Part shown: positions 1 to 64,000 of the stretch, piece by piece | Layout of the letters: every line of letters begins with the position of its first letter | Position numbering within the stretch: position 1 is the stretch's first letter | From: Elusimicrobia bacterium HGW-Elusimicrobia-3 | GTDB lineage: Bacteria; Elusimicrobiota; Elusimicrobia; Elusimicrobiales; UBA9959 | Direction of reading: 5' to 3' | Length of the DNA: 64,000 bases | Assembly (NCBI GenBank): GCA_002840355.1 | Contig: PHAL01000005.1 | Location: 60,929 to 124,928, forward strand | Notes under the pieces: model-generated | Told to the model about the DNA's origin: nothing | The model's database searches: none | The model's input: only the letters and a program-made list of their open reading frames with translations | Translations under genes and position numbers: made by a program

Positions 1-131
1 TGCGGCAGCAGGGCGGGCAGCAGCAGGAGCCCCAGCCAGGCGCGGCGCAGGCTTTTCAGGGCAAAAGGGAAGGCGCGCGCGATTCCGCCGCTTTTTTCAC
101 CTCCGTTATGACTTTCGCCCCGGGATATCAT
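1..131 (-). CDS. Membrane protein, N-terminal fragment (runs off the window)
   Basis: An open frame starts at an ATG at 131-129 and runs off the left edge after about 43 codons. A GAGGAG ribosome-binding site lies upstream, inside the end of the Rrf2 gene. The visible part is a polar N-terminus followed by a Leu-rich hydrophobic stretch that looks like the start of a membrane segment. Only 15 bp separate it from the Rrf2 stop codon, so the two are very likely co-transcribed and this may be the regulator's target. The family cannot be named from this fragment. Confidence 0.55.
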   Translation of the reverse strand, partial: MISRGESHNGGEKSGGIARAFPFALKSLRRAWLGLLLLPALLP

Positions 132-146
132 AATTTATCTCTCGCT

Positions 147-587
147 TTACTCCTCGGCGGCGCCGCCGCCGCAGGTCTGGACGCCGCGATTCTTGCAGCC
201 TTTCTTGCGCTCTTCTTCCTTCATCATCTCTATGATGTCCTGCACGGTCAGCCCCACCAGCCAGTGGTTCACCTCGGCGCGCAGCGTCTCATAAAGCCTG
301 TTGGGCACCTGGGCCTTTTCGGCCTTGGGCGCGCCGTTCACGGTAAAGGCCTCCATCAGCTGCCAGACGCTGATGCTGTCCAGGTCCTTGTGCAGGCGGT
401 AGCCGCGGCCTTTCTGCGACTCCACGAAGCCGGCGTGCACCAGGGCCTGCAGCACCTTGTTGCAGTACGGCGCGGGCAGGCCCTGGAAGCGCGAGATCTC
501 CGCCACCTGGTTCCAGCGGCCGCCGCCGTTCTGCCCGAGATAATGCAGGCAGGCCAGCCCGTATGCGAGAGTGCGGTTCATTCTCAT
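147..587 (-). CDS. Rrf2-family transcriptional regulator
   Basis: This 146-residue protein has the length and layout of Rrf2 regulators: an N-terminal winged helix with the typical wording TLAYGLACLHYLG, PAPYCNKVLQALVHAGFV and KGRGYRL, then a helical tail. IscR-type members bind an Fe-S cluster through three spaced Cys residues. Here only the C-terminal pair in CKNRGVQTC is visible, so cluster binding is uncertain. The start could be this ATG or the one two codons later. It is read from a good promoter about 130 nt upstream, and the leader holds a palindrome that could be its own operator. Confidence 0.85.
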   Translation of the reverse strand: MRMNRTLAYGLACLHYLGQNGGGRWNQVAEISRFQGLPAPYCNKVLQALVHAGFVESQKGRGYRLHKDLDSISVWQLMEAFTVNGAPKAEKAQVPNRLYETLRAEVNHWLVGLTVQDIIEMMKEEERKKGCKNRGVQTCGGGAAEE

Positions 588-647
588 ATAGACACCATGC
601 TGACTGAAATTTTATAAGCCGCGCCTGTTTCCCCGGCGAACAGCAGT

Positions 648-670
648 CATTGGACAAGAAGTATCCAATG
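648..670. promoter_or_regulatory. Inverted repeat in the Rrf2 leader (possible operator)
   Basis: CATTGGA at 648-654 and TCCAATG at 664-670 form a perfect 7-bp dyad with a 9-bp spacer. It lies between the predicted promoter and the Rrf2 start. The position suits autoregulation, but binding is inferred only. Confidence 0.4.
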
Positions 671-721
671 GCTCCCGGCAAAAAAACGGCACCGAAAAGC
701 ATGCCGTCCATTCGCACTTAT

Positions 722-749
722 AGTATAACAGCCCTATTACGGCAGTCAA
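722..749 (-). promoter_or_regulatory. Sigma-70-type promoter for the Rrf2 gene
   Basis: On the minus strand, TTGACT (749-744) and TATACT (727-722) are separated by 16 bp. Transcription would start near 715 and leave a leader of about 128 nt before the Rrf2 ATG. The promoter sits directly after the stop codon of the radical SAM gene at 761. Confidence 0.6.
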
Positions 750-760
750 TAGACAAATTA

Positions 761-1810
761 TCAGCCCCGGCCGTGCTTTTTTTTGAAAGCCGCAGCCATC
801 TCGCAAGCGGGCCGATTCGGGGCGAAAGCGTCCCCCTCCTCCAGCAGGCTTATGCCCGGGCAGCGGCTGCAGAATTCGATATCGGGACAGCCGGCGCAAT
901 CTTGCAGGTCCTTAAGGCCGGCCCGGCGCCATTTTTTCAGCCAAGCCGAGCCCTTCCACAGGGCAGAGAATTTCTGGCGGGCCAGGTTGCCCAGTTTGAC
1001 CGGCAGCTGCAGACAGGGAAACAGGGTTCCGGCAGGGTCTACAGCGCAGACATTGCGGCCGGCGCCGCACAGGAAATCCCAGGCGTCGGCGCTACCGGGA
1101 ACCGGGGCGGCGGGCCCCGCCTCCGCTCCGGACGGCGAAAGGTGTGACAGAGCCCGCCTCAACTCCGGGCCGGAGAGGCGGTATTTAAGGGCGGCCCTGT
1201 CTCCGTCGTTGGCCGGCGCTATGACGGGGTCGAAAGAGATGCCGCAGCCTTCTTTCCGGGCCAGGCGCTTCAAAAATGCCGCCTGCCCGGAGTTCAGGTT
1301 CATCAGCGGCACCTTTATCTTTACCGCTACCCCGGCCGCTTTGAGCAGGCGGGCGGCAGCCAGGCTGCCGCCAAAGGAACCTTTCAGGCCTGTGAGGCCG
1401 TCATGCACCTCCGGGCGGCCGTACAAGCTGATCTCGAATGCCGAAACTCCCGCCTGGCGGAATTCCCGGGCGCGGGCGGGCGTCAGGCCCAGGCCGGTGG
1501 AAAACACCCTGACGTCAAAACTCAATGATTTAGCGAACCGGCACAACTCGGCCAAGTCCGGCCGCAGCAGCGGCTCGCCCCCGGTGAAAACGAGGTAAAG
1601 CCCCCCGGCGCGGGCCAGTTGGCGCAGTATCTGCTCCCATTGGGCGGTGGAGAGTTCGCGGCCGGGGCGCGCGCGGCCGGCGGTTTCGGGCAGGTAGCAG
1701 TGGCGGCAGGAGAGCGGGCAGCGGCGGGTCAGTTCTACGGTAACCGAAATTGGAATATTTTTATCCAGCGTGAGCGCGTTGAGCCGCGCTGAAGGCAGGC
1801 AGTCGGGCAT
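761..1810 (-). CDS. Radical SAM/SPASM peptide maturase
   Basis: A 349-residue radical SAM enzyme with a C-terminal SPASM region. The [4Fe-4S]-SAM motif is C31-x3-C35-x2-C38 in RRCPLSCRHC, followed by the FTGGEPLLRPD segment typical of the family. The C-terminal third carries the SPASM cysteines (CGAGRNVCAVDPAGTLFPC, then CAGC, C, C and a last C), which bind auxiliary Fe-S clusters. Such proteins modify ribosomally made peptides, for example by thioether or C-C crosslinks. The longer open frame upstream is not used: the ATG at 1810 overlaps the stop of the peptidase gene as TGATG. It is the last gene of the PqqD/peptide cluster. The exact chemistry cannot be read from the sequence. Confidence 0.88.
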   Translation of the reverse strand: MPDCLPSARLNALTLDKNIPISVTVELTRRCPLSCRHCYLPETAGRARPGRELSTAQWEQILRQLARAGGLYLVFTGGEPLLRPDLAELCRFAKSLSFDVRVFSTGLGLTPARAREFRQAGVSAFEISLYGRPEVHDGLTGLKGSFGGSLAAARLLKAAGVAVKIKVPLMNLNSGQAAFLKRLARKEGCGISFDPVIAPANDGDRAALKYRLSGPELRRALSHLSPSGAEAGPAAPVPGSADAWDFLCGAGRNVCAVDPAGTLFPCLQLPVKLGNLARQKFSALWKGSAWLKKWRRAGLKDLQDCAGCPDIEFCSRCPGISLLEEGDAFAPNRPACEMAAAFKKKHGRG

Positions 1811-2133
1811 CAGTTGAAGGGATTGGCGGCGTACAAGGCGCGCCGCAGCCTGGCGTACCACAGACCCGGCAAGCCTGCGGCCAGCGGACCGCCGCCGAGC
1901 ACCGTGCCCCGCACCTCGGCCCAGGAGACATAGTGCGGTTCCAGCCGTCCGGCGTCGTCCACGAACACGGCGCCGCCCGGGCAAACCTCGGCCACCCGGT
2001 GCAGCAGATTGCGTCCGCCGTAGACATAGACCGCGCAATCCCCGGCGCCGGGGCGCCCCGGGGCCACGGCCACGGCCTGCCCCGGACGGAACAGGGGCAG
2101 CATGCTGGAGCCTTCCAACCTGAATACCTTCAT
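1810..2133 (-). CDS. S24/S26-type peptidase, Ser-His (SipW-like) form
   Basis: A 107-residue protein with the core of S26 signal peptidases: the nucleophile motif EGSSMLP (Ser10 before Met11) near the N-terminus and a second conserved box NLLHRV (His45). Bacterial type I peptidases use Lys in the second box; archaeal, ER and SipW-type enzymes use His, as here. No membrane anchor is evident in the first 20 residues, unlike export signal peptidases, so a soluble cytoplasmic protease is likely. The ATG overlaps the stop of the small peptide gene (TGATG), which points to a role in cleaving that peptide's leader. The start at 2133 is preferred over the upstream one because of this coupling. Confidence 0.7.
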   Translation of the reverse strand: MKVFRLEGSSMLPLFRPGQAVAVAPGRPGAGDCAVYVYGGRNLLHRVAEVCPGGAVFVDDAGRLEPHYVSWAEVRGTVLGGGPLAAGLPGLWYARLRRALYAANPFN

Positions 2134-2270
2134 CAGGAAAATTTCTTCAGGGATTTGCAGGCCAGCTGGCTGATAGGGCCGGTGATGCATTTGCCGCAGG
2201 CCAGCGCCGCGGTCTCGAAGATCTTCTCGGTCTTCATGGCGGGCTTCGCGTAGGTTTTTTTCTTCTTCAT
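2133..2270 (-). CDS. Putative RiPP precursor peptide, three Cys, C-terminal Ser
   Basis: A 45-codon gene fills the space between the PqqD-like and peptidase genes. The product has a Lys-rich start, a YAKP motif at residues 7-10, an acidic/hydrophobic stretch TEKIFETAALA, then C25-G-K-C28, C38 and a terminal Ser45. A YxxP motif is what PqqD-type recognition domains bind in several known leader peptides. The likely core is the CGKC-containing C-terminal 20 residues. GGAG lies 8 nt before the ATG at 2270; an ATG two codons earlier (2276) overlaps the PqqD stop and is the alternative. The size, Cys content and placement among maturation genes support a modified-peptide precursor. The final structure is unknown. 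Confidence 0.75.
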   Translation of the reverse strand: MKKKKTYAKPAMKTEKIFETAALACGKCITGPISQLACKSLKKFS

Positions 2271-2272
2271 AT

Positions 2273-2539
2273 TCATTTCTCCGCTTTGGCTATCAGTCCG
2301 GCGGCCAGCAGTTCTTTGATAAAGGCCGCCGTGTCGGCCGCGGCGGCAGAGGCGTCTATATCGTACTCGGCCGCGATGGCGGCGGCTATGGCCGCTTCGT
2401 CCCTGCCGGCGGCCAGGCCTTCCCAGACCAGGGCCGCTGCGCCGTTAAGTTCGTGCATCCTGGAGCCGGCGGCGTCCACGATGAACAATTCCCCGGCTAT
2501 GCGCCGGAAGGCGAGGTCTTTTCTCAGTATAAGCTTCAT
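2273..2539 (-). CDS. PqqD-like peptide recognition protein
   Basis: An 88-residue PqqD-family protein. Its pattern is a short beta-strand start (KLILRKDLAFRRIAGELFIVDAAGSRMHELNGAAALVWEGLAAG) followed by a helical bundle, the shape of a RiPP precursor recognition element. Proteins of this kind hold the leader peptide and present it to a radical SAM partner. It is joined by ATGA overlaps to the kinase gene before it and, depending on the start used, to the precursor gene after it. Function is inferred from family and context. Confidence 0.8.
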   Translation of the reverse strand: MKLILRKDLAFRRIAGELFIVDAAGSRMHELNGAAALVWEGLAAGRDEAAIAAAIAAEYDIDASAAAADTAAFIKELLAAGLIAKAEK

Positions 2540-3345
2540 ACCAACTCCAGGAAAGCGGCGTCCTTTTTAGAAAATTCCAGGCTGGCAAAAGAAATTTTAC
2601 CCAGCAGCGCGGCGGCGTTGTTCAGCACCAGGGACGAGATATCCCGACCTTTTTCAAAATTCAGCAGGCAGCGCAGCAGCAACTTCAGGGCCTCGCTCCC
2701 GCCGCAGGGGGCAACCCTGTTCCCCCTGCTCTTCTTAAGCAGGTATATCCCGCCCAGCGGCCAGGAACCCGGCCGCCCGTCCGCGCGCATTTCGCCCCAG
2801 AACGGCGAACCGTGTACCGTGTAACGACCACCCTCCCGGCGCAGCAAATTAATCTCGTCGCTGATAACTTCGCAACCGGAGCCGGCGGCCAATTTGGAAA
2901 GCGTGGATTTGCCCGCCCCGGACCGGCCCAGGAACAGGTAAGCCCTGCCCTTTTTCACCAGGCCGGCGGAGTGAAGCATAAAACCGCCCGAGCGCAGCAG
3001 CAAACTGCTTATCAAAGACCGCAGGAAAGCGTCCAGGCATTGCTCGTAGGGGGCGGCCGAGAGTTCTCCGGCCCCGGAGCGCAGGTCCAGGGCGGCTGAA
3101 AAGTCCCCGCGCTTCAGTTCCAGCCTGTTGTCTCTTAAAAGAACCGCCGGCCTGAAGGGGGACTCCCTGCCGGGCGCCTCCCGCACGCTGAACCTTGGCC
3201 CGCGTGCCGCGCGGCAGGCGAAACGGCCATACCTGCCCTTCAAAACAGAAATGATACCAGGCGAGTCCGATTCAAAACCCAGCCCGAAACCGCCAATGGC
3301 CAGCTTCAGTGAGGCGGCGCGAACCGCTACAGGCCGGACGGCCAC
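2536..3345 (-). CDS. HPr-kinase-like protein of a RiPP cluster
   Basis: A 269-residue protein with a Walker A loop GRSGAGKST at about residues 140-148, followed by an ISDE segment, as in HPr kinase/phosphorylase C-terminal domains. The N-terminal 120 residues resemble the poorly conserved front part of HprK-like proteins found in peptide clusters. In lasso peptide clusters such as paeninodin, a homologous kinase phosphorylates the C-terminal Ser of the precursor; the neighbouring peptide here also ends in Ser. It starts with GTG 18 bp inside the preceding pilin-like gene, with a GAGG site upstream, so its translation is coupled to that gene. A regulatory HPr kinase is unlikely: no PTS genes are nearby. 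Confidence 0.72.
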   Translation of the reverse strand: MAVRPVAVRAASLKLAIGGFGLGFESDSPGIISVLKGRYGRFACRAARGPRFSVREAPGRESPFRPAVLLRDNRLELKRGDFSAALDLRSGAGELSAAPYEQCLDAFLRSLISSLLLRSGGFMLHSAGLVKKGRAYLFLGRSGAGKSTLSKLAAGSGCEVISDEINLLRREGGRYTVHGSPFWGEMRADGRPGSWPLGGIYLLKKSRGNRVAPCGGSEALKLLLRCLLNFEKGRDISSLVLNNAAALLGKISFASLEFSKKDAAFLELV

Positions 3346-4613
3346 TCGGCTTTGACCTCGTACCAGGAGTGCAGTTTTATGTTGACGCCCTGTATCAGTA
3401 TGTCCCTGGCCACGTTGTCGTCGTAGTATATGCCCATGGTCGAAGTGCCCATCGTGGCGTCCTGATTGCTGAGCAGCACGCCGTTGATATTGCAGTTGCC
3501 GCCGCCCTGCAGCCCCTGGCTGCCTCCGGTATAAGCGAAACCGTGTATAAGCACGTTATCCAGCTCGTACTCCAGGTTATTGGCGACATAGTTGCCGCTC
3601 ACGGCGGCGGCCCAAGTGGCGGGGGCGGCGGCGTCGAAAGCCTGGTAATGCGCCCAGTTATTGCCGTATTCCTTCCAGGCTTCCGGGGGCACTTTGGCGT
3701 CATAATTGCCGTCCGCGCCGCCGCTGCCTGAAATGATGAAATTCCCGAGCATTATCATAGTGCCGCGGATGAAGTTGCCCCCGCCGCCGCTCTGGAAGGT
3801 GACGTCCCCGGTTATATAGTAGGTGCGGTTGCTGGTGTCGTTGCAGCCTTTGAACTCGGCGTTGCCGATATGGTAATAGGTGGAGGAGTTGCCGTTGCCG
3901 CAGCCGTTGGGGGCCCCTCCCAGAGCCAGGTCGCTGGCCTGGGCGGAACTGAGGTAGGTGGAGAATTTTATCTTGGGGAACTGCGGGATCTCGTAATAGG
4001 ACCACCAGTAGACATTGTCGGTAGAGGCCGAGGTGGAACCGCCGTCCTGCGGGGTCACGTGGCCGGCGCTGTAATAGCGCGGGAAGGTGCGGCCGGTGGC
4101 GTCGATGGAGTTGCCGGAGATGACCGGCCCCCATTCTATGTGGTCGTTACCGCCGGTATTGGAGACCATGTTGGCGGCGCGGGTGGCGAAGTCGGCCGCG
4201 TTGTCGTTGCGCAGCACGGCCCGTATGCGGCGCAGCTGCGCCCCGGTCCTGTCCCGGCCCACGGACTCCACCACGCGCATATCCGCGTCCACCGGGTGGG
4301 AGGTGATCTGGATGGTGTAGGTGCCGCCGCTTTCGGCGGAGTAAACCTGGTCGAAATTATAGCCGGCGATAGTCCCGGTGCCGGTCATGATCCACATGTC
4401 GTCGCTCTCGAGCAGCTTCCAGCGCGCCCTGTCCACGCCGGCCTCGGCCAGGTGGAAAGCCGTGGTGGATTTCTTTTCCTTCACCGACCACCTGCCCTCG
4501 TTCTGCACGAACAGGTCCATCACCGGGAACATCAGCATCAGGAACAGCAGGATACTGATGACCATAGAGATGGCCATCTGCCCGGCGCGCCGCGGCGAGA
4601 GGGTTTTTTTCAT
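3327..4613 (-). CDS. PilX-like pilus assembly protein
   Basis: A 428-residue protein whose N-terminus matches the PilX/GspK-like pattern: a short basic stretch, GQMAISMVISILLFLMLMFPVMDLF as a hydrophobic helix, then AFHLAEAGVDRARWKL. Class III peptidase cleavage after Gly is possible, but the usual Glu at position +5 is missing, as in GspK/PilX minor pilins. The rest is rich in Gly, Asn and Ser and looks like a beta-rich extracellular domain. It follows two pilin-like genes with 2-4 bp spacing and overlaps the kinase gene after it. It probably forms part of a minor pilin or pseudopilin tip complex. Confidence 0.72.
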   Translation of the reverse strand: MKKTLSPRRAGQMAISMVISILLFLMLMFPVMDLFVQNEGRWSVKEKKSTTAFHLAEAGVDRARWKLLESDDMWIMTGTGTIAGYNFDQVYSAESGGTYTIQITSHPVDADMRVVESVGRDRTGAQLRRIRAVLRNDNAADFATRAANMVSNTGGNDHIEWGPVISGNSIDATGRTFPRYYSAGHVTPQDGGSTSASTDNVYWWSYYEIPQFPKIKFSTYLSSAQASDLALGGAPNGCGNGNSSTYYHIGNAEFKGCNDTSNRTYYITGDVTFQSGGGGNFIRGTMIMLGNFIISGSGGADGNYDAKVPPEAWKEYGNNWAHYQAFDAAAPATWAAAVSGNYVANNLEYELDNVLIHGFAYTGGSQGLQGGGNCNINGVLLSNQDATMGTSTMGIYYDDNVARDILIQGVNIKLHSWYEVKAEWPSGL

Positions 4614-4615
4614 AA

Positions 4616-5143
4616 TCAGTTCATTATCCTGACTTTTTCCACGGCCATCTGCAGCGCCTTGGTGCCGCCCTCGTAGGTGGCCTTCTCGAAGGTGATGGAG
4701 ATGGAGATGATCCCGTCGTCGTCCGTGCGCGGGTAGGTGAAGGCGATGTAGCGCAGGTGGTTGGCTATCAGCTTGCCCGTGAGCATGTTGCCGTCCACAT
4801 CGCCGGCCGCCTGGTAAAGCTGGGTCCCCTGCTGGTAGTAGAACGCCCAGCTCTGACCACCCGAGGAGTTATATTTTTTGAATTTTATGCGGGAATGCGG
4901 CGGCTGGCCGGGCAACTCGTCCACCTCTATGGTGTGGCCCAGGGCCTGCCGCAGGTCGCGGTTGATGTTGGCCAGAGCGCCGCGCGCGTTCTTCTGTATC
5001 TCCACCCTGGCCGTCAGCAGCTGCACGAACTGGAAGGTCTTGATGAAGGTGCGCGGCGCGGCGAGGATGAGCACGCCCAGGATGGCGACGACGAGCATCA
5101 TCTCCATCAGCGTATAACCGCGCTTTAGTTTCCGGTCTTTCAT
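4616..5143 (-). CDS. Minor pilin/pseudopilin with prepilin signal (PilW/GspJ-like)
   Basis: A 175-residue protein with a class III signal peptide: KLKRG followed by YTLMEMMLVVAILGVLILAAP, with the conserved Glu at +5 after the cleavage Gly9. This helix packs into the pilus core after cleavage by PilD. The segment after it (ARVEIQKNARGALANINRDLRQAL) resembles PilW and GspJ minor pilins. It lies between two other pilin-like genes in one operon. No PilB, PilC or PilD genes are in the window, so the assembly machine must be encoded elsewhere. Confidence 0.82.
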   Translation of the reverse strand: MKDRKLKRGYTLMEMMLVVAILGVLILAAPRTFIKTFQFVQLLTARVEIQKNARGALANINRDLRQALGHTIEVDELPGQPPHSRIKFKKYNSSGGQSWAFYYQQGTQLYQAAGDVDGNMLTGKLIANHLRYIAFTYPRTDDDGIISISITFEKATYEGGTKALQMAVEKVRIMN

Positions 5144-5147
5144 AGCG

Positions 5148-7676
5148 TCACCAGCTGAAATCCCTGACCACCGTCTGTCCCGGGGTCACCGCCACGCCGA
5201 GGGCCTGCTTGGGCACGATGCTGGGTGTCGAGCCGCTCCAGGTGGTGTACCAGGCGTAAACGTTGTAGGTGTAGCCGCCTTTTACGGGTATATTGTAGTT
5301 GCCCAGCGCGCTGCTGGAAGCGGCATAGTAGACCCCGGTGCCGGCGCGCAGGGCGGGCGTTATGTCCGGGGGATAGGAGCCGGCGCCCAGCGTGGCGGTG
5401 GTCACGTAGATCAGCACTCCGGTGGATATGGGCCGTCCGGCCCCGTTGGTCACGCTGCCGGTGACGTAGCCGAAAGCGCCGGTCACGCTGAAAGTGGAGG
5501 AAAAGGCCGTTTCGCCCGCGGCCACGGTCACCGTGGTGCTGGACGGCGACGACGCCTCGCCGGCCTCCAGCTGCGGCACCACCACGTAGGTGCCGGTGGA
5601 GATGCCCGAGCCCGAGATCGTGAAATAGCCTTCGTCGTCGCTGATGCCGTTGCCCTGCTCCACGTCGTCCTTGATGCCCACCACCGGGATGCCCGGCAGC
5701 GGGTCCACGCCGTTGGTGGTCACGCGGCCGCTGATCCTGCCGCCGTAATAAAGCGTAAAATCCACGCCCTGAGCCACCTCGCCCAGTTCCACGCTGACGC
5801 CCATGGAAGAGAGCTCCACGTAGCTGGGGCTCTGGCTCTGGTAGTTGGCCACCACCGTTATCACCCCAGTGGCCACCGGCAGCGTGTACCTGCCGGAGGA
5901 ATTGGTGTTGACCTGCTCGCTGCCGGCCGAGAACATCTTGATGCCGGGCAGGGCCGTGCCGGCGGTATTGAGCACCAGGCCGGTGACATAGCCGTAGATC
6001 GTCTCGGTGGACAGGCGTATATCCCCGGCGTTGACCACGAAACCGTTGGAAACCCCTCCGTCCACGGTAACGCTGGAGAAGGACAGGCCGGTGGAGGCGT
6101 AGACCGTCCAGGCGCCGGTGGAGACGTTGGTGAGGTTGAAGTTGCCGCCGGAATCGGCGCTCACCGGAGTGGAAAGGCCGTCGTCGGCGAACACCAGCGC
6201 CCCCGCCGCGGGGGTGCCGGAATTGCAGGCCTCGGTCTGGGCCGAGTTGTGCGGCAGGCTGGAGAAAGGCCTGGCTCCGGCAAAGTCGTCGTTGTTGTCA
6301 TTGGAATCGTAGCAGCGGCCCAGGCCGGGTGTCACGCCAGAAGATGTGGTCTTGCGGGTATAGGCCTCGCCGGGTTCGAAACCGATGGACTGCGCTATGG
6401 CTTCCCCCTCGAAGCTTTCTGCAAGCTGCTTGCCGCCAATGCCGTTGTTGGAGGCGTTCCAGCCCAACGTGTCGTACACAGGTGAGGCCGCCGCCCCGCG
6501 GAGCACTACGTAACCGGCCGGGCTGGGGCTGCCCGTAAGGATGACGTCGTCCTGGTTGGCCCAGTTGGAATCTCTGTCATAGACAGCGTCGGCCTGCAGC
6601 GTTACGCCGGCCGCCGTGACCGTGCCGGTATTGGCGAAGATGAAATAGCCGTTCGGGGCCAGGCTGACGGCGCGGTAATCGATATCCGGGAGTATCAGTA
6701 CTGCCGCCGACTCTTTATAGGCGAAACGCACCAGCTCGTTGGCGCCGGTGCCCAGGCCGGTGGCCATCGTCCAGGTCCAGGTGGTGGGGTTATACACTTC
6801 CACCCATTCCGTATTGCCGGTGGCGGTGGCCGTGCTGCCCACTATCTGGCTGATCACCAGGTGGTCGGTAACGTAGAGTTTCCCGATCACGGTGCCGCTG
6901 GACATCTGCGTCAGCGTGAAATTCTCGTCCGGGGAGGTCTCGCCGGGGGCCAGGCTGAACTGCGGCAGCGTGCCGGGGAACCAGCCGTCCTTGACGGCCA
7001 GCAGCGTGTAGCTGCCGCCCTCGATGGAGAAATTGTAGTAGCCGGCCGCGTCGGTCTCGCCGTACATCGAGGGCCGTTCCTGCGCGCGCACCACCACGCC
7101 CGCCACCGGCACGTTGAGCGAGTCCTTCACGTAGCCCTTGATGACCGAGGTTTTATTGATACGGGCCGGGTTTTCGCGGAGGTTGGTGACCTCCAGTTTG
7201 CGCCATTCGCCGCGCTCGTACCAGGCCACGATAACCTTGATCTCCTTGAGGCCGGTATCGGGGTCGTTCCAGTTCAGATAGGTCAGGTCGCCGCCGGCGT
7301 TCTCGTTGACCTTGCGGATGAGCACCCTGCGGGTGAAGTTGAGGCCGCCGACGTTCACCACCTCCTCCCCGTTCGGGGCGTGGTCGTAGACCATCGGGGG
7401 GGTGAAGTTGGTGTCGGCGGGCACGGTCTGCGTGGTCACCAGCACCCTGTAATAGGAACGGTTCTTCAGGTACTCCACCCGCTCCTGCGCTATATTGTTG
7501 GCCAGCGATCGGGTCTTGGCCGACTGTACGCCCACGTTGAAATACTTGAAGGCGCCCACCATGCCCAGCACGCCCACGGACATGATGACCATGGCCACCA
7601 TCAGCTCCACCAGCGTGATGCCGGGGCGCGACGGGGCCCGGGAGGCCGCGGTTCTGGTTGCAGTGTGTTTTTCCAT
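5148..7676 (-). CDS. Large minor pilin with carboxypeptidase-regulatory-like and lamin-tail-like domains
   Basis: An 842-residue protein with a prepilin signal: RPG19 then ITLVELMVAMVIMSVGVLG, Glu at +5. After a PilV-like region (about 20-170) come beta-sandwich modules: a carboxypeptidase-regulatory-like domain at about 178-255, a lamin-tail-like domain at about 272-420 (NTEWVEVYNP), and several further regulatory-like domains to the C-terminus, with recurrent GxVxxxxGxPxxGV wording. Ordinary PilV proteins have 150-250 residues, so this is a pilin fused to a long surface stalk. It is the first gene of the pilin/RiPP operon. A tip adhesin role is likely but inferred. Confidence 0.78.
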   Translation of the reverse strand: MEKHTATRTAASRAPSRPGITLVELMVAMVIMSVGVLGMVGAFKYFNVGVQSAKTRSLANNIAQERVEYLKNRSYYRVLVTTQTVPADTNFTPPMVYDHAPNGEEVVNVGGLNFTRRVLIRKVNENAGGDLTYLNWNDPDTGLKEIKVIVAWYERGEWRKLEVTNLRENPARINKTSVIKGYVKDSLNVPVAGVVVRAQERPSMYGETDAAGYYNFSIEGGSYTLLAVKDGWFPGTLPQFSLAPGETSPDENFTLTQMSSGTVIGKLYVTDHLVISQIVGSTATATGNTEWVEVYNPTTWTWTMATGLGTGANELVRFAYKESAAVLILPDIDYRAVSLAPNGYFIFANTGTVTAAGVTLQADAVYDRDSNWANQDDVILTGSPSPAGYVVLRGAAASPVYDTLGWNASNNGIGGKQLAESFEGEAIAQSIGFEPGEAYTRKTTSSGVTPGLGRCYDSNDNNDDFAGARPFSSLPHNSAQTEACNSGTPAAGALVFADDGLSTPVSADSGGNFNLTNVSTGAWTVYASTGLSFSSVTVDGGVSNGFVVNAGDIRLSTETIYGYVTGLVLNTAGTALPGIKMFSAGSEQVNTNSSGRYTLPVATGVITVVANYQSQSPSYVELSSMGVSVELGEVAQGVDFTLYYGGRISGRVTTNGVDPLPGIPVVGIKDDVEQGNGISDDEGYFTISGSGISTGTYVVVPQLEAGEASSPSSTTVTVAAGETAFSSTFSVTGAFGYVTGSVTNGAGRPISTGVLIYVTTATLGAGSYPPDITPALRAGTGVYYAASSSALGNYNIPVKGGYTYNVYAWYTTWSGSTPSIVPKQALGVAVTPGQTVVRDFSW

Positions 7677-7734
7677 TTATATTCTACGCGGCCAGGGCCG
7701 AGTAAAAGGCAAAAGATCGCTCAAATCCAGGTCT

Positions 7735-8406
7735 TTACGGGTAGGAACCGGCGTCCTCCATGTAATCCTCTATGGAGTCTTCAGCCTCGGGTTCGGCGGC
7801 CGGCGCGGGGGCGGGGGCGGCCTTCTTCTTGAGTACGCGCTTCTTCTTAGCGCCGGGGCGGGGCGCCTCCCTGTCTACCATTACCCGGCCGCCGTCTTCC
7901 TCCGCGGCCGGAACAACGGCGGCGGCGCCCTTCTTGCGCCTCACCAGCACCTTCTTCCTTGCGGGCTTAGGCGGCGCGGCCGCTTCGGCGGCGGGCTTGC
8001 TGGCGGCCTCCAGCATGGCGTCGTAGGCCTCGCGCTGCTCGTCGTCGAGGAATTCCCGCACCAGGTCGGGCATATCCTTGTTTATCTTGAGCATGGAGTA
8101 GCGGTTCTCGTTCATCTTGAAACGCCACTTCTTTTCCTCGGCGGAATTCCTGTCGTACTCCTTCATCAGCTTCTCGAACTCCGCGGTCTTCTTCCTGACC
8201 GCGGCGCTTATGCGATCCTCCTGCTTGGAACTGAGCCGCAGCGCCGTCGAGAGCTCGGACATTATCCTCCTGGCGTCCGGCCGCTGCACGGCCTCGCCCC
8301 TGGGCTCGCCGAGGCCGGGCATGGCCTCCAGGTCGGTCTTGCTCAGCCCCTGGCAGTAAGCGGCGGCGGGCAGCAGCAGCAGCGCGGAAATGATCAGTTT
8401 TTTCAT
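7735..8406 (-). CDS. Secreted Spy/CpxP-like protein with Lys/Ala/Pro tail
   Basis: A 223-residue protein with a signal peptide (KKLIISALLLLPAAAYCQG). Residues about 40-140 form charged helices (LSSKQEDRISAAVRKKTAEFEKLMKEY, then FLDDEQREAYDAML) that resemble periplasmic LTXXQ/Spy-like proteins. The last 80 residues are low-complexity Ala/Pro/Lys with KKKRVLKKK runs. AGGAG precedes the ATG at 8406, which is why the upstream ATG of the longer frame is rejected. It follows the glycosyltransferase gene by 28 bp. Its molecular role is unknown; a periplasmic chaperone or sensor is possible. Confidence 0.6.
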   Translation of the reverse strand: MKKLIISALLLLPAAAYCQGLSKTDLEAMPGLGEPRGEAVQRPDARRIMSELSTALRLSSKQEDRISAAVRKKTAEFEKLMKEYDRNSAEEKKWRFKMNENRYSMLKINKDMPDLVREFLDDEQREAYDAMLEAASKPAAEAAAPPKPARKKVLVRRKKGAAAVVPAAEEDGGRVMVDREAPRPGAKKKRVLKKKAAPAPAPAAEPEAEDSIEDYMEDAGSYP

Positions 8407-8434
8407 AGGAACGTTCTCCTCCGAAGCGTGAACT

Positions 8435-9679
8435 CTAGTCAACCAAATCGGCTATGGCCACCCTGCTGGTATGCTCGGTACGGCCCCAGAAGTCGGTGCC
8501 CCTGAACAAGCCGGCCACGAACACGGGCAGGCGCAGCAGGCCCAGCACCGGCTGCAGGAAATAGGCCGCGGCCAGGTCCGGGCGCGCGCGCTCCAGCAGC
8601 AGCGCCGTGGCCGGGTACAGCAGCAGCGGCACCAGCGCGAGCAATTTCATCGCGTGCTCCACGCCGGGCAGCGCGCCGTAGGCCCAGAGCACGATATTGA
8701 ACGAGTCCCGGCTCAGCCAGAGCAGGCCCGCGGCGCAGCCGGCGATGGCGAACCGGTAGGTCTGCGCGGAATACAGGGCGCCTTCGAAGGCGCGGGGATC
8801 GCGCAGGCGCAGCGCCCGGGCGGTCACGGCGGGCAGGTGGCGGCGGGCGGTATCCAGCGAGCCGCGCGTCCAGCGTATGGTGCGGCACAGGTACTGGGAG
8901 ATGGTTTCGGGCTCCTCGTCGTAGACCACCGCGCGGCTCTCCCACTCTATGCGCACGCCGTGGCGTATCAGCCGCATCTGCATCTCCAGGTCCTCGGTCA
9001 GGCAGGTCTCGTCCCAGGGGAACTTGCGCGCGGTTTCCGCGGTGAAGCACATCCCCTTGCCGTGCAGCGTGGCCGAAAGGCCCAGCGCCTGCTTGGGCAG
9101 CTGGAAGAACCTGTTGGAAACTATATGCCCGCCGGCGAGGATCTTCGCGAGCAGGTTGCCGGTATTCTTGGCCAGCTGCATCCCCTGCGCGGCGGCGGCG
9201 CCGGCTTCCAGCCTGTCGTTCATCGCCTCCAGGAAGTGCGGGTGCGCCAGGCTGTCGGCGTCGAAATAGCAGAAAGCTTCGTACCTGCCGGCCTCGAAGA
9301 TGCGCCCGGTGGCCCACTTCAGCGCCCGGCCTTTACCCGGTTTCAGGCCGGGGCCCGAATGGTCCAGCACTATCGCGCCGGCGGCGGCGGCGGCGGCGGC
9401 CGTACCGTCCTTGCAGTGGTCGGCCACCACGTAAATATCGAAAAGTTCCCGCGGGTATTTCAGGCCGGCCAGGCTCTGCACGGCCAGGCCCACCACCCCC
9501 TCCTCGTCGTGGGCGGGCAGCAGCAGGGCGAAACGGCGCCTGACGGCGGCGCGCGCGGGCGCGCGCAGACGCCCGAAGCCCCGGAAGCTCAGAAAGAGAT
9601 AAAAAAGGCCGGTCAGCAGCAGAAAAAGCTGCGCCAGATTGGAAAGTATTATTAATATAAAGTTTCCCATACAGACCAT
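8435..9679 (-). CDS. Membrane glycosyltransferase family 2 (processive type)
   Basis: A 414-residue GT2 enzyme with an N-terminal membrane helix (FILIILSNLAQLFLLLTGLFYLFLSF), a GT-A domain and C-terminal helices. Seen motifs: LLPAHDEE near the front, FDADS as the DxD metal site, TEDLEM as the catalytic acid region, and RTIRW in place of the QxxRW box of processive synthases. The R for Q change in that box is unusual. Such enzymes transfer a sugar from a nucleotide-sugar to a growing polysaccharide or lipid. A second ATG three codons in (9670) is an equally good start. It has its own promoter, divergent from the next gene. Confidence 0.82.
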   Translation of the reverse strand: MVCMGNFILIILSNLAQLFLLLTGLFYLFLSFRGFGRLRAPARAAVRRRFALLLPAHDEEGVVGLAVQSLAGLKYPRELFDIYVVADHCKDGTAAAAAAAGAIVLDHSGPGLKPGKGRALKWATGRIFEAGRYEAFCYFDADSLAHPHFLEAMNDRLEAGAAAAQGMQLAKNTGNLLAKILAGGHIVSNRFFQLPKQALGLSATLHGKGMCFTAETARKFPWDETCLTEDLEMQMRLIRHGVRIEWESRAVVYDEEPETISQYLCRTIRWTRGSLDTARRHLPAVTARALRLRDPRAFEGALYSAQTYRFAIAGCAAGLLWLSRDSFNIVLWAYGALPGVEHAMKLLALVPLLLYPATALLLERARPDLAAAYFLQPVLGLLRLPVFVAGLFRGTDFWGRTEHTSRVAIADLVD

Positions 9680-9726
9680 ACGGACCTGCCGGCCGCCGCC
9701 CCCCCGCCCCGGCCATGGATATCGTT

Positions 9727-9755
9727 ATAATACAAATGATGACGTGTTAAGGCAA
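9727..9755 (-). promoter_or_regulatory. Promoter for the glycosyltransferase operon
   Basis: Minus strand TTGCCT (9755-9750) and TATTAT (9732-9727) are separated by 17 bp. Transcription would start near 9720, about 40 nt before the gene. It may also serve the downstream Spy-like, pilin and RiPP genes, because no terminator is visible between them. Confidence 0.6.
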
Positions 9756-9767
9756 GAGGCCCGGCTG

Positions 9768-9796
9768 TTGACTCGCCGCCCTTTCGGTGTTATATT
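9768..9796 (+). promoter_or_regulatory. Strong sigma-70 promoter giving a leaderless transcript
   Basis: TTGACT (9768-9773) and TATATT (9791-9796) are separated by 17 bp. The start site predicted 7 nt after the -10 box falls on the A of the ATG at 9803. Confidence 0.7.
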
Positions 9797-9802
9797 ATGG
9801 GT

Positions 9803-10681
9803 ATGGCTGATGAAGCAAGAAAATCGGGCTGGAAGATCTGGGTATACCTGACCCCGGTCTACATCATAATCGCTATACCGCTGCTGATGTGGATAAAGAA
9901 GATCAACTCCAGCGACGTCGGTCTTTCCAAAGAGGAGTACAACGTTTTCAACGCCTCCGAAGGCGAGGTCAAGAAGCGCCGACAGCAGAAGAACTACGAC
10001 CCCGGCCTGACGGACATAGGCTACACGGTGCGCTACCGCAGCGGCGACGCGCCCGAAGGCAGCCTCGGCGGCGACGGCCCCTCGAAGGAAGCGGAGGAGC
10101 GGGTCCGCGAAGCGGCCGCAGCGCGCGGGCAGCAGGCCGCCGCCGGTGAGCAGGGATACAAACCCAAACCCGCCGCGCAGGCCGCGCTGGAATCCTCCGA
10201 CACCAGGGCCAAGGAGCAGATGGGCCTGGGCAACCAGAAGGGCTACCTCACCTACGCCGTAGGCAAGACGATGAACAACCCCAAGGCCGTGGCGGCGCTG
10301 ATGAACAATTCCTGGGTGGTCAAGGGCTTCATGGGGCGTTCCACGGTAAAAGGCGCGCTCGGCAGCCCCGAGGGGCTCAATAATTACCTGAAGAACACCA
10401 CCGCCGTGAACAATTTCCTCGGCAACAGCGTGGTGCAGGCGGCGATAAAGAACCCGGCCGTAGTGAACGCTTTCGCCGGCAGCGCCATGGCCGGCGCCAT
10501 CCTGTCCTCCCCCGGGGTGCAGGGCCTGATGCAGAACCCCCAGGCGCTCATGGAAATGGCCAACACCAATCCCGAGGTGATGCAGCTGCTCTCCAACCCC
10601 AACGTGATGGCCGCCCTGATGAACAATCCTCAGACGGCCGGCCTGGCCGCCAACCTGGGCGGCGGTTTCGCCCCCAAGTAG
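9803..10681 (+). CDS. Membrane-anchored protein with decapeptide helical repeats
   Basis: A 292-residue protein of no named family. One membrane helix at about 15-31 (VYLTPVYIIIAIPLLMWI) is followed by a charged linker. From about residue 150 to the end come around 13 degenerate units of about 10 residues, of the form NPxxVxxLLxN (for example NPEVMQLLSN, PNVMAALMNN, PAVVNAFAGS). The Asn-Pro-rich helical pattern resembles STI1/ubiquilin-type repeats that bind hydrophobic segments; this similarity is by eye only. The ATG at 9803 is chosen over 9797 because the promoter places the mRNA 5' end there; no ribosome-binding site is present. It stands alone as a single-gene unit. Confidence 0.65.
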   Translation: MADEARKSGWKIWVYLTPVYIIIAIPLLMWIKKINSSDVGLSKEEYNVFNASEGEVKKRRQQKNYDPGLTDIGYTVRYRSGDAPEGSLGGDGPSKEAEERVREAAAARGQQAAAGEQGYKPKPAAQAALESSDTRAKEQMGLGNQKGYLTYAVGKTMNNPKAVAALMNNSWVVKGFMGRSTVKGALGSPEGLNNYLKNTTAVNNFLGNSVVQAAIKNPAVVNAFAGSAMAGAILSSPGVQGLMQNPQALMEMANTNPEVMQLLSNPNVMAALMNNPQTAGLAANLGGGFAPK

Positions 10682-10717
10682 CCCCCCCGGCCCGCGCCCC
10701 CCGCGCGGCAGAACCTG

Positions 10718-10747
10718 TTGACACAAATCAACCAAAAGTCCTATATT
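10718..10747 (+). promoter_or_regulatory. Promoter for the subtilase gene
   Basis: TTGACA (10718-10723) and TATATT (10742-10747) are separated by 18 bp. The leader is about 35 nt and ends in GGAGGACAA before the ATG. Confidence 0.7.
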
Positions 10748-10788
10748 GGGCATAGGCCTCTTGGCCCGCCGTACATTTTGGAGGACAA

Positions 10789-12021
10789 ATGAACAAACTG
10801 TTAACCCTAGCCGCAGCCCTCATTCTCGCCGCGGCGGTAAGCGCCCAGGCGTCGCAGAAGATCGTCAGCTTCGACAGCGCCTACAAGAGCGCCATAGAGC
10901 GGAGCATAGCCGGCATAGGCGGCAAGGTCACCAGGAAGTTCGCCCTGGTCAACGCCTTGGTCGCCGAGTTCCCCGAAGACACCAAAGACACCAAGATCTA
11001 CTCCCTGCCCGGCGTCACCGACGTGGACGAGGACCGCTACATACGCTGGATCTCGGCCCCCGCCTCCATGAACGCCGTGCCGCTCCCCACCCTGGCGGGC
11101 GCCCTCGACATGATACGCTCCGGCGAAGGCTGGACGGCCCCCGCTTTCGGCGAGATCCGCGCCGAAGTGGACCCCTCCGAGAAGGAGATCCCCTGGGGCG
11201 TGCGGCGCGTGAACGCGGCCGCGGCCTGGGACCTCACCGCCGGCAAGGGCGTGAAAGTGGCCGTAGTGGACACCGGCGTGGACTACAACCACCCCGACCT
11301 GGCCCCCAATTACAAGGGCGGCTATAATGCCGTCACCCCCGGCGCTACCCCCCTCGACGACCAGGGCCACGGCACGCACGTGTCGGGCACCATCGCGGCG
11401 GCAAAGGACAACAACGGCGTGGTGGGCGTGGCCCCGGCCGTGGACCTGTACGGCGTGAAAGTGCTGGACAAGAACGGTTCCGGCCAGTATTCCTGGATAG
11501 TCGCCGGCATAGAGTGGGCGATACAGAACGGGATGCACGTCATCAACATGAGCCTCGGCGGCGGTTCGGGTACCGAAGCGATGCGCCAGGTGATGATAAA
11601 GGCCAATGAGGCCGGCGTGACGGTGGTCTGCGCGGCCGGCAACGACTCCGGCCCCGTTAACTACCCGGCCAAGTACCCGCAGGCCATAGCGGTCTCCGCT
11701 TCCGATTCCTCGGACAAGCTGGCCTACTTCTCCTCCCGCGGCGCCGAGATCGCCATGATAGCCCCCGGCGTAAGCGTGTACTCCACCAGGAAAGGCGGCG
11801 GCTACACCAGCATGTCCGGCACTTCCATGGCCTGCCCGCACGCGGCCGGCCTGGCCGCCCTCGCCGTGGGCGCCGGCGCCGAAGGCCCCGACGCCGTGCG
11901 CGCGGCCCTCAAGGCCGCCGCCGTCCCGCTCCCGGGGCTCAAACCCACCGACCAGGGCGCGGGCCTCGTGAACGCCGGCAAGATAAAAGAGAACGCCCTC
12001 TGGTACTACGAGATAAAGTAA
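10789..12021 (+). CDS. Secreted S8 family serine peptidase (subtilase)
   Basis: A 410-residue subtilisin-like protease with a signal peptide (about 1-22), an I9-type inhibitor pro-domain (about 24-85) and a catalytic domain. The triad is Asp161 in VVDTGVD, His194 in GHGTHVSGT and Ser346 in GTSMACPH, all in standard motifs. The pro-domain usually folds the enzyme and is then cleaved off. No C-terminal sorting domain is seen, so the enzyme is probably periplasmic or released. It has its own promoter, a strong GGAGG site and a terminator directly after, so it is monocistronic. Confidence 0.93.
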   Translation: MNKLLTLAAALILAAAVSAQASQKIVSFDSAYKSAIERSIAGIGGKVTRKFALVNALVAEFPEDTKDTKIYSLPGVTDVDEDRYIRWISAPASMNAVPLPTLAGALDMIRSGEGWTAPAFGEIRAEVDPSEKEIPWGVRRVNAAAAWDLTAGKGVKVAVVDTGVDYNHPDLAPNYKGGYNAVTPGATPLDDQGHGTHVSGTIAAAKDNNGVVGVAPAVDLYGVKVLDKNGSGQYSWIVAGIEWAIQNGMHVINMSLGGGSGTEAMRQVMIKANEAGVTVVCAAGNDSGPVNYPAKYPQAIAVSASDSSDKLAYFSSRGAEIAMIAPGVSVYSTRKGGGYTSMSGTSMACPHAAGLAALAVGAGAEGPDAVRAALKAAAVPLPGLKPTDQGAGLVNAGKIKENALWYYEIK

Positions 12022-12036
12022 GCCCGGAGAGCGAAT

Positions 12037-12068
12037 AAAAACCCCGCGGCCAGGCCGCGGGGTTTTTT
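12037..12068. terminator. Bidirectional rho-independent terminator
   Basis: CCCCGCGGC (12042-12050) pairs with GCCGCGGGG (12054-12062) across a 3-nt loop, flanked by A and T runs. It separates the subtilase from the convergent Met-rich protein gene. Confidence 0.9.
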
Positions 12069-12090
12069 ATTTATCAGGCTTCGCCGCTTA

Positions 12091-12813
12091 TTACCAGCCG
12101 TAACCCTCGCCGGTCAGCTGCTCGAGCCGCTGCTCCACTATCTTGGCCTTGTTGGCCTTGCGCTTGTCCAGGTTCTTTTTGAGCCTGCCGATCTCGCCCT
12201 CCATGTGCCTGACGCGCGCTTCCTGCCCCTTGCTCCGCAGGTCGAACAGTTCAGACAGCACCACCTTCAGGCGCTCGCGCATGGCCTTCTTCTCGGTGTC
12301 GGAAGCCTTGTTATACTTGAGGGAGAGCTCCTTGCTCTCGAACTCCAGCGCCAGGGCGCGCACGGCGTCCTTCTCCATGGCCTCGTCCTGCTGCATCCTG
12401 GCCACGGCGAACAACTTGCCGGACATCTGCAGGACCATCTTGTACTTGGCCGGGGCCGTTTCTTTGAGCTCGGCCACCTTCCTGGCGAAGGCCGGGTCAT
12501 GCTTCTTGATCACGCCCAGCACCTTCTCCTCGGCGAAGAAGCCGCCTTCCTTGCCCTGGCGCATCATCATCTTCTTCTTGACCACCATCCGCTCCTGGTC
12601 CATGCCCTGGCCCTGACCGCGCTGCTGCATGCCGGGGCCCATGCCGCGGGCGCCCATGCCGGGGCCGCCCATGCCGGGACGCATGCCCGGGCCGTCTTCC
12701 ATCATCTCCATCTCGTCCTCTTCCTCAAGGCCCGGGCCTTCCTGGGCCGCGGCAAAAGCCGGCGCCCAGAGCAGCGCCAGCGCCATAGTCCATAACGTAA
12801 GTTTCTTATTCAT
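12091..12813 (-). CDS. Secreted Met/Gly-rich protein of the ECF sigma operon
   Basis: A 240-residue secreted protein with a signal peptide (about 1-23). Residues 25-75 are an acidic then Met/Gly/Pro-rich stretch with repeated GPGM and GMG units, followed by MVVKKKMMMR; the rest is highly charged helix. Met-rich segments in periplasmic proteins can bind Cu(I) or serve as oxidation sinks, but nothing proves this here. It is third in an operon after an ECF sigma factor and its anti-sigma factor, so it may be the sensed or regulated effector. No family is recognised beyond a loose likeness to Spy/LTXXQ helices. Confidence 0.6.
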   Translation of the reverse strand: MNKKLTLWTMALALLWAPAFAAAQEGPGLEEEDEMEMMEDGPGMRPGMGGPGMGARGMGPGMQQRGQGQGMDQERMVVKKKMMMRQGKEGGFFAEEKVLGVIKKHDPAFARKVAELKETAPAKYKMVLQMSGKLFAVARMQQDEAMEKDAVRALALEFESKELSLKYNKASDTEKKAMRERLKVVLSELFDLRSKGQEARVRHMEGEIGRLKKNLDKRKANKAKIVEQRLEQLTGEGYGW

Positions 12814-12837
12814 ACCGCCTCCTTGTAAAACCCCTCG

Positions 12838-13317
12838 CTAAACGTTTTTGCTGAAATCCAGGCTCTGGTCCTCCAGGTCGCTCAGGCGGTACTCCCAGTC
12901 CCGCTGGGCGGACAGGGCGTCCGCCTGCGCCTGGTACACCGAGTATTCCACCGAGTCCAGGCGGGAATCCAGGCCGCTGTTCCAGGCCAGGTCGGGGGAA
13001 GGCGTACGGCCGGAGAAAGCGAAAACAAAAGCCATGGCGGAGGCCAGCGCGCCGGAGAGCAGCGCCTCGCCCCAGCTGAACCGGAAGCCGCGGCGGCCCT
13101 CTGCGGCGGCGCGGGCGGCCCGCATTATCGACAAAACGGTACCGCGGGAGGGCTCGGCCGGGGAAGCAGCCAGGGCGCCGTCGGCGGCCCGCAACGCGGC
13201 CAGCTCGGCCCTGCAGGCGGCGCAGCCGGACAAATGCGCTTCGGCCTCGGCCGCCAGCCCCTGGCCGGCCTCGCCGTAGGCGTAAAGTATGAGTTTCTCG
13301 CCGTATTCGCAGTTCAT
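12838..13317 (-). CDS. Anti-sigma factor with zinc-finger motif
   Basis: A 159-residue membrane protein. The N-terminal half carries HLSGCAAC (H-x3-C-x2-C), the ZAS-type anti-sigma zinc motif, in a helical domain that holds ECF sigma factors. One membrane helix (EALLSGALASAMAFVFAFSG) lies near the middle, and a short extracytoplasmic helical tail follows. AGGAG precedes the ATG at 13317, so the upstream ATG of the longer frame is rejected. It lies 38 bp after the sigma factor gene, which it presumably controls. Confidence 0.85.
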   Translation of the reverse strand: MNCEYGEKLILYAYGEAGQGLAAEAEAHLSGCAACRAELAALRAADGALAASPAEPSRGTVLSIMRAARAAAEGRRGFRFSWGEALLSGALASAMAFVFAFSGRTPSPDLAWNSGLDSRLDSVEYSVYQAQADALSAQRDWEYRLSDLEDQSLDFSKNV

Positions 13318-13355
13318 AACCGTCTCCTGTATATACAACGCGCCGCCCCCGGTTT

Positions 13356-13928
13356 TTATTGCGCGTCGCCGCCCAGTTTTTCCCTCAATTTGGCGGCGGC
13401 CCGGCTCATGCGCGCCAGCACCGTGCCGATAGGCACCTTCAGCGCTTCGGCTATTTCCTTGAAGGAGAGCTCCGAGTAATGCCGCAGGTAGAACACCTCC
13501 CGCTGGTCCTCCGACAGGGCGGCCAGCGCCGCGTCTATGCGCGCGGCCTCGGCCTTGCCGTAAAAAGCCTCGGCCGGACCGGGCTCGGCCGCAGCCGTGA
13601 AATCCGCCGGGCCGGGCTTGGCCCCGTCCCCGTACAGCGACACCTCGCCCCGCGCCGAATCGCGCCTGAAATAGTCCATCGCGGCGTTGCGGGCAACCGT
13701 GAACAGCCAGGCCTTGAACTTCTCCCGCTCGTTATAAGCGCCGGGATTCCTGACCAGCTTCAGGAACACCTCCTGGAACAGGTCCTCGGCCGCGTCGCGG
13801 CGGCCGGTCAGGCGCAGCAGGTAGCCGAACAGGGCCGCCTGGTGGCGCTCCATCAGCAGCCCCAGGGCCTCGGCGTCCCCGGCCTTAAAGGCGGAGACCA
13901 GTTCGGAATCGGTGTTTTCTTCGGACAT
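13356..13928 (-). CDS. ECF-type RNA polymerase sigma factor
   Basis: A 190-residue ECF sigma factor. Region 2 covers about 20-95 (ERHQAALFGYLLRLTGRRDAAEDLFQEVFLKL, then FKAWLFTVARNAAMDYFRR) and region 4 covers about 130-185 (LSEDQREVFYLRHYSELSFKEIAEALKVPIGTVLARMSRA), with a helix-turn-helix. It directs RNA polymerase to a stress regulon that normally includes its own operon. AGGAG precedes the ATG. The cognate anti-sigma factor is the next gene. Confidence 0.93.
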   Translation of the reverse strand: MSEENTDSELVSAFKAGDAEALGLLMERHQAALFGYLLRLTGRRDAAEDLFQEVFLKLVRNPGAYNEREKFKAWLFTVARNAAMDYFRRDSARGEVSLYGDGAKPGPADFTAAAEPGPAEAFYGKAEAARIDAALAALSEDQREVFYLRHYSELSFKEIAEALKVPIGTVLARMSRAAAKLREKLGGDAQ

Positions 13929-14047
13929 TAGTCGGCCCGCTCCTGAACAACGCGGCGGCCGCTCCTTTTATTGCGCGCGCCCGTCCGCTATACAGTATAC
14001 TCCCTTATTCTACTCTCTCCCCATAATTTCATACGATATATACCGTC

Positions 14048-16117
14048 GTGCGGAAAATCAATCTTATTCTTTTATTTCTGCTGTTTCAATCCCGGGCCGT
14101 TTTTGCGGCCCCGGACCCCTACGCCCTTTACCTCAGAGGCGACCTGCGCCTCGCCGCCTCGGCCTACATGGCGCTGGCCGCCGAAAACCCCGCCGAAGCC
14201 CGCCCGCTGCTGAACGCCGCCATGTCGCTGCGCCAGTCCGGCCGCTATCCCGAAGCGGCCGCCGCGCTGGTGCGCGCGCTGGAGCGCGACCCGCACGCCC
14301 CCGATATCTACTCCGAGCTGGGCTGGCTGCGCTTCCACCAGGCCGACTACGACGGCGCGCGCTCGGCCTTCGAGACGGCCATCCGCATCCAGTCCCTGCA
14401 CGCCCGCGCCGAACTGGGCCTGGCCAGCGTCTACTCCAACCTCGAGGACAAGGCGCGCACCCTGGAGCACCTGGAGAAGTACCGCCTGCTCAGGCCGGAC
14501 TTCTCGGGCGTGGACTATATCCTGGCCTGGAACTACATGAATTTCGGCATGCACAAGGAGGCCGAGGGGGCCCTGATAGAGGCCCTGCGCAAGGACGTGT
14601 CCTTCACCGAGGCGCGCCTGCCGCTGGCCGGCATCTACGCCCGGCAGGGCAAGTTCGACGAGGCCTGGAACCAGTATCACCGCGTGCTCTCCTACGCGCC
14701 CGGCCACCCGGTGGCCTCAAAGATGATGAAGGTGCTGGAAGGCAAGCTCAGCAAGCAGCCGGAGGAGATACGCCCGCCCTTCCGCGTTACCAAGCCGCTG
14801 GTGATGGAGCCGGTGGACGCGCTGGCCAGCCTTTCCGACTCGGTGAGGATACGCGTGGGGCTGGGCACCACGGCCACCGGCAAGCAGGGGGCCAACAACC
14901 TGCTCAGGATAAAGTCCTTCGAAGGCCTCACGGTGACCGGCAAGGCCAGTAAGAAACTTTACGCCTCCATCCCGCCCGACCAGGCCTGGACCGTGCAGGC
15001 CGAGGGCGGCAAGGTGGTGCTCAAAGACCCGGCCGGCACCGTGTATGGGCGCTTCGCCGGGCCGATACTGGTGAGGCCCGGCAAGCGGGAAGGCACGGTG
15101 ATCTTCGACGCCGCCGCTAAAACTAAAAACCCTTTTTTCCGCTGGTCGGACCGGCAGTACCGCGGCTACATAGAGCTGTACCCCAACGGCAGCCGGGGGA
15201 TAGGCGTGGTCAACGTGGTGGAGAACGAGCTGTACCTGCTGGGCGTGGTGCCCAGCGAGGTGGCGCCGCAGTGGCCCTACGAGTCGCTCAAGGCGCAGGC
15301 CGTGATAGCGCGCACCCAGGTGCTCATACGCCGGGCGCGCGGCGGCATCCACAAGAAAGAGGGCTACCATCTCTGCGACGGCCAGCACTGCCAGGCCTAC
15401 AAGGGCAAATCCATCGAGGCCAATACCACAACCCGCGCCGTCATAGATACCGAGGGCGAGATCCTGACCTACCGCGGCCGGCCCGCCTACACCTTCTTCC
15501 ACTCCAACTGCGGCGGCTGGATACAGGCCTCCAAGGAGGTCACCGGCTGGGGCGATTCCCCCTATTTGGTCACCAAGGCCGACGGCGACCCGGGCAAGAC
15601 CGAGGCCCCGCGCGACCCCTGGGACTGGCATTTATGGATAACCGGCAACCCGCCAGCCAACTGCAATTACCCCGGCCGGGTGCGCGCCTCGGAATTCCGC
15701 TGGATGAAGATCATACGCCAGAAAGACATGACCTTCCGCGTGAACAAGGATTACGCGGTGGGCGAGATCATAAACATCATACCGCTGCGCCGCAGCCCGT
15801 CGGGCAACGTCAACGGCCTGCGCATAGTCGGCTCTAAAAAGACCGTGGACGTCACCCGCGAGCACCTGATACGCAACATACTCGGCTTCAGTTCCCTCAA
15901 GAGCACGCTGTTCGAGATAGAGGTCAACCGCCACAAGAACGGCCGGGTGCGCAATTACTGGATCTACGGCGGCGGCTGGGGCCACGCCATCGGCCTGTGC
16001 CAGAGCGGCGCCGCCGGCCTGGCCGGCAAATACGACAAGAATTACAGGGAGATCCTGGACTTCTACTTCCCCGGCACCAACATCCGCCGCATCAAGTACG
16101 TGAAGAAATCAAAATAA
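14048..16117 (+). CDS. TPR protein with SpoIID/LytB domain
   Basis: A 689-residue secreted protein. After a signal peptide (about 1-21) come TPR-like helical repeats at about 25-230. A middle beta-rich part is followed by a SpoIID/LytB domain at about 370-680 with its typical wording: VVPSEVAPQWPYESLKAQAVIARTQV, FHSNCGG, and GGGWGHAIGLCQSGAAGLA. In sporulating Firmicutes SpoIID is a lytic transglycosylase acting on stem-peptide-free glycan; in Gram-negatives related proteins remodel peptidoglycan. The start is GTG with no clear ribosome-binding site. It is divergent from the sigma operon and ends at its own terminator. Confidence 0.85.
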   Translation: MRKINLILLFLLFQSRAVFAAPDPYALYLRGDLRLAASAYMALAAENPAEARPLLNAAMSLRQSGRYPEAAAALVRALERDPHAPDIYSELGWLRFHQADYDGARSAFETAIRIQSLHARAELGLASVYSNLEDKARTLEHLEKYRLLRPDFSGVDYILAWNYMNFGMHKEAEGALIEALRKDVSFTEARLPLAGIYARQGKFDEAWNQYHRVLSYAPGHPVASKMMKVLEGKLSKQPEEIRPPFRVTKPLVMEPVDALASLSDSVRIRVGLGTTATGKQGANNLLRIKSFEGLTVTGKASKKLYASIPPDQAWTVQAEGGKVVLKDPAGTVYGRFAGPILVRPGKREGTVIFDAAAKTKNPFFRWSDRQYRGYIELYPNGSRGIGVVNVVENELYLLGVVPSEVAPQWPYESLKAQAVIARTQVLIRRARGGIHKKEGYHLCDGQHCQAYKGKSIEANTTTRAVIDTEGEILTYRGRPAYTFFHSNCGGWIQASKEVTGWGDSPYLVTKADGDPGKTEAPRDPWDWHLWITGNPPANCNYPGRVRASEFRWMKIIRQKDMTFRVNKDYAVGEIINIIPLRRSPSGNVNGLRIVGSKKTVDVTREHLIRNILGFSSLKSTLFEIEVNRHKNGRVRNYWIYGGGWGHAIGLCQSGAAGLAGKYDKNYREILDFYFPGTNIRRIKYVKKSK

Positions 16118-16131
16118 CTCTCCCGGCCAAT

Positions 16132-16161
16132 AAAAAACCCCGCCTGCGAGCGGGGTTTTTT
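16132..16161. terminator. Bidirectional rho-independent terminator
   Basis: CCCCGC (16138-16143) pairs with GCGGGG (16150-16155), flanked by AAAAAA and TTTTTT. It lies between the SpoIID gene and the convergent korB. Confidence 0.88.
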
Positions 16162-16181
16162 ATTCTCTGCCTGGCTTGTCT

Positions 16182-17180
16182 CTACTTTATCTCCCAGGCG
16201 TCGGGGCCGGCTAGCAGGGTCTCCAGCTCGTGCTCCCTGGTGTCGCCGACGGGCTCTACCTGCTCGTAATACAGCTGCTCGAAAGAGGGCTTGCTGGTGG
16301 CGCGGAAGACGCCCACCGGCACCGGGAGCTGCGGCAGCGAGAAGCCGCTGATCAGGTAGGCCATCTCGGCGTTGGTCTCGTCGTAGACGGCGATGTCGGC
16401 GGGCGGGCGGCCGGGCTCGAAGACTACCACCTCGGGCTTGAAGCCGCGGAAAACTATACCCTTGTCCTTCTTATTCCCGTACACCAGCGGACGGCCGTGC
16501 TCCACGCGCAGCAGCACGTCCTCGCGGGTGGCCGGGTCCTTGAGCGGGTCGAACTCCTTGTCGGAGAAAGGCACGCATTTCTGGAAGATCTCCACGAAGG
16601 TGGTGCCGTTGTGCCGGGCCGCGCGCTCGAGTATGGCGGTAGTGCCGGGAATATCGTTGTCCAGGCCGCGCGCGACGAAGGTGCAGTCGAGGCCGACGGC
16701 GAAGCGGGCCGGGTTGAAAGGGTAGTCTATGCTGCCCGCCGGCGTGCTCTTGGTCCTGGTGCCGGGCTGGGTGGTGGGCGAGGCCTGGCCCTTGGTCAGC
16801 GCGTAGATGCGGTTGTTGAACAGCACGATCTTGAGGCCGATGTTGCGGCGGATGGCGTGCATCATGTGGTTGCCGCCGATAGAGAGGCCGTCCCCGTCGC
16901 CGGTGATCACCCAGACCGCCAGCTCGGGGTTGGCGAGCTTGACGCCGCTGGCCACCGCGGCCGCGCGGCCGTGGATGGAGTGGAAGCCGTAGGTGTTCAC
17001 ATAATACGGGAACCGGCTGGAGCAGCCGATGCCGGAGATCACGGCGTACTTCTCGTGCGGCAGGCCCATGCCCGCGAACACCTTCTGCATCATGTTGAGG
17101 ATGGCGAAGTCGCCGCAGCCGGGGCACCATTTCACCGGCAGGTTGGAAGAGAAATCCTTGGCGGTAAGTTTTAGTTCCAT
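16182..17180 (-). CDS. korB: 2-oxoglutarate:ferredoxin oxidoreductase, beta subunit
   Basis: A 332-residue thiamine-diphosphate subunit. Visible motifs are WCPGCGDF at the front (cluster-associated Cys), GDGDGLSIGGNHMMHAIRRN (the TPP/Mg site) and YALTKGQASPTT, which is typical of the 2-oxoglutarate/2-oxoacid class. With the alpha subunit it converts 2-oxoglutarate and CoA to succinyl-CoA, CO2 and reduced ferredoxin, or runs in reverse. The gene starts 1 bp after korA ends. The divergent neighbours sucC and sucD use succinyl-CoA, which supports 2-oxoglutarate as substrate, although another 2-oxoacid is possible. Confidence 0.87.
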   Translation of the reverse strand: MELKLTAKDFSSNLPVKWCPGCGDFAILNMMQKVFAGMGLPHEKYAVISGIGCSSRFPYYVNTYGFHSIHGRAAAVASGVKLANPELAVWVITGDGDGLSIGGNHMMHAIRRNIGLKIVLFNNRIYALTKGQASPTTQPGTRTKSTPAGSIDYPFNPARFAVGLDCTFVARGLDNDIPGTTAILERAARHNGTTFVEIFQKCVPFSDKEFDPLKDPATREDVLLRVEHGRPLVYGNKKDKGIVFRGFKPEVVVFEPGRPPADIAVYDETNAEMAYLISGFSLPQLPVPVGVFRATSKPSFEQLYYEQVEPVGDTREHELETLLAGPDAWEIK

Positions 17181-17181
17181 A

Positions 17182-19035
17182 TTATTTCCCCAGGACCTCC
17201 TTTATCTTGGCCAGTATCTCGTCGGAATTGATCGGCTGGCCCTGCACCTTGTTGAGGCCTATCGGGTCCGCCAGGTACTCCGAGCGCAGCAGCAGGCGCA
17301 GCTGCCCCGTGTTCTCCTCGGGCACCAGCACCCGGCGGAAGCGCTTGAGCAGGCCGCCCAGGTCCGGAGGCAGCGGCCAGAGGTTGCGTATATGCGCCGA
17401 GGAGACGGTCAGGCCGGCCCGGCGGGCCTCGCCCATGGCCTCGGTGATGGCGCCGTAGGTGGAGCCCCAGCCCAGCACCAGCAGCTCGCCGGACTCGGGA
17501 CCTTTGACCTTAGTCGGCGGGATCTCCCTGGCTATGCCGGCTATCTTGGCCGCCCTTATATCGGTCATCCGCTGGTGGTTCTCGGGATCATAGCTGATGG
17601 CCCCGGTGTCCTCGGCCTTCTCCAGGCCGCCTATGCGGTGCTCGTAGCCTTTCAGGCCGGGCCAGGCCCAGGGCCGGGCCAGCGTGACCGGGTCGCGCCG
17701 GTAGGGCTTGAAGTCCTCCGGCGCGGGCAGCGGCTGCAGGTCGAACTTGGGCAGCTCCGACAGCCGGGGGATGCGGAAAGGTTCGGAACCGTTGGACAAG
17801 TAGGAATTGGACAGCACGATCACCGGCGTCATGTACTTGACGGCCAGGCGCGCGGCCTCGAGCGTGGTGGTAAAGCAGTCGGCCGGGGAACCGGCCGCCA
17901 GCACCGCCAGCGGGCTCTCGCCGTGGCGGCCGAAAATGGCCTGCAGCAGGTCGCTCTGCTCGGTCTTGGTGGGCAGGCCGGTGGAAGGCCCGCCGCGCTG
18001 CACGTTCACGATGACCATGGGCAGCTCGGTTATCACGCCGAGGCCCATGGCCTCTATCTTGAGCGACAGGCCCGGGCCGCTGGTGCCGGTGGCGGCCAGT
18101 TCGCCGGCGAAGGCCGCGCCCACGGTGGCGCACATGGCGGCTATCTCGTCCTCGGCCTGGAACACCACCACGTCTTTGGCGCGGTGCTTGGAGAGGGTTT
18201 GCAGGATCTCGGAGGCCGGGGTGATGGGGTAGGAGCCGTAGAACAGTTTTTTCTTGAGCAGCTTGGCCGCGGTGATCAGCGCGTAGGCGGCGGCCTCGTT
18301 GCCGGTGAGGTTGCGGTACTTGCCGGGGGCGACGGCGCTCTTTTTGGTCTGGAAGCGTGCGTCGAAGATCTCGGTGCTTTCGGCGTAGTAGTAGCCGGCC
18401 TCCAGCACCTTGGAGTTGGCCGCGGCCACCGCCGGCAATTTGCCGAACTTGGCGTTGATGCGCTCCTTCGTGGGGCCGAGCGGCAGGCCGTACATCCAGA
18501 ACAGGATGCCCAGCATGTAGAAATTCTTGCACTTGAGGACCTGGGGCTTCTGCAGGCCGGAATCCTTCAGGGCGTTCTCCGTCAGCGCGCTGGCCGGCAC
18601 GGCTATCACGCGGTAGTTGTCGAGGGAACCGTCCTCGAGCGGGTTGGCCTTGTAGCCGGCCTTCTCCAGCGCGGCGGGCGCGAAGGCGTCGGAATTGACG
18701 ATAATGACGGAGCCCTTGTCGAGGTTCCTGAGATTGACGGCAAGAGCTGCGGGGTTCATGACCACCAGCACGTTGGGCTTGTTGCCCGGGGTCATCACGG
18801 AGTCGTCGCCGAAGGAGATCTGGAAGCCGCTGACGCCGGCCAGGGAGCCCGCGGGGGCGCGGATCTCGGCGGGATAGTCGGGCAGGGTGCTGAGGTCGTT
18901 GCCGGCCACGGCCGTGGCGTTGGCGAACTGGCTGCCTACCAGCTGTATGCCGTCCCCCGAGTCCCCGGCGAAGCGCACGGTGACCGAACTGAGCTCGCTG
19001 ACGTTCACGTTTCTTTCTTTCCCTGCTTCGCTCAT
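17182..19035 (-). CDS. korA: 2-oxoglutarate:ferredoxin oxidoreductase, alpha subunit (gamma-alpha fusion)
   Basis: A 617-residue subunit with an N-terminal gamma domain (about 15-190, VTVRFAGDSGDGIQLVGSQFA) fused to the alpha domain (about 215-617, FYGSYPITPASEIL, then EDEIAAMCATVGAAFAG). This fused layout is common for KorA and related 2-oxoacid:acceptor oxidoreductases. The ATG at 19035 follows a GAGAGGTG site, so the 24 extra upstream codons of the open frame are not used. It forms a two-gene operon with korB and is divergent from sucCD. Confidence 0.88.
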   Translation of the reverse strand: MSEAGKERNVNVSELSSVTVRFAGDSGDGIQLVGSQFANATAVAGNDLSTLPDYPAEIRAPAGSLAGVSGFQISFGDDSVMTPGNKPNVLVVMNPAALAVNLRNLDKGSVIIVNSDAFAPAALEKAGYKANPLEDGSLDNYRVIAVPASALTENALKDSGLQKPQVLKCKNFYMLGILFWMYGLPLGPTKERINAKFGKLPAVAAANSKVLEAGYYYAESTEIFDARFQTKKSAVAPGKYRNLTGNEAAAYALITAAKLLKKKLFYGSYPITPASEILQTLSKHRAKDVVVFQAEDEIAAMCATVGAAFAGELAATGTSGPGLSLKIEAMGLGVITELPMVIVNVQRGGPSTGLPTKTEQSDLLQAIFGRHGESPLAVLAAGSPADCFTTTLEAARLAVKYMTPVIVLSNSYLSNGSEPFRIPRLSELPKFDLQPLPAPEDFKPYRRDPVTLARPWAWPGLKGYEHRIGGLEKAEDTGAISYDPENHQRMTDIRAAKIAGIAREIPPTKVKGPESGELLVLGWGSTYGAITEAMGEARRAGLTVSSAHIRNLWPLPPDLGGLLKRFRRVLVPEENTGQLRLLLRSEYLADPIGLNKVQGQPINSDEILAKIKEVLGK

Positions 19036-19107
19036 CTTGGCACCTCTCAGGAGCCGAAAAAGAGGCTCTGAAACGCCGCTTTTTTTCGGCTTTACCTTGA
19101 AGCCCAA

Positions 19108-19132
19108 ATTATACTACAAATTGTCTTATAAT
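19108..19132. promoter_or_regulatory. Divergent promoter elements between korAB and sucCD
   Basis: An AT-rich stretch holds a perfect TATAAT on the minus strand (19113-19108) facing korA and a perfect TATAAT on the plus strand (19127-19132) facing sucC. No convincing -35 box is seen for either, so the start sites are approximate. Confidence 0.4.
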
Positions 19133-19180
19133 TGACTATAGCGCGGTCCGTCCCGCGCCCGGATTTACCAAGGAGATTTA

Positions 19181-20341
<1,161 letters not shown>

Positions 20342-20346
20342 ACTAC

Positions 20347-21261
20347 ATGTCCATACTCCTAGACAAGAACACGCGGCTGCTCGTCCACGGCCTTACCGGC
20401 GCGCAGGGCTCTTTCCACGCGCAGCAATGCATTGAATACGGCTCCAAACTGGTAGGCGGCGTTACGCCCGGCAAGGGCGGCACCGAGCACCTGGGCCTGC
20501 CGGTCTTCAACACGGCCAAGGACGCCGTACGGGATACCGGCGCCAACGCCTCCCTGATCTTCGTTCCCCCGCCCTACGCGGCCGACTCCATCCTGGAGGC
20601 CGCCGACGCGGGCGTGGCCGTGATCATCTGCATCACCGAGGGCATACCGGTGATGGACATGGTGCGCGTCAAAAAGCGCCTGGCCGCCATCAACGCCTGC
20701 GGCCGGCAGGTCACGCTGGTCGGTCCCAACTGCCCCGGCGTGATCACCCCCGGCGAGTGCAAGGCGGGCATCATGCCCGGCTACATACACAAGCCCGGCA
20801 CGGTGGGCGTAGTGTCGCGCTCGGGCACGCTGACCTACGAGGCCGTCTGGCAGGTGACCGCCCAGGGCCTGGGCCAGAGCTCCGTGGTGGGCATCGGCGG
20901 CGACCCGGTGCAGGGCATGAATTTCGTGGACGCGCTGCGGCTGTTCCAGGCGGACCCGGCTACCGGGGCCGTCATCATGATAGGCGAGATCGGCGGCGCG
21001 GCCGAGGAGGACGCGGCGAAGTACATCAAGGCCGAGATGACCAAGCCGGTGTTCTGCTTCGTAGCCGGCAAGACCGCCCCGCCCGGCCGCCGCATGGGCC
21101 ACGCGGGCGCCATCGTGGAGGGCGGCGCGGGCACGCACGCCTCCAAGGTGGAGGCGCTGCGGGCGGCCGGCGCCACCGTGGTGGACAACCTTTCGGAGAT
21201 CGGCGCGGCGGTGGCCACCGCGCTGGCCCCGAAGGCCAAGGCAAAGGCCTCGCGGAAATAG
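20347..21261 (+). CDS. sucD: Succinyl-CoA ligase, alpha subunit
   Basis: A 304-residue protein. It has the CoA-binding N-terminal fold ([24 protein letters not shown]), [20 protein letters not shown], and the active-site His region [14 protein letters not shown]; that His is phosphorylated during catalysis. The true start is the ATG at 20347, 5 bp after sucC, behind an AGAGG site; the much longer frame upstream only shadows sucC. The Ala/Lys-rich C-terminal end is slightly extended. Confidence 0.96.
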
Positions 21262-21304
21262 TAGAATTGGCAGAGTGACAGAACGGCGAGGCTGAAGCGG
21301 AACA

Positions 21305-22231
21305 ATGATAAAGCGCTACAAGATAGAAGGCCACCTGATAAAACCCGTGGAAGCGGAGACGCCCCAGATCTGGGTGGTGGTCAGCCCCAACGACGACGAG
21401 AAGAAATGGCTGGTCGAGAACTTCAACCTCGACGAACACAACTTCGCCTCCGCCTTCGACCCCGAAGAGCCCGCCCGCATGGAATTCGAGCCGGACCACC
21501 TGGCGCTCATCTTCAAGCGGCCCAAAAACTACTCCTCCAAAGACCACTTCATGTTCAAGGTCTCCTCGATGGGCCTGTTCCTGTTCAAGGACAAGCTCAT
21601 CCTGGCCCTCTCGGAGGACATCAACATGTTCTCCGGCAAGTATTTCAAGCAGGTCACCGGCATCCGCGAGGTGTTCCTCAAGCTCATCTACAACTCCATC
21701 TTCCACTTCATGGAGCATCTCAAGGTCATCAACATGATCGCCGACGAGATCGAGACCAAGATCACGCACTCAATGGAGAACCGCCACCTGCTCAACCTTT
21801 TCACGCTCGAGAAGAGCCTGGTGTACTACCTCAACGCCATCAACGCCAACTCCTACGTCATCGACCGCCTCAAGCACAACACCGACAAGATGGAGCTAAC
21901 CCAGAAGAGCGTGGAGTTCCTCGACGACATCATCATCGAGAACAACCAGTGCTACCGGCAGGCCGAGATCTATTCCAATATTTTCGCGTCGCTCGTTGGC
22001 GCCCGCGCGTCCATCGTGGCCAACAACCTCAACATCCTGATGAAGAACCTCAACGCCATCGTCATCGCCGTGGCGGTGCCCAGCTTCTTCGCAGGGGTGG
22101 GCGGCATGTCGGAGATGGCCGCCATCACCGGCATCAGCAATCCGCGCATAGCGTACCCTCTTTTTCTCACGGCCATGCTGGCCATCGGCGCATCTATTTT
22201 CGTCCTCATCAAGCGCCTCGAAAAACACTAG
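21305..22231 (+). CDS. CorA-like divalent cation transporter with altered GMN motif
   Basis: A 308-residue CorA-family protein: a large cytoplasmic domain, a long helix (about 130-250), then two membrane helices (about 250-265 and 283-302). The pore signature at the end of the first membrane helix is normally GMN. Here it reads G267-M268-S269 in FFAGVGGMSEM, so the Asn that meets the hydrated Mg ion is replaced by Ser. Variants of GMN occur in ZntB-like and other CorA branches, so the ion may differ. No strong ribosome-binding site is seen. The stop codon lies inside the left arm of the repeat that follows. Confidence 0.8.
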   Translation: MIKRYKIEGHLIKPVEAETPQIWVVVSPNDDEKKWLVENFNLDEHNFASAFDPEEPARMEFEPDHLALIFKRPKNYSSKDHFMFKVSSMGLFLFKDKLILALSEDINMFSGKYFKQVTGIREVFLKLIYNSIFHFMEHLKVINMIADEIETKITHSMENRHLLNLFTLEKSLVYYLNAINANSYVIDRLKHNTDKMELTQKSVEFLDDIIIENNQCYRQAEIYSNIFASLVGARASIVANNLNILMKNLNAIVIAVAVPSFFAGVGGMSEMAAITGISNPRIAYPLFLTAMLAIGASIFVLIKRLEKH

Positions 22232-22335
22232 GGGACGCTGATGACTATATGACTTTCCGCCGGTCTACCCGGCAAAGGACATATAGTCACCCAGGCTCCT
22301 CTCACAAAATAGTCATATAGTCATCAGCGTCCCCT
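22230..22335. repeat. Nested palindromic repeat (REPIN/MITE-like) filling an intergenic gap
   Basis: Two perfect 25-bp inverted arms (22230-22254 and 22311-22335), beginning AGGGGACGCTGATGAC and ending in its complement, bound a 106-bp element. Inside, TGACTATATG (22242-22251) also pairs with CATATAGTCA (22280-22289) around a small GCCGG/CCGGC hairpin, so two folds compete. The element reaches from the corA stop codon to the base before the rimO ATG. GGGGAC-tipped palindromes of this sort are known as mobile repeats linked to RAYT-type transposases; none is in the window. Confidence 0.8.
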
Positions 22336-23637
22336 ATGCCCAAACTCTTTATCGTCTCTCTCGGTTGCCCGAAGAATCTTTCCGACGCGGAGGTCATGGC
22401 CGGCGAGCTGGCCGCGGCCGGCTGGGAACTGGTGCCGGACGAGGAAGGGGCCGACGCCGCGCTGGTCAACACCTGCGCCTTCCTGGGCTCGGCCGTGGCG
22501 GAATCCGAGGGCGAGATAAAGCGCCTGCTGGGCCTCAAGGCGCGCGGGAAACTTTCCAAGGTTATAGTCTCGGGCTGCCTGGTGGAGCGCGAGCGCGAAG
22601 GGCTGCTCAGGCGCTTTCCCGGCCTGGACGCCGCCGTGGGCATACACGCCCTGGCCAGCGCGGCCAAGGCGATCGAGGAGGGCCGCAGCTATATACTGCC
22701 AGCCTCCGGCCCGCTGGACTCCCCCCGCCTGAAGGCGCGCCTGACCGCGCAGCACAGCGCCTACCTCAAGGTCGCCGACGGCTGCGACAACCGCTGCGCC
22801 TACTGCCTGATACCCTCCATCCGCGGCAGCTTCCGCTCCAAGCCCGTGGAAGCCCTGGCCGAGGAGGCCCGCAACCTGGCCGCGAGCGGCGCGGTGGAGA
22901 TCTCCCTGATAGCGCAGGACACCACCTCCTACGGCGCGGACCTGTACGGCCGCCCGCGCCTGCCCTGGCTGCTCAACACGCTGCTGCAGACCCCCGGCGT
23001 GAAGTGGTGGCGGCTGATGTATGTCTACCCCGAGCGCCTCACCAAGGAAGTGATAGAGGTAATGCGGGGCAACAAGAGCGTGGTCCGTTACCTGGACATG
23101 CCCCTGCAGCATGTCTCGGACCGCATCCTCAAGCGCATGAACCGCTCCTCCACGGAAAAGTCCATCAAGGACAAGATCGCCGAGCTGCGGCGCGCCATGC
23201 CCGATATCGCCATCCGCACCAACTTCATCGTCGGCTTCCCCGGAGAAACCAAGGAAGATTTCAACCGGCTGCTCGGCTTCGTCAAGAAAGCCCGCCTCGA
23301 CAGCGTGGGCGTGTTCAAGTATTCCAGGGAGCCCGGCACCACTGCCGCAAGCTTCCCCGGGCAGGTGCCGGAGGAAGTGAAGGAAGAGCGGGCCGGAGCG
23401 CTGATCCAGGCGCAGAGCCGCGTGCTGGACGCCATGAACCTGGAGTTGAAAGGCAAGAAATTCGACGTGCTGATGGATTCGCCGCTGTTCGGCCGCACCT
23501 ACCGCGACGCCCCGGAGATCGACGGCCGCGTGGAAGTGGAAGCCCTGCCGGGACGGCCGCTCAAGGCCGGGGACCTGGTCAAGGTCAAGGTTACCGGCGC
23601 CGTGGGCTACCTGCGCAAGGCCAAAGCCCTTCCTTAA
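22336..23637 (+). CDS. rimO: Ribosomal protein S12 methylthiotransferase
   Basis: A 433-residue protein with the three RimO domains: an N-terminal MTTase domain (SLGCPKNLSDAEVM, NTCAFLGSA, VSGCLVER supplying cluster cysteines), a radical SAM core with CDNRCAYC at about residue 152, and a C-terminal TRAM domain. It adds a methylthio group to an Asp of ribosomal protein S12. The wording NLSDAE and the RimO length separate it from MiaB. The ATG directly follows the palindromic repeat and has no Shine-Dalgarno sequence, so its 5' end may lie within the repeat. Its stop overlaps that of the convergent zincin gene. Confidence 0.93.
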   Translation: MPKLFIVSLGCPKNLSDAEVMAGELAAAGWELVPDEEGADAALVNTCAFLGSAVAESEGEIKRLLGLKARGKLSKVIVSGCLVEREREGLLRRFPGLDAAVGIHALASAAKAIEEGRSYILPASGPLDSPRLKARLTAQHSAYLKVADGCDNRCAYCLIPSIRGSFRSKPVEALAEEARNLAASGAVEISLIAQDTTSYGADLYGRPRLPWLLNTLLQTPGVKWWRLMYVYPERLTKEVIEVMRGNKSVVRYLDMPLQHVSDRILKRMNRSSTEKSIKDKIAELRRAMPDIAIRTNFIVGFPGETKEDFNRLLGFVKKARLDSVGVFKYSREPGTTAASFPGQVPEEVKEERAGALIQAQSRVLDAMNLELKGKKFDVLMDSPLFGRTYRDAPEIDGRVEVEALPGRPLKAGDLVKVKVTGAVGYLRKAKALP

Positions 23638-23990
23638 TAAAGCCCCTTCTCGATAAGCTCGTCGTCGTCCATGCCGAAGTGGTGGGCGATCTCGTGCATC
23701 AGCGTGTGCCGGATAGCGCCCAGGAGCTCGGCTTCCGACCTCCGCCCCGCCGCGATATTATCCATGAACAGGGTGATCTTGTCGGGCATGGCTCCGCTGT
23801 AGAAGGAGCCGCGCTCGGAGAGCGGCACGCCCTCGTAGAGGCCCAGCAGCCCCCGGCCGAAGCGCCGGGCCTGCGCCCTGCTGGGCGAGGCCGCCACCGT
23901 TATCACCACGTTGTCGAGGCGCGCGCGGAATTCCCGCGGCAGTTTTTTTATGGCCTGCGCCGCGAGTTTCTCGAAATCCTCTATCGTCAT
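23634..23990 (-). CDS. Small zincin-like metallopeptidase family protein
   Basis: A 118-residue protein of the short zincin family that resembles minimal metalloproteases. The zinc motif is HEIAHHFGMDDDEL near the C-terminus, an extended HExxHxxG(M/F)xD motif. The front carries the family's LPREFRARLDNVVITV and GLYEGVPLSER segments. Length and layout are normal. Its substrate is unknown. It ends tail to tail with rimO, sharing 4 bp. Confidence 0.82.
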   Translation of the reverse strand: MTIEDFEKLAAQAIKKLPREFRARLDNVVITVAASPSRAQARRFGRGLLGLYEGVPLSERGSFYSGAMPDKITLFMDNIAAGRRSEAELLGAIRHTLMHEIAHHFGMDDDELIEKGLY

Positions 23991-24010
23991 GTTTCGGGCC
24001 CGGGTGGCGC

Positions 24011-24439
24011 CTATTTGGAAATGAAGTAAATGCCGCCGGAGAGCAGCAGGGTGCCGATCATCTTGTTGAGCGTGATGCTCTCGCCGAGGAACAGCACGGC
24101 CATCACGAAGGTCACGAAGGGGTAGGTGGAACTGAGCGGCACGATCCTGGTAGCCGCCCCGCCGGAGAGCGCTTTAAGGAAGAAAAAGACGCCGCCCATG
24201 GACACCACCACGCTGGAGACCACGAAGATAGGCCCCAGCCTGTCGGAGCCGAGCAGCGCCTGCCGGGTCTGCGCGTATTTCCACAGCACCAGCGGCAGGA
24301 ACAGCACGATCGTGAACAGCACGCGCACGTAGAACGCCCCCGCGGGGTCCATGTGCCTGAGGGAGACCTTATCGAAGAAGGCGCCCATGCCAAAACCCAG
24401 GATGCCCAGCAGCAGGAAGAGAACGGTAGAGAGTTCCAT
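24011..24439 (-). CDS. EamA-family transporter, single-repeat form
   Basis: A 142-residue membrane protein with about five hydrophobic helices. It ends in TYPFVTFVMAVLFLGESITLNKMIGTLLLSGGIYFIS, the usual end of an EamA (drug/metabolite transporter) repeat. Full DMT proteins have two repeats (about 300 residues); single-repeat proteins of about 140 residues form dimers. The ATG at 24439 has an AGGAG site, so the longer frame is rejected. It lies 8 bp after the TPR gene in the same operon. The substrate cannot be predicted. Confidence 0.78.
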   Translation of the reverse strand: MELSTVLFLLLGILGFGMGAFFDKVSLRHMDPAGAFYVRVLFTIVLFLPLVLWKYAQTRQALLGSDRLGPIFVVSSVVVSMGGVFFFLKALSGGAATRIVPLSSTYPFVTFVMAVLFLGESITLNKMIGTLLLSGGIYFISK

Positions 24440-24447
24440 CACGGCTC

Positions 24448-25644
24448 CTAGGGAGGCGGCATCTGGCCGGGCAGCTCGCCGGCGGTAAAAGGCTTTTTGA
24501 GATAGCGCTCGATAGACTCCGAGAAGCCCCACTCGTCCTTGTAAGCCATGGCTTCCTTGTAGTAGACCAGGGCTTTGCCGCGCAGGCCCATCAGATCGTG
24601 CACGTTGCCCAGGCGCACTATGGCCCAGACGCCCCAGCGCGCGGGGTGCGCCTTGGGGTCTTCCTTCAGGGTGGCGGCGGCGCGGCCGAAATAGTCGGCG
24701 GCCTCGGCCAGTTTGTTCTCCACCAAGTAGGTGGTGCCGACGGCCGTCAGCACGCGGGGCAGGTAGCGCCGGCGGTACGGGGCCCGGCCCTCGTCGACGG
24801 CCTTCAGGTAGCTCATCGCCTCGCGGCGGCTCTCGGCGTACTGCTTATCCTCGAACAGCGAGACGATCTCCACGAAATGCATCTGCGGGTGGTTGGGGTA
24901 GGCGGCGCGCAGTTCCTTTGACCACTTCACGGCCACCTTGGAATTCGCATAGGGGCTCCCGGTGGTGGTGTAGATCTCTATCAGCAGCAGCTTGGCCGCC
25001 AGCGCGTTGAAATAGCCCTTCTCCTTGCAGAGGACCAGCATCTCTATGCCCTTGGCGGCGTCGCCCTTCATCAGGAAGCTGGCCAGCACCTTGATGGCGC
25101 CGTGCAGCGTGCCGGCGTAGTACTCGTACATGCCGAGGCCCAGGTAGGCGTCATAGAGCTCCGGCTCTATCTTGAGCGAGCGGTGCATGTAGGACAGCGC
25201 CTTGCGGCCGTCGAAATAGGCCTTGATCCAGCGGTGCTGCAGCACGGCCAGGCGCGCGCGCAGGCCGTACAGGCCGCCGAGGCAGAGGTTGGCGTTGGCG
25301 TCGCCCGGGTGCTTCTTCAGCCAGGCCTTGCCGGTGTCGATGGCCTTGTCCGTCATGGCCTCGTACTCTTTCTCGAGTTTAGGGTCGGACTCATCCTCGA
25401 GGTATTCCAGCGTGGCCCACTTGGCCATCGCCATGCCGAAATGCGGGTAAGGGTGCTCGGGGTATTTCTCCCGGGCCGCGGAGAAATTCTTCACCGCCTC
25501 CGGGATGTCCACCGCGTAGATCGCCTCTATACCCTTCTTGGAAAGGACCCGGAGATCCTCGGGGAGGGGCTCCGACCTGGGCGTGGCCGCCAGGGCCGCC
25601 GAGGCGCACAGGGAGAAAGCCGCCGCTAAGAGTATTTTCCTCAT
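24448..25644 (-). CDS. Secreted TPR-type helical repeat protein
   Basis: A 398-residue protein with a signal peptide (MRKILLAAAFSLCASAALAA), then repeated helix pairs of TPR type across the whole length (for example AREKYPEHPYPHFGMAMAKW, KIEPELYDAYLGLGMYEYYAGT, AVGTTYLVENKLAEAADYFGRAA). Such proteins act as periplasmic scaffolds; the partner is unknown. The ATG overlaps the serS stop as ATGA, which fixes the start; the larger frame upstream is only a shadow of serS. It is followed closely by the EamA transporter gene. Confidence 0.75.
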   Translation of the reverse strand: MRKILLAAAFSLCASAALAATPRSEPLPEDLRVLSKKGIEAIYAVDIPEAVKNFSAAREKYPEHPYPHFGMAMAKWATLEYLEDESDPKLEKEYEAMTDKAIDTGKAWLKKHPGDANANLCLGGLYGLRARLAVLQHRWIKAYFDGRKALSYMHRSLKIEPELYDAYLGLGMYEYYAGTLHGAIKVLASFLMKGDAAKGIEMLVLCKEKGYFNALAAKLLLIEIYTTTGSPYANSKVAVKWSKELRAAYPNHPQMHFVEIVSLFEDKQYAESRREAMSYLKAVDEGRAPYRRRYLPRVLTAVGTTYLVENKLAEAADYFGRAAATLKEDPKAHPARWGVWAIVRLGNVHDLMGLRGKALVYYKEAMAYKDEWGFSESIERYLKKPFTAGELPGQMPPP

Positions 25645-26909
25645 ATCGTTATCTTGTCCGCGCCCATATATTTGCGCAGGACCTCCGGCACCGTCACGGT
25701 GCCGTCGGCCTGCTGGAACTGCTCGAGGATGGCCGGGAACAGCCGGCTGGTGGCCATGCAGGAGCCGTTGAGGGTGTGCAGCAGTTCGTTCTTGCCGGTG
25801 GCGGCGCGCTTGAAGCGCATGCCGCCGCGGCGGGCCTGGTAGTCGTGGGCGTTGGAGACCGAGCTGACTTCCTTGTAGCCCTTCATGCTGGGGATCCAGA
25901 CCTCGATATCGTAAGTGCGGGCCATGCTGGCGCTGCAGTCCTTGGCAGCCAGCTTGACCAGCCGGTAATGCAGACCCAGTTTTTGCATGACGGCCTCGAC
26001 GTGGCCGACCATCTCGTCGAAGGACTTCTGCGAATCCTCGGGCCTGGCGAACTGTATCAGTTCCACTTTGTTGAACTGGTGGCCGCGTATCATGCCGCGC
26101 TCGTTGGCGCCGTAGCCGCCGGCTTCCTTGCGGTAGCAGGGGGTGTAGGCGAAATATTTCCTGGGCAGGTCTTCCTCTTTGAGGATCTCGTCGCGGTGCA
26201 GGCTGATCAGCGCGGTCTCGGCCGTCGGGAGCAGGAACTGCGTCTTGTCCTCGGGCCCGGCCAGCAGGAACACGTCGTCCTTGAACTTGGGGAACTGCCC
26301 GGCGGTATAGCCGCACTCGTAGTTGAGGATATGCGGCGGCAGCGTGAAGGAATAGCCGTTGGCCAGATGCGTCTCCACGAAGAGGTTCATCAGCGCCCAT
26401 TCCAGGCGCGCGCCCAGGTCGCGGTAGACCCAGAACCCCGCGCCGCCCAGCTTGGCGCCGCGCTCGTAGTCCACCAGGCCGAGGTCTTTACATAGCTCTA
26501 TGTGCGCCTTGGCCGAGAAATTGAATTCGGGTTTGGCCCCCCACTCGCGCAGCACCTCGTTGTGCTCCTTGCCGCCGCCGACGACGTCGTCGGCGGGCAG
26601 GTTGGGCAGTTCGGCCATCAGCACGGAGAGCTGCGCTTCCACGGCGGCCGCTTCGGAGTCCAGCGCCTTCACCCGGGCGGAGATCTCTTTCATCTCGGCG
26701 AAGACGGCCTGCTGCGCGTCCTTCGCGAGCTGCTTGACGCTCGCGGAGGCGGCGTTCTTCTTCATCTTGAGGGCGTCGGCCTCCACGATGAGTTCGCGGC
26801 GCTTGCGGTCCAGCGCCAGCACCGGCTCGAGGTCCACGGCGTCGAGGCGCTTGAGCAGCGCCTGCCTGACCTTTTCGGGGTTGGTCCTGATGAGATTAAT
26901 GTCCAGCAT
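25641..26909 (-). CDS. serS: Serine--tRNA ligase
   Basis: A 422-residue class II synthetase. The N-terminal coiled-coil arm (about 25-110) binds tRNA-Ser. The catalytic core has motif 2 (ARTYDIEVWIP region) and motif 3 (GSCMATSRLFPAILEQFQ). Length and layout match bacterial SerRS. GGAG precedes the ATG. It shares an ATGA overlap with the TPR gene downstream. Confidence 0.96.
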   Translation of the reverse strand: MLDINLIRTNPEKVRQALLKRLDAVDLEPVLALDRKRRELIVEADALKMKKNAASASVKQLAKDAQQAVFAEMKEISARVKALDSEAAAVEAQLSVLMAELPNLPADDVVGGGKEHNEVLREWGAKPEFNFSAKAHIELCKDLGLVDYERGAKLGGAGFWVYRDLGARLEWALMNLFVETHLANGYSFTLPPHILNYECGYTAGQFPKFKDDVFLLAGPEDKTQFLLPTAETALISLHRDEILKEEDLPRKYFAYTPCYRKEAGGYGANERGMIRGHQFNKVELIQFARPEDSQKSFDEMVGHVEAVMQKLGLHYRLVKLAAKDCSASMARTYDIEVWIPSMKGYKEVSSVSNAHDYQARRGGMRFKRAATGKNELLHTLNGSCMATSRLFPAILEQFQQADGTVTVPEVLRKYMGADKITI

Positions 26910-26945
26910 GTGTTGCTCCGTGGCCTGGCCCGCGGCGAACCGGGG

Positions 26946-27476
26946 TCAGGGCCTGCCTATTTCGATGACCGCTTCGCGGATAATGGCGGCGGGTTCGTCC
27001 CCCTGGCGGGGGCCGGCCATGACCTCCAGCTTGAGGGCCGTCGGCGAAAAACCGCTGTTCCTAAGCTTGTTCAGCTGGTTCTGCAGTTCGAAGCGTATTA
27101 TCCTGGCCTGACGCTCGGAGACGGCGCCCACCTTGGAGACGCGCACCTCCTCGACGTAGTAGGGCACGCACCAGAAAGCCTTGTCGGCGGGGTCGCCGTT
27201 CTTGAGCAGGCGCAGGCTGAGCACGTAGCGCAGCACCACGCCCTCGGCGGCTTTGGGCGCCTTGTTGCGCAGCGTGACCAGCGCGCGCAGGTAATCGGTG
27301 AATTTTACGGCCGGGTCGGCGCGCAGCTGCGCGACGGGGGCGTAGGGGGTGCGGTCCTTGCCGGCCAGCTTGGAGATCTCCCAGTCGATCTTGACGACTT
27401 CCACCTGGGCGGCCAGCGGCGCGGCGGACAGCAGGAAGGAGCAGAAGAGCAGGAACGGCAGCGGGGTCTTTATCAT
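26946..27476 (-). CDS. Secreted protein of unknown function
   Basis: A 176-residue protein with a clear signal peptide (TPLPFLLFCSFLLSAAPLAAQ). The mature part is beta-rich (VEVVKIDWEISKLAG, VVLRYVLSLRLLKN, FWCVPYYVEEVRV) and reads like a single immunoglobulin-like or Ig-fold domain describing a comparison of residues around one Cys. No family is recognised. It stands between the CheC-like gene and serS on the same strand with short gaps. Confidence 0.55.
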   Translation of the reverse strand: MIKTPLPFLLFCSFLLSAAPLAAQVEVVKIDWEISKLAGKDRTPYAPVAQLRADPAVKFTDYLRALVTLRNKAPKAAEGVVLRYVLSLRLLKNGDPADKAFWCVPYYVEEVRVSKVGAVSERQARIIRFELQNQLNKLRNSGFSPTALKLEVMAGPRQGDEPAAIIREAVIEIGRP

Positions 27477-27504
27477 GTTGTTCTCCGTAACTGTGAAAAC
27501 GATA

Positions 27505-28107
27505 TTAGCCGGCTTCGGGCGAGGCTTCGAGGGCGGTTTCCAGTTCCGCCGGGATCACGGCTATCACCTCGGCGCCGGCCTCGCTGCCGTCGAAGGTGAG
27601 ATTCAGCGACACCGAGATCACCCCGTGCCGGCCCGGCTTCTCCATCGAAGCCCAAAGGGCCTCCAGCAGCGAGGGCACCTCGCCCTGCACGCACCTGGGC
27701 ACCGACGGCAGGAACTGCCGGTTCAGCGTCCCCGACAGGGCCCCCGCAAGCGAATTCAGGATGATGTTGCCCATCTCGGAGAGCAGCAGCTCGTGCGCCT
27801 GGCTGAGCTTGGGCAGCTTGGAAAAAGAAAAACCGAGGAACGCGCGCGACAGCGTTTCGGCGTCGTCGGGCCTGAAGACCACCATCGCGCTGAAAGGGTA
27901 GTCCCCCCTCACGTCGAAGTACACCGCGGCCCCCACGCGCTCCGCCCCGGCGGCGCGCTCGCGGGCCGCCTCCGACATGCTGCGCGTCGTGACCGCCACG
28001 GAGCCCACGCTCCATTTGCCGGTGGAAAGGCGCGACAGCCTGGAGACGCACTTCAGCATGCTATCCCTGGCTACGCGCTCCAGTATTTTCCCGGCGTTCT
28101 GTCCCAT
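27505..28107 (-). CDS. CheC/CheX-like chemotaxis phosphatase
   Basis: A 200-residue protein with the CheC-type phosphatase signature: SEMGNIILNSLAGALSG, where Glu and Asn of the E-x2-N motif act in CheY dephosphorylation, followed by LPSVP. CheC proteins usually have two such motifs and CheX one; here one is clear. The gene starts directly after the receiver gene (TGA then ATG), so the two probably work as a receiver/phosphatase pair. No CheA, CheW or receptor genes are in the window. Confidence 0.7.
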   Translation of the reverse strand: MGQNAGKILERVARDSMLKCVSRLSRLSTGKWSVGSVAVTTRSMSEAARERAAGAERVGAAVYFDVRGDYPFSAMVVFRPDDAETLSRAFLGFSFSKLPKLSQAHELLLSEMGNIILNSLAGALSGTLNRQFLPSVPRCVQGEVPSLLEALWASMEKPGRHGVISVSLNLTFDGSEAGAEVIAVIPAELETALEASPEAG

Positions 28108-28461
28108 TCAGGCAAGGCTTTTCATCAGCGTCTTGAAATCTTCGAAAGAGAACGGCTTGCGCAGTATCGCGCTCACGCCCTTGTCGGAGAGGCGGCGGTC
28201 TATCTCGTCCTGTTCCACCGCCGTCACCACCACCACCCGCGCGGCCGGGTCCAGCGCCCGCAGGTCGCCGAGTATCTCCACGCCCGAGCGGCCGGGCAGG
28301 ATCAGGTCCAGAAAGACCACGTCCGGCTTGCTCTCGCCGTACAACCTGACGGCCGCCGCGCCGTCCTCGGCTTCCGCCACCACCTCGTGCCCCAGCTTCT
28401 CCAGCAGGGACTTTATCGTGTACCGCGTCAGCGCGTTGTCGTCTACGAGCAGAACTTTCAT
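28108..28461 (-). CDS. Single-domain response regulator (CheY-like)
   Basis: A 117-residue receiver domain: acidic pair VDDN at the front, phosphorylated Asp in VFLDLILPG, Thr in VVTAV and Lys in LRKPF. No output domain follows, so it signals by protein contact. It lies immediately before a CheC-like phosphatase gene. The sensor kinase is not in the window. Confidence 0.9.
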   Translation of the reverse strand: MKVLLVDDNALTRYTIKSLLEKLGHEVVAEAEDGAAAVRLYGESKPDVVFLDLILPGRSGVEILGDLRALDPAARVVVVTAVEQDEIDRRLSDKGVSAILRKPFSFEDFKTLMKSLA

Positions 28462-28476
28462 ACTCCCCCCTTTAGG

Positions 28477-28518
28477 GTAAAACGCGCCGGGGCCAAACCC
28501 CCGCTTGCCCCCGGCGCG
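28477..28518 (-). terminator. Terminator after metK
   Basis: On the minus strand CGCGCCGGGG and CCCCGGCGCG form a 10-bp stem (28518-28509 and 28492-28483) followed by TTTTA. It lies between metK and the receiver gene. Confidence 0.65.
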
Positions 28519-28532
28519 CAGGAACCTTTAAA

Positions 28533-29732
28533 CTAGCAGCAGCAGCAGTCGCACTCCGCCTTGGGGGCGGCGCCGGCCTTCTTGGCCAGGGCGGCGGCCA
28601 TGTCGGTCTTCTCCCAGGCGAAACCGGCGCGGCCGAAGTGGCCGTAAGCGGCGGTCTTGCGGAAGACGGGCGCGCGCAGCTTCAGCGTCTCGATGATGCC
28701 CTTGGGCGTCAGCTTGAACAGCGAGCGTACTATCTTCACCAGGCTCTCGTCGGCCACCAGGCCCGTGCCGTGGGTGTCGACGTAGAGGCCCACCGGCTCG
28801 GCCACACCGATGGCGTAGGCCAGCTGCACGGTGCACTCGCGGGCGAGCTTGGCCGCCACGATGTTCTTGGCGATATAGCGGGCCATGTAGGCCGCGGAGC
28901 GGTCCACCTTCGTCGGATCCTTGCCGCTGAACGCGCCGCCGCCGTGCGGGGCCACGCCGCCGTAGGTGTCCACGATGATCTTGCGGCCGGTCACGCCGGC
29001 GTCGCTCTGCGGGCCGCCGACCACGAACTTGCCGGTGGGGTTGATGTAGATCTTGGTGTTCTTGTCCATCAGCCGCTTGTCGATGATGGGCGTTATGACG
29101 GCTTCGATGATCTCGCGGCGGGATTTCTCCGTTATCTGGTGGCCGGATTTATCGAGGATCTCCTCGGTGTGCTGGGAGGAGACCACGATGTTCTCTATGC
29201 GGACCGGCTTGCCGTCGTGGTACTCCACGGTCACCTGGCTCTTGCCGTCCGGGCCGAGGTAGGGGAGGATATTCTTTTTGCGGACCTCGGCGAGGCGCAT
29301 CGAGAGGCGCTGCGCCAGCTGCAGCGGCAGCGGCATCAGCTCCGGGGTCTCGTCGGAAGCGTAGCCCACCATCAGGCCCTGGTCGCCGGCGCCGCCGGTG
29401 TCCACGCCCTGGGCGATGTCGGGGCTCTGGCGGCCGATCACGTTGATGACGGCGCAGGTCTCGTAGTTGAAGCCGTACTTGGCGTGGGTGTAGCCGATGT
29501 CCTTGACGACCTGGCGCACCAGGCTGTCCACGTCGACATAGGTCTTGGTGGTGATCTCGCCGCCCACCACCACCATGCCGCGGGTGATGAAGGTCTCGCA
29601 GGCCACGCGGCCCATCTTGTCGTCCTTCAGGATGGCGTCGAGGACCGCGTCCGAGATCTGGTCGCAGACCTTGTCGGGGTGTCCCTCGGTCACCGATTCC
29701 GAGCTTACGAAACGCTTGCCTTTAAAGTTCAT
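28533..29732 (-). CDS. metK: S-adenosylmethionine synthase with Cys-rich C-terminus
   Basis: A 399-residue MetK of normal length with the signatures [32 protein letters not shown] and the P-loop-like [19 protein letters not shown]. It makes SAM from Met and ATP, the cofactor of the radical SAM and methyltransferase genes in this window. The odd part is the last six residues, CDCCCC, encoded by a run of TGC codons just before the stop; the common MetK C-terminus lacks this. GGAGG precedes the ATG. A SAM riboswitch is not seen in the short leader. Confidence 0.96.
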
Positions 29733-29769
29733 GTTGTTTTCCTCCGTTTACCCTTCAAATTATCCTTAA

Positions 29770-29778
29770 ATTATACCA
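29770..29778 (-). promoter_or_regulatory. Extended -10 promoter for metK
   Basis: On the minus strand TGG-TATAAT (29778-29770) matches an extended -10 element. No -35 box is needed or seen. The leader would be about 30 nt and ends in GGAGG. Confidence 0.5.
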
Positions 29779-29796
29779 ATTTCCCCGCCGCGGCCC

Positions 29797-31206
29797 CTAC
29801 TTCTGATCTATCAGCTTGAAAGCCAGGTCCAGAAACTTCTTTGTGTTCTCCTGGGTCTCGGTCTCGGCGTAGGTGCGCAGTAGCGGCTCGGTGCCGGACG
29901 GGCGCATCAGCACCCACCAGTCGTTGTCGAGCACGATCTTCAGGCCGTCTATCGTGTTGGTCTCCGTGATCTTGTGGCCCAGCAGGATCTTGGGCAGCTT
30001 CTTCTTGATCTTCACCGCGAAGGAGTGCTTGTTGGGGATGGCCTTCTCCAGCTTGAAGTCCCGGCGGACGAAGGCCGACTTGCCGTACTTCTTCTCTATG
30101 CCGGCGTACAGCTCCGACACGGTCTTGCCGGTCTTGACCGCCATGTCCATGAAGAACAGCGTGGTCAGCGCGCCGTCGCGCTCGGGCAGGTTGCCCTTCC
30201 AGGTGTAGCCGCCGGACTCTTCCACGCCGAACGTGACGTCCTCGTTGAGCATCTTCTCGGCGATATACTTGAAACCCACCAGCGTTTCCTCGAAAGGGAG
30301 GTTCACCGCGCGCGCTATGCGCTTGGTCAGGTAGCCCATGCTTACGGCCTGCGCCACCTTGCCCTTGTATTTGCCGGTGGCGAGCAAATGCTCCAGGATG
30401 AGCGGCGCGATCTGGCAGGGGGTCATGTAGACGCCCTTGTCGGAGACCAGGGCGAAGCGGTCGGCGTCGCCGTCGAGCGCCACGCCGAACAGCGCCTTGT
30501 GCTTCTTCACGGCGGCCACGAGCTCCTGCAGGTTCTTCTCCACCGGCTCGGGGGCCATGCCGCCGAACAGCGGGTCGTGGCTGTCGCGGATCTTGATGAT
30601 GTTCTTGGAATTGAAGAGCGAGGCGGTCTCGGCGCCGGCGCCGTGCATGAAGTCTATGACCACCGGGCCGGACAGCTTGGCCAGCACCTTGGCGGCATTG
30701 ATGCGGGAGTTGAGGTAGTCGAGGTAGGCGGGGCGGAAGTCCTTCACGGGCACCTGCACGCCGTTGGTCTTCATCGGCACGGCCTTGGCCACGTAGTTCT
30801 CGATGTCGGCGGTGACGGCGGGCGGGGCGGAGCGGCCGTTCTGCTTTACCTTGATGCCGTTGTAGTGGTGGTCGTTGTGGCTGGCGGTGATCACCACCCC
30901 CATGCCGTAGCCCTTGGCGGTCAGCAGGCTGACGGCCGGCGTGGGCAGCGGCGTGGAGCTCAGCGTGACGTTGAGGCCGTTGGCGGCCAGCACCTCGGCC
31001 AGGGTCCGGGCGAAGCGGTCCGACATGAAGCGCCGGTCGTAGCCCACGGCGATGGTGGGCTTCTCGGTACGCATGTACTTGTAGGCGACGTAGTCGGCCA
31101 TGCCCTGCGCGGTCTTGCGCACTATGTCGTAGGTAAAATCCTTGGCGATGATGCCGCGGAAACCGTCCGTGCCGAAAGAAACGTGGTTTGGCTGGTGGGA
31201 GCTCAT
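29797..31206 (-). CDS. Phosphoglucomutase/phosphomannomutase family protein
   Basis: A 469-residue alpha-D-phosphohexomutase. Visible motifs: FGTDGFRGI at the front, VITASHNDHHYNG with the phospho-Ser, the metal loop DGDADRFAL, the sugar-binding GVEESGG and the phosphate-binding MRPSGTEPLLRTY near the end. It moves phosphate between C6 and C1 of a hexose or hexosamine; the exact sugar cannot be told from sequence alone. It has its own promoter. Confidence 0.9.
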   Translation of the reverse strand: MSSHQPNHVSFGTDGFRGIIAKDFTYDIVRKTAQGMADYVAYKYMRTEKPTIAVGYDRRFMSDRFARTLAEVLAANGLNVTLSSTPLPTPAVSLLTAKGYGMGVVITASHNDHHYNGIKVKQNGRSAPPAVTADIENYVAKAVPMKTNGVQVPVKDFRPAYLDYLNSRINAAKVLAKLSGPVVIDFMHGAGAETASLFNSKNIIKIRDSHDPLFGGMAPEPVEKNLQELVAAVKKHKALFGVALDGDADRFALVSDKGVYMTPCQIAPLILEHLLATGKYKGKVAQAVSMGYLTKRIARAVNLPFEETLVGFKYIAEKMLNEDVTFGVEESGGYTWKGNLPERDGALTTLFFMDMAVKTGKTVSELYAGIEKKYGKSAFVRRDFKLEKAIPNKHSFAVKIKKKLPKILLGHKITETNTIDGLKIVLDNDWWVLMRPSGTEPLLRTYAETETQENTKKFLDLAFKLIDQK

Positions 31207-31264
31207 GCAGTCCTCTCTTTATACCGATAGGCCGGCCTCGGCCGGAACCTTCCGAAGGATATAT

Positions 31265-31293
31265 ATAATAATAAATTAAAGGGTAGAACTCAA
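31265..31293 (-). promoter_or_regulatory. Promoter for the phosphohexomutase gene
   Basis: Minus strand TTGAGT (31293-31288) and TATTAT (31270-31265) are separated by 17 bp. The -35 box overlaps the stop codon of the glycerate kinase gene. Confidence 0.6.
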
Positions 31294-32411
31294 ACCCGGC
31301 CCGGCCGGAGGGCGGCCAGCAGGGCCGGGGCGGCCCTGACTACCGCGGCTTCCAGCGCTACACCCGGGCGTCGGGAGGGGCCGGCTTCGATGACGCCGCG
31401 CACCCCGCGACGGGCCAGCAGGGAGCCGCCGCTCAGCGCGGAAGTGCCGCAGGCCACAATCGCCGGCACGCCAAGGCGCCTGGCGGCCGCTATGGCGGCC
31501 CCTGGCGCCTTGCCGTAGAAAGTCTGTTCGTCGAAGCGGCCCTCGCCGGTCACCAGCAGGTCCGCCCGGGCCAGCGCCCGGCCGAAACCGGCGCGTTCCA
31601 GCACATAGGCCGAACCGTCGTCGAGCTCGGCGCCGAAAAAGGCGGCCAGCCCGGCGCCCAGGCCGCCGGCGGCCGCCCCGCCGCGCAGGCGGGCCACGTC
31701 CACCCCGAGGGAACTTTTAAGCGCCCGGGCGTAATTCACGAGGGCCCGCTCCAGGAAGGCCACCTCGCGCGGGCCGGCGCCCTTTTGCGGGCCATAGACC
31801 CGGGCCGAGCCCAGGCGGCCGCACAGCGGGTTCTTAACGTCGGCCAGGCCGCGCACGGTGACGCCACGCAGCAGCCGCCTGGCGCGGCCGGGGAACACCG
31901 CGGCCAGGGAGCTCACGCCGCGCGCCCCCCGCCCAATCTCCCGCCCGCCCGCGTCCGTCAGCGAAAAGCCGAAAGCCTGCGCGCAGCCCGCGCCGCCGTC
32001 GCTGGAGGCGCTGCCGCCCAGGCCCACTATGATCTCCCTGGCCCCGGTCAGCGCGGCCGCGAGCATCAGCTGCCCCACGCCGCGGGTAGAGGCGTCCAGC
32101 GGGCGCAATTTTTCCCCGGCCAGGCGCCGCAGGCCGGCGGCCTCGGCCATCTCTATGACGGCGGTGCGCCCGGCCAGCAGCCAGCGGGCGCTCAAGCGGC
32201 CGCCGAGCGGCCCTTCCACGGAACTATTCATGAAGCGCCCGCCCAGCGCGGGGGCCAGCGCGTCCAGCAGGCCGTCGCCGCCGTCGGCAATGGGCAGGAC
32301 TTCCAGTTTAACCCCGGGGCAGGCGCGGGCCAGCGCCCGCGCCACGGCCGCCCCGGCTTGCGAGGCGGTCAAGGTGCCTTTAAAGGCGTTAGGCGCTATC
32401 AGAATTCTCAC
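31290..32411 (-). CDS. Glycerate kinase
   Basis: A 373-residue member of the GlxK/GarK glycerate kinase family: MRILIAPNAFKGTLTASQAGAAVARAL at the front, PIADGGDGLLDAL, GLGGSASSDGGAGCAQAFGF, and VTGEGRFDEQTFYGKAPGAA. It phosphorylates D-glycerate with ATP. The start codon is GTG. A TATCAT hexamer lies 7 nt upstream with no ribosome-binding site, so the mRNA is probably leaderless. Confidence 0.93.
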   Translation of the reverse strand: MRILIAPNAFKGTLTASQAGAAVARALARACPGVKLEVLPIADGGDGLLDALAPALGGRFMNSSVEGPLGGRLSARWLLAGRTAVIEMAEAAGLRRLAGEKLRPLDASTRGVGQLMLAAALTGAREIIVGLGGSASSDGGAGCAQAFGFSLTDAGGREIGRGARGVSSLAAVFPGRARRLLRGVTVRGLADVKNPLCGRLGSARVYGPQKGAGPREVAFLERALVNYARALKSSLGVDVARLRGGAAAGGLGAGLAAFFGAELDDGSAYVLERAGFGRALARADLLVTGEGRFDEQTFYGKAPGAAIAAARRLGVPAIVACGTSALSGGSLLARRGVRGVIEAGPSRRPGVALEAAVVRAAPALLAALRPGRV

Positions 32412-32418
32412 GCTCTAA

Positions 32419-32424
32419 ATGATA
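32419..32424 (-). promoter_or_regulatory. -10 element placed for a leaderless glycerate kinase mRNA
   Basis: TATCAT on the minus strand ends 7 nt before the GTG start at 32411. No -35 box is obvious. Confidence 0.4.
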
Positions 32425-32456
32425 GAATAATAAAGGCGCGCTTAGGAACGCCGCAT

Positions 32457-33113
32457 ATGGAAGAACACAAGCCAACCATCGTTTACCGCTACGGAGAGGG
32501 CCTCTACGTGAACCTCACCAACCGCTGCCCCACGGCCTGCGTCTTCTGCGTCAAGAACTCCTGGAAGATGGAATACCGCGGCAGCGACCTGAACCTGCAG
32601 GGCGCCGAACCCTCGCCGGCCGACGTGCTGGCGCTGGCCAAGGCCGAATGGGCCGCGGCCCCCTTTAAAGAATTCGTTTTCTGCGGTTACGGCGAGCCCA
32701 CGATGCGCCTGGAGGCCCTGCTGGCCTGCGCGCGCATGATCCGCAACGGCCGCGCCGAGCCCCTGCCCAGGAACCTCCGCATCCGCCTCAATACCAACGG
32801 CCTGGCCAACGCCGTCTGGGGCCGCAACGTGGTGCCCGAGATGAAGGGCCTCATAGATTCCGTGCACGTCAGCCTGAACTCGGCGGACCCGGCGCAGTGG
32901 CGCGAGCGCATGCGCCCGATGGACCCCTGGGCCGATACCGGCTTCGAAAAGGTGAAAGAATTCATCCGCGAAGCGTCGCTGCTGCTGCCGGAGACCGTGG
33001 CCTCGGTGGTGGAGGACAAGGACGTGGATCTGGCCAGGTTCCGCGGGCTGGCGGCCACGCTGGGCGCCGAAGTGCGCGTGCGGCCCCGCCTCGAGACGGA
33101 GGCCGGCAAATGA
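32457..33113 (+). CDS. Small radical SAM protein, TatD-associated type
   Basis: A 218-residue radical SAM protein with C24-x3-C28-x2-C31 in NLTNRCPTACVFC and the segment FCGYGEPTMRLEALL in place of GGEP. The wording YVNLTNRCPTACVFCVKNSW matches the compact family usually found next to or fused with TatD nucleases. No TatD gene is adjacent here. There is no SPASM region, so it is not a copy of the peptide maturase. The reaction is unknown. The start at 32457 follows AGGA; the longer upstream frame is a shadow of the glycerate kinase gene. Confidence 0.78.
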   Translation: MEEHKPTIVYRYGEGLYVNLTNRCPTACVFCVKNSWKMEYRGSDLNLQGAEPSPADVLALAKAEWAAAPFKEFVFCGYGEPTMRLEALLACARMIRNGRAEPLPRNLRIRLNTNGLANAVWGRNVVPEMKGLIDSVHVSLNSADPAQWRERMRPMDPWADTGFEKVKEFIREASLLLPETVASVVEDKDVDLARFRGLAATLGAEVRVRPRLETEAGK

Positions 33114-33574
33114 TAGAGCGCAAGTCCATGCTGCTGCTGCTGGCGGCGGCGGTGTTCGGCCTGGTCAGCGTGCCCAGCGTCATCTTCAACAACGCGATCA
33201 AGAAATATTTCAGCTTCGTCGGCCAGTGGAACGTGGCCACCATCAAGCCCTCGCGCACCGCGGTGATCCCGTCGATGCACGCCCGCGCGGACAAATCCCC
33301 GGAAGCCCCGCAGCCCGAGCTGCGCTTCGCCAAATTCACCATAAAGATAGCCGGCGCCAAGGACGTGCGGATAGCCGGCGACTTCAACAGGTGGAACCCC
33401 GAGGCCCTGGTCCTCTCCAGGAAGGACTCGAAGACCTGGGAGGCCATAGTACCGCTGCCCCCGGGCAAATATAAATACCTCTGCCGCATAGACGGGCAGG
33501 ACGTGCTGGACCCGCTGAATCCCGACACCGACATGGAGTCCGGCCGCAAAGTCTCGGTGCTTACCGTAAAATAA
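33110..33574 (+). CDS. Membrane-anchored glycogen-binding-type (CBM48-like) protein
   Basis: A 154-residue protein with an N-terminal membrane anchor (SMLLLLAAAVFGLVSVPSVIF) and a C-terminal domain like the AMPK/isoamylase glycogen-binding module: KDVRIAGDFNRWNPEALVLSRKD, TWEAIVPLPPGKYKYLCRIDG. These domains bind alpha-1,4-glucans. The ATG overlaps the stop of the radical SAM gene (ATGA). The next gene, 1 bp away, encodes a secreted protein that also has glucan-enzyme-like features. Sugar binding here is inferred. Confidence 0.75.
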   Translation: MIERKSMLLLLAAAVFGLVSVPSVIFNNAIKKYFSFVGQWNVATIKPSRTAVIPSMHARADKSPEAPQPELRFAKFTIKIAGAKDVRIAGDFNRWNPEALVLSRKDSKTWEAIVPLPPGKYKYLCRIDGQDVLDPLNPDTDMESGRKVSVLTVK

Positions 33575-33575
33575 C

Positions 33576-35255
33576 ATGAAGAAAAAAAGCCTCCCCCTCG
33601 CGCTTGCCGCGGCATTCCTTATTGGCGCAGCCCCGTCGTACGCCCAGCAGGCCCTGCTCTGGGTGCCCTCAGGCGAAGCCGGCCTGGAAGAAGTGACGGC
33701 CGCGCTGGAGGCGGACAAGGACCTGCGGCTCACCGCGGCTTTCTCCTCCCTGCCCCAGGCCCTGGCCGGGCGCCTGAAGACCCTGGAGGCCGAGGGGCGC
33801 CTGGAACTGGCCCTGCGCCCGGCCGGCGACCCGCCGCTGCCGCTGCTCTATTACCCAGCCGCCGACGAAGTGAAATGGGAGGGCAAGCCTTCCACCGCGG
33901 CCATGCAGTCCGACCAGTATTTCCTCTCCCTGCGGCTCAGCCTGGCCAGGAGTGCCGCCTTCAAGGAACTGGGCAAGGGCCCGGCCGGCCTGGTGTCCCC
34001 TCCCGGCGGGCTGGCCGCGGATTATTTCCCGCTGGCCCGGGCGCTGGGCGTCAGCTGGATAGCCTGCGGCCCGCTGGCCTCCACGGCCGCCGTAATGCAG
34101 GCCGGCGGCGTGTACGCCGTGCCTTTCGCGCCCTATTCCACGGCCGCCGCTACGGGGCCTTTCCTTGTTTTCGACGAGACCGCCGCGGCCGACCCGGCCG
34201 CCCTGCGCGCCCTGCTGACGGCGGAGCTCAGGTCCTTCGCGCCGCAGGCCCGGCTTACCGTTTCCGAGGCCCTCAAGACCGCCGTCTCCACGGCCGCGGA
34301 GCCCGGCGAGATCTCGGCCGCCGCCTCGCCCTGGGACGGGGATTATTCCCGCCTGGCCGCCGGGCGGCTGCAGGCCGGCGCGCTGGCGGCGCTGGCCCGT
34401 ACCCGCGCCGACCTGATGCTCCACCTCAACGCCGCGCAGGGCGACTACCGCAGGGCCGCGCCGGCTTTCGAAGCCTATTTTTCAGCCGAGGACGGCGCCA
34501 CGCTGCTGGCGCTGGCCTCCGCCGGGGAAGAAGCGGCCTCCGAAGCGGAGACCCGCCTGCGCGGCTCGCTGGCCGACTCCTACCGCCTGATGAACAAGCA
34601 GCCTCCGCCCTGGGCCTTCTCCAGCCTGACCGACGCCGACGCCGGCGCGGCCGCCGCCGGCAAACTGGCCGTGGAAAAGATAGCCGGCGGCTTCCTGATC
34701 AGCAACTCAGACAGGCCCGCCGTGCCCCCCGCCGCCACCCCCGGCCTGCCCGCCGGCGCCGACCCGGCCCGGGTCTGGAAACTGGCGGCGCTCAAGGTCA
34801 CCGACGGCCCCGCCGGCACGCTGTTCCAGTTCAAGCCGGCCGCCCTGGACAACGCGCACAAGAACGCCTCGGGCTTCAGCCACCTCAGGCTGGACCTCTA
34901 CATGGACGTCAACCACCGCCCGCGCGCCGGCGCCACCCGCCCGCTGCAGGGCCGCCCTTTCAGGCTTTACCCCATGAACGCCTGGGAGTACGCCCTGGAA
35001 ATTTCCCCCGCCGGGGCCGCGCTGCACAAGCTCACCCCGCGCGGCCCGGCCAAGACCGCCGACCTGCGCGTGACCGCGGAGGACGGCTGGATAAAGGTGC
35101 TGGTGCCCCCCGCCGCCATGCGCGGCACGCCCGCTTTCTGGAGCTACGCCGCGCTGCTGCTGGCTCCCGCCGGCGACGAGTACGCGATCGCCGACTATAT
35201 CGCCGAGGACGTCGCCAACGGCTACATCTACGCCGTCCGCCCCGGCAAGCTTTGA
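33576..35255 (+). CDS. Secreted protein, GH57-like front and glucodextranase-C-like end
   Basis: A 559-residue secreted protein with a signal peptide (about 1-23). The first 350 residues loosely follow the order of a GH57-type glycosidase fold (YYPAADEVKWEG, LGVSWIACGP, LVFDETAA), but I do not see its catalytic Glu/Asp motifs, so it may be inactive. The C-terminal 170 residues (VWKLAALKVTDGPAGTLFQF, LRLDLYMDVNHRPRAGATRPL, AWEYALEIS) resemble the binding module at the end of glucodextranase-like amylolytic proteins. It follows the CBM48-like gene by 1 bp. The assignment is tentative. Confidence 0.5.
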   Translation: MKKKSLPLALAAAFLIGAAPSYAQQALLWVPSGEAGLEEVTAALEADKDLRLTAAFSSLPQALAGRLKTLEAEGRLELALRPAGDPPLPLLYYPAADEVKWEGKPSTAAMQSDQYFLSLRLSLARSAAFKELGKGPAGLVSPPGGLAADYFPLARALGVSWIACGPLASTAAVMQAGGVYAVPFAPYSTAAATGPFLVFDETAAADPAALRALLTAELRSFAPQARLTVSEALKTAVSTAAEPGEISAAASPWDGDYSRLAAGRLQAGALAALARTRADLMLHLNAAQGDYRRAAPAFEAYFSAEDGATLLALASAGEEAASEAETRLRGSLADSYRLMNKQPPPWAFSSLTDADAGAAAAGKLAVEKIAGGFLISNSDRPAVPPAATPGLPAGADPARVWKLAALKVTDGPAGTLFQFKPAALDNAHKNASGFSHLRLDLYMDVNHRPRAGATRPLQGRPFRLYPMNAWEYALEISPAGAALHKLTPRGPAKTADLRVTAEDGWIKVLVPPAAMRGTPAFWSYAALLLAPAGDEYAIADYIAEDVANGYIYAVRPGKL

Positions 35256-35280
35256 CCGTCAGTTAAACTCAGGAGGCGCT

Positions 35281-36039
35281 ATGGCCGACAGGGATAAAAT
35301 AGTTTCGTTCGCGGATTCCTACCTGGATTCCCGCAATATCAAGGACGCTTCTCTCAACGGCCTGCAGGCCGAGGGCCGGAGCGAGGTCAAAAAAATAGCC
35401 TTCGGGGTTTCGGCCTCGCTGGAATGCATCAAGCGGGCCGCGGCCTGCGGCGCCGACATGCTGATAGTGCACCACGGCCTGGTCTGGGAGCGGCAGGCGC
35501 AGACCTTCACCGGCCCCCTCAAGCGCAAGCTGGAAACCCTTTTTACCGCCGGCCTCTCGCTCTGCGCCTGGCACTTGCCGCTGGATAAACACCCGGTAGC
35601 GGGCAACAACGCCCGCCTGCTGGCCCTGCTCGGCGCCAAAGGCCTGAAGCCTTTCGGCAGCTACGACGGCCAGGCCATCGGCTGGCGCGGCACCCTGCCC
35701 AGGCCCCTGACCATAAACGACATCGCCGCGGCCCTGGCCATCAAGCTCGACGCCGAGCCGCTCTGCTTCCGCTTCGGCACCGAGAAGATCCGCACCGTCG
35801 GGGCGGTCAGCGGCGGCGCGGCGCGCATGTTCGACCAGGCCGTGGCGGCCGGGCTGGACCTCTACCTCACGGGCGAGGTGAGCGAAGGCACGCAGGAGTA
35901 CGCCCGCGAGACGCGCGGCAACTTCATAGCGGCCGGCCACTACAACTCGGAGAAGCCCGGCGTGCAGGCGCTGGCCGGCGTGCTGGAGAAGAAGTTCGGC
36001 GTGAAGACCGAGTTCATCGACATCCCCAACCCGGCCTGA
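35281..36039 (+). CDS. Nif3-like dinuclear metal center protein
   Basis: A 252-residue Nif3/YbgI-family protein. Metal-binding parts are visible: DMLIVHHGLVW, CAWHLPLDKHP and near the end AAGHYNSEKPGVQAL. These proteins form hexameric rings with two metal ions per subunit; the family has been linked to GTP cyclohydrolase-like activity, but the role in most bacteria is unsettled. AGGAGG precedes the ATG. A terminator follows. Confidence 0.9.
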   Translation: MADRDKIVSFADSYLDSRNIKDASLNGLQAEGRSEVKKIAFGVSASLECIKRAAACGADMLIVHHGLVWERQAQTFTGPLKRKLETLFTAGLSLCAWHLPLDKHPVAGNNARLLALLGAKGLKPFGSYDGQAIGWRGTLPRPLTINDIAAALAIKLDAEPLCFRFGTEKIRTVGAVSGGAARMFDQAVAAGLDLYLTGEVSEGTQEYARETRGNFIAAGHYNSEKPGVQALAGVLEKKFGVKTEFIDIPNPA

Positions 36040-36053
36040 GCCCGCTCCCGCAT

Positions 36054-36090
36054 AAATGAAAAAGGCCGCCTCCGCGGCCTTTTTTCATTT
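36054..36090. terminator. Bidirectional rho-independent terminator
   Basis: AAAAAGGCCGC and GCGGCCTTTTTT form a strong stem with a CTCC loop, extended by AATG/CATT. It separates the Nif3 gene from the convergent MFS gene. Confidence 0.92.
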
Positions 36091-36101
36091 CCCGCCGGGG
36101 G

Positions 36102-37334
36102 CTAGGCCGGCTTGTAGTCTATGCGCGGCAGCAGCAGGATGACGAAGGAGAGGGCCAGCACGGCGGCGGCGTTCATGGCTATGCAGAAATTAACGGAGAG
36201 GCGCTCGGCCAGCACGCCGTTGACCATGAAGGCCAGCGGCATCACCGCGTAGGCCAGCGTGGTCAGCACCGAGAAGAACCGGCCCTTCATCTCGTCGGGC
36301 ACGGTGGCCTGGAACAGCGTGAGCGCCAGCGTGTTGCCGCCGCCCAGCGCCGCCCCCGCCCCGAAGAGCAGCGCGCAGAGCAGGTACTTGTTCTCGGCGA
36401 AATACAGCCCGCCGAAGCTCAGCCCCATCAGCAGCACGCTGGCGAACAGCCAACCGTAGATATTGCCGTAGGATTTCCTGAAGCTCAGCGAGGCCGCCAG
36501 GGCCGCCGAGCCCAGGGCGAAGAAGGTCTCGAACACGGCCAGCCAGGTCACCGACTCGTTGAGGCGGAACTTCACTATCATCGGGATCAGGATGAGTATC
36601 GGCGACACGAAGAAGTTGAACAGCGCGAAAGCGAGGATCAGCGAGAGGATGGGCCTGTGGCCGAAGGTGTAGGCCAGCCCCTCCCTGAACTCGGCCATGA
36701 AGGAGCTCTCGGTCCTGGCCTCCGGGTCGAGGTTTGTCCGTATGCCCAGCACGGCCGCGAACGAGGCGGCGTAGCCGGCCGCGTTGAACAGGAACGCCCC
36801 CGCCACTCCGGCGGCGGCCATCAGCACGCTGCCCAGCGCCGAGCCGAACACGTTGGACAGCTGCAGCACGGAGGCGTCGGCCGCCACCGCCTGCGGCATT
36901 TTTTCCGGCGAGGTCAGCCGCAGGATGGAGGCCGCCACGGCCGACTCGAACAGCGGCCCGAAGCCGGCGATCAGGAAACAGATGGAGTAGAGCCACCACA
37001 GGTTCAGCCGGCCGCTGAAGAGCAGCAGCGCCAGCGCCAGCACCAGGGCGGCGCGCGCGGCGTCGGCGGCCAGCATCACCCGGCGCTTGTTGGTGCGGTC
37101 GGACAGCGTGCCCAGCAGCGGTCCGAACAGCACCACCGGCAGCACGTTGACCGCCATGATGAGCCCCAGGTGGAACTTGGAGCGCTCCCCGGCGGTGGAG
37201 AGCACCCACCAGGCGATGGCGATGGAGAAGAACTTGTCGCCCACGGCGGAGATGATGCGCCCGAGGAACAGGCGCCGGAAGTCGGCGAACAGGGCCAGCG
37301 GGTGGGTCTTCAGTTCCCCAATGATCTCTTTCAT
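36102..37334 (-). CDS. MFS transporter
   Basis: A 410-residue major facilitator with about 12 hydrophobic helices. The loop GPLLGTLSDRTNKRRVMLAADAAR between helices 2 and 3 is the MFS motif A, and the front (FRRLFLGRIISAVGDKFFSIAIAWWVL) matches the macrolide-efflux-like branch that includes MefA-type proteins. The substrate is unknown. A TAGAAT hexamer 6 nt before the ATG and the lack of a ribosome-binding site suggest a leaderless mRNA. It is divergent from the purine permease gene. Confidence 0.87.
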   Translation of the reverse strand: MKEIIGELKTHPLALFADFRRLFLGRIISAVGDKFFSIAIAWWVLSTAGERSKFHLGLIMAVNVLPVVLFGPLLGTLSDRTNKRRVMLAADAARAALVLALALLLFSGRLNLWWLYSICFLIAGFGPLFESAVAASILRLTSPEKMPQAVAADASVLQLSNVFGSALGSVLMAAAGVAGAFLFNAAGYAASFAAVLGIRTNLDPEARTESSFMAEFREGLAYTFGHRPILSLILAFALFNFFVSPILILIPMIVKFRLNESVTWLAVFETFFALGSAALAASLSFRKSYGNIYGWLFASVLLMGLSFGGLYFAENKYLLCALLFGAGAALGGGNTLALTLFQATVPDEMKGRFFSVLTTLAYAVMPLAFMVNGVLAERLSVNFCIAMNAAAVLALSFVILLLPRIDYKPA

Positions 37335-37340
37335 GATTCA

Positions 37341-37346
37341 ATTCTA
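37341..37346 (-). promoter_or_regulatory. -10 element placed for a leaderless MFS mRNA
   Basis: TAGAAT on the minus strand ends 6 nt before the ATG at 37334. No clear -35 box. Confidence 0.4.
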
Positions 37347-37381
37347 TAAAATCCGGCCGCGCGACTTTCATTAAAAACATA

Positions 37382-37390
37382 TGCTAAATT
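37382..37390 (+). promoter_or_regulatory. Extended -10 element placed for a leaderless NCS2 mRNA
   Basis: TGC-TAAATT ends 6 nt before the ATG at 37397, so the start site 7 nt after the box is the A of the ATG. Confidence 0.45.
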
Positions 37391-37396
37391 ATCCGC

Positions 37397-38821
37397 ATGG
37401 ATAAATTTTTCAAGTTCGCGGAGCGCGGCACCGATCTGAAGACCGAGTTCCTGGCCGGCACGGCCACCTTCCTGACGATGGCCTATATCATCTTCGTGAA
37501 CCCCGGCATCCTGTCCGCCGCCGGCGTGCCGTTCGCGGGCGCGGTCACCGCCACCGCCCTGGGCGCCGCCGCGATGAGCGTGCTGATGGGCCTGGCCACC
37601 AACCGGCCGCTGGCGCTGGCCAGCGGCATGGGCATCAACGCCGTCATCACCTTCTCCGTCATCGGCTTCCAGCAGGCCAATGTGCCGTGGCAGGTGGGCA
37701 TGGCGGTGATCTTCGTCGAGGGCCTGCTGATCCTGGCCCTCGTGGTCACCGGCTTCCGCGAGGCCGTGATGAACGCCATCCCGCTCAACCTCAAGCGCGC
37801 CATCGGCGTGGGCATCGGCCTGTTCATCACCCTTATCGGCCTCAACCAGGGCGGCCTCATCCGCCCCGCCCCCGTAACGCTGGTCTCGCTCGGGGATTTC
37901 TCGCAGCCCTATGTCTGGATAGCCCTTATCGGCTTTTTCTCCACGGCCTTCTTCATGGCCGCCAAGATCAAGGGCGACATACTCTGGGGCATACTGACGG
38001 CGACCGCGGCCGCGCTGCTGTTCGGCGTCACCTCGGCGCCCGCCTCGGCCGTCTCCGCCCCCGACTTCTCCACTTTCTTCGCCCCCTTCCAGTACGTCAA
38101 CGGCACCCCCGCCCTGTTCCAGGCGCTGACGCCGGCGCTGGGCTTCGTCATCTTCGCCATCATGCTCACCGACTTCTTCGACACCATGGGCACGGTGGTG
38201 GCCGTGGGCGAGCAGGCCGGCTTCGTCAACAAGGACGGCTCGGTAAGGGATATCAACAAGATCCTGCTGGTAGACTCCGCCGCCGCGGTCACGGGCGGCC
38301 TGCTGGGCGCCAGCTCCATCACCACCTACGTGGAGTCGGCCGCGGGCGTGGCCGAGGGCGGGCGCACCGGCCTCTCCCCCATCATCACGGGCCTGCTCTT
38401 CGCCCTTTGCGCCTTCTTCTCGCCGCTGGTGCAGATGATAGGCGGCGGCTTCCGCCTGGAGAACGCCGCGCAATACCGCCTGCTGGTCAGCAGCGGCTTC
38501 ACCGCCCCGGCCGACGTGCTGTCGCCGGGCTACGGCGACTACTTCGTCTACCCCATCACCGCGGGCGCGCTGATCATAGTGGGCTCGCTGCTGATGAAGA
38601 CGGTGCGCGATATAGACTGGGACAAATTCGACGAGGCCCTGCCGGCCTTCCTGACGCTGGTGGGCATCCCGCTGACCTACAATATCAGCTACGGCATAGG
38701 CTTCGGCTTCATCACCTACACGGCCATGCGGCTGGTCCGCGGCAGGTGGCGCGAGGTACACCCGCTGATGTACGTCGTCAGCGCGGCCTTCCTGCTGTCT
38801 TTCGTATTGGCCTCCTGGTAG
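37397..38821 (+). CDS. NCS2-family purine permease (AzgA-like)
   Basis: A 474-residue transporter with many hydrophobic helices. AzgA-branch wording is clear: TFLTMAYIIFVNPGIL near the front, ASGMGINAVITF, MLTDFFDTMGTVVAVGEQAG and GASSITTYVESAAGVAEGGRTGL. The branch imports adenine, guanine or hypoxanthine by proton symport; the exact base is not predictable. Length is slightly above the usual 430-450. No ribosome-binding site is present. Confidence 0.93.
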   Translation: MDKFFKFAERGTDLKTEFLAGTATFLTMAYIIFVNPGILSAAGVPFAGAVTATALGAAAMSVLMGLATNRPLALASGMGINAVITFSVIGFQQANVPWQVGMAVIFVEGLLILALVVTGFREAVMNAIPLNLKRAIGVGIGLFITLIGLNQGGLIRPAPVTLVSLGDFSQPYVWIALIGFFSTAFFMAAKIKGDILWGILTATAAALLFGVTSAPASAVSAPDFSTFFAPFQYVNGTPALFQALTPALGFVIFAIMLTDFFDTMGTVVAVGEQAGFVNKDGSVRDINKILLVDSAAAVTGGLLGASSITTYVESAAGVAEGGRTGLSPIITGLLFALCAFFSPLVQMIGGGFRLENAAQYRLLVSSGFTAPADVLSPGYGDYFVYPITAGALIIVGSLLMKTVRDIDWDKFDEALPAFLTLVGIPLTYNISYGIGFGFITYTAMRLVRGRWREVHPLMYVVSAAFLLSFVLASW

Positions 38822-38852
38822 AGAATTAATTTCGTATAATTTCAGCGGGGTT

Positions 38853-40172
38853 ATGTCTTACCATTCTAAACTCAAAACCGACCTGCAGGGCGCCGCTGCG
38901 GCGGGCCTCATTACGCCCGAACAGGCGGACAAGGTCTGGGAGCGCTCCTACTCCCTGCGCGCCTTCGCCTCTTTCAAGGCCGCCCACTGGATCGGCGCCG
39001 CCGCCGGGCTGTTCGTGGCCCTGGGCCTCATACTCGTAGTGGCCAGCAACTGGGACAAGATAGGCGCCATAGCCAAGATGGGCGCTTTCCTGCTGCTCTT
39101 CTACGGCGTGGGCGAGGCGGTGCTGCGCCTGGAGGACAAGCCAGCCGCCGCCATACCGCTGGAAACCCTCTGGTTCTTCATGCCGGTGCTGGGCATCGGC
39201 CTGTACGCGCAGATCTTCAACCTCAGCGGCGACCCCGTTAAGCCTTATCTGGTCTGGGCCGGTCTCGCCGCCCCTCTGGCGCTGCTTTCCAAGAGGCCGC
39301 TGGCCGCCTACCTGACCTCCATACTGCTGTTCGCCGTGCTCTACTGGGGCACGCTGGGCTCTACCAATATGCTCTCCCTGACGGCCCGCCGCAACGACAT
39401 TGCCCAGCCGCTCTGGCACTGGGCGCTGGCGCTGGCCTCGCTGGGCGCGGGCGTCCTCATATATCCCGGCAGGAAGACCGGCCTGCCGCTGGGCGCCGGG
39501 GTGGTCTGGCTCTTCGTCCTGATGGTGGCCGACACGGCCATAAAAGTGCGCTCCCAGGCCCTGGTGCTGCTGGCCGGCATGTCGCTGGCCGTGCTGTGGC
39601 TCACCTACGGCCGCGAGACCGCCGAGGAAAAAGCCGGCCTGCCGCTCACCGCCTGGACCGCGGCGGTATACCTGATGACCTTCTTCTGGCATTACCGGCC
39701 GAGCTCCTATTCCGGCTACGGCGGCTCCGACACCGCCGCCGGCGGCGTGCTGACCTGGATCCTCTTCGCCGGGGCCCTGGTCAGCGCTCTGTTCCGCAAG
39801 CAGCGCATGCTCCCCGAGGGCGCTACCGAGGATTACCTGGCCAAGGCGCTGCTCGCGGCCTCCATGTTCGGCGCCTTCCTGCTGTTCGACGCCAGCGAGG
39901 GCTCGGCCAAGCTCCTGGCCGTCATAGCCAACCTGCTGCTCGCCGCCTACGGCGCCGGCTGCATAGTCAGCGGCGCCAGGACCGCCAACGAGCGGCTGAT
40001 CAACCGCGGTGTGCTGGTGATCACGCTCACCGCCATAACCCGCTTCGTGGACCTTTTCGGCGGCCTGCTCAAGAGCGGCGTCGCCTTTATCATAACCGGC
40101 CTGGCCTTCGGGGCGCTGGCCTATTTCGTCAACCGGGGCCGCAAGGCCCTGATAGAATCGGTGAAGAAATGA
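38853..40172 (+). CDS. DUF2157 membrane protein
   Basis: A 439-residue protein. The N-terminal soluble segment (LITPEQADKVWERSYSLRAFASFKAAHWIGAAAGLFVALGLILVVASNWDKIG) is the DUF2157 signature, followed by many membrane helices. It is coupled by an ATGA overlap to a GDYXXLXY-family gene, its usual partner in other bacteria. The function of the pair is unknown. TATAAT lies 12 nt before the ATG. Confidence 0.85.
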   Translation: MSYHSKLKTDLQGAAAAGLITPEQADKVWERSYSLRAFASFKAAHWIGAAAGLFVALGLILVVASNWDKIGAIAKMGAFLLLFYGVGEAVLRLEDKPAAAIPLETLWFFMPVLGIGLYAQIFNLSGDPVKPYLVWAGLAAPLALLSKRPLAAYLTSILLFAVLYWGTLGSTNMLSLTARRNDIAQPLWHWALALASLGAGVLIYPGRKTGLPLGAGVVWLFVLMVADTAIKVRSQALVLLAGMSLAVLWLTYGRETAEEKAGLPLTAWTAAVYLMTFFWHYRPSSYSGYGGSDTAAGGVLTWILFAGALVSALFRKQRMLPEGATEDYLAKALLAASMFGAFLLFDASEGSAKLLAVIANLLLAAYGAGCIVSGARTANERLINRGVLVITLTAITRFVDLFGGLLKSGVAFIITGLAFGALAYFVNRGRKALIESVKK

Positions 40173-40675
40173 GCAAACTCCGCATAGTGCTTCTCGCCCA
40201 GCTGGCCTTCTTCGCCGCCTGGGGCGGCTGGCTGCTGTCCTCGCGCAACGCCGATTCCCCCGAGTTCTACCTGGAGACCGCGCCGGTGGACCCGCGCGAC
40301 CTCATCAGCGGCACCTACGTGGCCCTCACCTACGACATCTCCCGCCCCACGGCCGGCAGCTGCCCCGCCTTCAGGAATTTCGGCCCGGTGTTCGTAAAAC
40401 TGGCGCACCGCGGCAAGCTGGTCAATCTAGAAAGCGGCCCGGTGCCGGTACACGAAGCCGTGGACTGCAGCGCCAATCCCCCGCAGGAACCCGGCTGGGT
40501 GGCCGCCAGCCTGCAGCACGGCTTTGGCGGCATGACGGCCTTGTACGGCATAGAGAAATTTTTCCTCAACGAGAACGACCCACTCAAGGACGCCCGCAGC
40601 GGGACGGTAGTAGCCAAGGTTAAAGTGGGCCACGCCCGCCGCCTGGACCTGCTGGCCCTGGTAAAGAAAATTTAG
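40169..40675 (+). CDS. GDYXXLXY-family protein
   Basis: A 168-residue protein with an N-terminal membrane helix (RIVLLAQLAFFAAWGGWLL) and the motif DLISGTYVALTYDI, a variant of GDYxxLxY in which Asp is Thr. The family is found next to DUF2157 membrane proteins and both are of unknown function. The start overlaps the DUF2157 stop (ATGA), so the longer frame upstream is not used. The outer part has two Cys residues (SCPAF and DCSAN) that could form a disulfide. Confidence 0.83.
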   Translation: MSKLRIVLLAQLAFFAAWGGWLLSSRNADSPEFYLETAPVDPRDLISGTYVALTYDISRPTAGSCPAFRNFGPVFVKLAHRGKLVNLESGPVPVHEAVDCSANPPQEPGWVAASLQHGFGGMTALYGIEKFFLNENDPLKDARSGTVVAKVKVGHARRLDLLALVKKI

Positions 40676-40751
40676 TCCGCCAGCCGGCCGCACCGCCGTT
40701 ACCGACCGCTGGCGCAAACCGCGGCCGGTTTGCCCAAACAAAGGAGCCCCT

Positions 40752-41813
40752 ATGCAGAGAACACAGGAAATGACCAGCGTGCAGCCGGACTGGGAGAATT
40801 TCTATCCCCGCCCCGTCTCCGAAAAGATCCCCTTTTTCTCCAACGACGGGCGCCTTTACGACTGCCTGTTCGCCCAGCAGTTCGACCGCGACCTGCTGAC
40901 CCTACTGTTCCGCACGGCCGACCGCCTGCGCGAGGTGACGCAGCACAAGGAGGGCGCCGACTACATCGCCTCGCTGCTCTCCGACAAGCGCGCCATGCTC
41001 TACTTCGCGCAGCCCTCCACCCGCACGTTCATGTCTTTCCTCAACGCGGCCCACGTCCTGGGCATCAAGACCAGCGAGATCCGCGACACCAGCACCTCCT
41101 CCGAGGTCAAGGGCGAGACCCCCGAGGACACGGTGCGCACCTTCTCGAGCTACGTGGACCTGATCATCATGCGCCACCCCACGCCCGGCTTCGTGGAGAA
41201 AACGGCCTGGCTGATGAACCGCACCGGCCGCCCGGTGCCTATCATCAGCGGCGGCTCCGGCAAGGACCAGCACCCCACGCAGGCGCTGCTCGACACCTAC
41301 ACGCTCTACCGCAGCTTCAACGGCGACATGGACGACAAGCACATAGTGATGGTGGGCGACCTCAAGCGCGGCCGCACCGTGCGCTCGCTGTCCTACCTGA
41401 TGAAGAACTACAAGAAGATCTCGCTGTCCTTCGTCTCCCCCAAGGAGTTCCGCATGGAGACCGACATCCTGGACTTCCTCAAGCGCCACAATATCCCGTT
41501 CCAGGAGACCGAGGATTTCAAGGGCGTCATGAAGACGGCCGACGCCATTTACATGACGCGCATACAGGACGAGCACGACCGGGACGGCGAGAGCAAGGGC
41601 GTGGATTATTCCCCTTTCTACTTCCGCAAGGAGAACCTGGGCGACATCAAGAAGACCTGCGTGATCATGCACCCGCTGCCGCGCCGCCACGAGATAGAGG
41701 TGAGCGTGGACGACGACCCCCGCGCCGTGTTCTGGCGGCAGGAGCGCAACGGCATGTGGGCCCGCGCCGCCCTGATGGCCTACATCTTCGGCGTAGACGG
41801 AAAGGTCCGGTAA
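40752..41813 (+). CDS. pyrB: Aspartate carbamoyltransferase
   Basis: A 353-residue carbamoyltransferase with the carbamoyl phosphate loop PSTRTFMSF, the second-substrate region KGETPEDTVRTFSSYVDLIIMRHP, HPTQALLDTYTLYR and HPLPRRHEIEV. The DLKRGRTVRSLSYL wording fits ATCase rather than ornithine carbamoyltransferase. It makes carbamoyl aspartate for pyrimidine synthesis. It is about 40 residues longer than most PyrB proteins, mainly at the N-terminus. AAGGAG precedes the ATG and a terminator follows. No pyrI or other pyrimidine genes are near. Confidence 0.88.
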   Translation: MQRTQEMTSVQPDWENFYPRPVSEKIPFFSNDGRLYDCLFAQQFDRDLLTLLFRTADRLREVTQHKEGADYIASLLSDKRAMLYFAQPSTRTFMSFLNAAHVLGIKTSEIRDTSTSSEVKGETPEDTVRTFSSYVDLIIMRHPTPGFVEKTAWLMNRTGRPVPIISGGSGKDQHPTQALLDTYTLYRSFNGDMDDKHIVMVGDLKRGRTVRSLSYLMKNYKKISLSFVSPKEFRMETDILDFLKRHNIPFQETEDFKGVMKTADAIYMTRIQDEHDRDGESKGVDYSPFYFRKENLGDIKKTCVIMHPLPRRHEIEVSVDDDPRAVFWRQERNGMWARAALMAYIFGVDGKVR

Positions 41814-41824
41814 GCTTACCGGCC

Positions 41825-41863
41825 AAAACAAAAGCCCCCGGTTTTGCCGGGGGCTTTTTATTT
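41825..41863. terminator. Rho-independent terminator, copy 1 of an identical pair
   Basis: AAAGCCCCCGG and CCGGGGGCTTT form an 11-bp stem with a TTTTG loop, with A and T runs on the two sides, so it works in both directions. The 39-nt sequence recurs exactly at 43745-43783. Confidence 0.92.
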
Positions 41864-41870
41864 TAAAGGT

Positions 41871-43598
41871 TTATTTTGCCGGATAGAAGGACAGCAGCGG
41901 CACGCCGCCGGTCCAGCCCACGGCGAGCTTGTCTCCTTTCCACTTAAAGACGCCGTTGTCCAAAGAGACGTTCCCCTCGTAGACGGTCTCGCCGCCGCTT
42001 TGCCGCACGGAGTCGGCCTTTATCCCGGATACCTCCGGCGCGCCGGCCGGCAGCGCCAGCTCCAGCGTCATGCTGCGCAGGTTCAGCAAGCCCGGGGCTT
42101 TTACCAGTATCTCCACATCGTACTGACGGCCCCCGGCGTACTGCACGCCGTAGCAGCCGTCCCGGTAGAGCCGCTCCGCGCCGTACTCCGCGAGCTTCGC
42201 CGGCGCGACTATCCCTATGCTGTCCGGGGGCGTGCCGGGAAAAGCCAGCCGCACGCGCGGCCCCGGCAGGGCGCGGAATTCTTCTATCAGCTTCTTGTCG
42301 GCCGCCAGCAGTTCGGCCAGGTCGGCCTCGCTTTCGGCCAGCAGGCTCGCGGCCCCGTAACGGGCCTTCACGCCCGCCAGGCGGGCGGGAGTATTGTCAG
42401 GCTCCACCAGGCGGCCGACCAGGGTGTCCAGCGAGCAGCTCTTGCCGGAGCAAGTCCGGAACAGGCCGCTCTTCCAGGACGGGTCCAGCCGGTCCAGCGC
42501 CAGCGCCAGCGCGGCGCCGGACTGGTAAGCGAAGACGCAGGTCTTGACGGACTGGTGCTTGTGCAGCTGCGCGAGCCTGGGCTTGAGCGCGGCGGCGATA
42601 TTATCCACGGCGCTATAGCCGGCGAAACGCGGGTCCGAAATGGTTTCCGGCAGCGGCACGAGGCCCGGATTGACCCCGAGCTGCACCGCGTAGGAGATAT
42701 ACTGCGCGGTACCCTCTATCAGCTCCATGTAGCCGGCGATGAGCCGGGCCTTCAGCGGCAGCAGCGCGTAGCGCTCAGCCCTGACGGCCATGAAATCCCG
42801 CATCAGTTCCAGCAGCGCGGGGCCGCCGGCGTCCAGCGCGGCGGCCAGGATGCGGGCCTCCAGCCCCAGCAGCATGTTCAGCTCCGGGTTTTTATCGGGG
42901 TAGTCCAGCCTGCTTACCCGGGGATAGCCGGTCTCCTGCGGCAGCAGCTTTCTTTCCCGGTTCTGGAAGGCGTGAAATAATTCGTGGTTCTGCGTAGCGG
43001 CATTGGCCAGGTAGTCGTGGCGGTAGCCGGGGGGGGCCATAACCTGGGCGCCGTAGCTGTCCAGCTCGCCCAGCGTGTTCACAGAGACGGTGTCCTCCCC
43101 GTTCAGGTCGCCCATGAAAGCCCCGTGCACGAAGACCGCGTCCTTGCGGTAGCAGAACCGCTCCGCGGGCAGGCGGCTTGAGAAAGGCAGGCAGTCGGCG
43201 GGCGGCCGCGGGTGGCCGAGGAGGACGTTGTATCTGCCCGGGAAAACCAGTCGCACCGGCGTCGCCTCTACGCCGGTTACGCCAGGCCAGAGCGCGGGGC
43301 CGGCCTTGCGCCAGAAACTGTAATTCTCCTCCAGCCGCCAGAGGTCCCAGTCGTCCAGCTTGATCCCCAGCTCCGGCAGCCTGGCCGACACCTCCGGAGG
43401 CAGCAGCGGGCCGGGGCCGACCGCCCACGGCTTGTCGGGCAGCTGGTAGGGCCGCGCCGGAATCAGCTTCGGCAGGCCGAAAGAATTGCCGGCAGCGCGC
43501 AGCCCCTCCATGCCCGCGGCCCCGCAGGGCGCGGGGCGCCGCGCCGATAGCCCGCAGAAAACGAGCGCCCCGAGACAGACCGCGGCGAATTTATTCAT
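41871..43598 (-). CDS. Secreted HExxH protein, putative gluzincin-type peptidase
   Basis: A 575-residue protein with a signal peptide (about 1-18, with Cys residues at 8 and 15). His205-Glu206-x2-His209 in QNHELFHAFQNRE is a zinc-protease motif, and Glu295 in MELIEGTAQYISY is well placed as the third ligand, as in gluzincins. The last 150 residues are beta-rich and may form a binding domain. No named family is recognised. The ATG at 43598 has a GAGGGG site upstream. Two TTTTC-N4-GAAAA dyads lie about 115-150 bp before it and may control it. It is flanked by identical terminators. Confidence 0.62.
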   Translation of the reverse strand: MNKFAAVCLGALVFCGLSARRPAPCGAAGMEGLRAAGNSFGLPKLIPARPYQLPDKPWAVGPGPLLPPEVSARLPELGIKLDDWDLWRLEENYSFWRKAGPALWPGVTGVEATPVRLVFPGRYNVLLGHPRPPADCLPFSSRLPAERFCYRKDAVFVHGAFMGDLNGEDTVSVNTLGELDSYGAQVMAPPGYRHDYLANAATQNHELFHAFQNRERKLLPQETGYPRVSRLDYPDKNPELNMLLGLEARILAAALDAGGPALLELMRDFMAVRAERYALLPLKARLIAGYMELIEGTAQYISYAVQLGVNPGLVPLPETISDPRFAGYSAVDNIAAALKPRLAQLHKHQSVKTCVFAYQSGAALALALDRLDPSWKSGLFRTCSGKSCSLDTLVGRLVEPDNTPARLAGVKARYGAASLLAESEADLAELLAADKKLIEEFRALPGPRVRLAFPGTPPDSIGIVAPAKLAEYGAERLYRDGCYGVQYAGGRQYDVEILVKAPGLLNLRSMTLELALPAGAPEVSGIKADSVRQSGGETVYEGNVSLDNGVFKWKGDKLAVGWTGGVPLLSFYPAK

Positions 43599-43710
43599 AA
43601 CAGCCGACCCCTCTTTCTTTATACTTAACACCTTAAACCCAACAGAGCATTTTTAATGCCAGCCGCCGGCAGCCGCCGCCCCCAGGGGCCGGAGGCGCCG
43701 TCAGGGCTAT

Positions 43711-43748
43711 TTATTTTCAATTGAAAATGTTTATTTTCTCCTGAAAAA
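43711..43748. promoter_or_regulatory. Two dyads with 20-bp spacing (possible operator pair)
   Basis: TTTTC-AATT-GAAAA (43714-43727, a perfect palindrome) and TTTTC-TCCT-GAAAA (43734-43747) share the front TTTA and are offset by exactly 20 bp, two helical turns. They lie between the secreted HExxH gene and the terminator before it. A dimeric repressor or activator site is the simplest reading. Confidence 0.45.
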
Positions 43749-43783
43749 CAAAAGCCCCCGGTTTTGCCGGGGGCTTTTTATTT
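43745..43783. terminator. Rho-independent terminator, copy 2 of an identical pair
   Basis: Same 39-nt sequence and orientation as 41825-41863, exactly 1,920 bp away. On the minus strand it ends the 762-residue secreted protein gene. Confidence 0.92.
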
Positions 43784-43795
43784 GCCCCGAGGGGC

Positions 43796-46084
43796 TTAGT
43801 CGCTCAGGACCGAAGGGTCGGCGAAGCGGTCGCGCAGGGAGTTGGCCTGGCCCAGCTGCTCGCCGTAGCCGGCCTGCAGGTTATTGTTGTACATGCTGTA
43901 GCTGTTGGCGATGTTCTCCTCGCCCTTGATGCGCTTGTCGGTCTTGACGTCCATCTTGGCGTAGATGTCCTTCACGTCGACGAGCTGTATCAGCACCTGC
44001 AGCATGTTCTCGTAGCCCACGCGGCTCTTGCCTTTGCCGCCCAGCACCCTGGAGAGGCGCTCGGCGCGGGCCTTCTGGTCGCCCTCGGCGCGCACGCTGG
44101 CGATGTCGGCGATGATGCGGGAGGCGTTGGTGCAGAAGGAGTTCACTATGGAGAGCGGGTCGAAGTTGTCGTCCTGGCGCTCGTAGTCGCGGAGGATCTT
44201 GCTGGCGGCCTTCCAGTCGTAATCCACCTTGCCCTTGCTGTCCATCTTGAAGAGGTGGCGGACCTTCTCGAGGATCTCGCGGTCCAGGCCTTCCATCACG
44301 TTGAGCACGGCGCGCATCACGGTGATGGCCGGGGCCACCAGGATGGAGTTCACGGCCTTCTGCGTGAAGACCAGGGAGAAGGACATGATGGCCGACTTGT
44401 AGCGCTTGGTGTCGAGCACGGGGTCGCCCCATTCGTCCACTTCGGTGGCGTTGGCGGGGTCCAGGCGGGGGAACAGGGCGTTCACGTCCACCACGAAGTC
44501 CTTATTGGTGCCGTTGCCCTGCATGCCGGCGAACTTCAGGATCTCGTTCATGTTCTCCACCATGCCGCCGGCGTCGCGCTCGTTGTGCTTGATATAGCCC
44601 TCGTAGCGCTGGTACACCACGGCGGCGTCGGACACCTTGCCGCTCTTGTCCTCGTAGTTGACCACGTAGAAGTTCTGGTTGGTGTTGTGCTTGAAGATCT
44701 TGCCCACTATCGGGATGTTGATGTTGCTGACGGACTGGTTCTTGGAGGCGTTGTGCACGTGCAGCACTTCCTCGCCGCCCATCGTCTGGTAGCGGTCGTA
44801 GCGCTGGCCGGTGGAGGACTCGCTGTGCACCGCTATGGGCAGCATGAAGTTCATGCCGTTGGAGGAGCTGTTGAAGTGGTTGGAGCCGGCGAACGTGGAG
44901 TTCAGGCCCAGGCTGTCGCCGGCCACCTCGGTGACGTCCTGCAGGGCGGCCTGGCCGGCCGCGTTGTCGTCCATGTCGGAGAAGTCGTTAAAGCGCACGC
45001 CCATCTCTATCAGGCGCTTTATGATGCTCAGGTCGCCCCTGAGGAACTCCACCAGCCTGCTCACCTGGGCGGGGTCCTTGGGGTCGATGATGAACTCGAG
45101 CAGCATCTTCTTGCCCTTGGCGCGGGTATGGGACAGGCCGAACTTCAGCGCCAGGTACTTGTTGAATTCCTTCACCACGGTCTTGTTCAGTTCCTTCATC
45201 AGGAAGTTCTCGGCTTCCGGCAGGCCCAGCATGCCGGCGTCGAAAGAGGTGCCGGCCGAGGCGGCCGCGCTCTTTACGTGGATGCGGTCCAGGCGGATGC
45301 GCAGGCGCAGGCGGTTCTCGTCCATCCTGAAGAGGGTGACCGAGGGCTTCATCTCGCGGGAGGTGCCCAGCGAGAAGGAGACGGTGGCCCAGGGCTGCAC
45401 CGCGGCGCCTATGCCGCCGCTGATGCCGGCGCGCAGCACGGCGGGGAACTTCCAGATCTCGTTGACGCCCATCTCGCGGATGCGCTTGTCGTTGATGGGG
45501 AGGATGGTCTTGACCTTGCGCAGGTCGGCCAGCTTCAGCAGGTTCTTGCAGTACTTGCTCTCTTCGGTCTTGCGCACCACCACCGACTTGCCTTCCAGCC
45601 TGCCGTTGAAGCCTATATTAAAGGAATTGCCGGCGATATTGAGCAGGTCGGTCGCGGTATGGCCGCCGTCCAGCCTGACGCCCACTTCGTCTATCACGGC
45701 GATCTTGTTGTCCGGGTACTGCTTCATGTAGCGCTTGAACTTGCCTTCCACGCCGCCGATGCTGGCGATGTCGAACCCGGCGTCTATCGGGATCTCGATG
45801 TCTTTGCAGATGTCGTCGAAAACGTCGCTCTTCAGGTCTTCCCAGAAGTGCAGCAGCTCGTTGTTGCCGGTCTGGGGCTGCGTGGGCTCGGGCGTCGGAG
45901 CCTTGGGGTCGGGCACCGTGGCGCCGCCGGAGCGCAGGCCGTTCACGAGGTCGGCCATGGAGCTCTTGTCGGAGCCCTCGAAGAAAGAGGAGAAGTCGTT
46001 AGCGTGGGCCGGCGCGTTCAGCGCGCAGACCAGAGAGAGGAAGACTACGGCGGATTTGATGGCGGCGTTTTTGTCGTGATTCAT
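43796..46084 (-). CDS. Large secreted protein of unknown function
   Basis: A 762-residue protein with a signal peptide (about 8-29). A Pro/Thr-rich linker (PDPKAPTPEPTQPQT, about 58-72) is followed by a large mixed domain. Segments such as VGVRLDGGHTATDLLNIAG, RLRLRIRLDRIHVKSAA and SNINIPIVGKIFKHN suggest beta structure; the C-terminal 250 residues are mainly helical. I recognise no family or catalytic motif. It is a single-gene unit with a leaderless-type start and a strong terminator, so it is probably well expressed. Confidence 0.6.
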   Translation of the reverse strand: MNHDKNAAIKSAVVFLSLVCALNAPAHANDFSSFFEGSDKSSMADLVNGLRSGGATVPDPKAPTPEPTQPQTGNNELLHFWEDLKSDVFDDICKDIEIPIDAGFDIASIGGVEGKFKRYMKQYPDNKIAVIDEVGVRLDGGHTATDLLNIAGNSFNIGFNGRLEGKSVVVRKTEESKYCKNLLKLADLRKVKTILPINDKRIREMGVNEIWKFPAVLRAGISGGIGAAVQPWATVSFSLGTSREMKPSVTLFRMDENRLRLRIRLDRIHVKSAAASAGTSFDAGMLGLPEAENFLMKELNKTVVKEFNKYLALKFGLSHTRAKGKKMLLEFIIDPKDPAQVSRLVEFLRGDLSIIKRLIEMGVRFNDFSDMDDNAAGQAALQDVTEVAGDSLGLNSTFAGSNHFNSSSNGMNFMLPIAVHSESSTGQRYDRYQTMGGEEVLHVHNASKNQSVSNINIPIVGKIFKHNTNQNFYVVNYEDKSGKVSDAAVVYQRYEGYIKHNERDAGGMVENMNEILKFAGMQGNGTNKDFVVDVNALFPRLDPANATEVDEWGDPVLDTKRYKSAIMSFSLVFTQKAVNSILVAPAITVMRAVLNVMEGLDREILEKVRHLFKMDSKGKVDYDWKAASKILRDYERQDDNFDPLSIVNSFCTNASRIIADIASVRAEGDQKARAERLSRVLGGKGKSRVGYENMLQVLIQLVDVKDIYAKMDVKTDKRIKGEENIANSYSMYNNNLQAGYGEQLGQANSLRDRFADPSVLSD

Positions 46085-46091
46085 TACAGAT

Positions 46092-46097
46092 AGTTTA
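46092..46097 (-). promoter_or_regulatory. -10 element placed for a leaderless mRNA
   Basis: TAAACT on the minus strand ends 7 nt before the ATG at 46084. A weak TTATGA lies 17 bp further upstream. Confidence 0.35.
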
Positions 46098-46153
46098 CCG
46101 CAAACCAGGCTTTTTCATAAGAGGCCAAGTGCCCAGCCCCGGCCCGTATTAAT

Positions 46154-46195
46154 GCCCAGGCCCGCGTAGGCCCCCCCCGGCACCCCGGCCTGGGC
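46154..46195. repeat. GC-rich inverted repeat in an intergenic region
   Basis: GCCCAGGCC (46154-46162) and GGCCTGGGC (46187-46195) form a 9-bp dyad with a 24-nt loop in the 268-bp gap before the receiver gene. There is no T run, so it is not a standard terminator. Nothing else is seen in the left part of this gap. Confidence 0.35.
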
Positions 46196-46239
46196 CTTCT
46201 GGCCCCGACGGCAGAACAAGGAGTGTATACACTATCACC

Positions 46240-46269
46240 TTGATATCTGTAATAGCCCTGCTATATTAT
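46240..46269 (+). promoter_or_regulatory. Promoter for the receiver gene
   Basis: TTGATA (46240-46245) is followed by TATATT (46262-46267, 16 bp) or TATTAT (46264-46269, 18 bp). The leader is about 80 nt and ends in AAGGAGGGG. Confidence 0.55.
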
Positions 46270-46352
46270 CCTTGAGGGGCAGCGGCCGCAACGACAAGCA
46301 GGGCTTGGTCGTTAGGCCGCAAAGTCGTTTCTGTTCCTGACAAGGAGGGGAT

Positions 46353-46796
46353 ATGGGTACCTCTGGCCCGCAGCTCAGTATCCTGCTGGTGGACGACAGC
46401 GAAGACGACGCCTTGATGGCCAAGCACGCCTTCGCCAAGCTGGCCATACCGCATCAGCTGCAGGTGGTCACGGACGGCCGTGAGGCCCTGGACTACCTCA
46501 ATTGCTGCGGCAATTTCTCCGGCCGCAAGCGCACCATGCCCGACCTGCTGCTGCTCGACATCAATATGCCCGGGATGGACGGCTTCGCGCTGCTCAAGGC
46601 GCTGAAGACCGACAAGGCGCTCCGGAAGATCCCCGTGGTGATGCTGACCACCTCCTCCTCCCGCGAGGACGTAGCGCGCAGCTACGAGTGCGGCGCGGCC
46701 TCGTTCCTCACCAAGCCCGACTCCTTCGACGGCTACCACGCCCTGATGGGCCAGTTCAGCTCCTACTGGATGTCCGTCTCCCTGCTGCCGGAATAG
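46353..46796 (+). CDS. Single-domain response regulator (Rcp1-like)
   Basis: A 147-residue receiver of the Rcp1/CheY-like type: acidic pair VDDSEDD, phosphorylated Asp in LLLDINMPGMDG, Thr in VMLTTSSS and Lys in FLTKP. The insertion before the Asp (NCCGNFSGRKRTMPDLL) is typical of Rcp1-type receivers, which often pair with phytochrome-like or hybrid kinases. No kinase is nearby and no output domain is present. A strong ribosome-binding site and a terminator make it a single-gene unit. Confidence 0.9.
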   Translation: MGTSGPQLSILLVDDSEDDALMAKHAFAKLAIPHQLQVVTDGREALDYLNCCGNFSGRKRTMPDLLLLDINMPGMDGFALLKALKTDKALRKIPVVMLTTSSSREDVARSYECGAASFLTKPDSFDGYHALMGQFSSYWMSVSLLPE

Positions 46797-46809
46797 CCCG
46801 CCCGCCCGC

Positions 46810-46843
46810 AAAAAAAGGCCGCCCCTGAAAGGCGGCCTTTTTT
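46810..46843. terminator. Bidirectional rho-independent terminator
   Basis: AAAAGGCCGCC and GGCGGCCTTTT pair across a 7-nt loop, followed by TTTTTT. It separates the receiver gene from the convergent flavoprotein gene. Confidence 0.9.
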
Positions 46844-46857
46844 ATACCCAAACGCGC

Positions 46858-48276
46858 TCAGGCGCCCGGTGCTTTTTCCTCGCAGGCGCGGCGCCCGCTC
46901 AGTTTCGCGGAGAGGTCCTGCAGCGCGGTCTCCAGACCCTCTTCCAGTACCGGGTGGTAAACCGGCAGGCGCAGCAGTTCGGCTACCGTCAGTCCACGCC
47001 CTATGCACCAGGCCAGCAAGTGCGCGGCGTGCTCGGCGCGGGGCCCCGCTATTTCGGCGCCCAGCAACAGCCCCGAGCCCTTCTTGCCGTAAACCCGCAG
47101 CCGACCGCGCCCGGCGTTCATGATGATGGCCCGGCCCTGCTCCCGGTAGTCCAGTTCGCCGCAGCAGAAGCTGCCCGCTTTCAATTCCTTGCGGGCCGCG
47201 CCGACCACGGCCAGCTGCGGGTCGGTGAACGTTATCGCCATCTGTGGATATCTGACGGCCGCTGTGACGCGGGGGAAGGAGGCCGCGTTGCGGCCCGCCA
47301 GCTTGCCCTCGAAAGCGGCCTCGTGCAGGGCCGGCCGGAAGGGATCCGCGTCGCCGGCCACAAAGATGCGGCTCTTGCCCGCGCGCATGGTGGCGGGATC
47401 GATCCGCGGGCGCCCCCGGTCGTCGAGTTTAATGCCCGCAGCCTCCAGTCCCAGCCCGTCCAGGGCCGGCCGCTGGCCGGCGGCCACCAGCACTTTCTCG
47501 AACCTGCCGGCGCGCGCTTTGCCGGCAGCGTCGCGGTAAGAAACCCGCAGCAGTTTCCCCTCCCGCTTCAGCCCGGTCAGCGCGTGATGCGGGCAGAAAT
47601 CCAGCTCCTCCGAGAAAAGCTTTATCGCCTCCTCCCTCAGCGCCGGGTCTGTCAGCGGCCCGACCAGCCTGTCCAGGCCCAGCACGGTCACCCGCGTACC
47701 CAGCCGGGCCATGGCCTGCCCCAGTTCCAACCCGATAAGGCCGGCGCCGACCACCAGCACGCTGGCCGGCAGTTTTTTCAGCTCGAATATATTTTCGCGG
47801 GTAAGCAGGAAGTCAGTGTAGGCCCGGTAAGGCTCCGGCACCATGGTCACGCTGCCGGTGGCGATCACGGCGGCTTTGAACTCTATGGTGTTCTCCCCCG
47901 CCCGCAGGGTGCGCGGCCCGGTGAAGACCGCGCGCTCGTCCAGCAGCAGTTTTTTCTTGCGCAGTTCCCGGTACTCCTCGTCCATGGAGCCTACAAAGTT
48001 GTCGCGCCCTTTGCGGACGGTCTTCATTACCTGCGCCGTGTCCACGCTGACCCGGGCTTTAACCCCGTAAACCCCGGCGTGCCGCGCGGCGTGCGCCGCG
48101 TCGGCCGCCGCGATCAGCAGCTTGGAGGGCATGCACCCCACACGCGCGCAGGTGGTGCCCAGCGGCCCCGGGTCCAGTATTATAGTCCTGGCGCCGGCCT
48201 TGGCGGCATAATGCCGCGCGAACAGCCCCGCCGTGCCCGCCCCGATAACCGCCACATCCACTTTAATATTTTTCAT
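46858..48276 (-). CDS. Dihydrolipoyl dehydrogenase-like flavoprotein
   Basis: A 472-residue class I pyridine nucleotide-disulfide oxidoreductase. It has the FAD site VIGAGTAGLFARHYAAKAG, redox-active Cys pair in GTTCARVGCMPSK, an NAD site VVGAGLIGLELGQAMARLG, a second FAD motif IFVAGDAD, and the C-terminal HPVLEEGLE in place of the usual HPTLSE. Lpd re-oxidises lipoyl groups with NAD; no lipoyl complex genes lie nearby and the terminal box differs, so a related reductase is possible. It shares a TAATG overlap with the preceding orphan gene. Confidence 0.83.
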   Translation of the reverse strand: MKNIKVDVAVIGAGTAGLFARHYAAKAGARTIILDPGPLGTTCARVGCMPSKLLIAAADAAHAARHAGVYGVKARVSVDTAQVMKTVRKGRDNFVGSMDEEYRELRKKKLLLDERAVFTGPRTLRAGENTIEFKAAVIATGSVTMVPEPYRAYTDFLLTRENIFELKKLPASVLVVGAGLIGLELGQAMARLGTRVTVLGLDRLVGPLTDPALREEAIKLFSEELDFCPHHALTGLKREGKLLRVSYRDAAGKARAGRFEKVLVAAGQRPALDGLGLEAAGIKLDDRGRPRIDPATMRAGKSRIFVAGDADPFRPALHEAAFEGKLAGRNAASFPRVTAAVRYPQMAITFTDPQLAVVGAARKELKAGSFCCGELDYREQGRAIIMNAGRGRLRVYGKKGSGLLLGAEIAGPRAEHAAHLLAWCIGRGLTVAELLRLPVYHPVLEEGLETALQDLSAKLSGRRACEEKAPGA

Positions 48277-48839
48277 TATTGATCCTTCCAGTCAAAGACC
48301 CTGCACCCACGCACATCTATCTCCCCGTTCACCAGCAAGTGCGGAGCCCGCTTAAAAAGCAGCGCCTGCGAGCCGTTGGCGGCGCAGTCGCGGTAATAAC
48401 TAATATTAATCTCAGGCATCCCGGATAATTCTTTCACCCGCGGCCCGGACACAGTTTCAAAGTCACCGGGGAGGAACGCCTTGGTTTCACTTAAGGCGCC
48501 GCTGCTGTTTATATAAAGGACAGAGGGTTGCCGCGCCGCCGCGGCCAGCGGCACCTCGAACCACTCTATCTCCCTGCCGCCGCACTTTATACCGGCGTCC
48601 AGCAGACTTTCATAGATCAGTGACGGGTGCATCAGCGAAAAATGCACCGCGTCGTTCCAGAGACAGCCCAGCGGGGGGATGACGACGTCCAGGAGCCACT
48701 CCCTGCCCGTGTATTTCCTGACCGCCTCCGCGTACACGGCGGGGTACAACTCTTTAAGCCGGTTCAGCGGAAACAGCCTGTCCCCCGCGAAATCCGGCGC
48801 CTTGCGGTGATAAACATAAACCTCAGTTTCCTCAGTCAT
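48276..48839 (-). CDS. Conserved-looking cytoplasmic protein of unknown function
   Basis: A 187-residue protein without signal peptide or membrane helices. Notable parts are VYVYHRKAPDFAGDRLFPLNRLKELYPAVYAEAVRKYTGRE and IPPLGCLWNDAVHFSLMHPSLIYESLLDAGIK. The Trp-Asn-Asp and His-Phe-Ser pattern looks conserved, but I cannot tie it to a family with confidence. The start at 48839 is chosen for the GGCGGGATC upstream; a longer frame starts 48 bp earlier. It overlaps the flavoprotein gene by one base. Confidence 0.6.
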   Translation of the reverse strand: MTEETEVYVYHRKAPDFAGDRLFPLNRLKELYPAVYAEAVRKYTGREWLLDVVIPPLGCLWNDAVHFSLMHPSLIYESLLDAGIKCGGREIEWFEVPLAAAARQPSVLYINSSGALSETKAFLPGDFETVSGPRVKELSGMPEINISYYRDCAANGSQALLFKRAPHLLVNGEIDVRGCRVFDWKDQ

Positions 48840-48915
48840 GATCCCGCCTGAAATAATAATATCGGTCTTTAATCCCGCACCCCCCAACCTTGTTCAAATT
48901 CTATCAAATGCCGCC

Positions 48916-49151
48916 TCAAAAACCGTAGCGGGCGACCTGCGAGCGGCAGCGAGCCTTTTTGTCAGGAATTATTCCTTTCGCCCGCATAAAAGGAAAAGAC
49001 CATCCTGTTAAGGATGGCCTACACACTAGCACTCCCCGAGCGGGCGACTTGCGAGCATTAGCGAGCTCTCCCCGTAAGGAAGGATTCCCTTCACCCGCTC
49101 CTAGGTAAAGAAAAAGGCCATCCCAAAGGGATGGCCGACACATTTAAAATT
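48916..49151. repeat. Two degenerate ~118-bp direct repeats downstream of tRNA-Gly
   Basis: Two tandem units, offset by about 118 bp, each contain (minus strand) a GGCCATCC/GGATGGCC hairpin with a T-rich tail, a GCGGG(C/T)GAA block, and a AGCTCGC..GCTCGC..GTCGCCCGCT block. The near unit includes GGAGCGGGTGAAGGGAATC, which is complementary (one G:U) to the 3' acceptor/T-arm strand of the tRNA. A 75-codon open frame over the repeats is considered a by-product. The rest of the 48840-49151 gap holds nothing else I can name. Confidence 0.6.
49104..49136 (-). terminator. Terminator of tRNA-Gly
   Basis: Minus strand GGCCATCCC-TTT-GGGATGGCC (49136-49116) followed by TTTTTCTTT. A similar second hairpin lies at 49019-48998 within the far repeat unit. 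Confidence 0.8.
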
Positions 49152-49225
49152 TGGAGCGGGCGAAGGGAATCGAACCCTCGTCTGAACCTTGGCAAGGTCC
49201 CGTTCTACCATTGAACCACGCCCGC
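49152..49225 (-). tRNA. tRNA-Gly (anticodon GCC)
   Basis: A 74-nt cloverleaf on the minus strand from 49225 to 49152 with encoded CCA. The acceptor stem is GCGGGCG paired with CGCCCGC, the D arm contains GTTCAATGGTAGAAC, the anticodon stem/loop is CCTTGCCAAGG with anticodon GCC, and the T arm is GAGGGTTCGATTCCCTT. Every stem pairs well. Confidence 0.96.
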
Positions 49226-49285
49226 TTAGGCGTTACTACCTGAATATTCTATCAAAAACCGCTTTTGTTGAAAAGGGGGTAGCCG

Positions 49286-50698
49286 CTACCCCCTGGCCAG
49301 ACGCCACTTGGTGCCGCCGGGGGCGTCCTCTATCAGCACGCCTTTGTCGGAGAGCGCCTTGCGCAGCTCGTCGGACTTTTTCCAGTCCTTGGCTTTGCGG
49401 GCGGCCTCGCGCTCCTTGATCAGGTCCATCAGCTCGGGGGCCAGCTCGCCCGCTTCTTTTTCCTTGAAGAGGTCGAGCGCGGTCACTTCCTCGGCCGCGG
49501 CGGCGAAGGCCAAGCGCTGCGGCGCGGGGATGGTGTTGTCCTTGAGCGTCTCCCACAGCACGGCCATGGCGGCGGGCATGTTCACGTCGTCGGCCAGGGC
49601 CTCGCAGAAATCCTTGTAATACTTGGCGTCCTTGTCCAGCGCGTGAGGGGCCGTGCCGGCCTCCTGCTTTATCTTCTGCGCCAGGGCGCGCAGGCCGTCG
49701 AGGCCGCGGGCGGCGGCTTCCACGCCTTCCCAGGTGAACTCCAGCTGCTTGCGGTAATGCGTGAGCAGGCAGTAGTAGCGGTAGGCCAGCGGCTCGTAGC
49801 CCTTCTGCGGCAGCGTCGAGACCGTGAGGAAATCGCCGGAGCTCTTGCTCATCTTGCCCAGGTCGCCCATCACCAGGAAGCGCGCGTGCAGCCAGTAGTT
49901 GGAGAAAGGCTTGCCGGTGGCCGCCTCGCTCTGCGCTATCTCGTTGGTGTGGTGTATGGCCACGTGGTCTTCTCCGCCCCAGTGCATGTCTATCGTTTCG
50001 CCGAGGTGCTTCATGGCCATGGCCGAGCACTCCATGTGCCAGCCGGGGAAGCCCTTGCCCCACGGGGAGTCCCACTCCATCTGGCGCTGCTCGCCGGGGG
50101 CCGCGAACTTCCACACGGCGAAGTCGGCGGGGTTGCGCTTGGCGGCGTTGGCCTCCACGCGCGCGCCCTCCCGTATGCCTTCCACGTGCGCCTTGCCTGC
50201 CAGCTTGCCGTAGTCCGGCAGCTTGGACGTGTCGAAATAGACGCCGTCGCCGGGGATGGGGTAGGTGTAGCCCTTACCCTCCAGCGTCAGGCCCAGGTCT
50301 ATCATCTCCTGGATATACTCGGTGGCGGGGCAGGTGACGTCGGGCTTGACGCAGTTGAGCGCGTAGTAATCCTTGAAGAAGGCCTCGGTGTAGAACTTGG
50401 CTATCTCCCAGGCGCTCTTGCCCTCGCGGCGGGCGCCCTGCTCCATCTTGTCCTCGCCGGTGTCGGCGTCGGAGACCAGGTGGCCCACGTCGGTGATGTT
50501 CATCACGCGCTTCACCTTCCAGCCCAGGAAGCGCAGCGCGCGCACCTGCGCGTCTTCAGCGAGGTAGGTACGCAAGTTGCCGATATGGGCGTAATGGTAC
50601 ACGGTGGGGCCGCAGGTATAGATGCCCACCTCGCACTCTTTGAGCGGCTTAAAAACTTCTTTCTGCCTGGTAAGCGTGTTGTAGACCCTGAAGTTCAT
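49286..50698 (-). CDS. cysS: Cysteine--tRNA ligase
   Basis: A 470-residue class I synthetase with the zinc/HIGH region CGPTVYHYAHIGNLRTYL, WHMECSAMAMKHLGETIDMHWGGEDHVAIHHTNEIAQSEA and KMSKSSGDFL as the KMSKS loop. Length and order are standard. AGGAAC lies before the ATG. It is the last gene of a run with a lipoprotein gene and ispDF. Confidence 0.96.
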   Translation of the reverse strand: MNFRVYNTLTRQKEVFKPLKECEVGIYTCGPTVYHYAHIGNLRTYLAEDAQVRALRFLGWKVKRVMNITDVGHLVSDADTGEDKMEQGARREGKSAWEIAKFYTEAFFKDYYALNCVKPDVTCPATEYIQEMIDLGLTLEGKGYTYPIPGDGVYFDTSKLPDYGKLAGKAHVEGIREGARVEANAAKRNPADFAVWKFAAPGEQRQMEWDSPWGKGFPGWHMECSAMAMKHLGETIDMHWGGEDHVAIHHTNEIAQSEAATGKPFSNYWLHARFLVMGDLGKMSKSSGDFLTVSTLPQKGYEPLAYRYYCLLTHYRKQLEFTWEGVEAAARGLDGLRALAQKIKQEAGTAPHALDKDAKYYKDFCEALADDVNMPAAMAVLWETLKDNTIPAPQRLAFAAAAEEVTALDLFKEKEAGELAPELMDLIKEREAARKAKDWKKSDELRKALSDKGVLIEDAPGGTKWRLARG

Positions 50699-50710
50699 CG
50701 GTGTTCCTCT

Positions 50711-51124
50711 TTACTGCCTGCCCGCGACCGCCGTGTTTATTTGTTGTTCCAGCTCGGCGAAGAAATCTGCGCACAGGCCGGGGCCGTGGCGGCGGGCGAA
50801 TTTATCCTGCATGATGCACGAGACCTCGATCTCGGAAAAGGGGTAGACCGCGCCCCTGGGGGACAGGGAGTAGGTGAAGCCTATCTCCATCGGGTTGGTG
50901 CCGGAGTGGCGCAACACCGCGGCGTCGTAGCTGGCCGACAGCAGGCTCTCGAGCTGCAGCTCCAGGTCGGGGTCGGGCGTCTTGACCAGCTTGAAGGTGC
51001 GCTTCTCGAAGACGCTGGCCGCGCCGGGCCCGGCGGGCTCCTGCGCCGGCGTCATTACGGCTTCGCGCGGGGCGGCGCAGGCGCAGAAAAAGACGGCGGC
51101 GGCCAGCAGCGGGAGTTTCCTCAT
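50711..51124 (-). CDS. Small lipoprotein of unknown function
   Basis: A 137-residue protein with a lipoprotein signal: KLPLLAAAVFFCACAAP, where a Cys after AVFFCA or FFC would be lipidated. The mature part has the segments TFKLVKTPDPDLELQLESLL and FSEIEVSCIMQDKFA, suggesting a small alpha/beta domain. No family is recognised. It lies between cysS and ispDF and overlaps the ispDF stop by one base. Confidence 0.6.
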   Translation of the reverse strand: MRKLPLLAAAVFFCACAAPREAVMTPAQEPAGPGAASVFEKRTFKLVKTPDPDLELQLESLLSASYDAAVLRHSGTNPMEIGFTYSLSPRGAVYPFSEIEVSCIMQDKFARRHGPGLCADFFAELEQQINTAVAGRQ

Positions 51125-52311
51125 TACTTTATCACGCTTACCACGGCGTAACAGACCATGGCCTCGCCGTGGCCTATGTCGCCCAGGCCCTCGCGGCTCT
51201 TGGCCTTTATGCTGACGTCGCCCTTGTCCAGCTTGAAGATCCTGGCCACCGAATCGCGGATGGCCTCGTAATGCGGTTTAAGCTTGGGCTCCTCGGCCAG
51301 GATGGTGGCGTCTATGTTGACGATGCGGGCCTTCTTGGAGGCGAGGATCTCTATGGTCTTCGCGGCTATCTCCGCGCTGGAGATGCCCATGATGGTCAGG
51401 TCCGTGGGCGGGAAATAGACGCCTATCTCGCCGGCGGAGATGGAGCCCAGCAGCGCGTCGCAGATGGAGTGCAGCACCACGTCGCCGTCGGAGTGGCCCA
51501 GCAGGCCCTTGGCGTGCTCTATCTTCACGCCGCCCAGGATCAGCGGGCGGCCTTCCACCATGCGGTGAATGTCGTAGCCGAAACCCGCGCGCGCCACCGG
51601 GATCTTTATCCGGGTGCTCGTCGTCTTTTCGTCTTTCATGAAAGCCTCCGCTATCACCAGGTCTTCTGGCGTAGTCACCTTGATATTGCGGTAGTCCGAG
51701 AGGACCACCGCCGCCCTGATGCCGAGCCCCTCGAGCACCTGGGATTCGTCGCTGTAGTCCTTGTCCGCGGCGGCGGCCACAATGTCGGCCAGCACGCTGC
51801 GCTTGTAGCACTGCGGCGTCTGCACCGCCATCAGCCCCGCGCGGGGCGGGGTGCGCTCGAAGAATTTCCCGTCGGCCGACACCGTCTTCACGGTGTCTTT
51901 GAGCGGCACGGCCGGCACGGCCGCGCCGGCCTCGGCGGCCCGCTCCAGGCAGGCCCGGATCAGCGCCGCGCCGGCGAAGGGGCGGGCCCCGTCGTGCACG
52001 GCCACCAGGCCGGCGCCGGGACTTACCAGGGCGAAAGCGTTCTTCAGCGAGCCGGTGCGGGTGGTCCCGGCGGCCACGGTCTTAACCCCGGCGGCGGCCC
52101 AGCCGGCCCCGTACCTGGCCAGGTTCTCCGGGCCCAGGGCGAGGATGATCTTTGAGAATAGCCCGCTGGAGGCGAAGGCCTCCACCGTCCGCTCCACCAT
52201 GGGGCGGCCGGCCAGGGGCAGGTACTGCTTGTCCCCGCCCATGCGCTCGCCGGCGCCTCCGGCCAGGATGATGGCCTCGGCCGACGGTGATCTGGCTTTG
52301 CTGCCGGGCAT
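51124..52311 (-). CDS. ispDF: Bifunctional IspD/IspF of the MEP pathway
   Basis: A 395-residue fusion. The N-terminal 220 residues are IspD (AIILAGGAGERMGGDKQYLPLAGRPMVERT; VHDGARPF; LKDTVK), which makes CDP-methylerythritol. The C-terminal 160 residues are IspF (GFGYDIHRMVEGRPLILGGVKIEHAKGLLGHSDGDVVLHSICDALLG; DIGVYFPP-like EIGVYFPPTD), which makes the cyclodiphosphate. Both catalytic sets appear complete. Such fusions are known from several phyla. Downstream genes follow without gap. Confidence 0.94.
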   Translation of the reverse strand: MPGSKARSPSAEAIILAGGAGERMGGDKQYLPLAGRPMVERTVEAFASSGLFSKIILALGPENLARYGAGWAAAGVKTVAAGTTRTGSLKNAFALVSPGAGLVAVHDGARPFAGAALIRACLERAAEAGAAVPAVPLKDTVKTVSADGKFFERTPPRAGLMAVQTPQCYKRSVLADIVAAAADKDYSDESQVLEGLGIRAAVVLSDYRNIKVTTPEDLVIAEAFMKDEKTTSTRIKIPVARAGFGYDIHRMVEGRPLILGGVKIEHAKGLLGHSDGDVVLHSICDALLGSISAGEIGVYFPPTDLTIMGISSAEIAAKTIEILASKKARIVNIDATILAEEPKLKPHYEAIRDSVARIFKLDKGDVSIKAKSREGLGDIGHGEAMVCYAVVSVIK

Positions 52312-52317
52312 GGCCTG

Positions 52318-53325
52318 TTAAGGCTGCTTGGGCCCCTGCGCCGAGGCTTTACCCTTGACCTTGGTGAAGATGATACGGCCCTGCGAGGTCTGCAGGATGG
52401 ACTGCACCACGGCGTCCACCTTCTTGCCTATGAAGTCGCGGCCGTCCTCGATGACGATCATCGTGCCGTCGTCGAGATAGCCCACGCCCTGCTCTTTCTC
52501 CTTGCCGTCCTTCATCACGAACACGCTCATGTCCTCGCCGGGCAGCACCACGGGCTTGAGGGCTATGCTGAGGTCGTTGATGTTGAGCACGGTCACGTTC
52601 TCGAGCGCGGCCAGCTTGTTGATGTTGAAGTCTATCGTTACGATCGAGGCGCCGAGCTCCTTGGCTATCGTCACCAGCTTCATCTGGTTGTCGGAGCTGT
52701 CCCTGATGTCGCGGTCGATCACGCGGAACGGGATGTCGCGCGATTCCTGCAGACGGGCCAGGATGTCGAGGCCGCGGCGGCCCTTGGCCCGGCTGATGTG
52801 GTCGGCGCTCTCGGCCAGCGAGTGCAGTTCGGCCACCACGAAGCGCGGGGTGATGATGCCGCCGGTGATGAAGTGGGTGTCGCAGATGTCGAGCACGCGG
52901 CCGTCCACGATGGCGCTGAGGTCCAGCACCTTCATGTTCTTGCCGCCCTTGCGGCCGACGGAGAGGATGTTCTTGTCCAGGTCGTCGAGCTCGGGGATCT
53001 TCTTGACGCTGATCACCATGCCCAGCAGCGCCAGCGCGTAGCGCACGATGATGTTGTAGCGCAGCCACATGGTGCTGAACGTGTCGTTGTCTATCTGGAA
53101 CACGGTGTAGTCCAGCAGCTTCGACAGGATGATGCCGACCACGGCGCCGATGATGCCGATGATCAGCGAGAACAGGCTGACGTTCTCGAAGACGTATTCC
53201 ACGCCTATGATGACCAGGCCGATCAGCACGCCGAAGGCCAGCCCCTTGAGGTCCTGCGAGACCGCGAACCAGGTCAGCACCGGCGTTCCGATTAGGGCCA
53301 CGGCCCTGAAGATCCATACTATCAT
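52318..53325 (-). CDS. Membrane PIN/TRAM-domain protein (YacL-like)
   Basis: A 335-residue protein with about four N-terminal membrane helices (1-110), a PIN nuclease-like domain at about 130-250 (VLDLSAIVDGRVLDICDTHFITG; FVVAELHSLAESAD; IVTIDFNINKLA) and a C-terminal TRAM domain (about 270-325). The acidic PIN residues are present. This YacL-type family is widely conserved, often beside radA and ispD/ispF as here, but its role is not settled. Confidence 0.9.
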   Translation of the reverse strand: MIVWIFRAVALIGTPVLTWFAVSQDLKGLAFGVLIGLVIIGVEYVFENVSLFSLIIGIIGAVVGIILSKLLDYTVFQIDNDTFSTMWLRYNIIVRYALALLGMVISVKKIPELDDLDKNILSVGRKGGKNMKVLDLSAIVDGRVLDICDTHFITGGIITPRFVVAELHSLAESADHISRAKGRRGLDILARLQESRDIPFRVIDRDIRDSSDNQMKLVTIAKELGASIVTIDFNINKLAALENVTVLNINDLSIALKPVVLPGEDMSVFVMKDGKEKEQGVGYLDDGTMIVIEDGRDFIGKKVDAVVQSILQTSQGRIIFTKVKGKASAQGPKQP

Positions 53326-53338
53326 GTGTAGCTCCTTG

Positions 53339-54742
53339 TTACTTTCCCGCCTTGGCGGGGGTTAATCCAGCTAAAGCCGAGTACAGCGCGCCTATGTCGC
53401 GCACCACTTCCGTCCTGAGGGTCTTGTAGCGGCCCTCGTCCTTCTTGGGCTGCCGCGGCACGAAGGCCCGCGTGAAGCCGAGGCGCTCGGCCTCGGCCAG
53501 CCGCCGGTCCATGAAGCCCGGGCTGGCGGTCTGCCCCAGTATGCCCACCTCGCCGATGAAGACGCAGTCGGGAGGCAGCGCGATGTCTTTCGCGGAACTT
53601 ATCAGCGCGGCGCAGAAAGCCAGGTCCAGCGCGGTATCCTTGAGCTTGATGCCGCCCTGCAGCGAAGCGAAAACGTCCATCTCGTCGAAGCGCAGGCCCA
53701 GGTTCTTTTCCAGCGCGGCGATGAGCATCTGCGCGCGGTTGAGGTCCATCCCGGTCACCGTGCGGCGCGGGTAGGGCAGGTACGACTTGCCGGCCAGCGC
53801 CTGGATCTCGGCGAGCATCGGCCGCGCGCCCTCGAAGGCCACGGCGAAGCCCCGGCCGGCCAGCGCGCGGTCGCGGTCGGCCTCGGCCAGCAGCAGGCCG
53901 GCGTCGTCCACCGGGCGCAGGCCCTTGGAGGTCATCTCGAAGATGCCGGTCTCGTCCACCGGGCCGAAGCGGTTCTTGTGCGGGCGCAGCACGCGGAAGA
54001 CATTGCTCTTCTCCGCGTCGAAATAGAGGACGGTGTCCACGATATGCTCCAGCACCTTGGGGCCCGCGAGCGAGCCTTCCTTGGTGACGTGGCCGAGCAG
54101 GAACAGCGGGGTGCCGGCGCTCTTGGCGATCTTGAGCAGCTCGGAGGCGCATTCGCGGATCTGGCCGACGGAGCCCGGGGAGCCGACGAACTCGGGGTGG
54201 TAGACGGTCTGGATGGAGTCGATCACCAGGAAGGCCGGCTTGAGCTTGCGGAATTCCTCTATGATGCGGGCCAGGTTGGTCTCGCTCATCAGGTACACGT
54301 TGTCGGGCCTGGCGCCCAGGCGCTCGGCGCGCGAGCCCACCTGCGCCAGCGACTCCTCGCCGGAGACGTAAAGGATCTTGCCGGCGGCATAGGCCCCGGC
54401 GGCCAGCGCCGTGCAGCTCTCCAGCGTCAGCGTGCTCTTGCCTATGCCGGGCGGGCCGGCCAGCAGCACCACCTGGCCCTTCACCAGGCCGCCGCCCAGG
54501 GCGCGGTCCAGCTCGGTGATGCCGGTGCTGGCGTGCTCGCATTTCATCGCGCGGGCCTCGGAAAGTTTTACGGCGGGCTCGGAAAAATCGGTCAGGCCGC
54601 GCGCGGCCGAGGCGGCTTTGGTGAGCACCTGCTCGGCCTCCTCCACCAGCGTGTTCCAGCCGCCGCAGCCGGGACATTTCCCGGCCCATTTGGGGGAGGC
54701 CTGGCCGCACTCCTGGCAGCGGTAGATGGTCTTGAGTTTCAT
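53339..54742 (-). CDS. radA: DNA repair protein RadA
   Basis: A 467-residue protein with the RadA layout: zinc finger YRCQECGQASPKWAGKCPGCGGWN, Walker A AGPPGIGKST, the RadA-specific HKNRFGP motif, and a Lon-like C-terminal domain (FASLQGGIKLKDTALDLAFCAALISSAKD). It acts in recombination-branch migration. AGGA-type spacing with the upstream gene is 1 bp, so it lies in a long operon. Confidence 0.95.
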   Translation of the reverse strand: MKLKTIYRCQECGQASPKWAGKCPGCGGWNTLVEEAEQVLTKAASAARGLTDFSEPAVKLSEARAMKCEHASTGITELDRALGGGLVKGQVVLLAGPPGIGKSTLTLESCTALAAGAYAAGKILYVSGEESLAQVGSRAERLGARPDNVYLMSETNLARIIEEFRKLKPAFLVIDSIQTVYHPEFVGSPGSVGQIRECASELLKIAKSAGTPLFLLGHVTKEGSLAGPKVLEHIVDTVLYFDAEKSNVFRVLRPHKNRFGPVDETGIFEMTSKGLRPVDDAGLLLAEADRDRALAGRGFAVAFEGARPMLAEIQALAGKSYLPYPRRTVTGMDLNRAQMLIAALEKNLGLRFDEMDVFASLQGGIKLKDTALDLAFCAALISSAKDIALPPDCVFIGEVGILGQTASPGFMDRRLAEAERLGFTRAFVPRQPKKDEGRYKTLRTEVVRDIGALYSALAGLTPAKAGK

Positions 54743-54743
54743 G

Positions 54744-56036
54744 TTACTTCGCGAGCGACCCCAGCGAGGCGAACCCGAAAAGGTAGGCGATGTCCTTGTC
54801 CTCGAACAGCACGCGCGTGGTGTAGTTCACGCGCTTGGTCTCGGCTATTTCGTTGAGCCGCACCCCGGCTTCCACGTACTTGTTCAGGCGCACGTCCACG
54901 CCGGCGTCCAGGCGCGGGCTGTTGAAATTGCGCCCCTTGATGCGCCGGTCGCGGGAGAACTCGGACCCCTCGGCGAAGAAAGCCAGGCGGTCCCACTTGG
55001 AATTCAGGAACGGGCGCCAGCGCACGCCGGCGCCGCCGGCGCCGCGCAGCACGCCGGCGTACAGGTCGAACCGGCCAACTTCCCAGCCCAGCAGGGCGTC
55101 CACGGTGTTGAGCGTCTCGTAGTCGGTGCCGCGGATGGAATCCTTCACGTTGATCATGTTGGCCCCGCCGAGGTAGTAGTAGCGGCCCTCGCGCGGGTAG
55201 ATCTTGACGCCGAAATTGTTCTTGGAGGAGCGGGAGACGGGCTCGTACTTGTAGTCCCACTTGATGTAGGTGCGGAAGCCGCCCACGCGGCCCAGCGCGG
55301 ACTTCACCGACACGCTCGCGTCCTTGATATTGCTGATGGCCTCGCTGACGTCGGCCTTCATCTGCTTGTCGCCCACCAGCGCGCCGGCCACGCCCTCGCC
55401 GCGGTCGATCTTCTGCACGATGGAGTCGGTCTTGTCGAGCATGGCGTCGAGCTTGGCGGTGATGGAATCGAGCCGCGCCACCGCGTTCTCAGCGTGCGGC
55501 TGGCTGTTGGCCACCAGGTCGTTGAGGTTGGCGGTGACCTCGCGCAGGTTCTGCATGATATCGTTGATGTCGCGCGCCAGGCGGCCCTCGCCGTTTATGT
55601 CCTCTGCCATCTTCTGCAGGCTCTCCACGGCCCGGGCTATGGCCCGGTCCATGGGCAGGGCGTCGTCGCCGCGCATGGTGTCGCCGGCTTTGATAGCGCC
55701 GGCGGCGGGCTTGCCCTGGTCCACCTGCAGGAACTTGGAGCCGATCATGCTGGTGGAGCCCACCAGGAAGCGCGCGTCGCGGTAGATCTTCACGCCGTCC
55801 TGGATGGCCAGCTCCACGATCACTTTTTCGTCATTGATGGAGATCTGTTTTATCTTGCCGACGTCCACGCCGGACAGCTTGACGACGGCCTTGTCGGGCA
55901 GGCCGGCCACATCGGAGAACTCGACGTACACGGGGTAGAATTTCTGGAAGGAGTAGTCGCCAAGCAGGAACACCGCGGTTCCGAAAAGGATGGAACCGAC
56001 CAGCACGAACAAACCGACCTTCATCTCGCCGTTCAT
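54744..56036 (-). CDS. MlaD/MCE-family lipid transport protein with barrel-like tail
   Basis: A 430-residue protein with one N-terminal membrane helix (KVGLFVLVGSILFGTAVFLLG), an MCE domain at about 40-120 (YPVYVEFSDVAGLPDKAVVKLSGVDVGKIKQI), a helical coiled section (about 135-240) and a C-terminal 180 residues rich in alternating beta strands (FRTYIKWDYKYEPVSR, FDLYAGVLRGAGGAG) that look like an outer membrane barrel or beta-sheet domain. MlaD links the MlaEF inner membrane transporter to the outer membrane. AAGGAAG precedes the ATG. A leader with its own -10 suggests a separate transcript from mlaEF. Confidence 0.87.
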   Translation of the reverse strand: MNGEMKVGLFVLVGSILFGTAVFLLGDYSFQKFYPVYVEFSDVAGLPDKAVVKLSGVDVGKIKQISINDEKVIVELAIQDGVKIYRDARFLVGSTSMIGSKFLQVDQGKPAAGAIKAGDTMRGDDALPMDRAIARAVESLQKMAEDINGEGRLARDINDIMQNLREVTANLNDLVANSQPHAENAVARLDSITAKLDAMLDKTDSIVQKIDRGEGVAGALVGDKQMKADVSEAISNIKDASVSVKSALGRVGGFRTYIKWDYKYEPVSRSSKNNFGVKIYPREGRYYYLGGANMINVKDSIRGTDYETLNTVDALLGWEVGRFDLYAGVLRGAGGAGVRWRPFLNSKWDRLAFFAEGSEFSRDRRIKGRNFNSPRLDAGVDVRLNKYVEAGVRLNEIAETKRVNYTTRVLFEDKDIAYLFGFASLGSLAK

Positions 56037-56089
56037 GACTTCCTTTAGACGCCTTGGCCTATGATATCTATATTACTATATCGATATCC

Positions 56090-56129
56090 ATTATATAAAA
56101 GTAAACCGGCCAGCACTAGTAGCGGCCGG
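56090..56129 (-). terminator. Hairpin with T-rich tail, then a -10 box, between mlaF and mlaD
   Basis: Minus strand CCGGCC (56129-56124) and GGCCGG (56111-56106) pair, followed by TTTACTTTTATA, a weak terminator or attenuator after mlaEF. TATAAT (56095-56090) just after it could start the mlaD transcript. Confidence 0.45.
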
Positions 56130-56138
56130 CGGAGGAGG

Positions 56139-56879
56139 CTACTTCCGGGAGAGGTCCGAGATTTCCATGAATTCTTTCACCGCCGGGTTCTCGGACTGCC
56201 GGAACTTGGCGGGCTCCCCCACTTCCACGAACACCCCCTCGTAAAGCATCGCGACGCGGCTGGAGATCTCCAGCGCCAGTTTCAGGTCGTGCGTGACCAC
56301 CACCGAGGTGACGCCCAGCTTGGCGCGCATGTCGGTGATCAGGTCCTTGACCATGCCGGTGGTCACCGGGTCCAGCCCGGTGGTCGGCTCGTCGTAAAGT
56401 ATGTATTTGGGCTCGGCCGCTATCGAGCGGGCCAGCGAGACTCGCTTCTTCATGCCTACGGACAGCTCGGACGGCTTCTGGTCCTCCACGCCCTCGAGGC
56501 CCACCAGCGCCAGCTTTTCCTTGACGATGCGCGGGTAGTCGCTTTTGGGCAGGTCCGTGAGGTACTTCAGCCCGAAGGCCACGTTCTCCATCACCGTCAG
56601 CGAGTCGAACAGCGCGCCCTCCTGGAACAGGTAGCCGAAGTTGCGGCGCACCTTGGCCAGCTGGAACTCGTTGCTGGTGGCGGCGATCTCCTGCCCGTCC
56701 ACCTTGATGCTGCCGGCGTCGGGGCGCAGCAGGCGGATCAGGCATTTGATGAAAGTGCTCTTGCCGGTGCCGGAGGGGCCGATCACGCTGAACAGCTCGC
56801 CCTCCTTGATGTCCACGGAGACGTCCTTGAGGATGCAGTGCTCGCCGAAAGCCTTGCCCAGACCCTTAACTTCTATCAT
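56139..56879 (-). CDS. mlaF: Lipid transport ABC transporter, ATP-binding protein
   Basis: A 246-residue ATPase with Walker A GPSGTGKST, signature LSVGMKKRVSLARSI and Walker B YILYDEPTTGLDPV. The wording and its adjacency to MlaE and MCE genes place it in the MlaF class. It drives phospholipid movement between membranes. Start codon overlaps the MlaE stop (ATGA). Confidence 0.92.
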   Translation of the reverse strand: MIEVKGLGKAFGEHCILKDVSVDIKEGELFSVIGPSGTGKSTFIKCLIRLLRPDAGSIKVDGQEIAATSNEFQLAKVRRNFGYLFQEGALFDSLTVMENVAFGLKYLTDLPKSDYPRIVKEKLALVGLEGVEDQKPSELSVGMKKRVSLARSIAAEPKYILYDEPTTGLDPVTTGMVKDLITDMRAKLGVTSVVVTHDLKLALEISSRVAMLYEGVFVEVGEPAKFRQSENPAVKEFMEISDLSRK

Positions 56880-57664
56880 ATGCCCACCGCCACCAGCAGC
56901 GCGCTGATAAAATAGTCCAGCACCATCACCAGCACCATGCTGGCCACCACGGCCTCGGTGGTGGCCTTGCCCACGCCCTCGGCGCCGCCCTTGGTGTGCA
57001 TGCCCTTGTGGCAGGAGACCGTGGCGATCATGAAGGCGAAGAAGAAGGTTTTCAGGAAGCCGTGCATGAAGTCCGTGATCTCGAGATAGGTGTAGATGTC
57101 GTTCATGTACACCGACGTCGGGATGCCCAGCTTGATGACCCCCACGATGGCGCCGCCGGCGATGCCAAGGAAGTCCGCCAGCACGGTCAGCAGCGGCAGC
57201 GTGATCATGAAGGCGATGTAGCGCGGCACCAGCAGGTGGCGGGTGGGGTTAGTGCCCAGGGTGTAGAGCGCGTCTATCTGTTCGGTCACGCGCATGGTGC
57301 CGATCTCGGCGGTCACCACCGCGCCGGCGCGGCCGGCCACCACCACGGAGGTCAGCACCGGGCCCAGCTCCTTGACCATCGAGAAGGCCACCATGGTGCC
57401 GATATAGAGCGGCTCGTTGAAAAGGTTGCGGGAGGAATAGCCCGTCTGCAGCGACAGCACCATGCCGGTGAAGAAGCTGGTCAGCGCGGTCACGGTGACC
57501 GAGTCCACGCCGATCTTGACGCACTGCTTGATGGTCTCGGAGACCTCGAGGCGCGAGCGGAAGAACCAGAACACGACGGACCTGAACATCAGGGTCGTCT
57601 GGCCCAGCGCCTGCGCGAGGGCCAGCACATGGTGGCCTATTTTCTCGCATACCGGCAGTCTCAT
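56876..57664 (-). CDS. mlaE: Lipid transport ABC transporter, permease
   Basis: A 262-residue MlaE-family permease with several membrane helices and the conserved ELGPVLTSVVVAGRAGAVVTAEIGTMRVTEQIDAL segment. It partners MlaF (4-bp overlap) and the MCE protein two genes on. The start overlaps the stop of alr (ATGA). Confidence 0.93.
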   Translation of the reverse strand: MRLPVCEKIGHHVLALAQALGQTTLMFRSVVFWFFRSRLEVSETIKQCVKIGVDSVTVTALTSFFTGMVLSLQTGYSSRNLFNEPLYIGTMVAFSMVKELGPVLTSVVVAGRAGAVVTAEIGTMRVTEQIDALYTLGTNPTRHLLVPRYIAFMITLPLLTVLADFLGIAGGAIVGVIKLGIPTSVYMNDIYTYLEITDFMHGFLKTFFFAFMIATVSCHKGMHTKGGAEGVGKATTEAVVASMVLVMVLDYFISALLVAVGI

Positions 57665-58761
57665 TGCGTATAGATCCTCGGCACTCTCGGCGTGACCAGC
57701 GTGACGATCTCGTAATTTATCGTCCCGGCGATGTCGGCCAGCTCGCGGGCGGTCACACTCTCGGCGCCCTGGCGGCCCAGCAGCACGGCCTCGGCCCCCA
57801 CGGCGGCCTCCTTCACCCCGGTCACGTCCACCATCGTCATGTCCATCGTCACGTTGCCCAGCACGCGGCAGCGGCGGCCGCCTATCAGCACTTCGGCCCG
57901 GTTGGAAAGGCGGCGGACATAGCCGTCCCCGTAGCCGGCCGGCAGCGTGGCTATCTTCATGGCGCGGTCGGCCCTGAAAGACCTATTGTAACTGATACAG
58001 GCGCCCTCGCGCACGTTCTTTATGAAAACGATCCTGGTCTTGAGCGTCATCGCCGGCTCGAAGCCGTCCGCCTGGCCGTAGGCGGCTATGCCGCAGCGCA
58101 CCATGTCCAGGCGGCTGACCGGGCAGTTCATCGTCGCGGCCGAGTTGGCGGCGTGCAGCAACAGGCCGCGCGCGCCGCGCAGCTCCAGCTCGGCGGCGGT
58201 CTCGTTGAAGATGGCCAGCTGGGCGCCGGTGTAGTCGGGGTCGGAGTCGGCGCTGGAGAGGTGCGTGTACAGTCCGCCCACCTTGACGCCGGGGGAAAGG
58301 GCCAGCTCGTCGTAAATTTTCAGCACGGAGGGCTTGCGGGCGCCTATGCGGCCCATGCCGGTCTCCAGCTTGATGTGGCAGACCGCCTGCTTGCCCAGCC
58401 GGCCGGCGGCCTCGCGCACCTGGCGGGCGGCGTCCAGGCTGGCTATCGTGACGATGAGATCCGCGTTGATGGCCTCCACGAAGCTTTCGAAAGGGTACAG
58501 GCTGCCCAGCACCAGCACCGGGCTCTTGATCCCGGCGGCGCGCAGCGCCAGGCCCTCCTCCACGCAGGAGACGCCGAAGCCCCAGGCCAGGCCCTCGGCC
58601 TCGGCCAGGCGCGCCAGCTCCGCGGCGCCGTGCCCGTAGGCGTTGGCCTTCACCACGAAAAGCAGCCGCGCGGGGGCGGCTGTTTTCGCTAGCTTTTGCA
58701 GGTTCCCCCGCACGGCGGAGAGCCGGATCTCGGCGACGGTGGGGCGCAGCGTGAGGGCCAT
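57661..58761 (-). CDS. alr: Alanine racemase
   Basis: A 366-residue PLP enzyme. The PLP lysine lies in LLFVVKANAYGHGAAELA, and the catalytic Tyr region is ACISYNRSFRADRAMKIATLPAGYGDGYVRRL. It converts L- to D-alanine for peptidoglycan. It lies between dnaB and mlaE; no terminator separates it from dnaB. Confidence 0.95.
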   Translation of the reverse strand: MALTLRPTVAEIRLSAVRGNLQKLAKTAAPARLLFVVKANAYGHGAAELARLAEAEGLAWGFGVSCVEEGLALRAAGIKSPVLVLGSLYPFESFVEAINADLIVTIASLDAARQVREAAGRLGKQAVCHIKLETGMGRIGARKPSVLKIYDELALSPGVKVGGLYTHLSSADSDPDYTGAQLAIFNETAAELELRGARGLLLHAANSAATMNCPVSRLDMVRCGIAAYGQADGFEPAMTLKTRIVFIKNVREGACISYNRSFRADRAMKIATLPAGYGDGYVRRLSNRAEVLIGGRRCRVLGNVTMDMTMVDVTGVKEAAVGAEAVLLGRQGAESVTARELADIAGTINYEIVTLVTPRVPRIYTQ

Positions 58762-58767
58762 AGCGGC

Positions 58768-60147
58768 CTAGAACACCGCCGCTTCGGAGATGGGCTCCAT
58801 CGCCTGCACGGCGGGGTTCTCGAACTTGGTGTACTCGTGGAAGAAGGCCAGCGGCACGTCCCCGACGGGGCCGTTGCGGTGCTTGGCCACGATCAGCGTG
58901 GCCTGGTTCTTCACGGTCGGGTCCTCGCGCTTGTAGTACTCCTCGCGGTGGATCATCGCCACGAAGTCGGCGTCCTGCTCGATGGAGCCGGAGTCGCGCA
59001 GGTCGGAGAGCTGGGGCCGGTTGTCCACGCGGCCCTTGTCCTCGCTGCGGCGGTTGAGCTGCGAGAGCGCTATCACCGGGATCTGCAGGCTGCGGGCCAG
59101 GTCCTTGAGCAGGCGCGAGATCTCGGCCACTTCCTGCTGGCGGCTCTCGCTGCGGCCGGCGCCGCGGATGAGCTGCAGGTAGTCGATGACCACCATGCCG
59201 AGCGTCTTATTCTCGCTCCTGAGCTGCTTCATCAGCTTGCGGGTGCGGTTGCGGATGTCGAGGATGTTCAGGCCGGGGGTGTCGTCGATGAAGAGCGGGG
59301 ATTCGGCCACCATGCCGGTGTAGCGGGTCAGCTGCGGCCACACGTCGCGGCTGAGCTGGCCCTTGCGCACGCCGCTGAGGTTGGCGCGCGCGGCCGAGCA
59401 GATGAGGCGCTGCATGATGGAGTGCTTGTCCATTTCCATCGAGAAGACGGCCACGGGGATCTTCTGCTCCACGCAGGCGTGGTAGGCCATGTTCAGAGCG
59501 ATGGCGGTCTTGCCCATGGACGGGCGGGCCGCGATGATGATCAGGTCCGACTTCTGGAAACCGCCGGTCATGTCGTCGAGGCGCATGAAGCCCGTGGGGA
59601 CGCCGGTGATGGGCGAGTGCTGCGAGAAGGCCTTCTCCATGCGGCCCAGCGTCTCCTGCGCCAGCGTGGCGGAGGAGGCGAAGCCGTGGTCGGTCTTGGT
59701 CTGCGCCACGCGCAGGATCTCCTGCTCGGCGAAATCGATGATCTTGTCCACGCTCTCGGCGCCGGCCTGGGTCATCTCCACGATCTGCGTGCTGGCGCGG
59801 ATCAGGTCGCGCATCAGGGCCTTCTCGCGGACGATGTTGGCGTAGGCGTTGGTGTGCGCGGCCGTGGAGACCTTCTCCATCAGGTCGGCCATGTACTTCT
59901 GGCCGCCCAGTTCCTCCAGGCGGTTGGTCTTCTTCAGTTCTTCGGAAAGGGTGACCACGTCCACCGGCAGGTTGCGCTGGCGCAGCTCCAGGATGGCTTC
60001 GTAGATGCGGCCGTGGATGTCGCTGTAGAAATGCTTGGGCTGCAGGACCTCCATGATCCCGTCGATGACCTCTTTCTCGATGAGCATGGCGCCCAGCACG
60101 GCCATTTCCGCCTCGTTGGAATGCGGAGGAACCTTATTATAGGTCAT
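58768..60147 (-). CDS. dnaB: Replicative DNA helicase
   Basis: A 459-residue DnaB with an N-terminal primase-binding domain (about 1-110, PPHSNEAEMAVLGAMLIEKEVID) and a RecA-like helicase domain with Walker A AARPSMGKTA and VVIDYLQLI as Walker B. It unwinds DNA at the replication fork. It follows the ribosomal block rpsF-ssb-rpsR-rplI, a widely kept order. Confidence 0.96.
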   Translation of the reverse strand: MTYNKVPPHSNEAEMAVLGAMLIEKEVIDGIMEVLQPKHFYSDIHGRIYEAILELRQRNLPVDVVTLSEELKKTNRLEELGGQKYMADLMEKVSTAAHTNAYANIVREKALMRDLIRASTQIVEMTQAGAESVDKIIDFAEQEILRVAQTKTDHGFASSATLAQETLGRMEKAFSQHSPITGVPTGFMRLDDMTGGFQKSDLIIIAARPSMGKTAIALNMAYHACVEQKIPVAVFSMEMDKHSIMQRLICSAARANLSGVRKGQLSRDVWPQLTRYTGMVAESPLFIDDTPGLNILDIRNRTRKLMKQLRSENKTLGMVVIDYLQLIRGAGRSESRQQEVAEISRLLKDLARSLQIPVIALSQLNRRSEDKGRVDNRPQLSDLRDSGSIEQDADFVAMIHREEYYKREDPTVKNQATLIVAKHRNGPVGDVPLAFFHEYTKFENPAVQAMEPISEAAVF

Positions 60148-60181
60148 ATGCTGCCCCCCTGTCGGGTTGTCGTATGTGATA

Positions 60182-60217
60182 AGCCCGGGCTCCGGCTTTG
60201 CGGCCTGGGCCCGGGCT
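60182..60217. other. GC-rich hairpin between rplI and dnaB
   Basis: AGCCCGGGC (60182-60190) and GCCCGGGCT (60209-60217) form a 9-bp stem. No T run follows on the minus strand, so it may set mRNA stability or partial readthrough rather than end transcription. Confidence 0.4.
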
Positions 60218-60231
60218 CGAAGGAAGTACCG

Positions 60232-60681
60232 TTACTTGCTCTGCGCGGACACGGCCACTTTTATCTTGGTCGTGATATGCTGCTTGAGGGCTATCTCCAC
60301 CTCGAAGGTGCCGACGGCCTTTATGGAAGCGGGCAGGCGTATCATGTCCTTGTCTATCTCGATGTCGGCGGCGGCCAGGTTCTTGATGATATCGCTCTTG
60401 GCCACGGAACCGAACATCACGCCGTCTTCGGAGACGGGGCGGGAGAAGGAGAGGGTGATGGCGGAGAGGCGCTTGGCCAACTCGTTCATGCCGGCGTCCT
60501 CGGCGGCGACGCGCTTGGCGCGCTTTTCGGAGGAGTTCTTCCAGGCGCTCAGCGCGCCCTCGGTGGCCAGCTCGGCCATGCCGCGGGGCATCAGGAAGTT
60601 GCGGGCGTAGCCGTCCTTCACTACCTTTACTTCGCCGGAGCGGCCCAGGTTCGTTACGTCTTTTTTAAGTATTACTTTCAT
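60232..60681 (-). CDS. rplI: Ribosomal protein bL9
   Basis: A 149-residue L9 with the conserved front MKVILKKDVTNLGRSGEVKVVKDGYARNFLMPRGMA, a long linking helix and a C-terminal domain. It binds 23S rRNA at the L1 stalk base. It lies 13 bp after rpsR. Confidence 0.96.
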   Translation of the reverse strand: MKVILKKDVTNLGRSGEVKVVKDGYARNFLMPRGMAELATEGALSAWKNSSEKRAKRVAAEDAGMNELAKRLSAITLSFSRPVSEDGVMFGSVAKSDIIKNLAAADIEIDKDMIRLPASIKAVGTFEVEIALKQHITTKIKVAVSAQSK

Positions 60682-60694
60682 GAGTTTGCTCCGT

Positions 60695-61012
60695 TTAGCC
60701 GTTATAGGACATCAGCGACAGGTTGCGGTTGATCTTCACGGCCCGCATGATCTGGCGCTGGTGCTTGGCGCACGCGCCGGTGATGCGGCGGGACAGGATC
60801 TTGCCGGTGTCGGTGGTGAAGTTGCGGACGATCTGGGCCTGTTTATAGTCTACCAGGTCGATATGCTCGGCGCAGAGCCTGCACACCTTGCGGCGCGGGG
60901 CGAAGCGGCGGCCGCCCGGGGGGCGGCGGGGTCCGCCCATGGGCGCACCCTGGGGTCTCGGCGCGGCGGCAGCGGGCGCGGCCGGCTTGGGGGTATTTTC
61001 GTTGTTCTCCAT
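60695..61012 (-). CDS. rpsR: Ribosomal protein bS18 with extended N-terminus
   Basis: A 105-residue S18. The conserved core is at about 40-100 (CRLCAEHIDLVDYKQAQIVRNFTTDTGKILSRRITGACAKHQRQIMRAVK), and it keeps Cys residues of the zinc-type form (CRLC...C). The first 37 residues are a low-complexity Ala/Pro/Gly/Arg extension beyond the usual 75-80-residue protein. S18 pairs with S6 in the 30S platform. Confidence 0.95.
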   Translation of the reverse strand: MENNENTPKPAAPAAAAPRPQGAPMGGPRRPPGGRRFAPRRKVCRLCAEHIDLVDYKQAQIVRNFTTDTGKILSRRITGACAKHQRQIMRAVKINRNLSLMSYNG

Positions 61013-61036
61013 AGTTTTATGCTCCTACCTGATCTT

Positions 61037-61483
61037 TTAAAACGGTACTTCCTCTATGCCGGAAGAGTCGCCCTTGGTCTCGGTTTCGGCCGCGGGTTCT
61101 TCCTGCTCCGCCTTGGGGGCGGCCTCGCCGGCGGGCCCTTCGAAAGCCATCGACTGCACGCGGCTGGCGGTGATCTTGAGCTCTTTGCGCTTCTGGCCGG
61201 TCTTGTCCGTGTACTCGGAGGACGTAAGGCGGCCTTCCACCATTACGGGGCTGCCCTTGCGCAGCTTTTCCTTCACGCGCTCGGCGGCGGGGCCCCAGAC
61301 GGTGACCGGCACGAAAGTCGTGAGGTCTTTCCATTCGCCGGAGGCCTGGTCCTGGTAGCGGCGGTTGACCGCTACCGAGAAGAAGCACATGCCCTGCTGC
61401 TTCTGCGTGAAGCGGAGTTCCGGGTCCCGCGTTATGCGGCCGGCTATTATGACCTGGTTGAGATCCGGAATTTTCAAGTCCAT
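61037..61483 (-). CDS. ssb: Single-stranded DNA-binding protein
   Basis: A 148-residue SSB with an OB fold (LNQVIIAGRITRDPELRFTQKQQGMCFFSVAVNRRYQD; VPVTVWGPAAERVKEKLRKGSPVMVEGRL). The tail is acidic but ends in SSGIEEVPF, a relaxed version of the usual DDDIPF. It binds single-stranded DNA and recruits repair proteins. It sits between rpsF and rpsR as in many bacteria. Confidence 0.95.
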   Translation of the reverse strand: MDLKIPDLNQVIIAGRITRDPELRFTQKQQGMCFFSVAVNRRYQDQASGEWKDLTTFVPVTVWGPAAERVKEKLRKGSPVMVEGRLTSSEYTDKTGQKRKELKITASRVQSMAFEGPAGEAAPKAEQEEPAAETETKGDSSGIEEVPF

Positions 61484-61502
61484 GTTATTCCCGAAAGGGT
61501 TG

Positions 61503-61808
61503 TCAGGGCTTCTTGACCGGTTCCACCGTGGCTTTCATCATCATGGCGCGAAGCACGGTTTCCTGGAGCTTCAGGCTGTGATTGATGGCCTTCAGGGACT
61601 CGGGCAGGGCCTTCACTTTCATGTAGACGTAAAAGCCGTCGCGCTGTTTTCCCACCTCGTGGGAGAACTTCCTGCGGCCCAGCCTGTCTTCGGCCAGAAC
61701 CTCGCCTTTTGCGTCGGTGAGGGTCTTCTTGGCCTTTTCCACAGCTTCCTGAACTTCGGCGTCCGTGAGCTGGGGGTTGATTATCAGCATTAACTCATAG
61801 GTATTCAT
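61503..61808 (-). CDS. rpsF: Ribosomal protein bS6
   Basis: A 101-residue S6 (MNTYELMLIINPQLTDAEVQEAVEKAKKTL; ALPESLKAINHSLKLQETVLRAMMMKA). It is the first gene of rpsF-ssb-rpsR-rplI. The promoter -10 box ends 9 nt before the ATG and no ribosome-binding site is seen, so the leader would be only about 2-3 nt. Confidence 0.96.
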   Translation of the reverse strand: MNTYELMLIINPQLTDAEVQEAVEKAKKTLTDAKGEVLAEDRLGRRKFSHEVGKQRDGFYVYMKVKALPESLKAINHSLKLQETVLRAMMMKATVEPVKKP

Positions 61809-61817
61809 AGTAGATTA

Positions 61818-61846
61818 ATAGTAGCAAATCCGGGCCGGGTTTACAA
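61818..61846 (-). promoter_or_regulatory. Promoter of the rpsF operon
   Basis: Minus strand TTGTAA (61846-61841) and TACTAT (61823-61818) are separated by 17 bp. The -35 box overlaps the stop codon of the methyltransferase gene. Confidence 0.6.
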
Positions 61847-62608
61847 TACGGGGCGGCAGACCAGTACCTGTTTCATGGCTTCACCGGTAAAAGGGGCGCG
61901 CTGGAAATCCCCGTAGCGCCGCAACACCCTGAAGCCGTTATAATGCGCCAGCGCCAGCAGCTCTTCGGGGAAAAAACACCGCAGATTTAAGGTTTTTTTA
62001 AGGGTTTGGCCGTCTTTTTCGCGCCGGTAATGCCAGGTAAGCCGCGACACCTGGGCCGCCTTGTCGTAGTTGTACTGCTCGTTCACCAGCATCTTGCCGC
62101 CGCCGGCCGGGTCGTCGTAATACGCCACCGGCAGCAGTTCCTCCGGGTCCCGCACCAGGTAGCCCGGGTGGGGATTGAAGACGTCGAAGACGAATTTACC
62201 GCCGGGGGCCAGGCAGCGCCGGACCGAGGAGAAGAGCCCTTCCAGGTCGGCGCGGCGGGCGAAATGCTGCAGCGAATTGAAGGCCATGAAGACCAGCGCG
62301 AACCTGCGCCGCGGCGCGTAGCGGCGCGCGTCGGCCCTGACGAAAGGGATCTTCAGCCCGGCGGCGGCGGCCTTGGCGCGGGCGAGAGCCAGCATGGGCG
62401 CGGCCACGTCGAGCCCGGTAATGTCGGCGCCCGCCTTTTTCAGCGGCAGGGTCAGGCGGCCGGTGCCGCAGGCCAGCTCCAGCACGGGGCCGCGGGCCTT
62501 TTTGGCCTCGGCCAGGTAGAAGGCCGTGTCATCGGCGCCGGGCGCGTTGAAGGCATCGTACTGCCTCGCGTCCCAGTAGATCTCGGAGCCGTCGGCGATC
62601 TTTGTCAT
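61841..62608 (-). CDS. Class I SAM-dependent methyltransferase
   Basis: A 255-residue methyltransferase. Motif I is VLELACGTGRLTLPL, motif II TGLDVAAPMLALARAKA, motif III FVRADARR, followed by FALVFMAFNSLQHF. The substrate is unknown; the small-molecule type is likely from the C-terminal part. TAAAAT lies exactly 6 nt before the ATG, with no ribosome-binding site, so the mRNA is probably leaderless. Confidence 0.85.
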   Translation of the reverse strand: MTKIADGSEIYWDARQYDAFNAPGADDTAFYLAEAKKARGPVLELACGTGRLTLPLKKAGADITGLDVAAPMLALARAKAAAAGLKIPFVRADARRYAPRRRFALVFMAFNSLQHFARRADLEGLFSSVRRCLAPGGKFVFDVFNPHPGYLVRDPEELLPVAYYDDPAGGGKMLVNEQYNYDKAAQVSRLTWHYRREKDGQTLKKTLNLRCFFPEELLALAHYNGFRVLRRYGDFQRAPFTGEAMKQVLVCRPVL

Positions 62609-62614
62609 GCGGAT

Positions 62615-62620
62615 ATTTTA
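62615..62620 (-). promoter_or_regulatory. -10 element placed for a leaderless methyltransferase mRNA
   Basis: TAAAAT on the minus strand ends 6 nt before the ATG at 62608. The six bases between (ATCCGC) are the same as those before the NCS2 permease ATG. Confidence 0.4.
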
Positions 62621-62671
62621 CCTTTTTAGCGGCAGGCGCCGCCGGGCGTAAAACGCGGCGGCGACATCTTG

Positions 62672-62677
62672 TATAAT
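62672..62677 (+). promoter_or_regulatory. -10 element for the TPR membrane protein gene
   Basis: A perfect TATAAT lies 14 nt before the ATG at 62692, leaving a leader of about 8 nt. No clear -35 box is seen. Confidence 0.4.
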
Positions 62678-62691
62678 TTCTGAACCCCCGC

Positions 62692-64000
62692 ATGACGGTC
62701 AGCGCCGCCAACCTGGCCTCCGCTTTCAAGGGGGACCCTTTCGCCCAGGGACTGAACTATTACCGCCCGCTCCAGACCGTCAGCAACATGGCTGATTTCG
62801 CCGCCTGGGGCCTGCGTCCCTTCGGCTACCACCTGACCAATCTGGCTTTCCACGCCGCGGCGGCCATCCTGTTCTTCTACCTGGCGCTGGCGCTGGGTTT
62901 CCCGCGCGGCGGCGCCTTCTGGGCTTCTGTCTTCCTGGCCGCGCACCCGGCGGCCGTAGAGCAGCTGCTGATAGTGGCGGGCCGGGCGGAGCTGGCCTCC
63001 TCGGCCTGCACGGCCGCCTCGCTGCTGCTGTTCGTGCGGGGCCGCGCGGCGGCCTCCTTCCTCTTCTTCCTGGCCGCCTGCGGCTTCAAGGAGAACGGGG
63101 TGATCACGCCGGCGCTGGCCGCCCTGTGCCTCTGGTACCAGGGCAAGGGGCGGGCCCAATACAAAAAGCTCATACCTTTCTTCGCGGTCGTTCCCGTTTA
63201 CCTCCTCGCCCGGCACGCGGCGCTGGGCATGGGCCTGTTCTCGCACGGCCTGACTCCGGTGGCCGCCGGCCTGCTGCTCAAGGTGCCGGCCGCCATACTG
63301 GTATATCTTAAGGAAGCGCTGCTGCCCTTCGGCATGCACTCGCACCGCATGCAGCCGGACTCGGCCCTGCTGGCCTGGGCCGCGCCCGCCCTGCTGGCCG
63401 CGGCGGCCGCCCTCCTCTACAGGCGCGGCTCGCGCGCGGCGCTGTTCTGCGCCGGCTGGTATCTGCTCAACCTCGCGCCCAAGCTCCCGCTGCTGGCCGC
63501 CAACGACCTGATGCTCGACCACTGGGTCTACCTCGCCAACGCCGGGCTGTTCCTGTGGGCCGCGAGCGCGCTATACCCGCTGCGCAAAATTTTTCCCGCG
63601 GCCGCGCTGGCGCTGATAACGGCCTCGGCCGTGAACACCACGCGGCGCGACACGGACCTGGAGCTCTACGAGCACGCCGCGCTGCGCTCGTCGTCGAAGC
63701 CGATGCTCTACAACCTGGCGCGCGAGTATTACCTGGCGGGGCGCTTCGTCAAGAGCCGCGCGCTGCTGGAGCGCGTGAGCGCCGCCGACCCGGCCAACCA
63801 TCTCTACCTCGGCGGCCTGGCGCTGGCGCGCTGGAAAACCGGCGAGACGGACGGAGCGCTGGCCGCGCTGGACGCCGCGCTGGGCGCCAGGCCCGGCGAC
63901 CCGGAAATACTTTTCAACCGCTACAGCGTGCTGCGCGGCTCGGGCCGGAGCGCCGAGGCCGCCGCCGCGCTGCGCGAGACGCTGGCCGCCGGCCCCGGCT
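62692..64000 (+). CDS. TPR membrane protein, TMTC/GT-C-like, N-terminus shortened (runs off the window)
   Basis: A partial gene of 436 visible codons with many membrane helices, then TPR-like repeats from about residue 330. GLNYYRPLQTVSNMADFAAWGLRPFGYHLTNLAFH is the typical loop of TMTC-like bacterial proteins that combine a GT-C-type membrane domain with TPRs. The normal N-terminal helix and the first loop with an Asp-Asp pair, thought to be catalytic, are missing: an in-frame stop lies 15 nt before the ATG and the divergent gene leaves no room. A starting CTG two codons earlier is possible. The gene continues beyond 64000. Confidence 0.72.
   Translation, partial: MTVSAANLASAFKGDPFAQGLNYYRPLQTVSNMADFAAWGLRPFGYHLTNLAFHAAAAILFFYLALALGFPRGGAFWASVFLAAHPAAVEQLLIVAGRAELASSACTAASLLLFVRGRAAASFLFFLAACGFKENGVITPALAALCLWYQGKGRAQYKKLIPFFAVVPVYLLARHAALGMGLFSHGLTPVAAGLLLKVPAAILVYLKEALLPFGMHSHRMQPDSALLAWAAPALLAAAAALLYRRGSRAALFCAGWYLLNLAPKLPLLAANDLMLDHWVYLANAGLFLWAASALYPLRKIFPAAALALITASAVNTTRRDTDLELYEHAALRSSSKPMLYNLAREYYLAGRFVKSRALLERVSAADPANHLYLGGLALARWKTGETDGALAALDAALGARPGDPEILFNRYSVLRGSGRSAEAAAALRETLAAGPG

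Follow-up and report, generated by a model that had tools for sequence, protein, structure and literature searches.

The locus at positions 761–3345 of the window, the whole 64,000-nucleotide stretch of Elusimicrobia bacterium HGW-Elusimicrobia-3 that was analysed, raised the question of what product could be made by several enzymes encoded around one very small cysteine-containing reading frame. Five reading frames were located on the minus strand, all of them overlapping or abutting: an HprK-like kinase (2536–3345; 269 aa, GTG start), a stand-alone PqqD-type RiPP recognition element (2273–2539; 88 aa), the precursor peptide MKKKKTYAKPAMKTEKIFETAALACGKCITGPISQLACKSLKKFS (2133–2270; 45 aa, or 47 aa if translation starts at the in-frame ATG at 2276), an S26-like peptidase of the SipW/Sec11 type (1810–2133; 107 aa), and a radical SAM/SPASM enzyme (761–1810; 349 aa). 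The stop codon of the peptide and the start codon of the peptidase overlap as TGATG, and the same arrangement joins the peptidase and radical SAM genes. All five overlapping genes of the original prediction were thus present, as was its 45-residue precursor with YAKP, CGKC, and a third Cys. The five-gene set was kept in related genomes, and 18 columns of the peptide were invariant across 29 distinct relatives, which indicated that the cluster is more than a chance arrangement. These results supported a RiPP-type cluster with a real, conserved peptide gene, and the RiPP-like character proposed earlier was borne out.

The leader of the precursor, encoded like the rest of the peptide on the minus strand, carries the YxxP recognition motif as YAKP (2241–2252), with Y9 and P12 invariant in 29/29 relatives and in 18/18 deep relatives. 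It is followed by the motif FET (2211–2219), the preferred predicted cleavage site with the cut behind its T, which was present in 155 of the 219 relatives and replaced by IET in 33, and by an alternative predicted cleavage site, ALA|C (2198/2199). Exactly three core Cys were found in all 219 distinct database homologues listed. The first two form CGKC (2187–2198; CxxC in 219/219), while the third (2157–2159) lies seven residues before the C-terminus, a distance kept exactly by the last Cys in 215 of the 219. The peptide ends in Ser (2136–2138), the predicted phosphorylation site. This residue was retained in 218 of the 219 listed homologues, also where the core has diverged (18/18 deep-branching peptides with divergent cores), and was the sole near-invariant hydroxyl of the core. 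The precursor was the slowest-evolving of the five products, with a median dN to the window sequence of 0.118 against 0.264–0.404 for the other four (for the radical SAM enzyme, 23 of the 27 partners were used; for HprK, two dN values are lacking).

The peptide was found in 54 of 340 Elusimicrobiota genomes, scattered across the phylum, and a PqqD-type gene occupied the same locus in 53 of them; this was the search of related genomes that had been proposed with the original prediction, and its outcome did not refute that prediction. The initial list of 56 genomes included G109 and G127, whose matches proved spurious once the sequences were read. A single peptide copy was present in 53 of the 54 genomes. 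An S26-like match was recorded at all 54 peptide loci, a radical SAM gene at 50, and a kinase gene at 49, although the profiles used for the co-location, gene-order, and related-cluster searches were made from these same loci, so that presence is partly by construction. Anywhere in the genome, the kinase was detected in 52 of the 54: it was unlinked to the peptide locus in G006, G239, and G328, while in G010 and G013, which had none, the contig starts where the kinase gene is expected. No clear radical SAM orthologue was found in G031 (best match 171 bits; genome 84% complete) or G034 (165 bits; locus at a contig end). The gene order was HprK-PqqD-peptide-S26-rSAM in the strain's own family and HprK-PqqD-rSAM-peptide-S26 in distant lineages, the peptide gene being kept despite the change.

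The predicted core-modifying enzyme was recognized in the domain search by Radical_SAM (1.9e-21) and SPASM (5.5e-8), and the CxxxCxxC motif and seven SPASM-type Cys were conserved in its family. The closest solved relatives by profile were SkfB (6.1e-35) and PqqE (2.3e-33), which makes a thioether or C-C cross-link plausible. None of the 25 NCBIfam families shown was matched above its cut-off, including the thioether maturases SkfB (74/300 bits), StsB (61/625), PapB (46/340), and AlbA (50/850). The recognition protein matched Pfam PqqD (7.6e-17) and, under the cut-off, lasso_PqqD_Strm (3.6e-12), and the genome holds no second PqqD match. A YxxP leader together with a discrete PqqD protein agrees with a system built on a recognition element, as anticipated when binding of this type of leader was first proposed.

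The kinase was assigned to the HprK type from the NCBIfam profiles ScmC, HprK_rel_A, and HprK_rel_B (3.1e-8 to 3.8e-6, all below curated cut-offs) and from its predicted fold (AlphaFold pLDDT 95.6; Foldseek matches to PEPCK, 1.7e-7, and HPr kinase, 3.5e-4). Residues R109, H125, G145, K146, D163, E164, and F182 were invariant in an alignment of 46 sequences. Taken by itself, the window peptidase supports the S26 assignment weakly, matching Peptidase_S24 at 0.046–0.076, below the Pfam cut-off; for the family the assignment is firm. At E ≤0.01, Peptidase_S24 was matched by 33 and Peptidase_S26 by 6 of 45 homologues, and the best profile match was human SEC11A (4.4e-8). The nucleophile was Ser in 40 and Cys in 9 of 49 sequences, with His and Asp present in 49/49. 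The predicted structure (AlphaFold pLDDT 94.1) gave no Foldseek match under 0.001. Signal peptidases carry an N-terminal membrane segment; the 107-aa protein has none.

Among known systems, lasso peptides of the paeninodin type have HprK homologues that put phosphate on a C-terminal Ser and are largely indifferent to the remaining peptide; their kinase-bearing precursors from two phyla have little in common but that Ser (PMC8498205). The Elusimicrobiota cluster shares with them the HPr-kinase homologue, the stand-alone B1-type recognition protein, and a precursor ending in Ser, but has a radical SAM enzyme in place of the B2 protease and the cyclase. No match to Transglut_core3 (PF13471), the domain of the B2 protease, was found in the whole genome (97% complete), while the same search matched 2 of 14 control genomes; the five Asn_synthase (PF00733) matches were all on other contigs. 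The earlier exclusion of a lasso peptide therefore holds. The paeninodin recognition proteins are, in addition, described as favouring a Trp leader motif (PMC13381572), in contrast to the Tyr of the Elusimicrobiota peptide. The SynChlorMet cassette (NCBIfam TIGR04248-04251) is similar in that the kinase scored best among NCBIfam profiles against its HprK-like ScmC (3.1e-8), which is accompanied by PqqD and radical SAM/SPASM partners, but it names two radical SAM enzymes, ScmE and ScmF, where the present cluster has one, and its profiles scored far below the cut-offs (ScmC 33.3/125, ScmD 12.7/100, ScmE 83.7/400, and ScmF 62.8/400 bits). Sactipeptide and ranthipeptide maturases and PqqE share the radical SAM and SPASM domains; in the present cluster, the recognition element is a separate protein, and a kinase and an S26-like peptidase are added.

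A close resemblance in parts was also seen to the linear polyphosphorylated peptides (LPP), published in 2026 and described as restricted to Bacillota (PMC13381572). Both systems have an HprK-like kinase, a stand-alone recognition protein, a SipW-type peptidase with Ser, His, and Asp, all three of which LppS needs, and a YxxP leader with FET before the core. The LPP leader, YxxPxVLxHQxIxFETxxS, is cut after FET (PMC13381572); here, YxKP and FET stand two residues closer together, and the H-Q part is absent. The LPP C-termini are reported as highly variable, and the main text never uses the term "Radical SAM" (PMC13381572), whereas the Elusimicrobiota cluster has a radical SAM enzyme and a core with three fixed Cys and a final Ser. 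The Ser3 of the LPP core, phosphorylated by LppK, has no counterpart in the window sequence, where residue 3 after FET is Leu. LPP clusters also contain an NTP transferase and an MsbA-like exporter (PMC13381572). Neither was found in the present cluster: the only PF14907 match and the four ABC_membrane matches of the genome were on other contigs, so the contig of the cluster carries no ABC exporter. Judged against that account, the kinase, recognition protein, and SipW-type peptidase are known LPP core parts, here combined with radical SAM chemistry and with a core whose three Cys are fixed.

In the reading that we consider probable, three enzymes process the three-Cys precursor: the radical SAM enzyme cross-links it, the HprK-like kinase phosphorylates its last Ser, and the peptidase with the Ser-His-Asp residues frees it of the leader. 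The PqqD-type protein would bind the YxKP leader and pass the peptide to the enzymes, the radical SAM/SPASM enzyme would introduce one or more core cross-links, most likely Cys thioethers, and the kinase would place a phosphate on the terminal Ser. The near-invariance of this Ser gives the kinase a sensible role and is as expected if, by analogy with the paeninodin-type systems, the kinase acts on the C-terminus. The S26-like peptidase would cut most likely after the FET-like motif, a preference taken from the LPP leader, or else at ALA|C, giving a product of 25 or 21 residues, respectively.

Two observations count against the terminal-Ser step: LppK acts on an internal Ser, so that such a kinase need not use the C-terminus (PMC13381572), and a related cluster in G015 (locus L120) has an HprK-like kinase and a peptide ending in Leu. 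Both would suit an LPP-like product of radical SAM modification whose terminal Ser serves for recognition or attachment, with the kinase acting elsewhere, and the Lys or Arg at position -3 in 206 of the 219 homologues may likewise mean docking. We regard this as rather unlikely, given that the residue corresponding to Ser3 is Leu in the FET-cut core, that no other core Ser or Thr is near-invariant, and that the terminal Ser was never swapped for Thr in the 219 homologues. The constancy of the three Cys and of the spacing of the last one, the low rate at which the peptide evolves, and the almost equal profile matches of the radical SAM enzyme to PqqE and SkfB would also agree with a redox or metal cofactor peptide. 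Its Cys would then bind an Fe-S cluster or a metal, and the enzyme, instead of forming thioethers, would carry out a minor C-C modification, a decarboxylation, or an epimerisation. This seems unlikely, since no cofactor-using enzyme was prominent among the recurrent neighbour clusters, few of which were domain-annotated.

A secreted bacteriocin or toxin is suggested by the RiPP anatomy and by the sporulation killing factor maturase as the closest solved relative of the radical SAM enzyme by profile. It is, however, very improbable, because no other protein of the cluster is as conserved as the peptide, which evolves more slowly than its enzymes, occurs as a single copy in nearly every genome that has it, has no ABC exporter on its contig, and usually lies near giant, mostly secreted-looking proteins. 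That the small reading frame is no real gene and the enzymes have some other substrate is hardly credible: chance does give rise to short reading frames, but this one combines a low dN with clear synonymous change, has residues conserved over 219 homologues, and survives the change of gene order.

The neighbourhood bears on the possible function of the product. Three upstream genes outside the RiPP set, also on the minus strand, occupy 3327–4613, 4616–5143, and 5148–7676. The last two are pilin-like, with N_methyl matches, while the domain search returned no convincing domain for the first; genes similar to these neighbours occur at related loci of the strain's own family. On the other side, an Rrf2-type regulator (147–587, minus strand; Rrf2 2.5e-18), which is a recurrent neighbour, lies between the cluster and a giant reading frame outside the window that encodes 3953 aa with fn3 repeats. 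A giant, mostly secreted-looking protein was found beside the cluster in 28 of the 38 loci with at least 3.5 kb of flank (L084 added from the comparison of recurrent neighbours; L078 and L080, with shorter flanks, left out). The L loci partly repeat genomes of the G set, and L114 and L104 are duplicates of L038 and L044. In one profile search, hits covering <85% of a profile and exact duplicates were discarded. Since the peptide evolves slowly and has giant neighbours, we infer that its role is a conserved one at the cell surface and not that of a toxin. It is the neighbourhood alone that points to the surface, and 10 of the 38 loci had no giant neighbour.

The literature searches found no paper on the exact five-gene set, which matches the initial impression that no described class has it, and no joint report of radical SAM cross-linking and HprK-type phosphorylation. 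The analysis added to the original prediction the terminal Ser, the SipW/Sec11-type Ser-His-Asp peptidase, the parts shared with LPP, the phylum-wide spread, and the giant neighbours. The cluster would unite these two RiPP chemistries and would extend the SipW-type leader peptidase, published in 2026 from Bacillota, to another phylum and a different core. Given how little the precursor varies, a single synthetic operon would serve to test much of the family. A RiPP that is conserved without being toxin-like would also lead one to ask which purposes peptide modifications serve on the surface of bacteria not yet cultured. More tentatively, the peptide may represent a new RiPP class, cross-linked by radical SAM chemistry, capped with phospho-Ser or polyphospho-Ser, nearly unchanged across the phylum, and encoded beside giant secreted proteins and pilin-like ones, where it would serve the cell surface as a structural component or a signal and not as a weapon. 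If so, the related kinase, PqqD, and radical SAM clusters would extend this to a wider superfamily whose peptides are both cross-linked and phospho-capped; the majority of the peptides found in such clusters within the phylum also ended in Ser.

The five cluster genes lie on the minus strand of the window, and neighbors abut or overlap: they encode the HprK-like kinase (2536-3345), the PqqD-type protein (2273-2539), the three-Cys precursor peptide (2133-2270), the S26-like peptidase (1810-2133), and the radical SAM (rSAM)/SPASM enzyme (761-1810). This arrangement and the conservation of the peptide confirmed the original prediction of a five-gene RiPP-like cluster; its interpretation as a cross-linked, non-lasso product was partly supported and also extended. 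The window's genome (Elusimicrobiota, completeness 97%) contained a single PqqD match. It was searched for lasso-type protease and cyclase genes, and none was found in the cluster, which is not a lasso cluster.

A search of 340 Elusimicrobiota genomes yielded peptide matches in 56, of which 54 were retained after reading; the matches in genomes G109 and G127 were spurious and were removed. Of the 59 genomes in the family to which the window belongs, 36 carried the peptide; the other 18 came from distant families and classes. An S26-like match was present in all 54 peptide loci (the weakest, 28 bits, in G330), a PqqD-type gene in 53, an rSAM gene in 50, and a kinase gene in 49. Since the peptide occurred in 54 genomes with cluster genes nearby, the expectation that it would recur beside PqqD and rSAM genes in related genomes held. 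No rSAM gene was located near the peptide in G031, G032, G034, and G239; in G032 and G239, the gene was present, but on a different contig. The gene order in the distant loci was HprK-PqqD-rSAM-peptide-S26. Among own-family loci with a PqqD match and sequence reaching beyond PqqD, the region past this gene encoded the same peptide type, with the exception of locus L008 (contig G041), where both the peptide and S26 were absent. Genome G011 carried two cluster copies (L100 and L099); the second had no adjacent kinase, yet its peptide ended in Ser.

The alignment of 29 distinct own-family-type peptides contained 18 invariant columns (47-residue numbering): K6, Y9, K11, P12, E17, F20, E21, A23, A24, L25, A26, C27, K29, C30, G33, Q37, C40, and the terminal S47. 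A wider set of 219 distinct homologues was drawn from two database searches (best 120 of 1237 and best 120 of 434 matches). Among these best matches, LxCxxC and exactly three core Cys were found in all 219, the last Cys was exactly seven residues from the end in 215, position -3 was Lys or Arg in 206, and the C-terminal residue was Ser in 218 and Thr in none; the core position with the next highest Ser/Thr frequency, -6, was Ser or Thr in 70%. The single exception, database peptide P0333, is short, ends in Gln, comes from a 1-kb contig, and may be cut off. Both lists were ordered by profile score, so that peptides without the terminal Ser would sit slightly lower; the resulting bias was judged small, Ser being one column among about 45. 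In the deep peptides, Ser was last in 18 of 18, although the residues ahead of it varied widely.

The linear polyphosphorylated peptide (LPP) systems of Bacillota share three of their core parts with the cluster: a SipW-type peptidase, a recognition protein, and an HprK-like kinase. In the main text of the LPP report, neither “radical SAM” nor “Elusimicrob” appears (PMC13381572). Unlike in LPP systems, the NTP transferase and ABC exporter were absent from the cluster's contig, and the predicted core residue 3 of the window peptide was not Ser; therefore, the cluster was not classed as LPP. It probably works like an LPP system with an added cross-linking enzyme. The sole NTP_transf_5 protein of the window's genome (contig C71, 10208-10765) was unlinked to the cluster. 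In the open-licence literature collection searched, we found no paper that links Elusimicrobia to both radical SAM and RiPP, none combining PqqD, HPr kinase, radical SAM, and a precursor peptide, and none joining HprK, radical SAM, and RiPP.

At E 1e-8, the HprK-like gene was detected in 52 of the 54 genomes with the peptide and in 16 of the 286 without it. In the two peptide genomes without it, G010 and G013, the contig starts where the kinase gene would be expected; in G006, G239, and G328, the kinase was present but unlinked to the peptide. Residues R109, H125, G145, K146, D163, E164, and F182 were invariant in 46 kinase sequences, and the predicted structure (pLDDT 95.6) resembled PEPCK and HPr kinase folds. 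Two precedents bear on its target: the LPP kinase LppK, in the main text of its report, phosphorylates core Ser3, which speaks against use of a terminal Ser (PMC13381572), whereas paeninodin-type HprK homologues phosphorylate the C-terminal Ser (PMC8498205). We infer that the sequence pattern fits the terminal-Ser precedent better.

A related cluster with HprK-like, PqqD, and rSAM genes in G015 (L120, 3024-5282), with no S26 match on its 6.1-kb contig, encodes a peptide with YxKP that terminates in CNL rather than Ser, so that a terminal Ser is not a general rule for such clusters. Further clusters in the phylum combine HprK-like, PqqD, and one to three rSAM genes. The candidate precursors in L122 (G139), L123 (G213), L126 (G227), and L127 (G189) were Cys-rich, differed from the cluster peptide, and had a terminal Ser in all four; the search for a precursor in L124 (G229) and L125 (G233) found none.

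The best solved relatives of the peptidase profile were human SEC11A and SEC11C, followed by bacterial signal peptidases. Of 49 sequences, 40 had a Ser nucleophile and 9 had Cys at this position, and His45, Arg46, and Asp60 were invariant. Judged by sequence, the Cys enzymes, which keep His and Asp (L077, L078, L081, L084-L088, and L091), show that Ser and Cys have been exchanged naturally within a signal-peptidase-like fold. For leader removal, the site ALA|C obeys the small-x-small rule of signal peptidases and is the alternative, ranked second to a cut after an FET-like motif. Ahead of the xxLxC stretch, the 219 best-matching homologues had FET (155), IET (33), FEQ (10), or similar motifs. 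The LPP peptidase LppS, in the main text of its report, requires its own Ser, His, and Asp plus the recognition protein, and mutation of the leader-end Phe-Glu-Thr reduced cleavage (PMC13381572). Because the precursors carry such a motif and its mutation impairs LppS cleavage, a cut after the motif is the preferred prediction.

The CxxxCxxC motif of the rSAM enzyme was conserved in 51-53 of 53 sequences, the SPASM-type Cys 243, 261, 300, 303, 309, and 312 in 52-53, and Cys 331 in 47. The closest solved relatives were, in order, SkfB, PqqE, and the radical SAM protein 5WGG, which we take to be CteB; scores against the named NCBIfam families shown were all far under cut-off. Between the thioether and C-C cross-links originally proposed, Cys thioethers are the preferred candidate product.

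Compared with the window, the peptide had a median dN of 0.118 (27 partners); the corresponding medians were 0.264 for rSAM (23 partners), 0.348 for PqqD (27 partners), 0.354 for HprK (25 values), and 0.404 for S26 (27 partners). Of 38 loci with at least 3.5 kb of flank, L084 included, 28 encoded a giant protein downstream of the peptide, as did L078 and L080, whose shorter flanks place them outside the 38; none was present in L044, L085, L095, L097, L098, L099, L102, L108, L111, and L112. These proteins measured at least 630 aa, and most extended beyond the retrieved sequence. By eye, a signal-like segment opens most of the giant proteins, but is not clear in L035 and L037. In the window's genome, the neighbor is a 3953-aa frame directly outside the window (contig C41, 49198-61059; L110, L115); it has many fibronectin type III repeats as well as a lamin-tail domain, and its last part reads frame-shifted, which may be real or an assembly error. 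Pilin-like genes lie upstream of the cluster in the own family, and in G239 the peptide, S26, and giant protein occur together, with the kinase, PqqD, and rSAM genes on another contig. The slow peptide dN, these neighbors, and the G239 arrangement favor, circumstantially, a conserved surface-linked role for the product.

The S26 domain continues in frame into a giant protein in L075, L076, and L080 and into a BNR-repeat protein in L089; in these four loci, a single reading frame thus joins the S26 domain to a large surface-type protein and includes a membrane or signal-like segment. In distant lineages (L075-L091), an HD-domain protein with an MRLSDILKK-like start is encoded before HprK (a cluster of 14 loci, whose L084 member is a different, non-adjacent protein).
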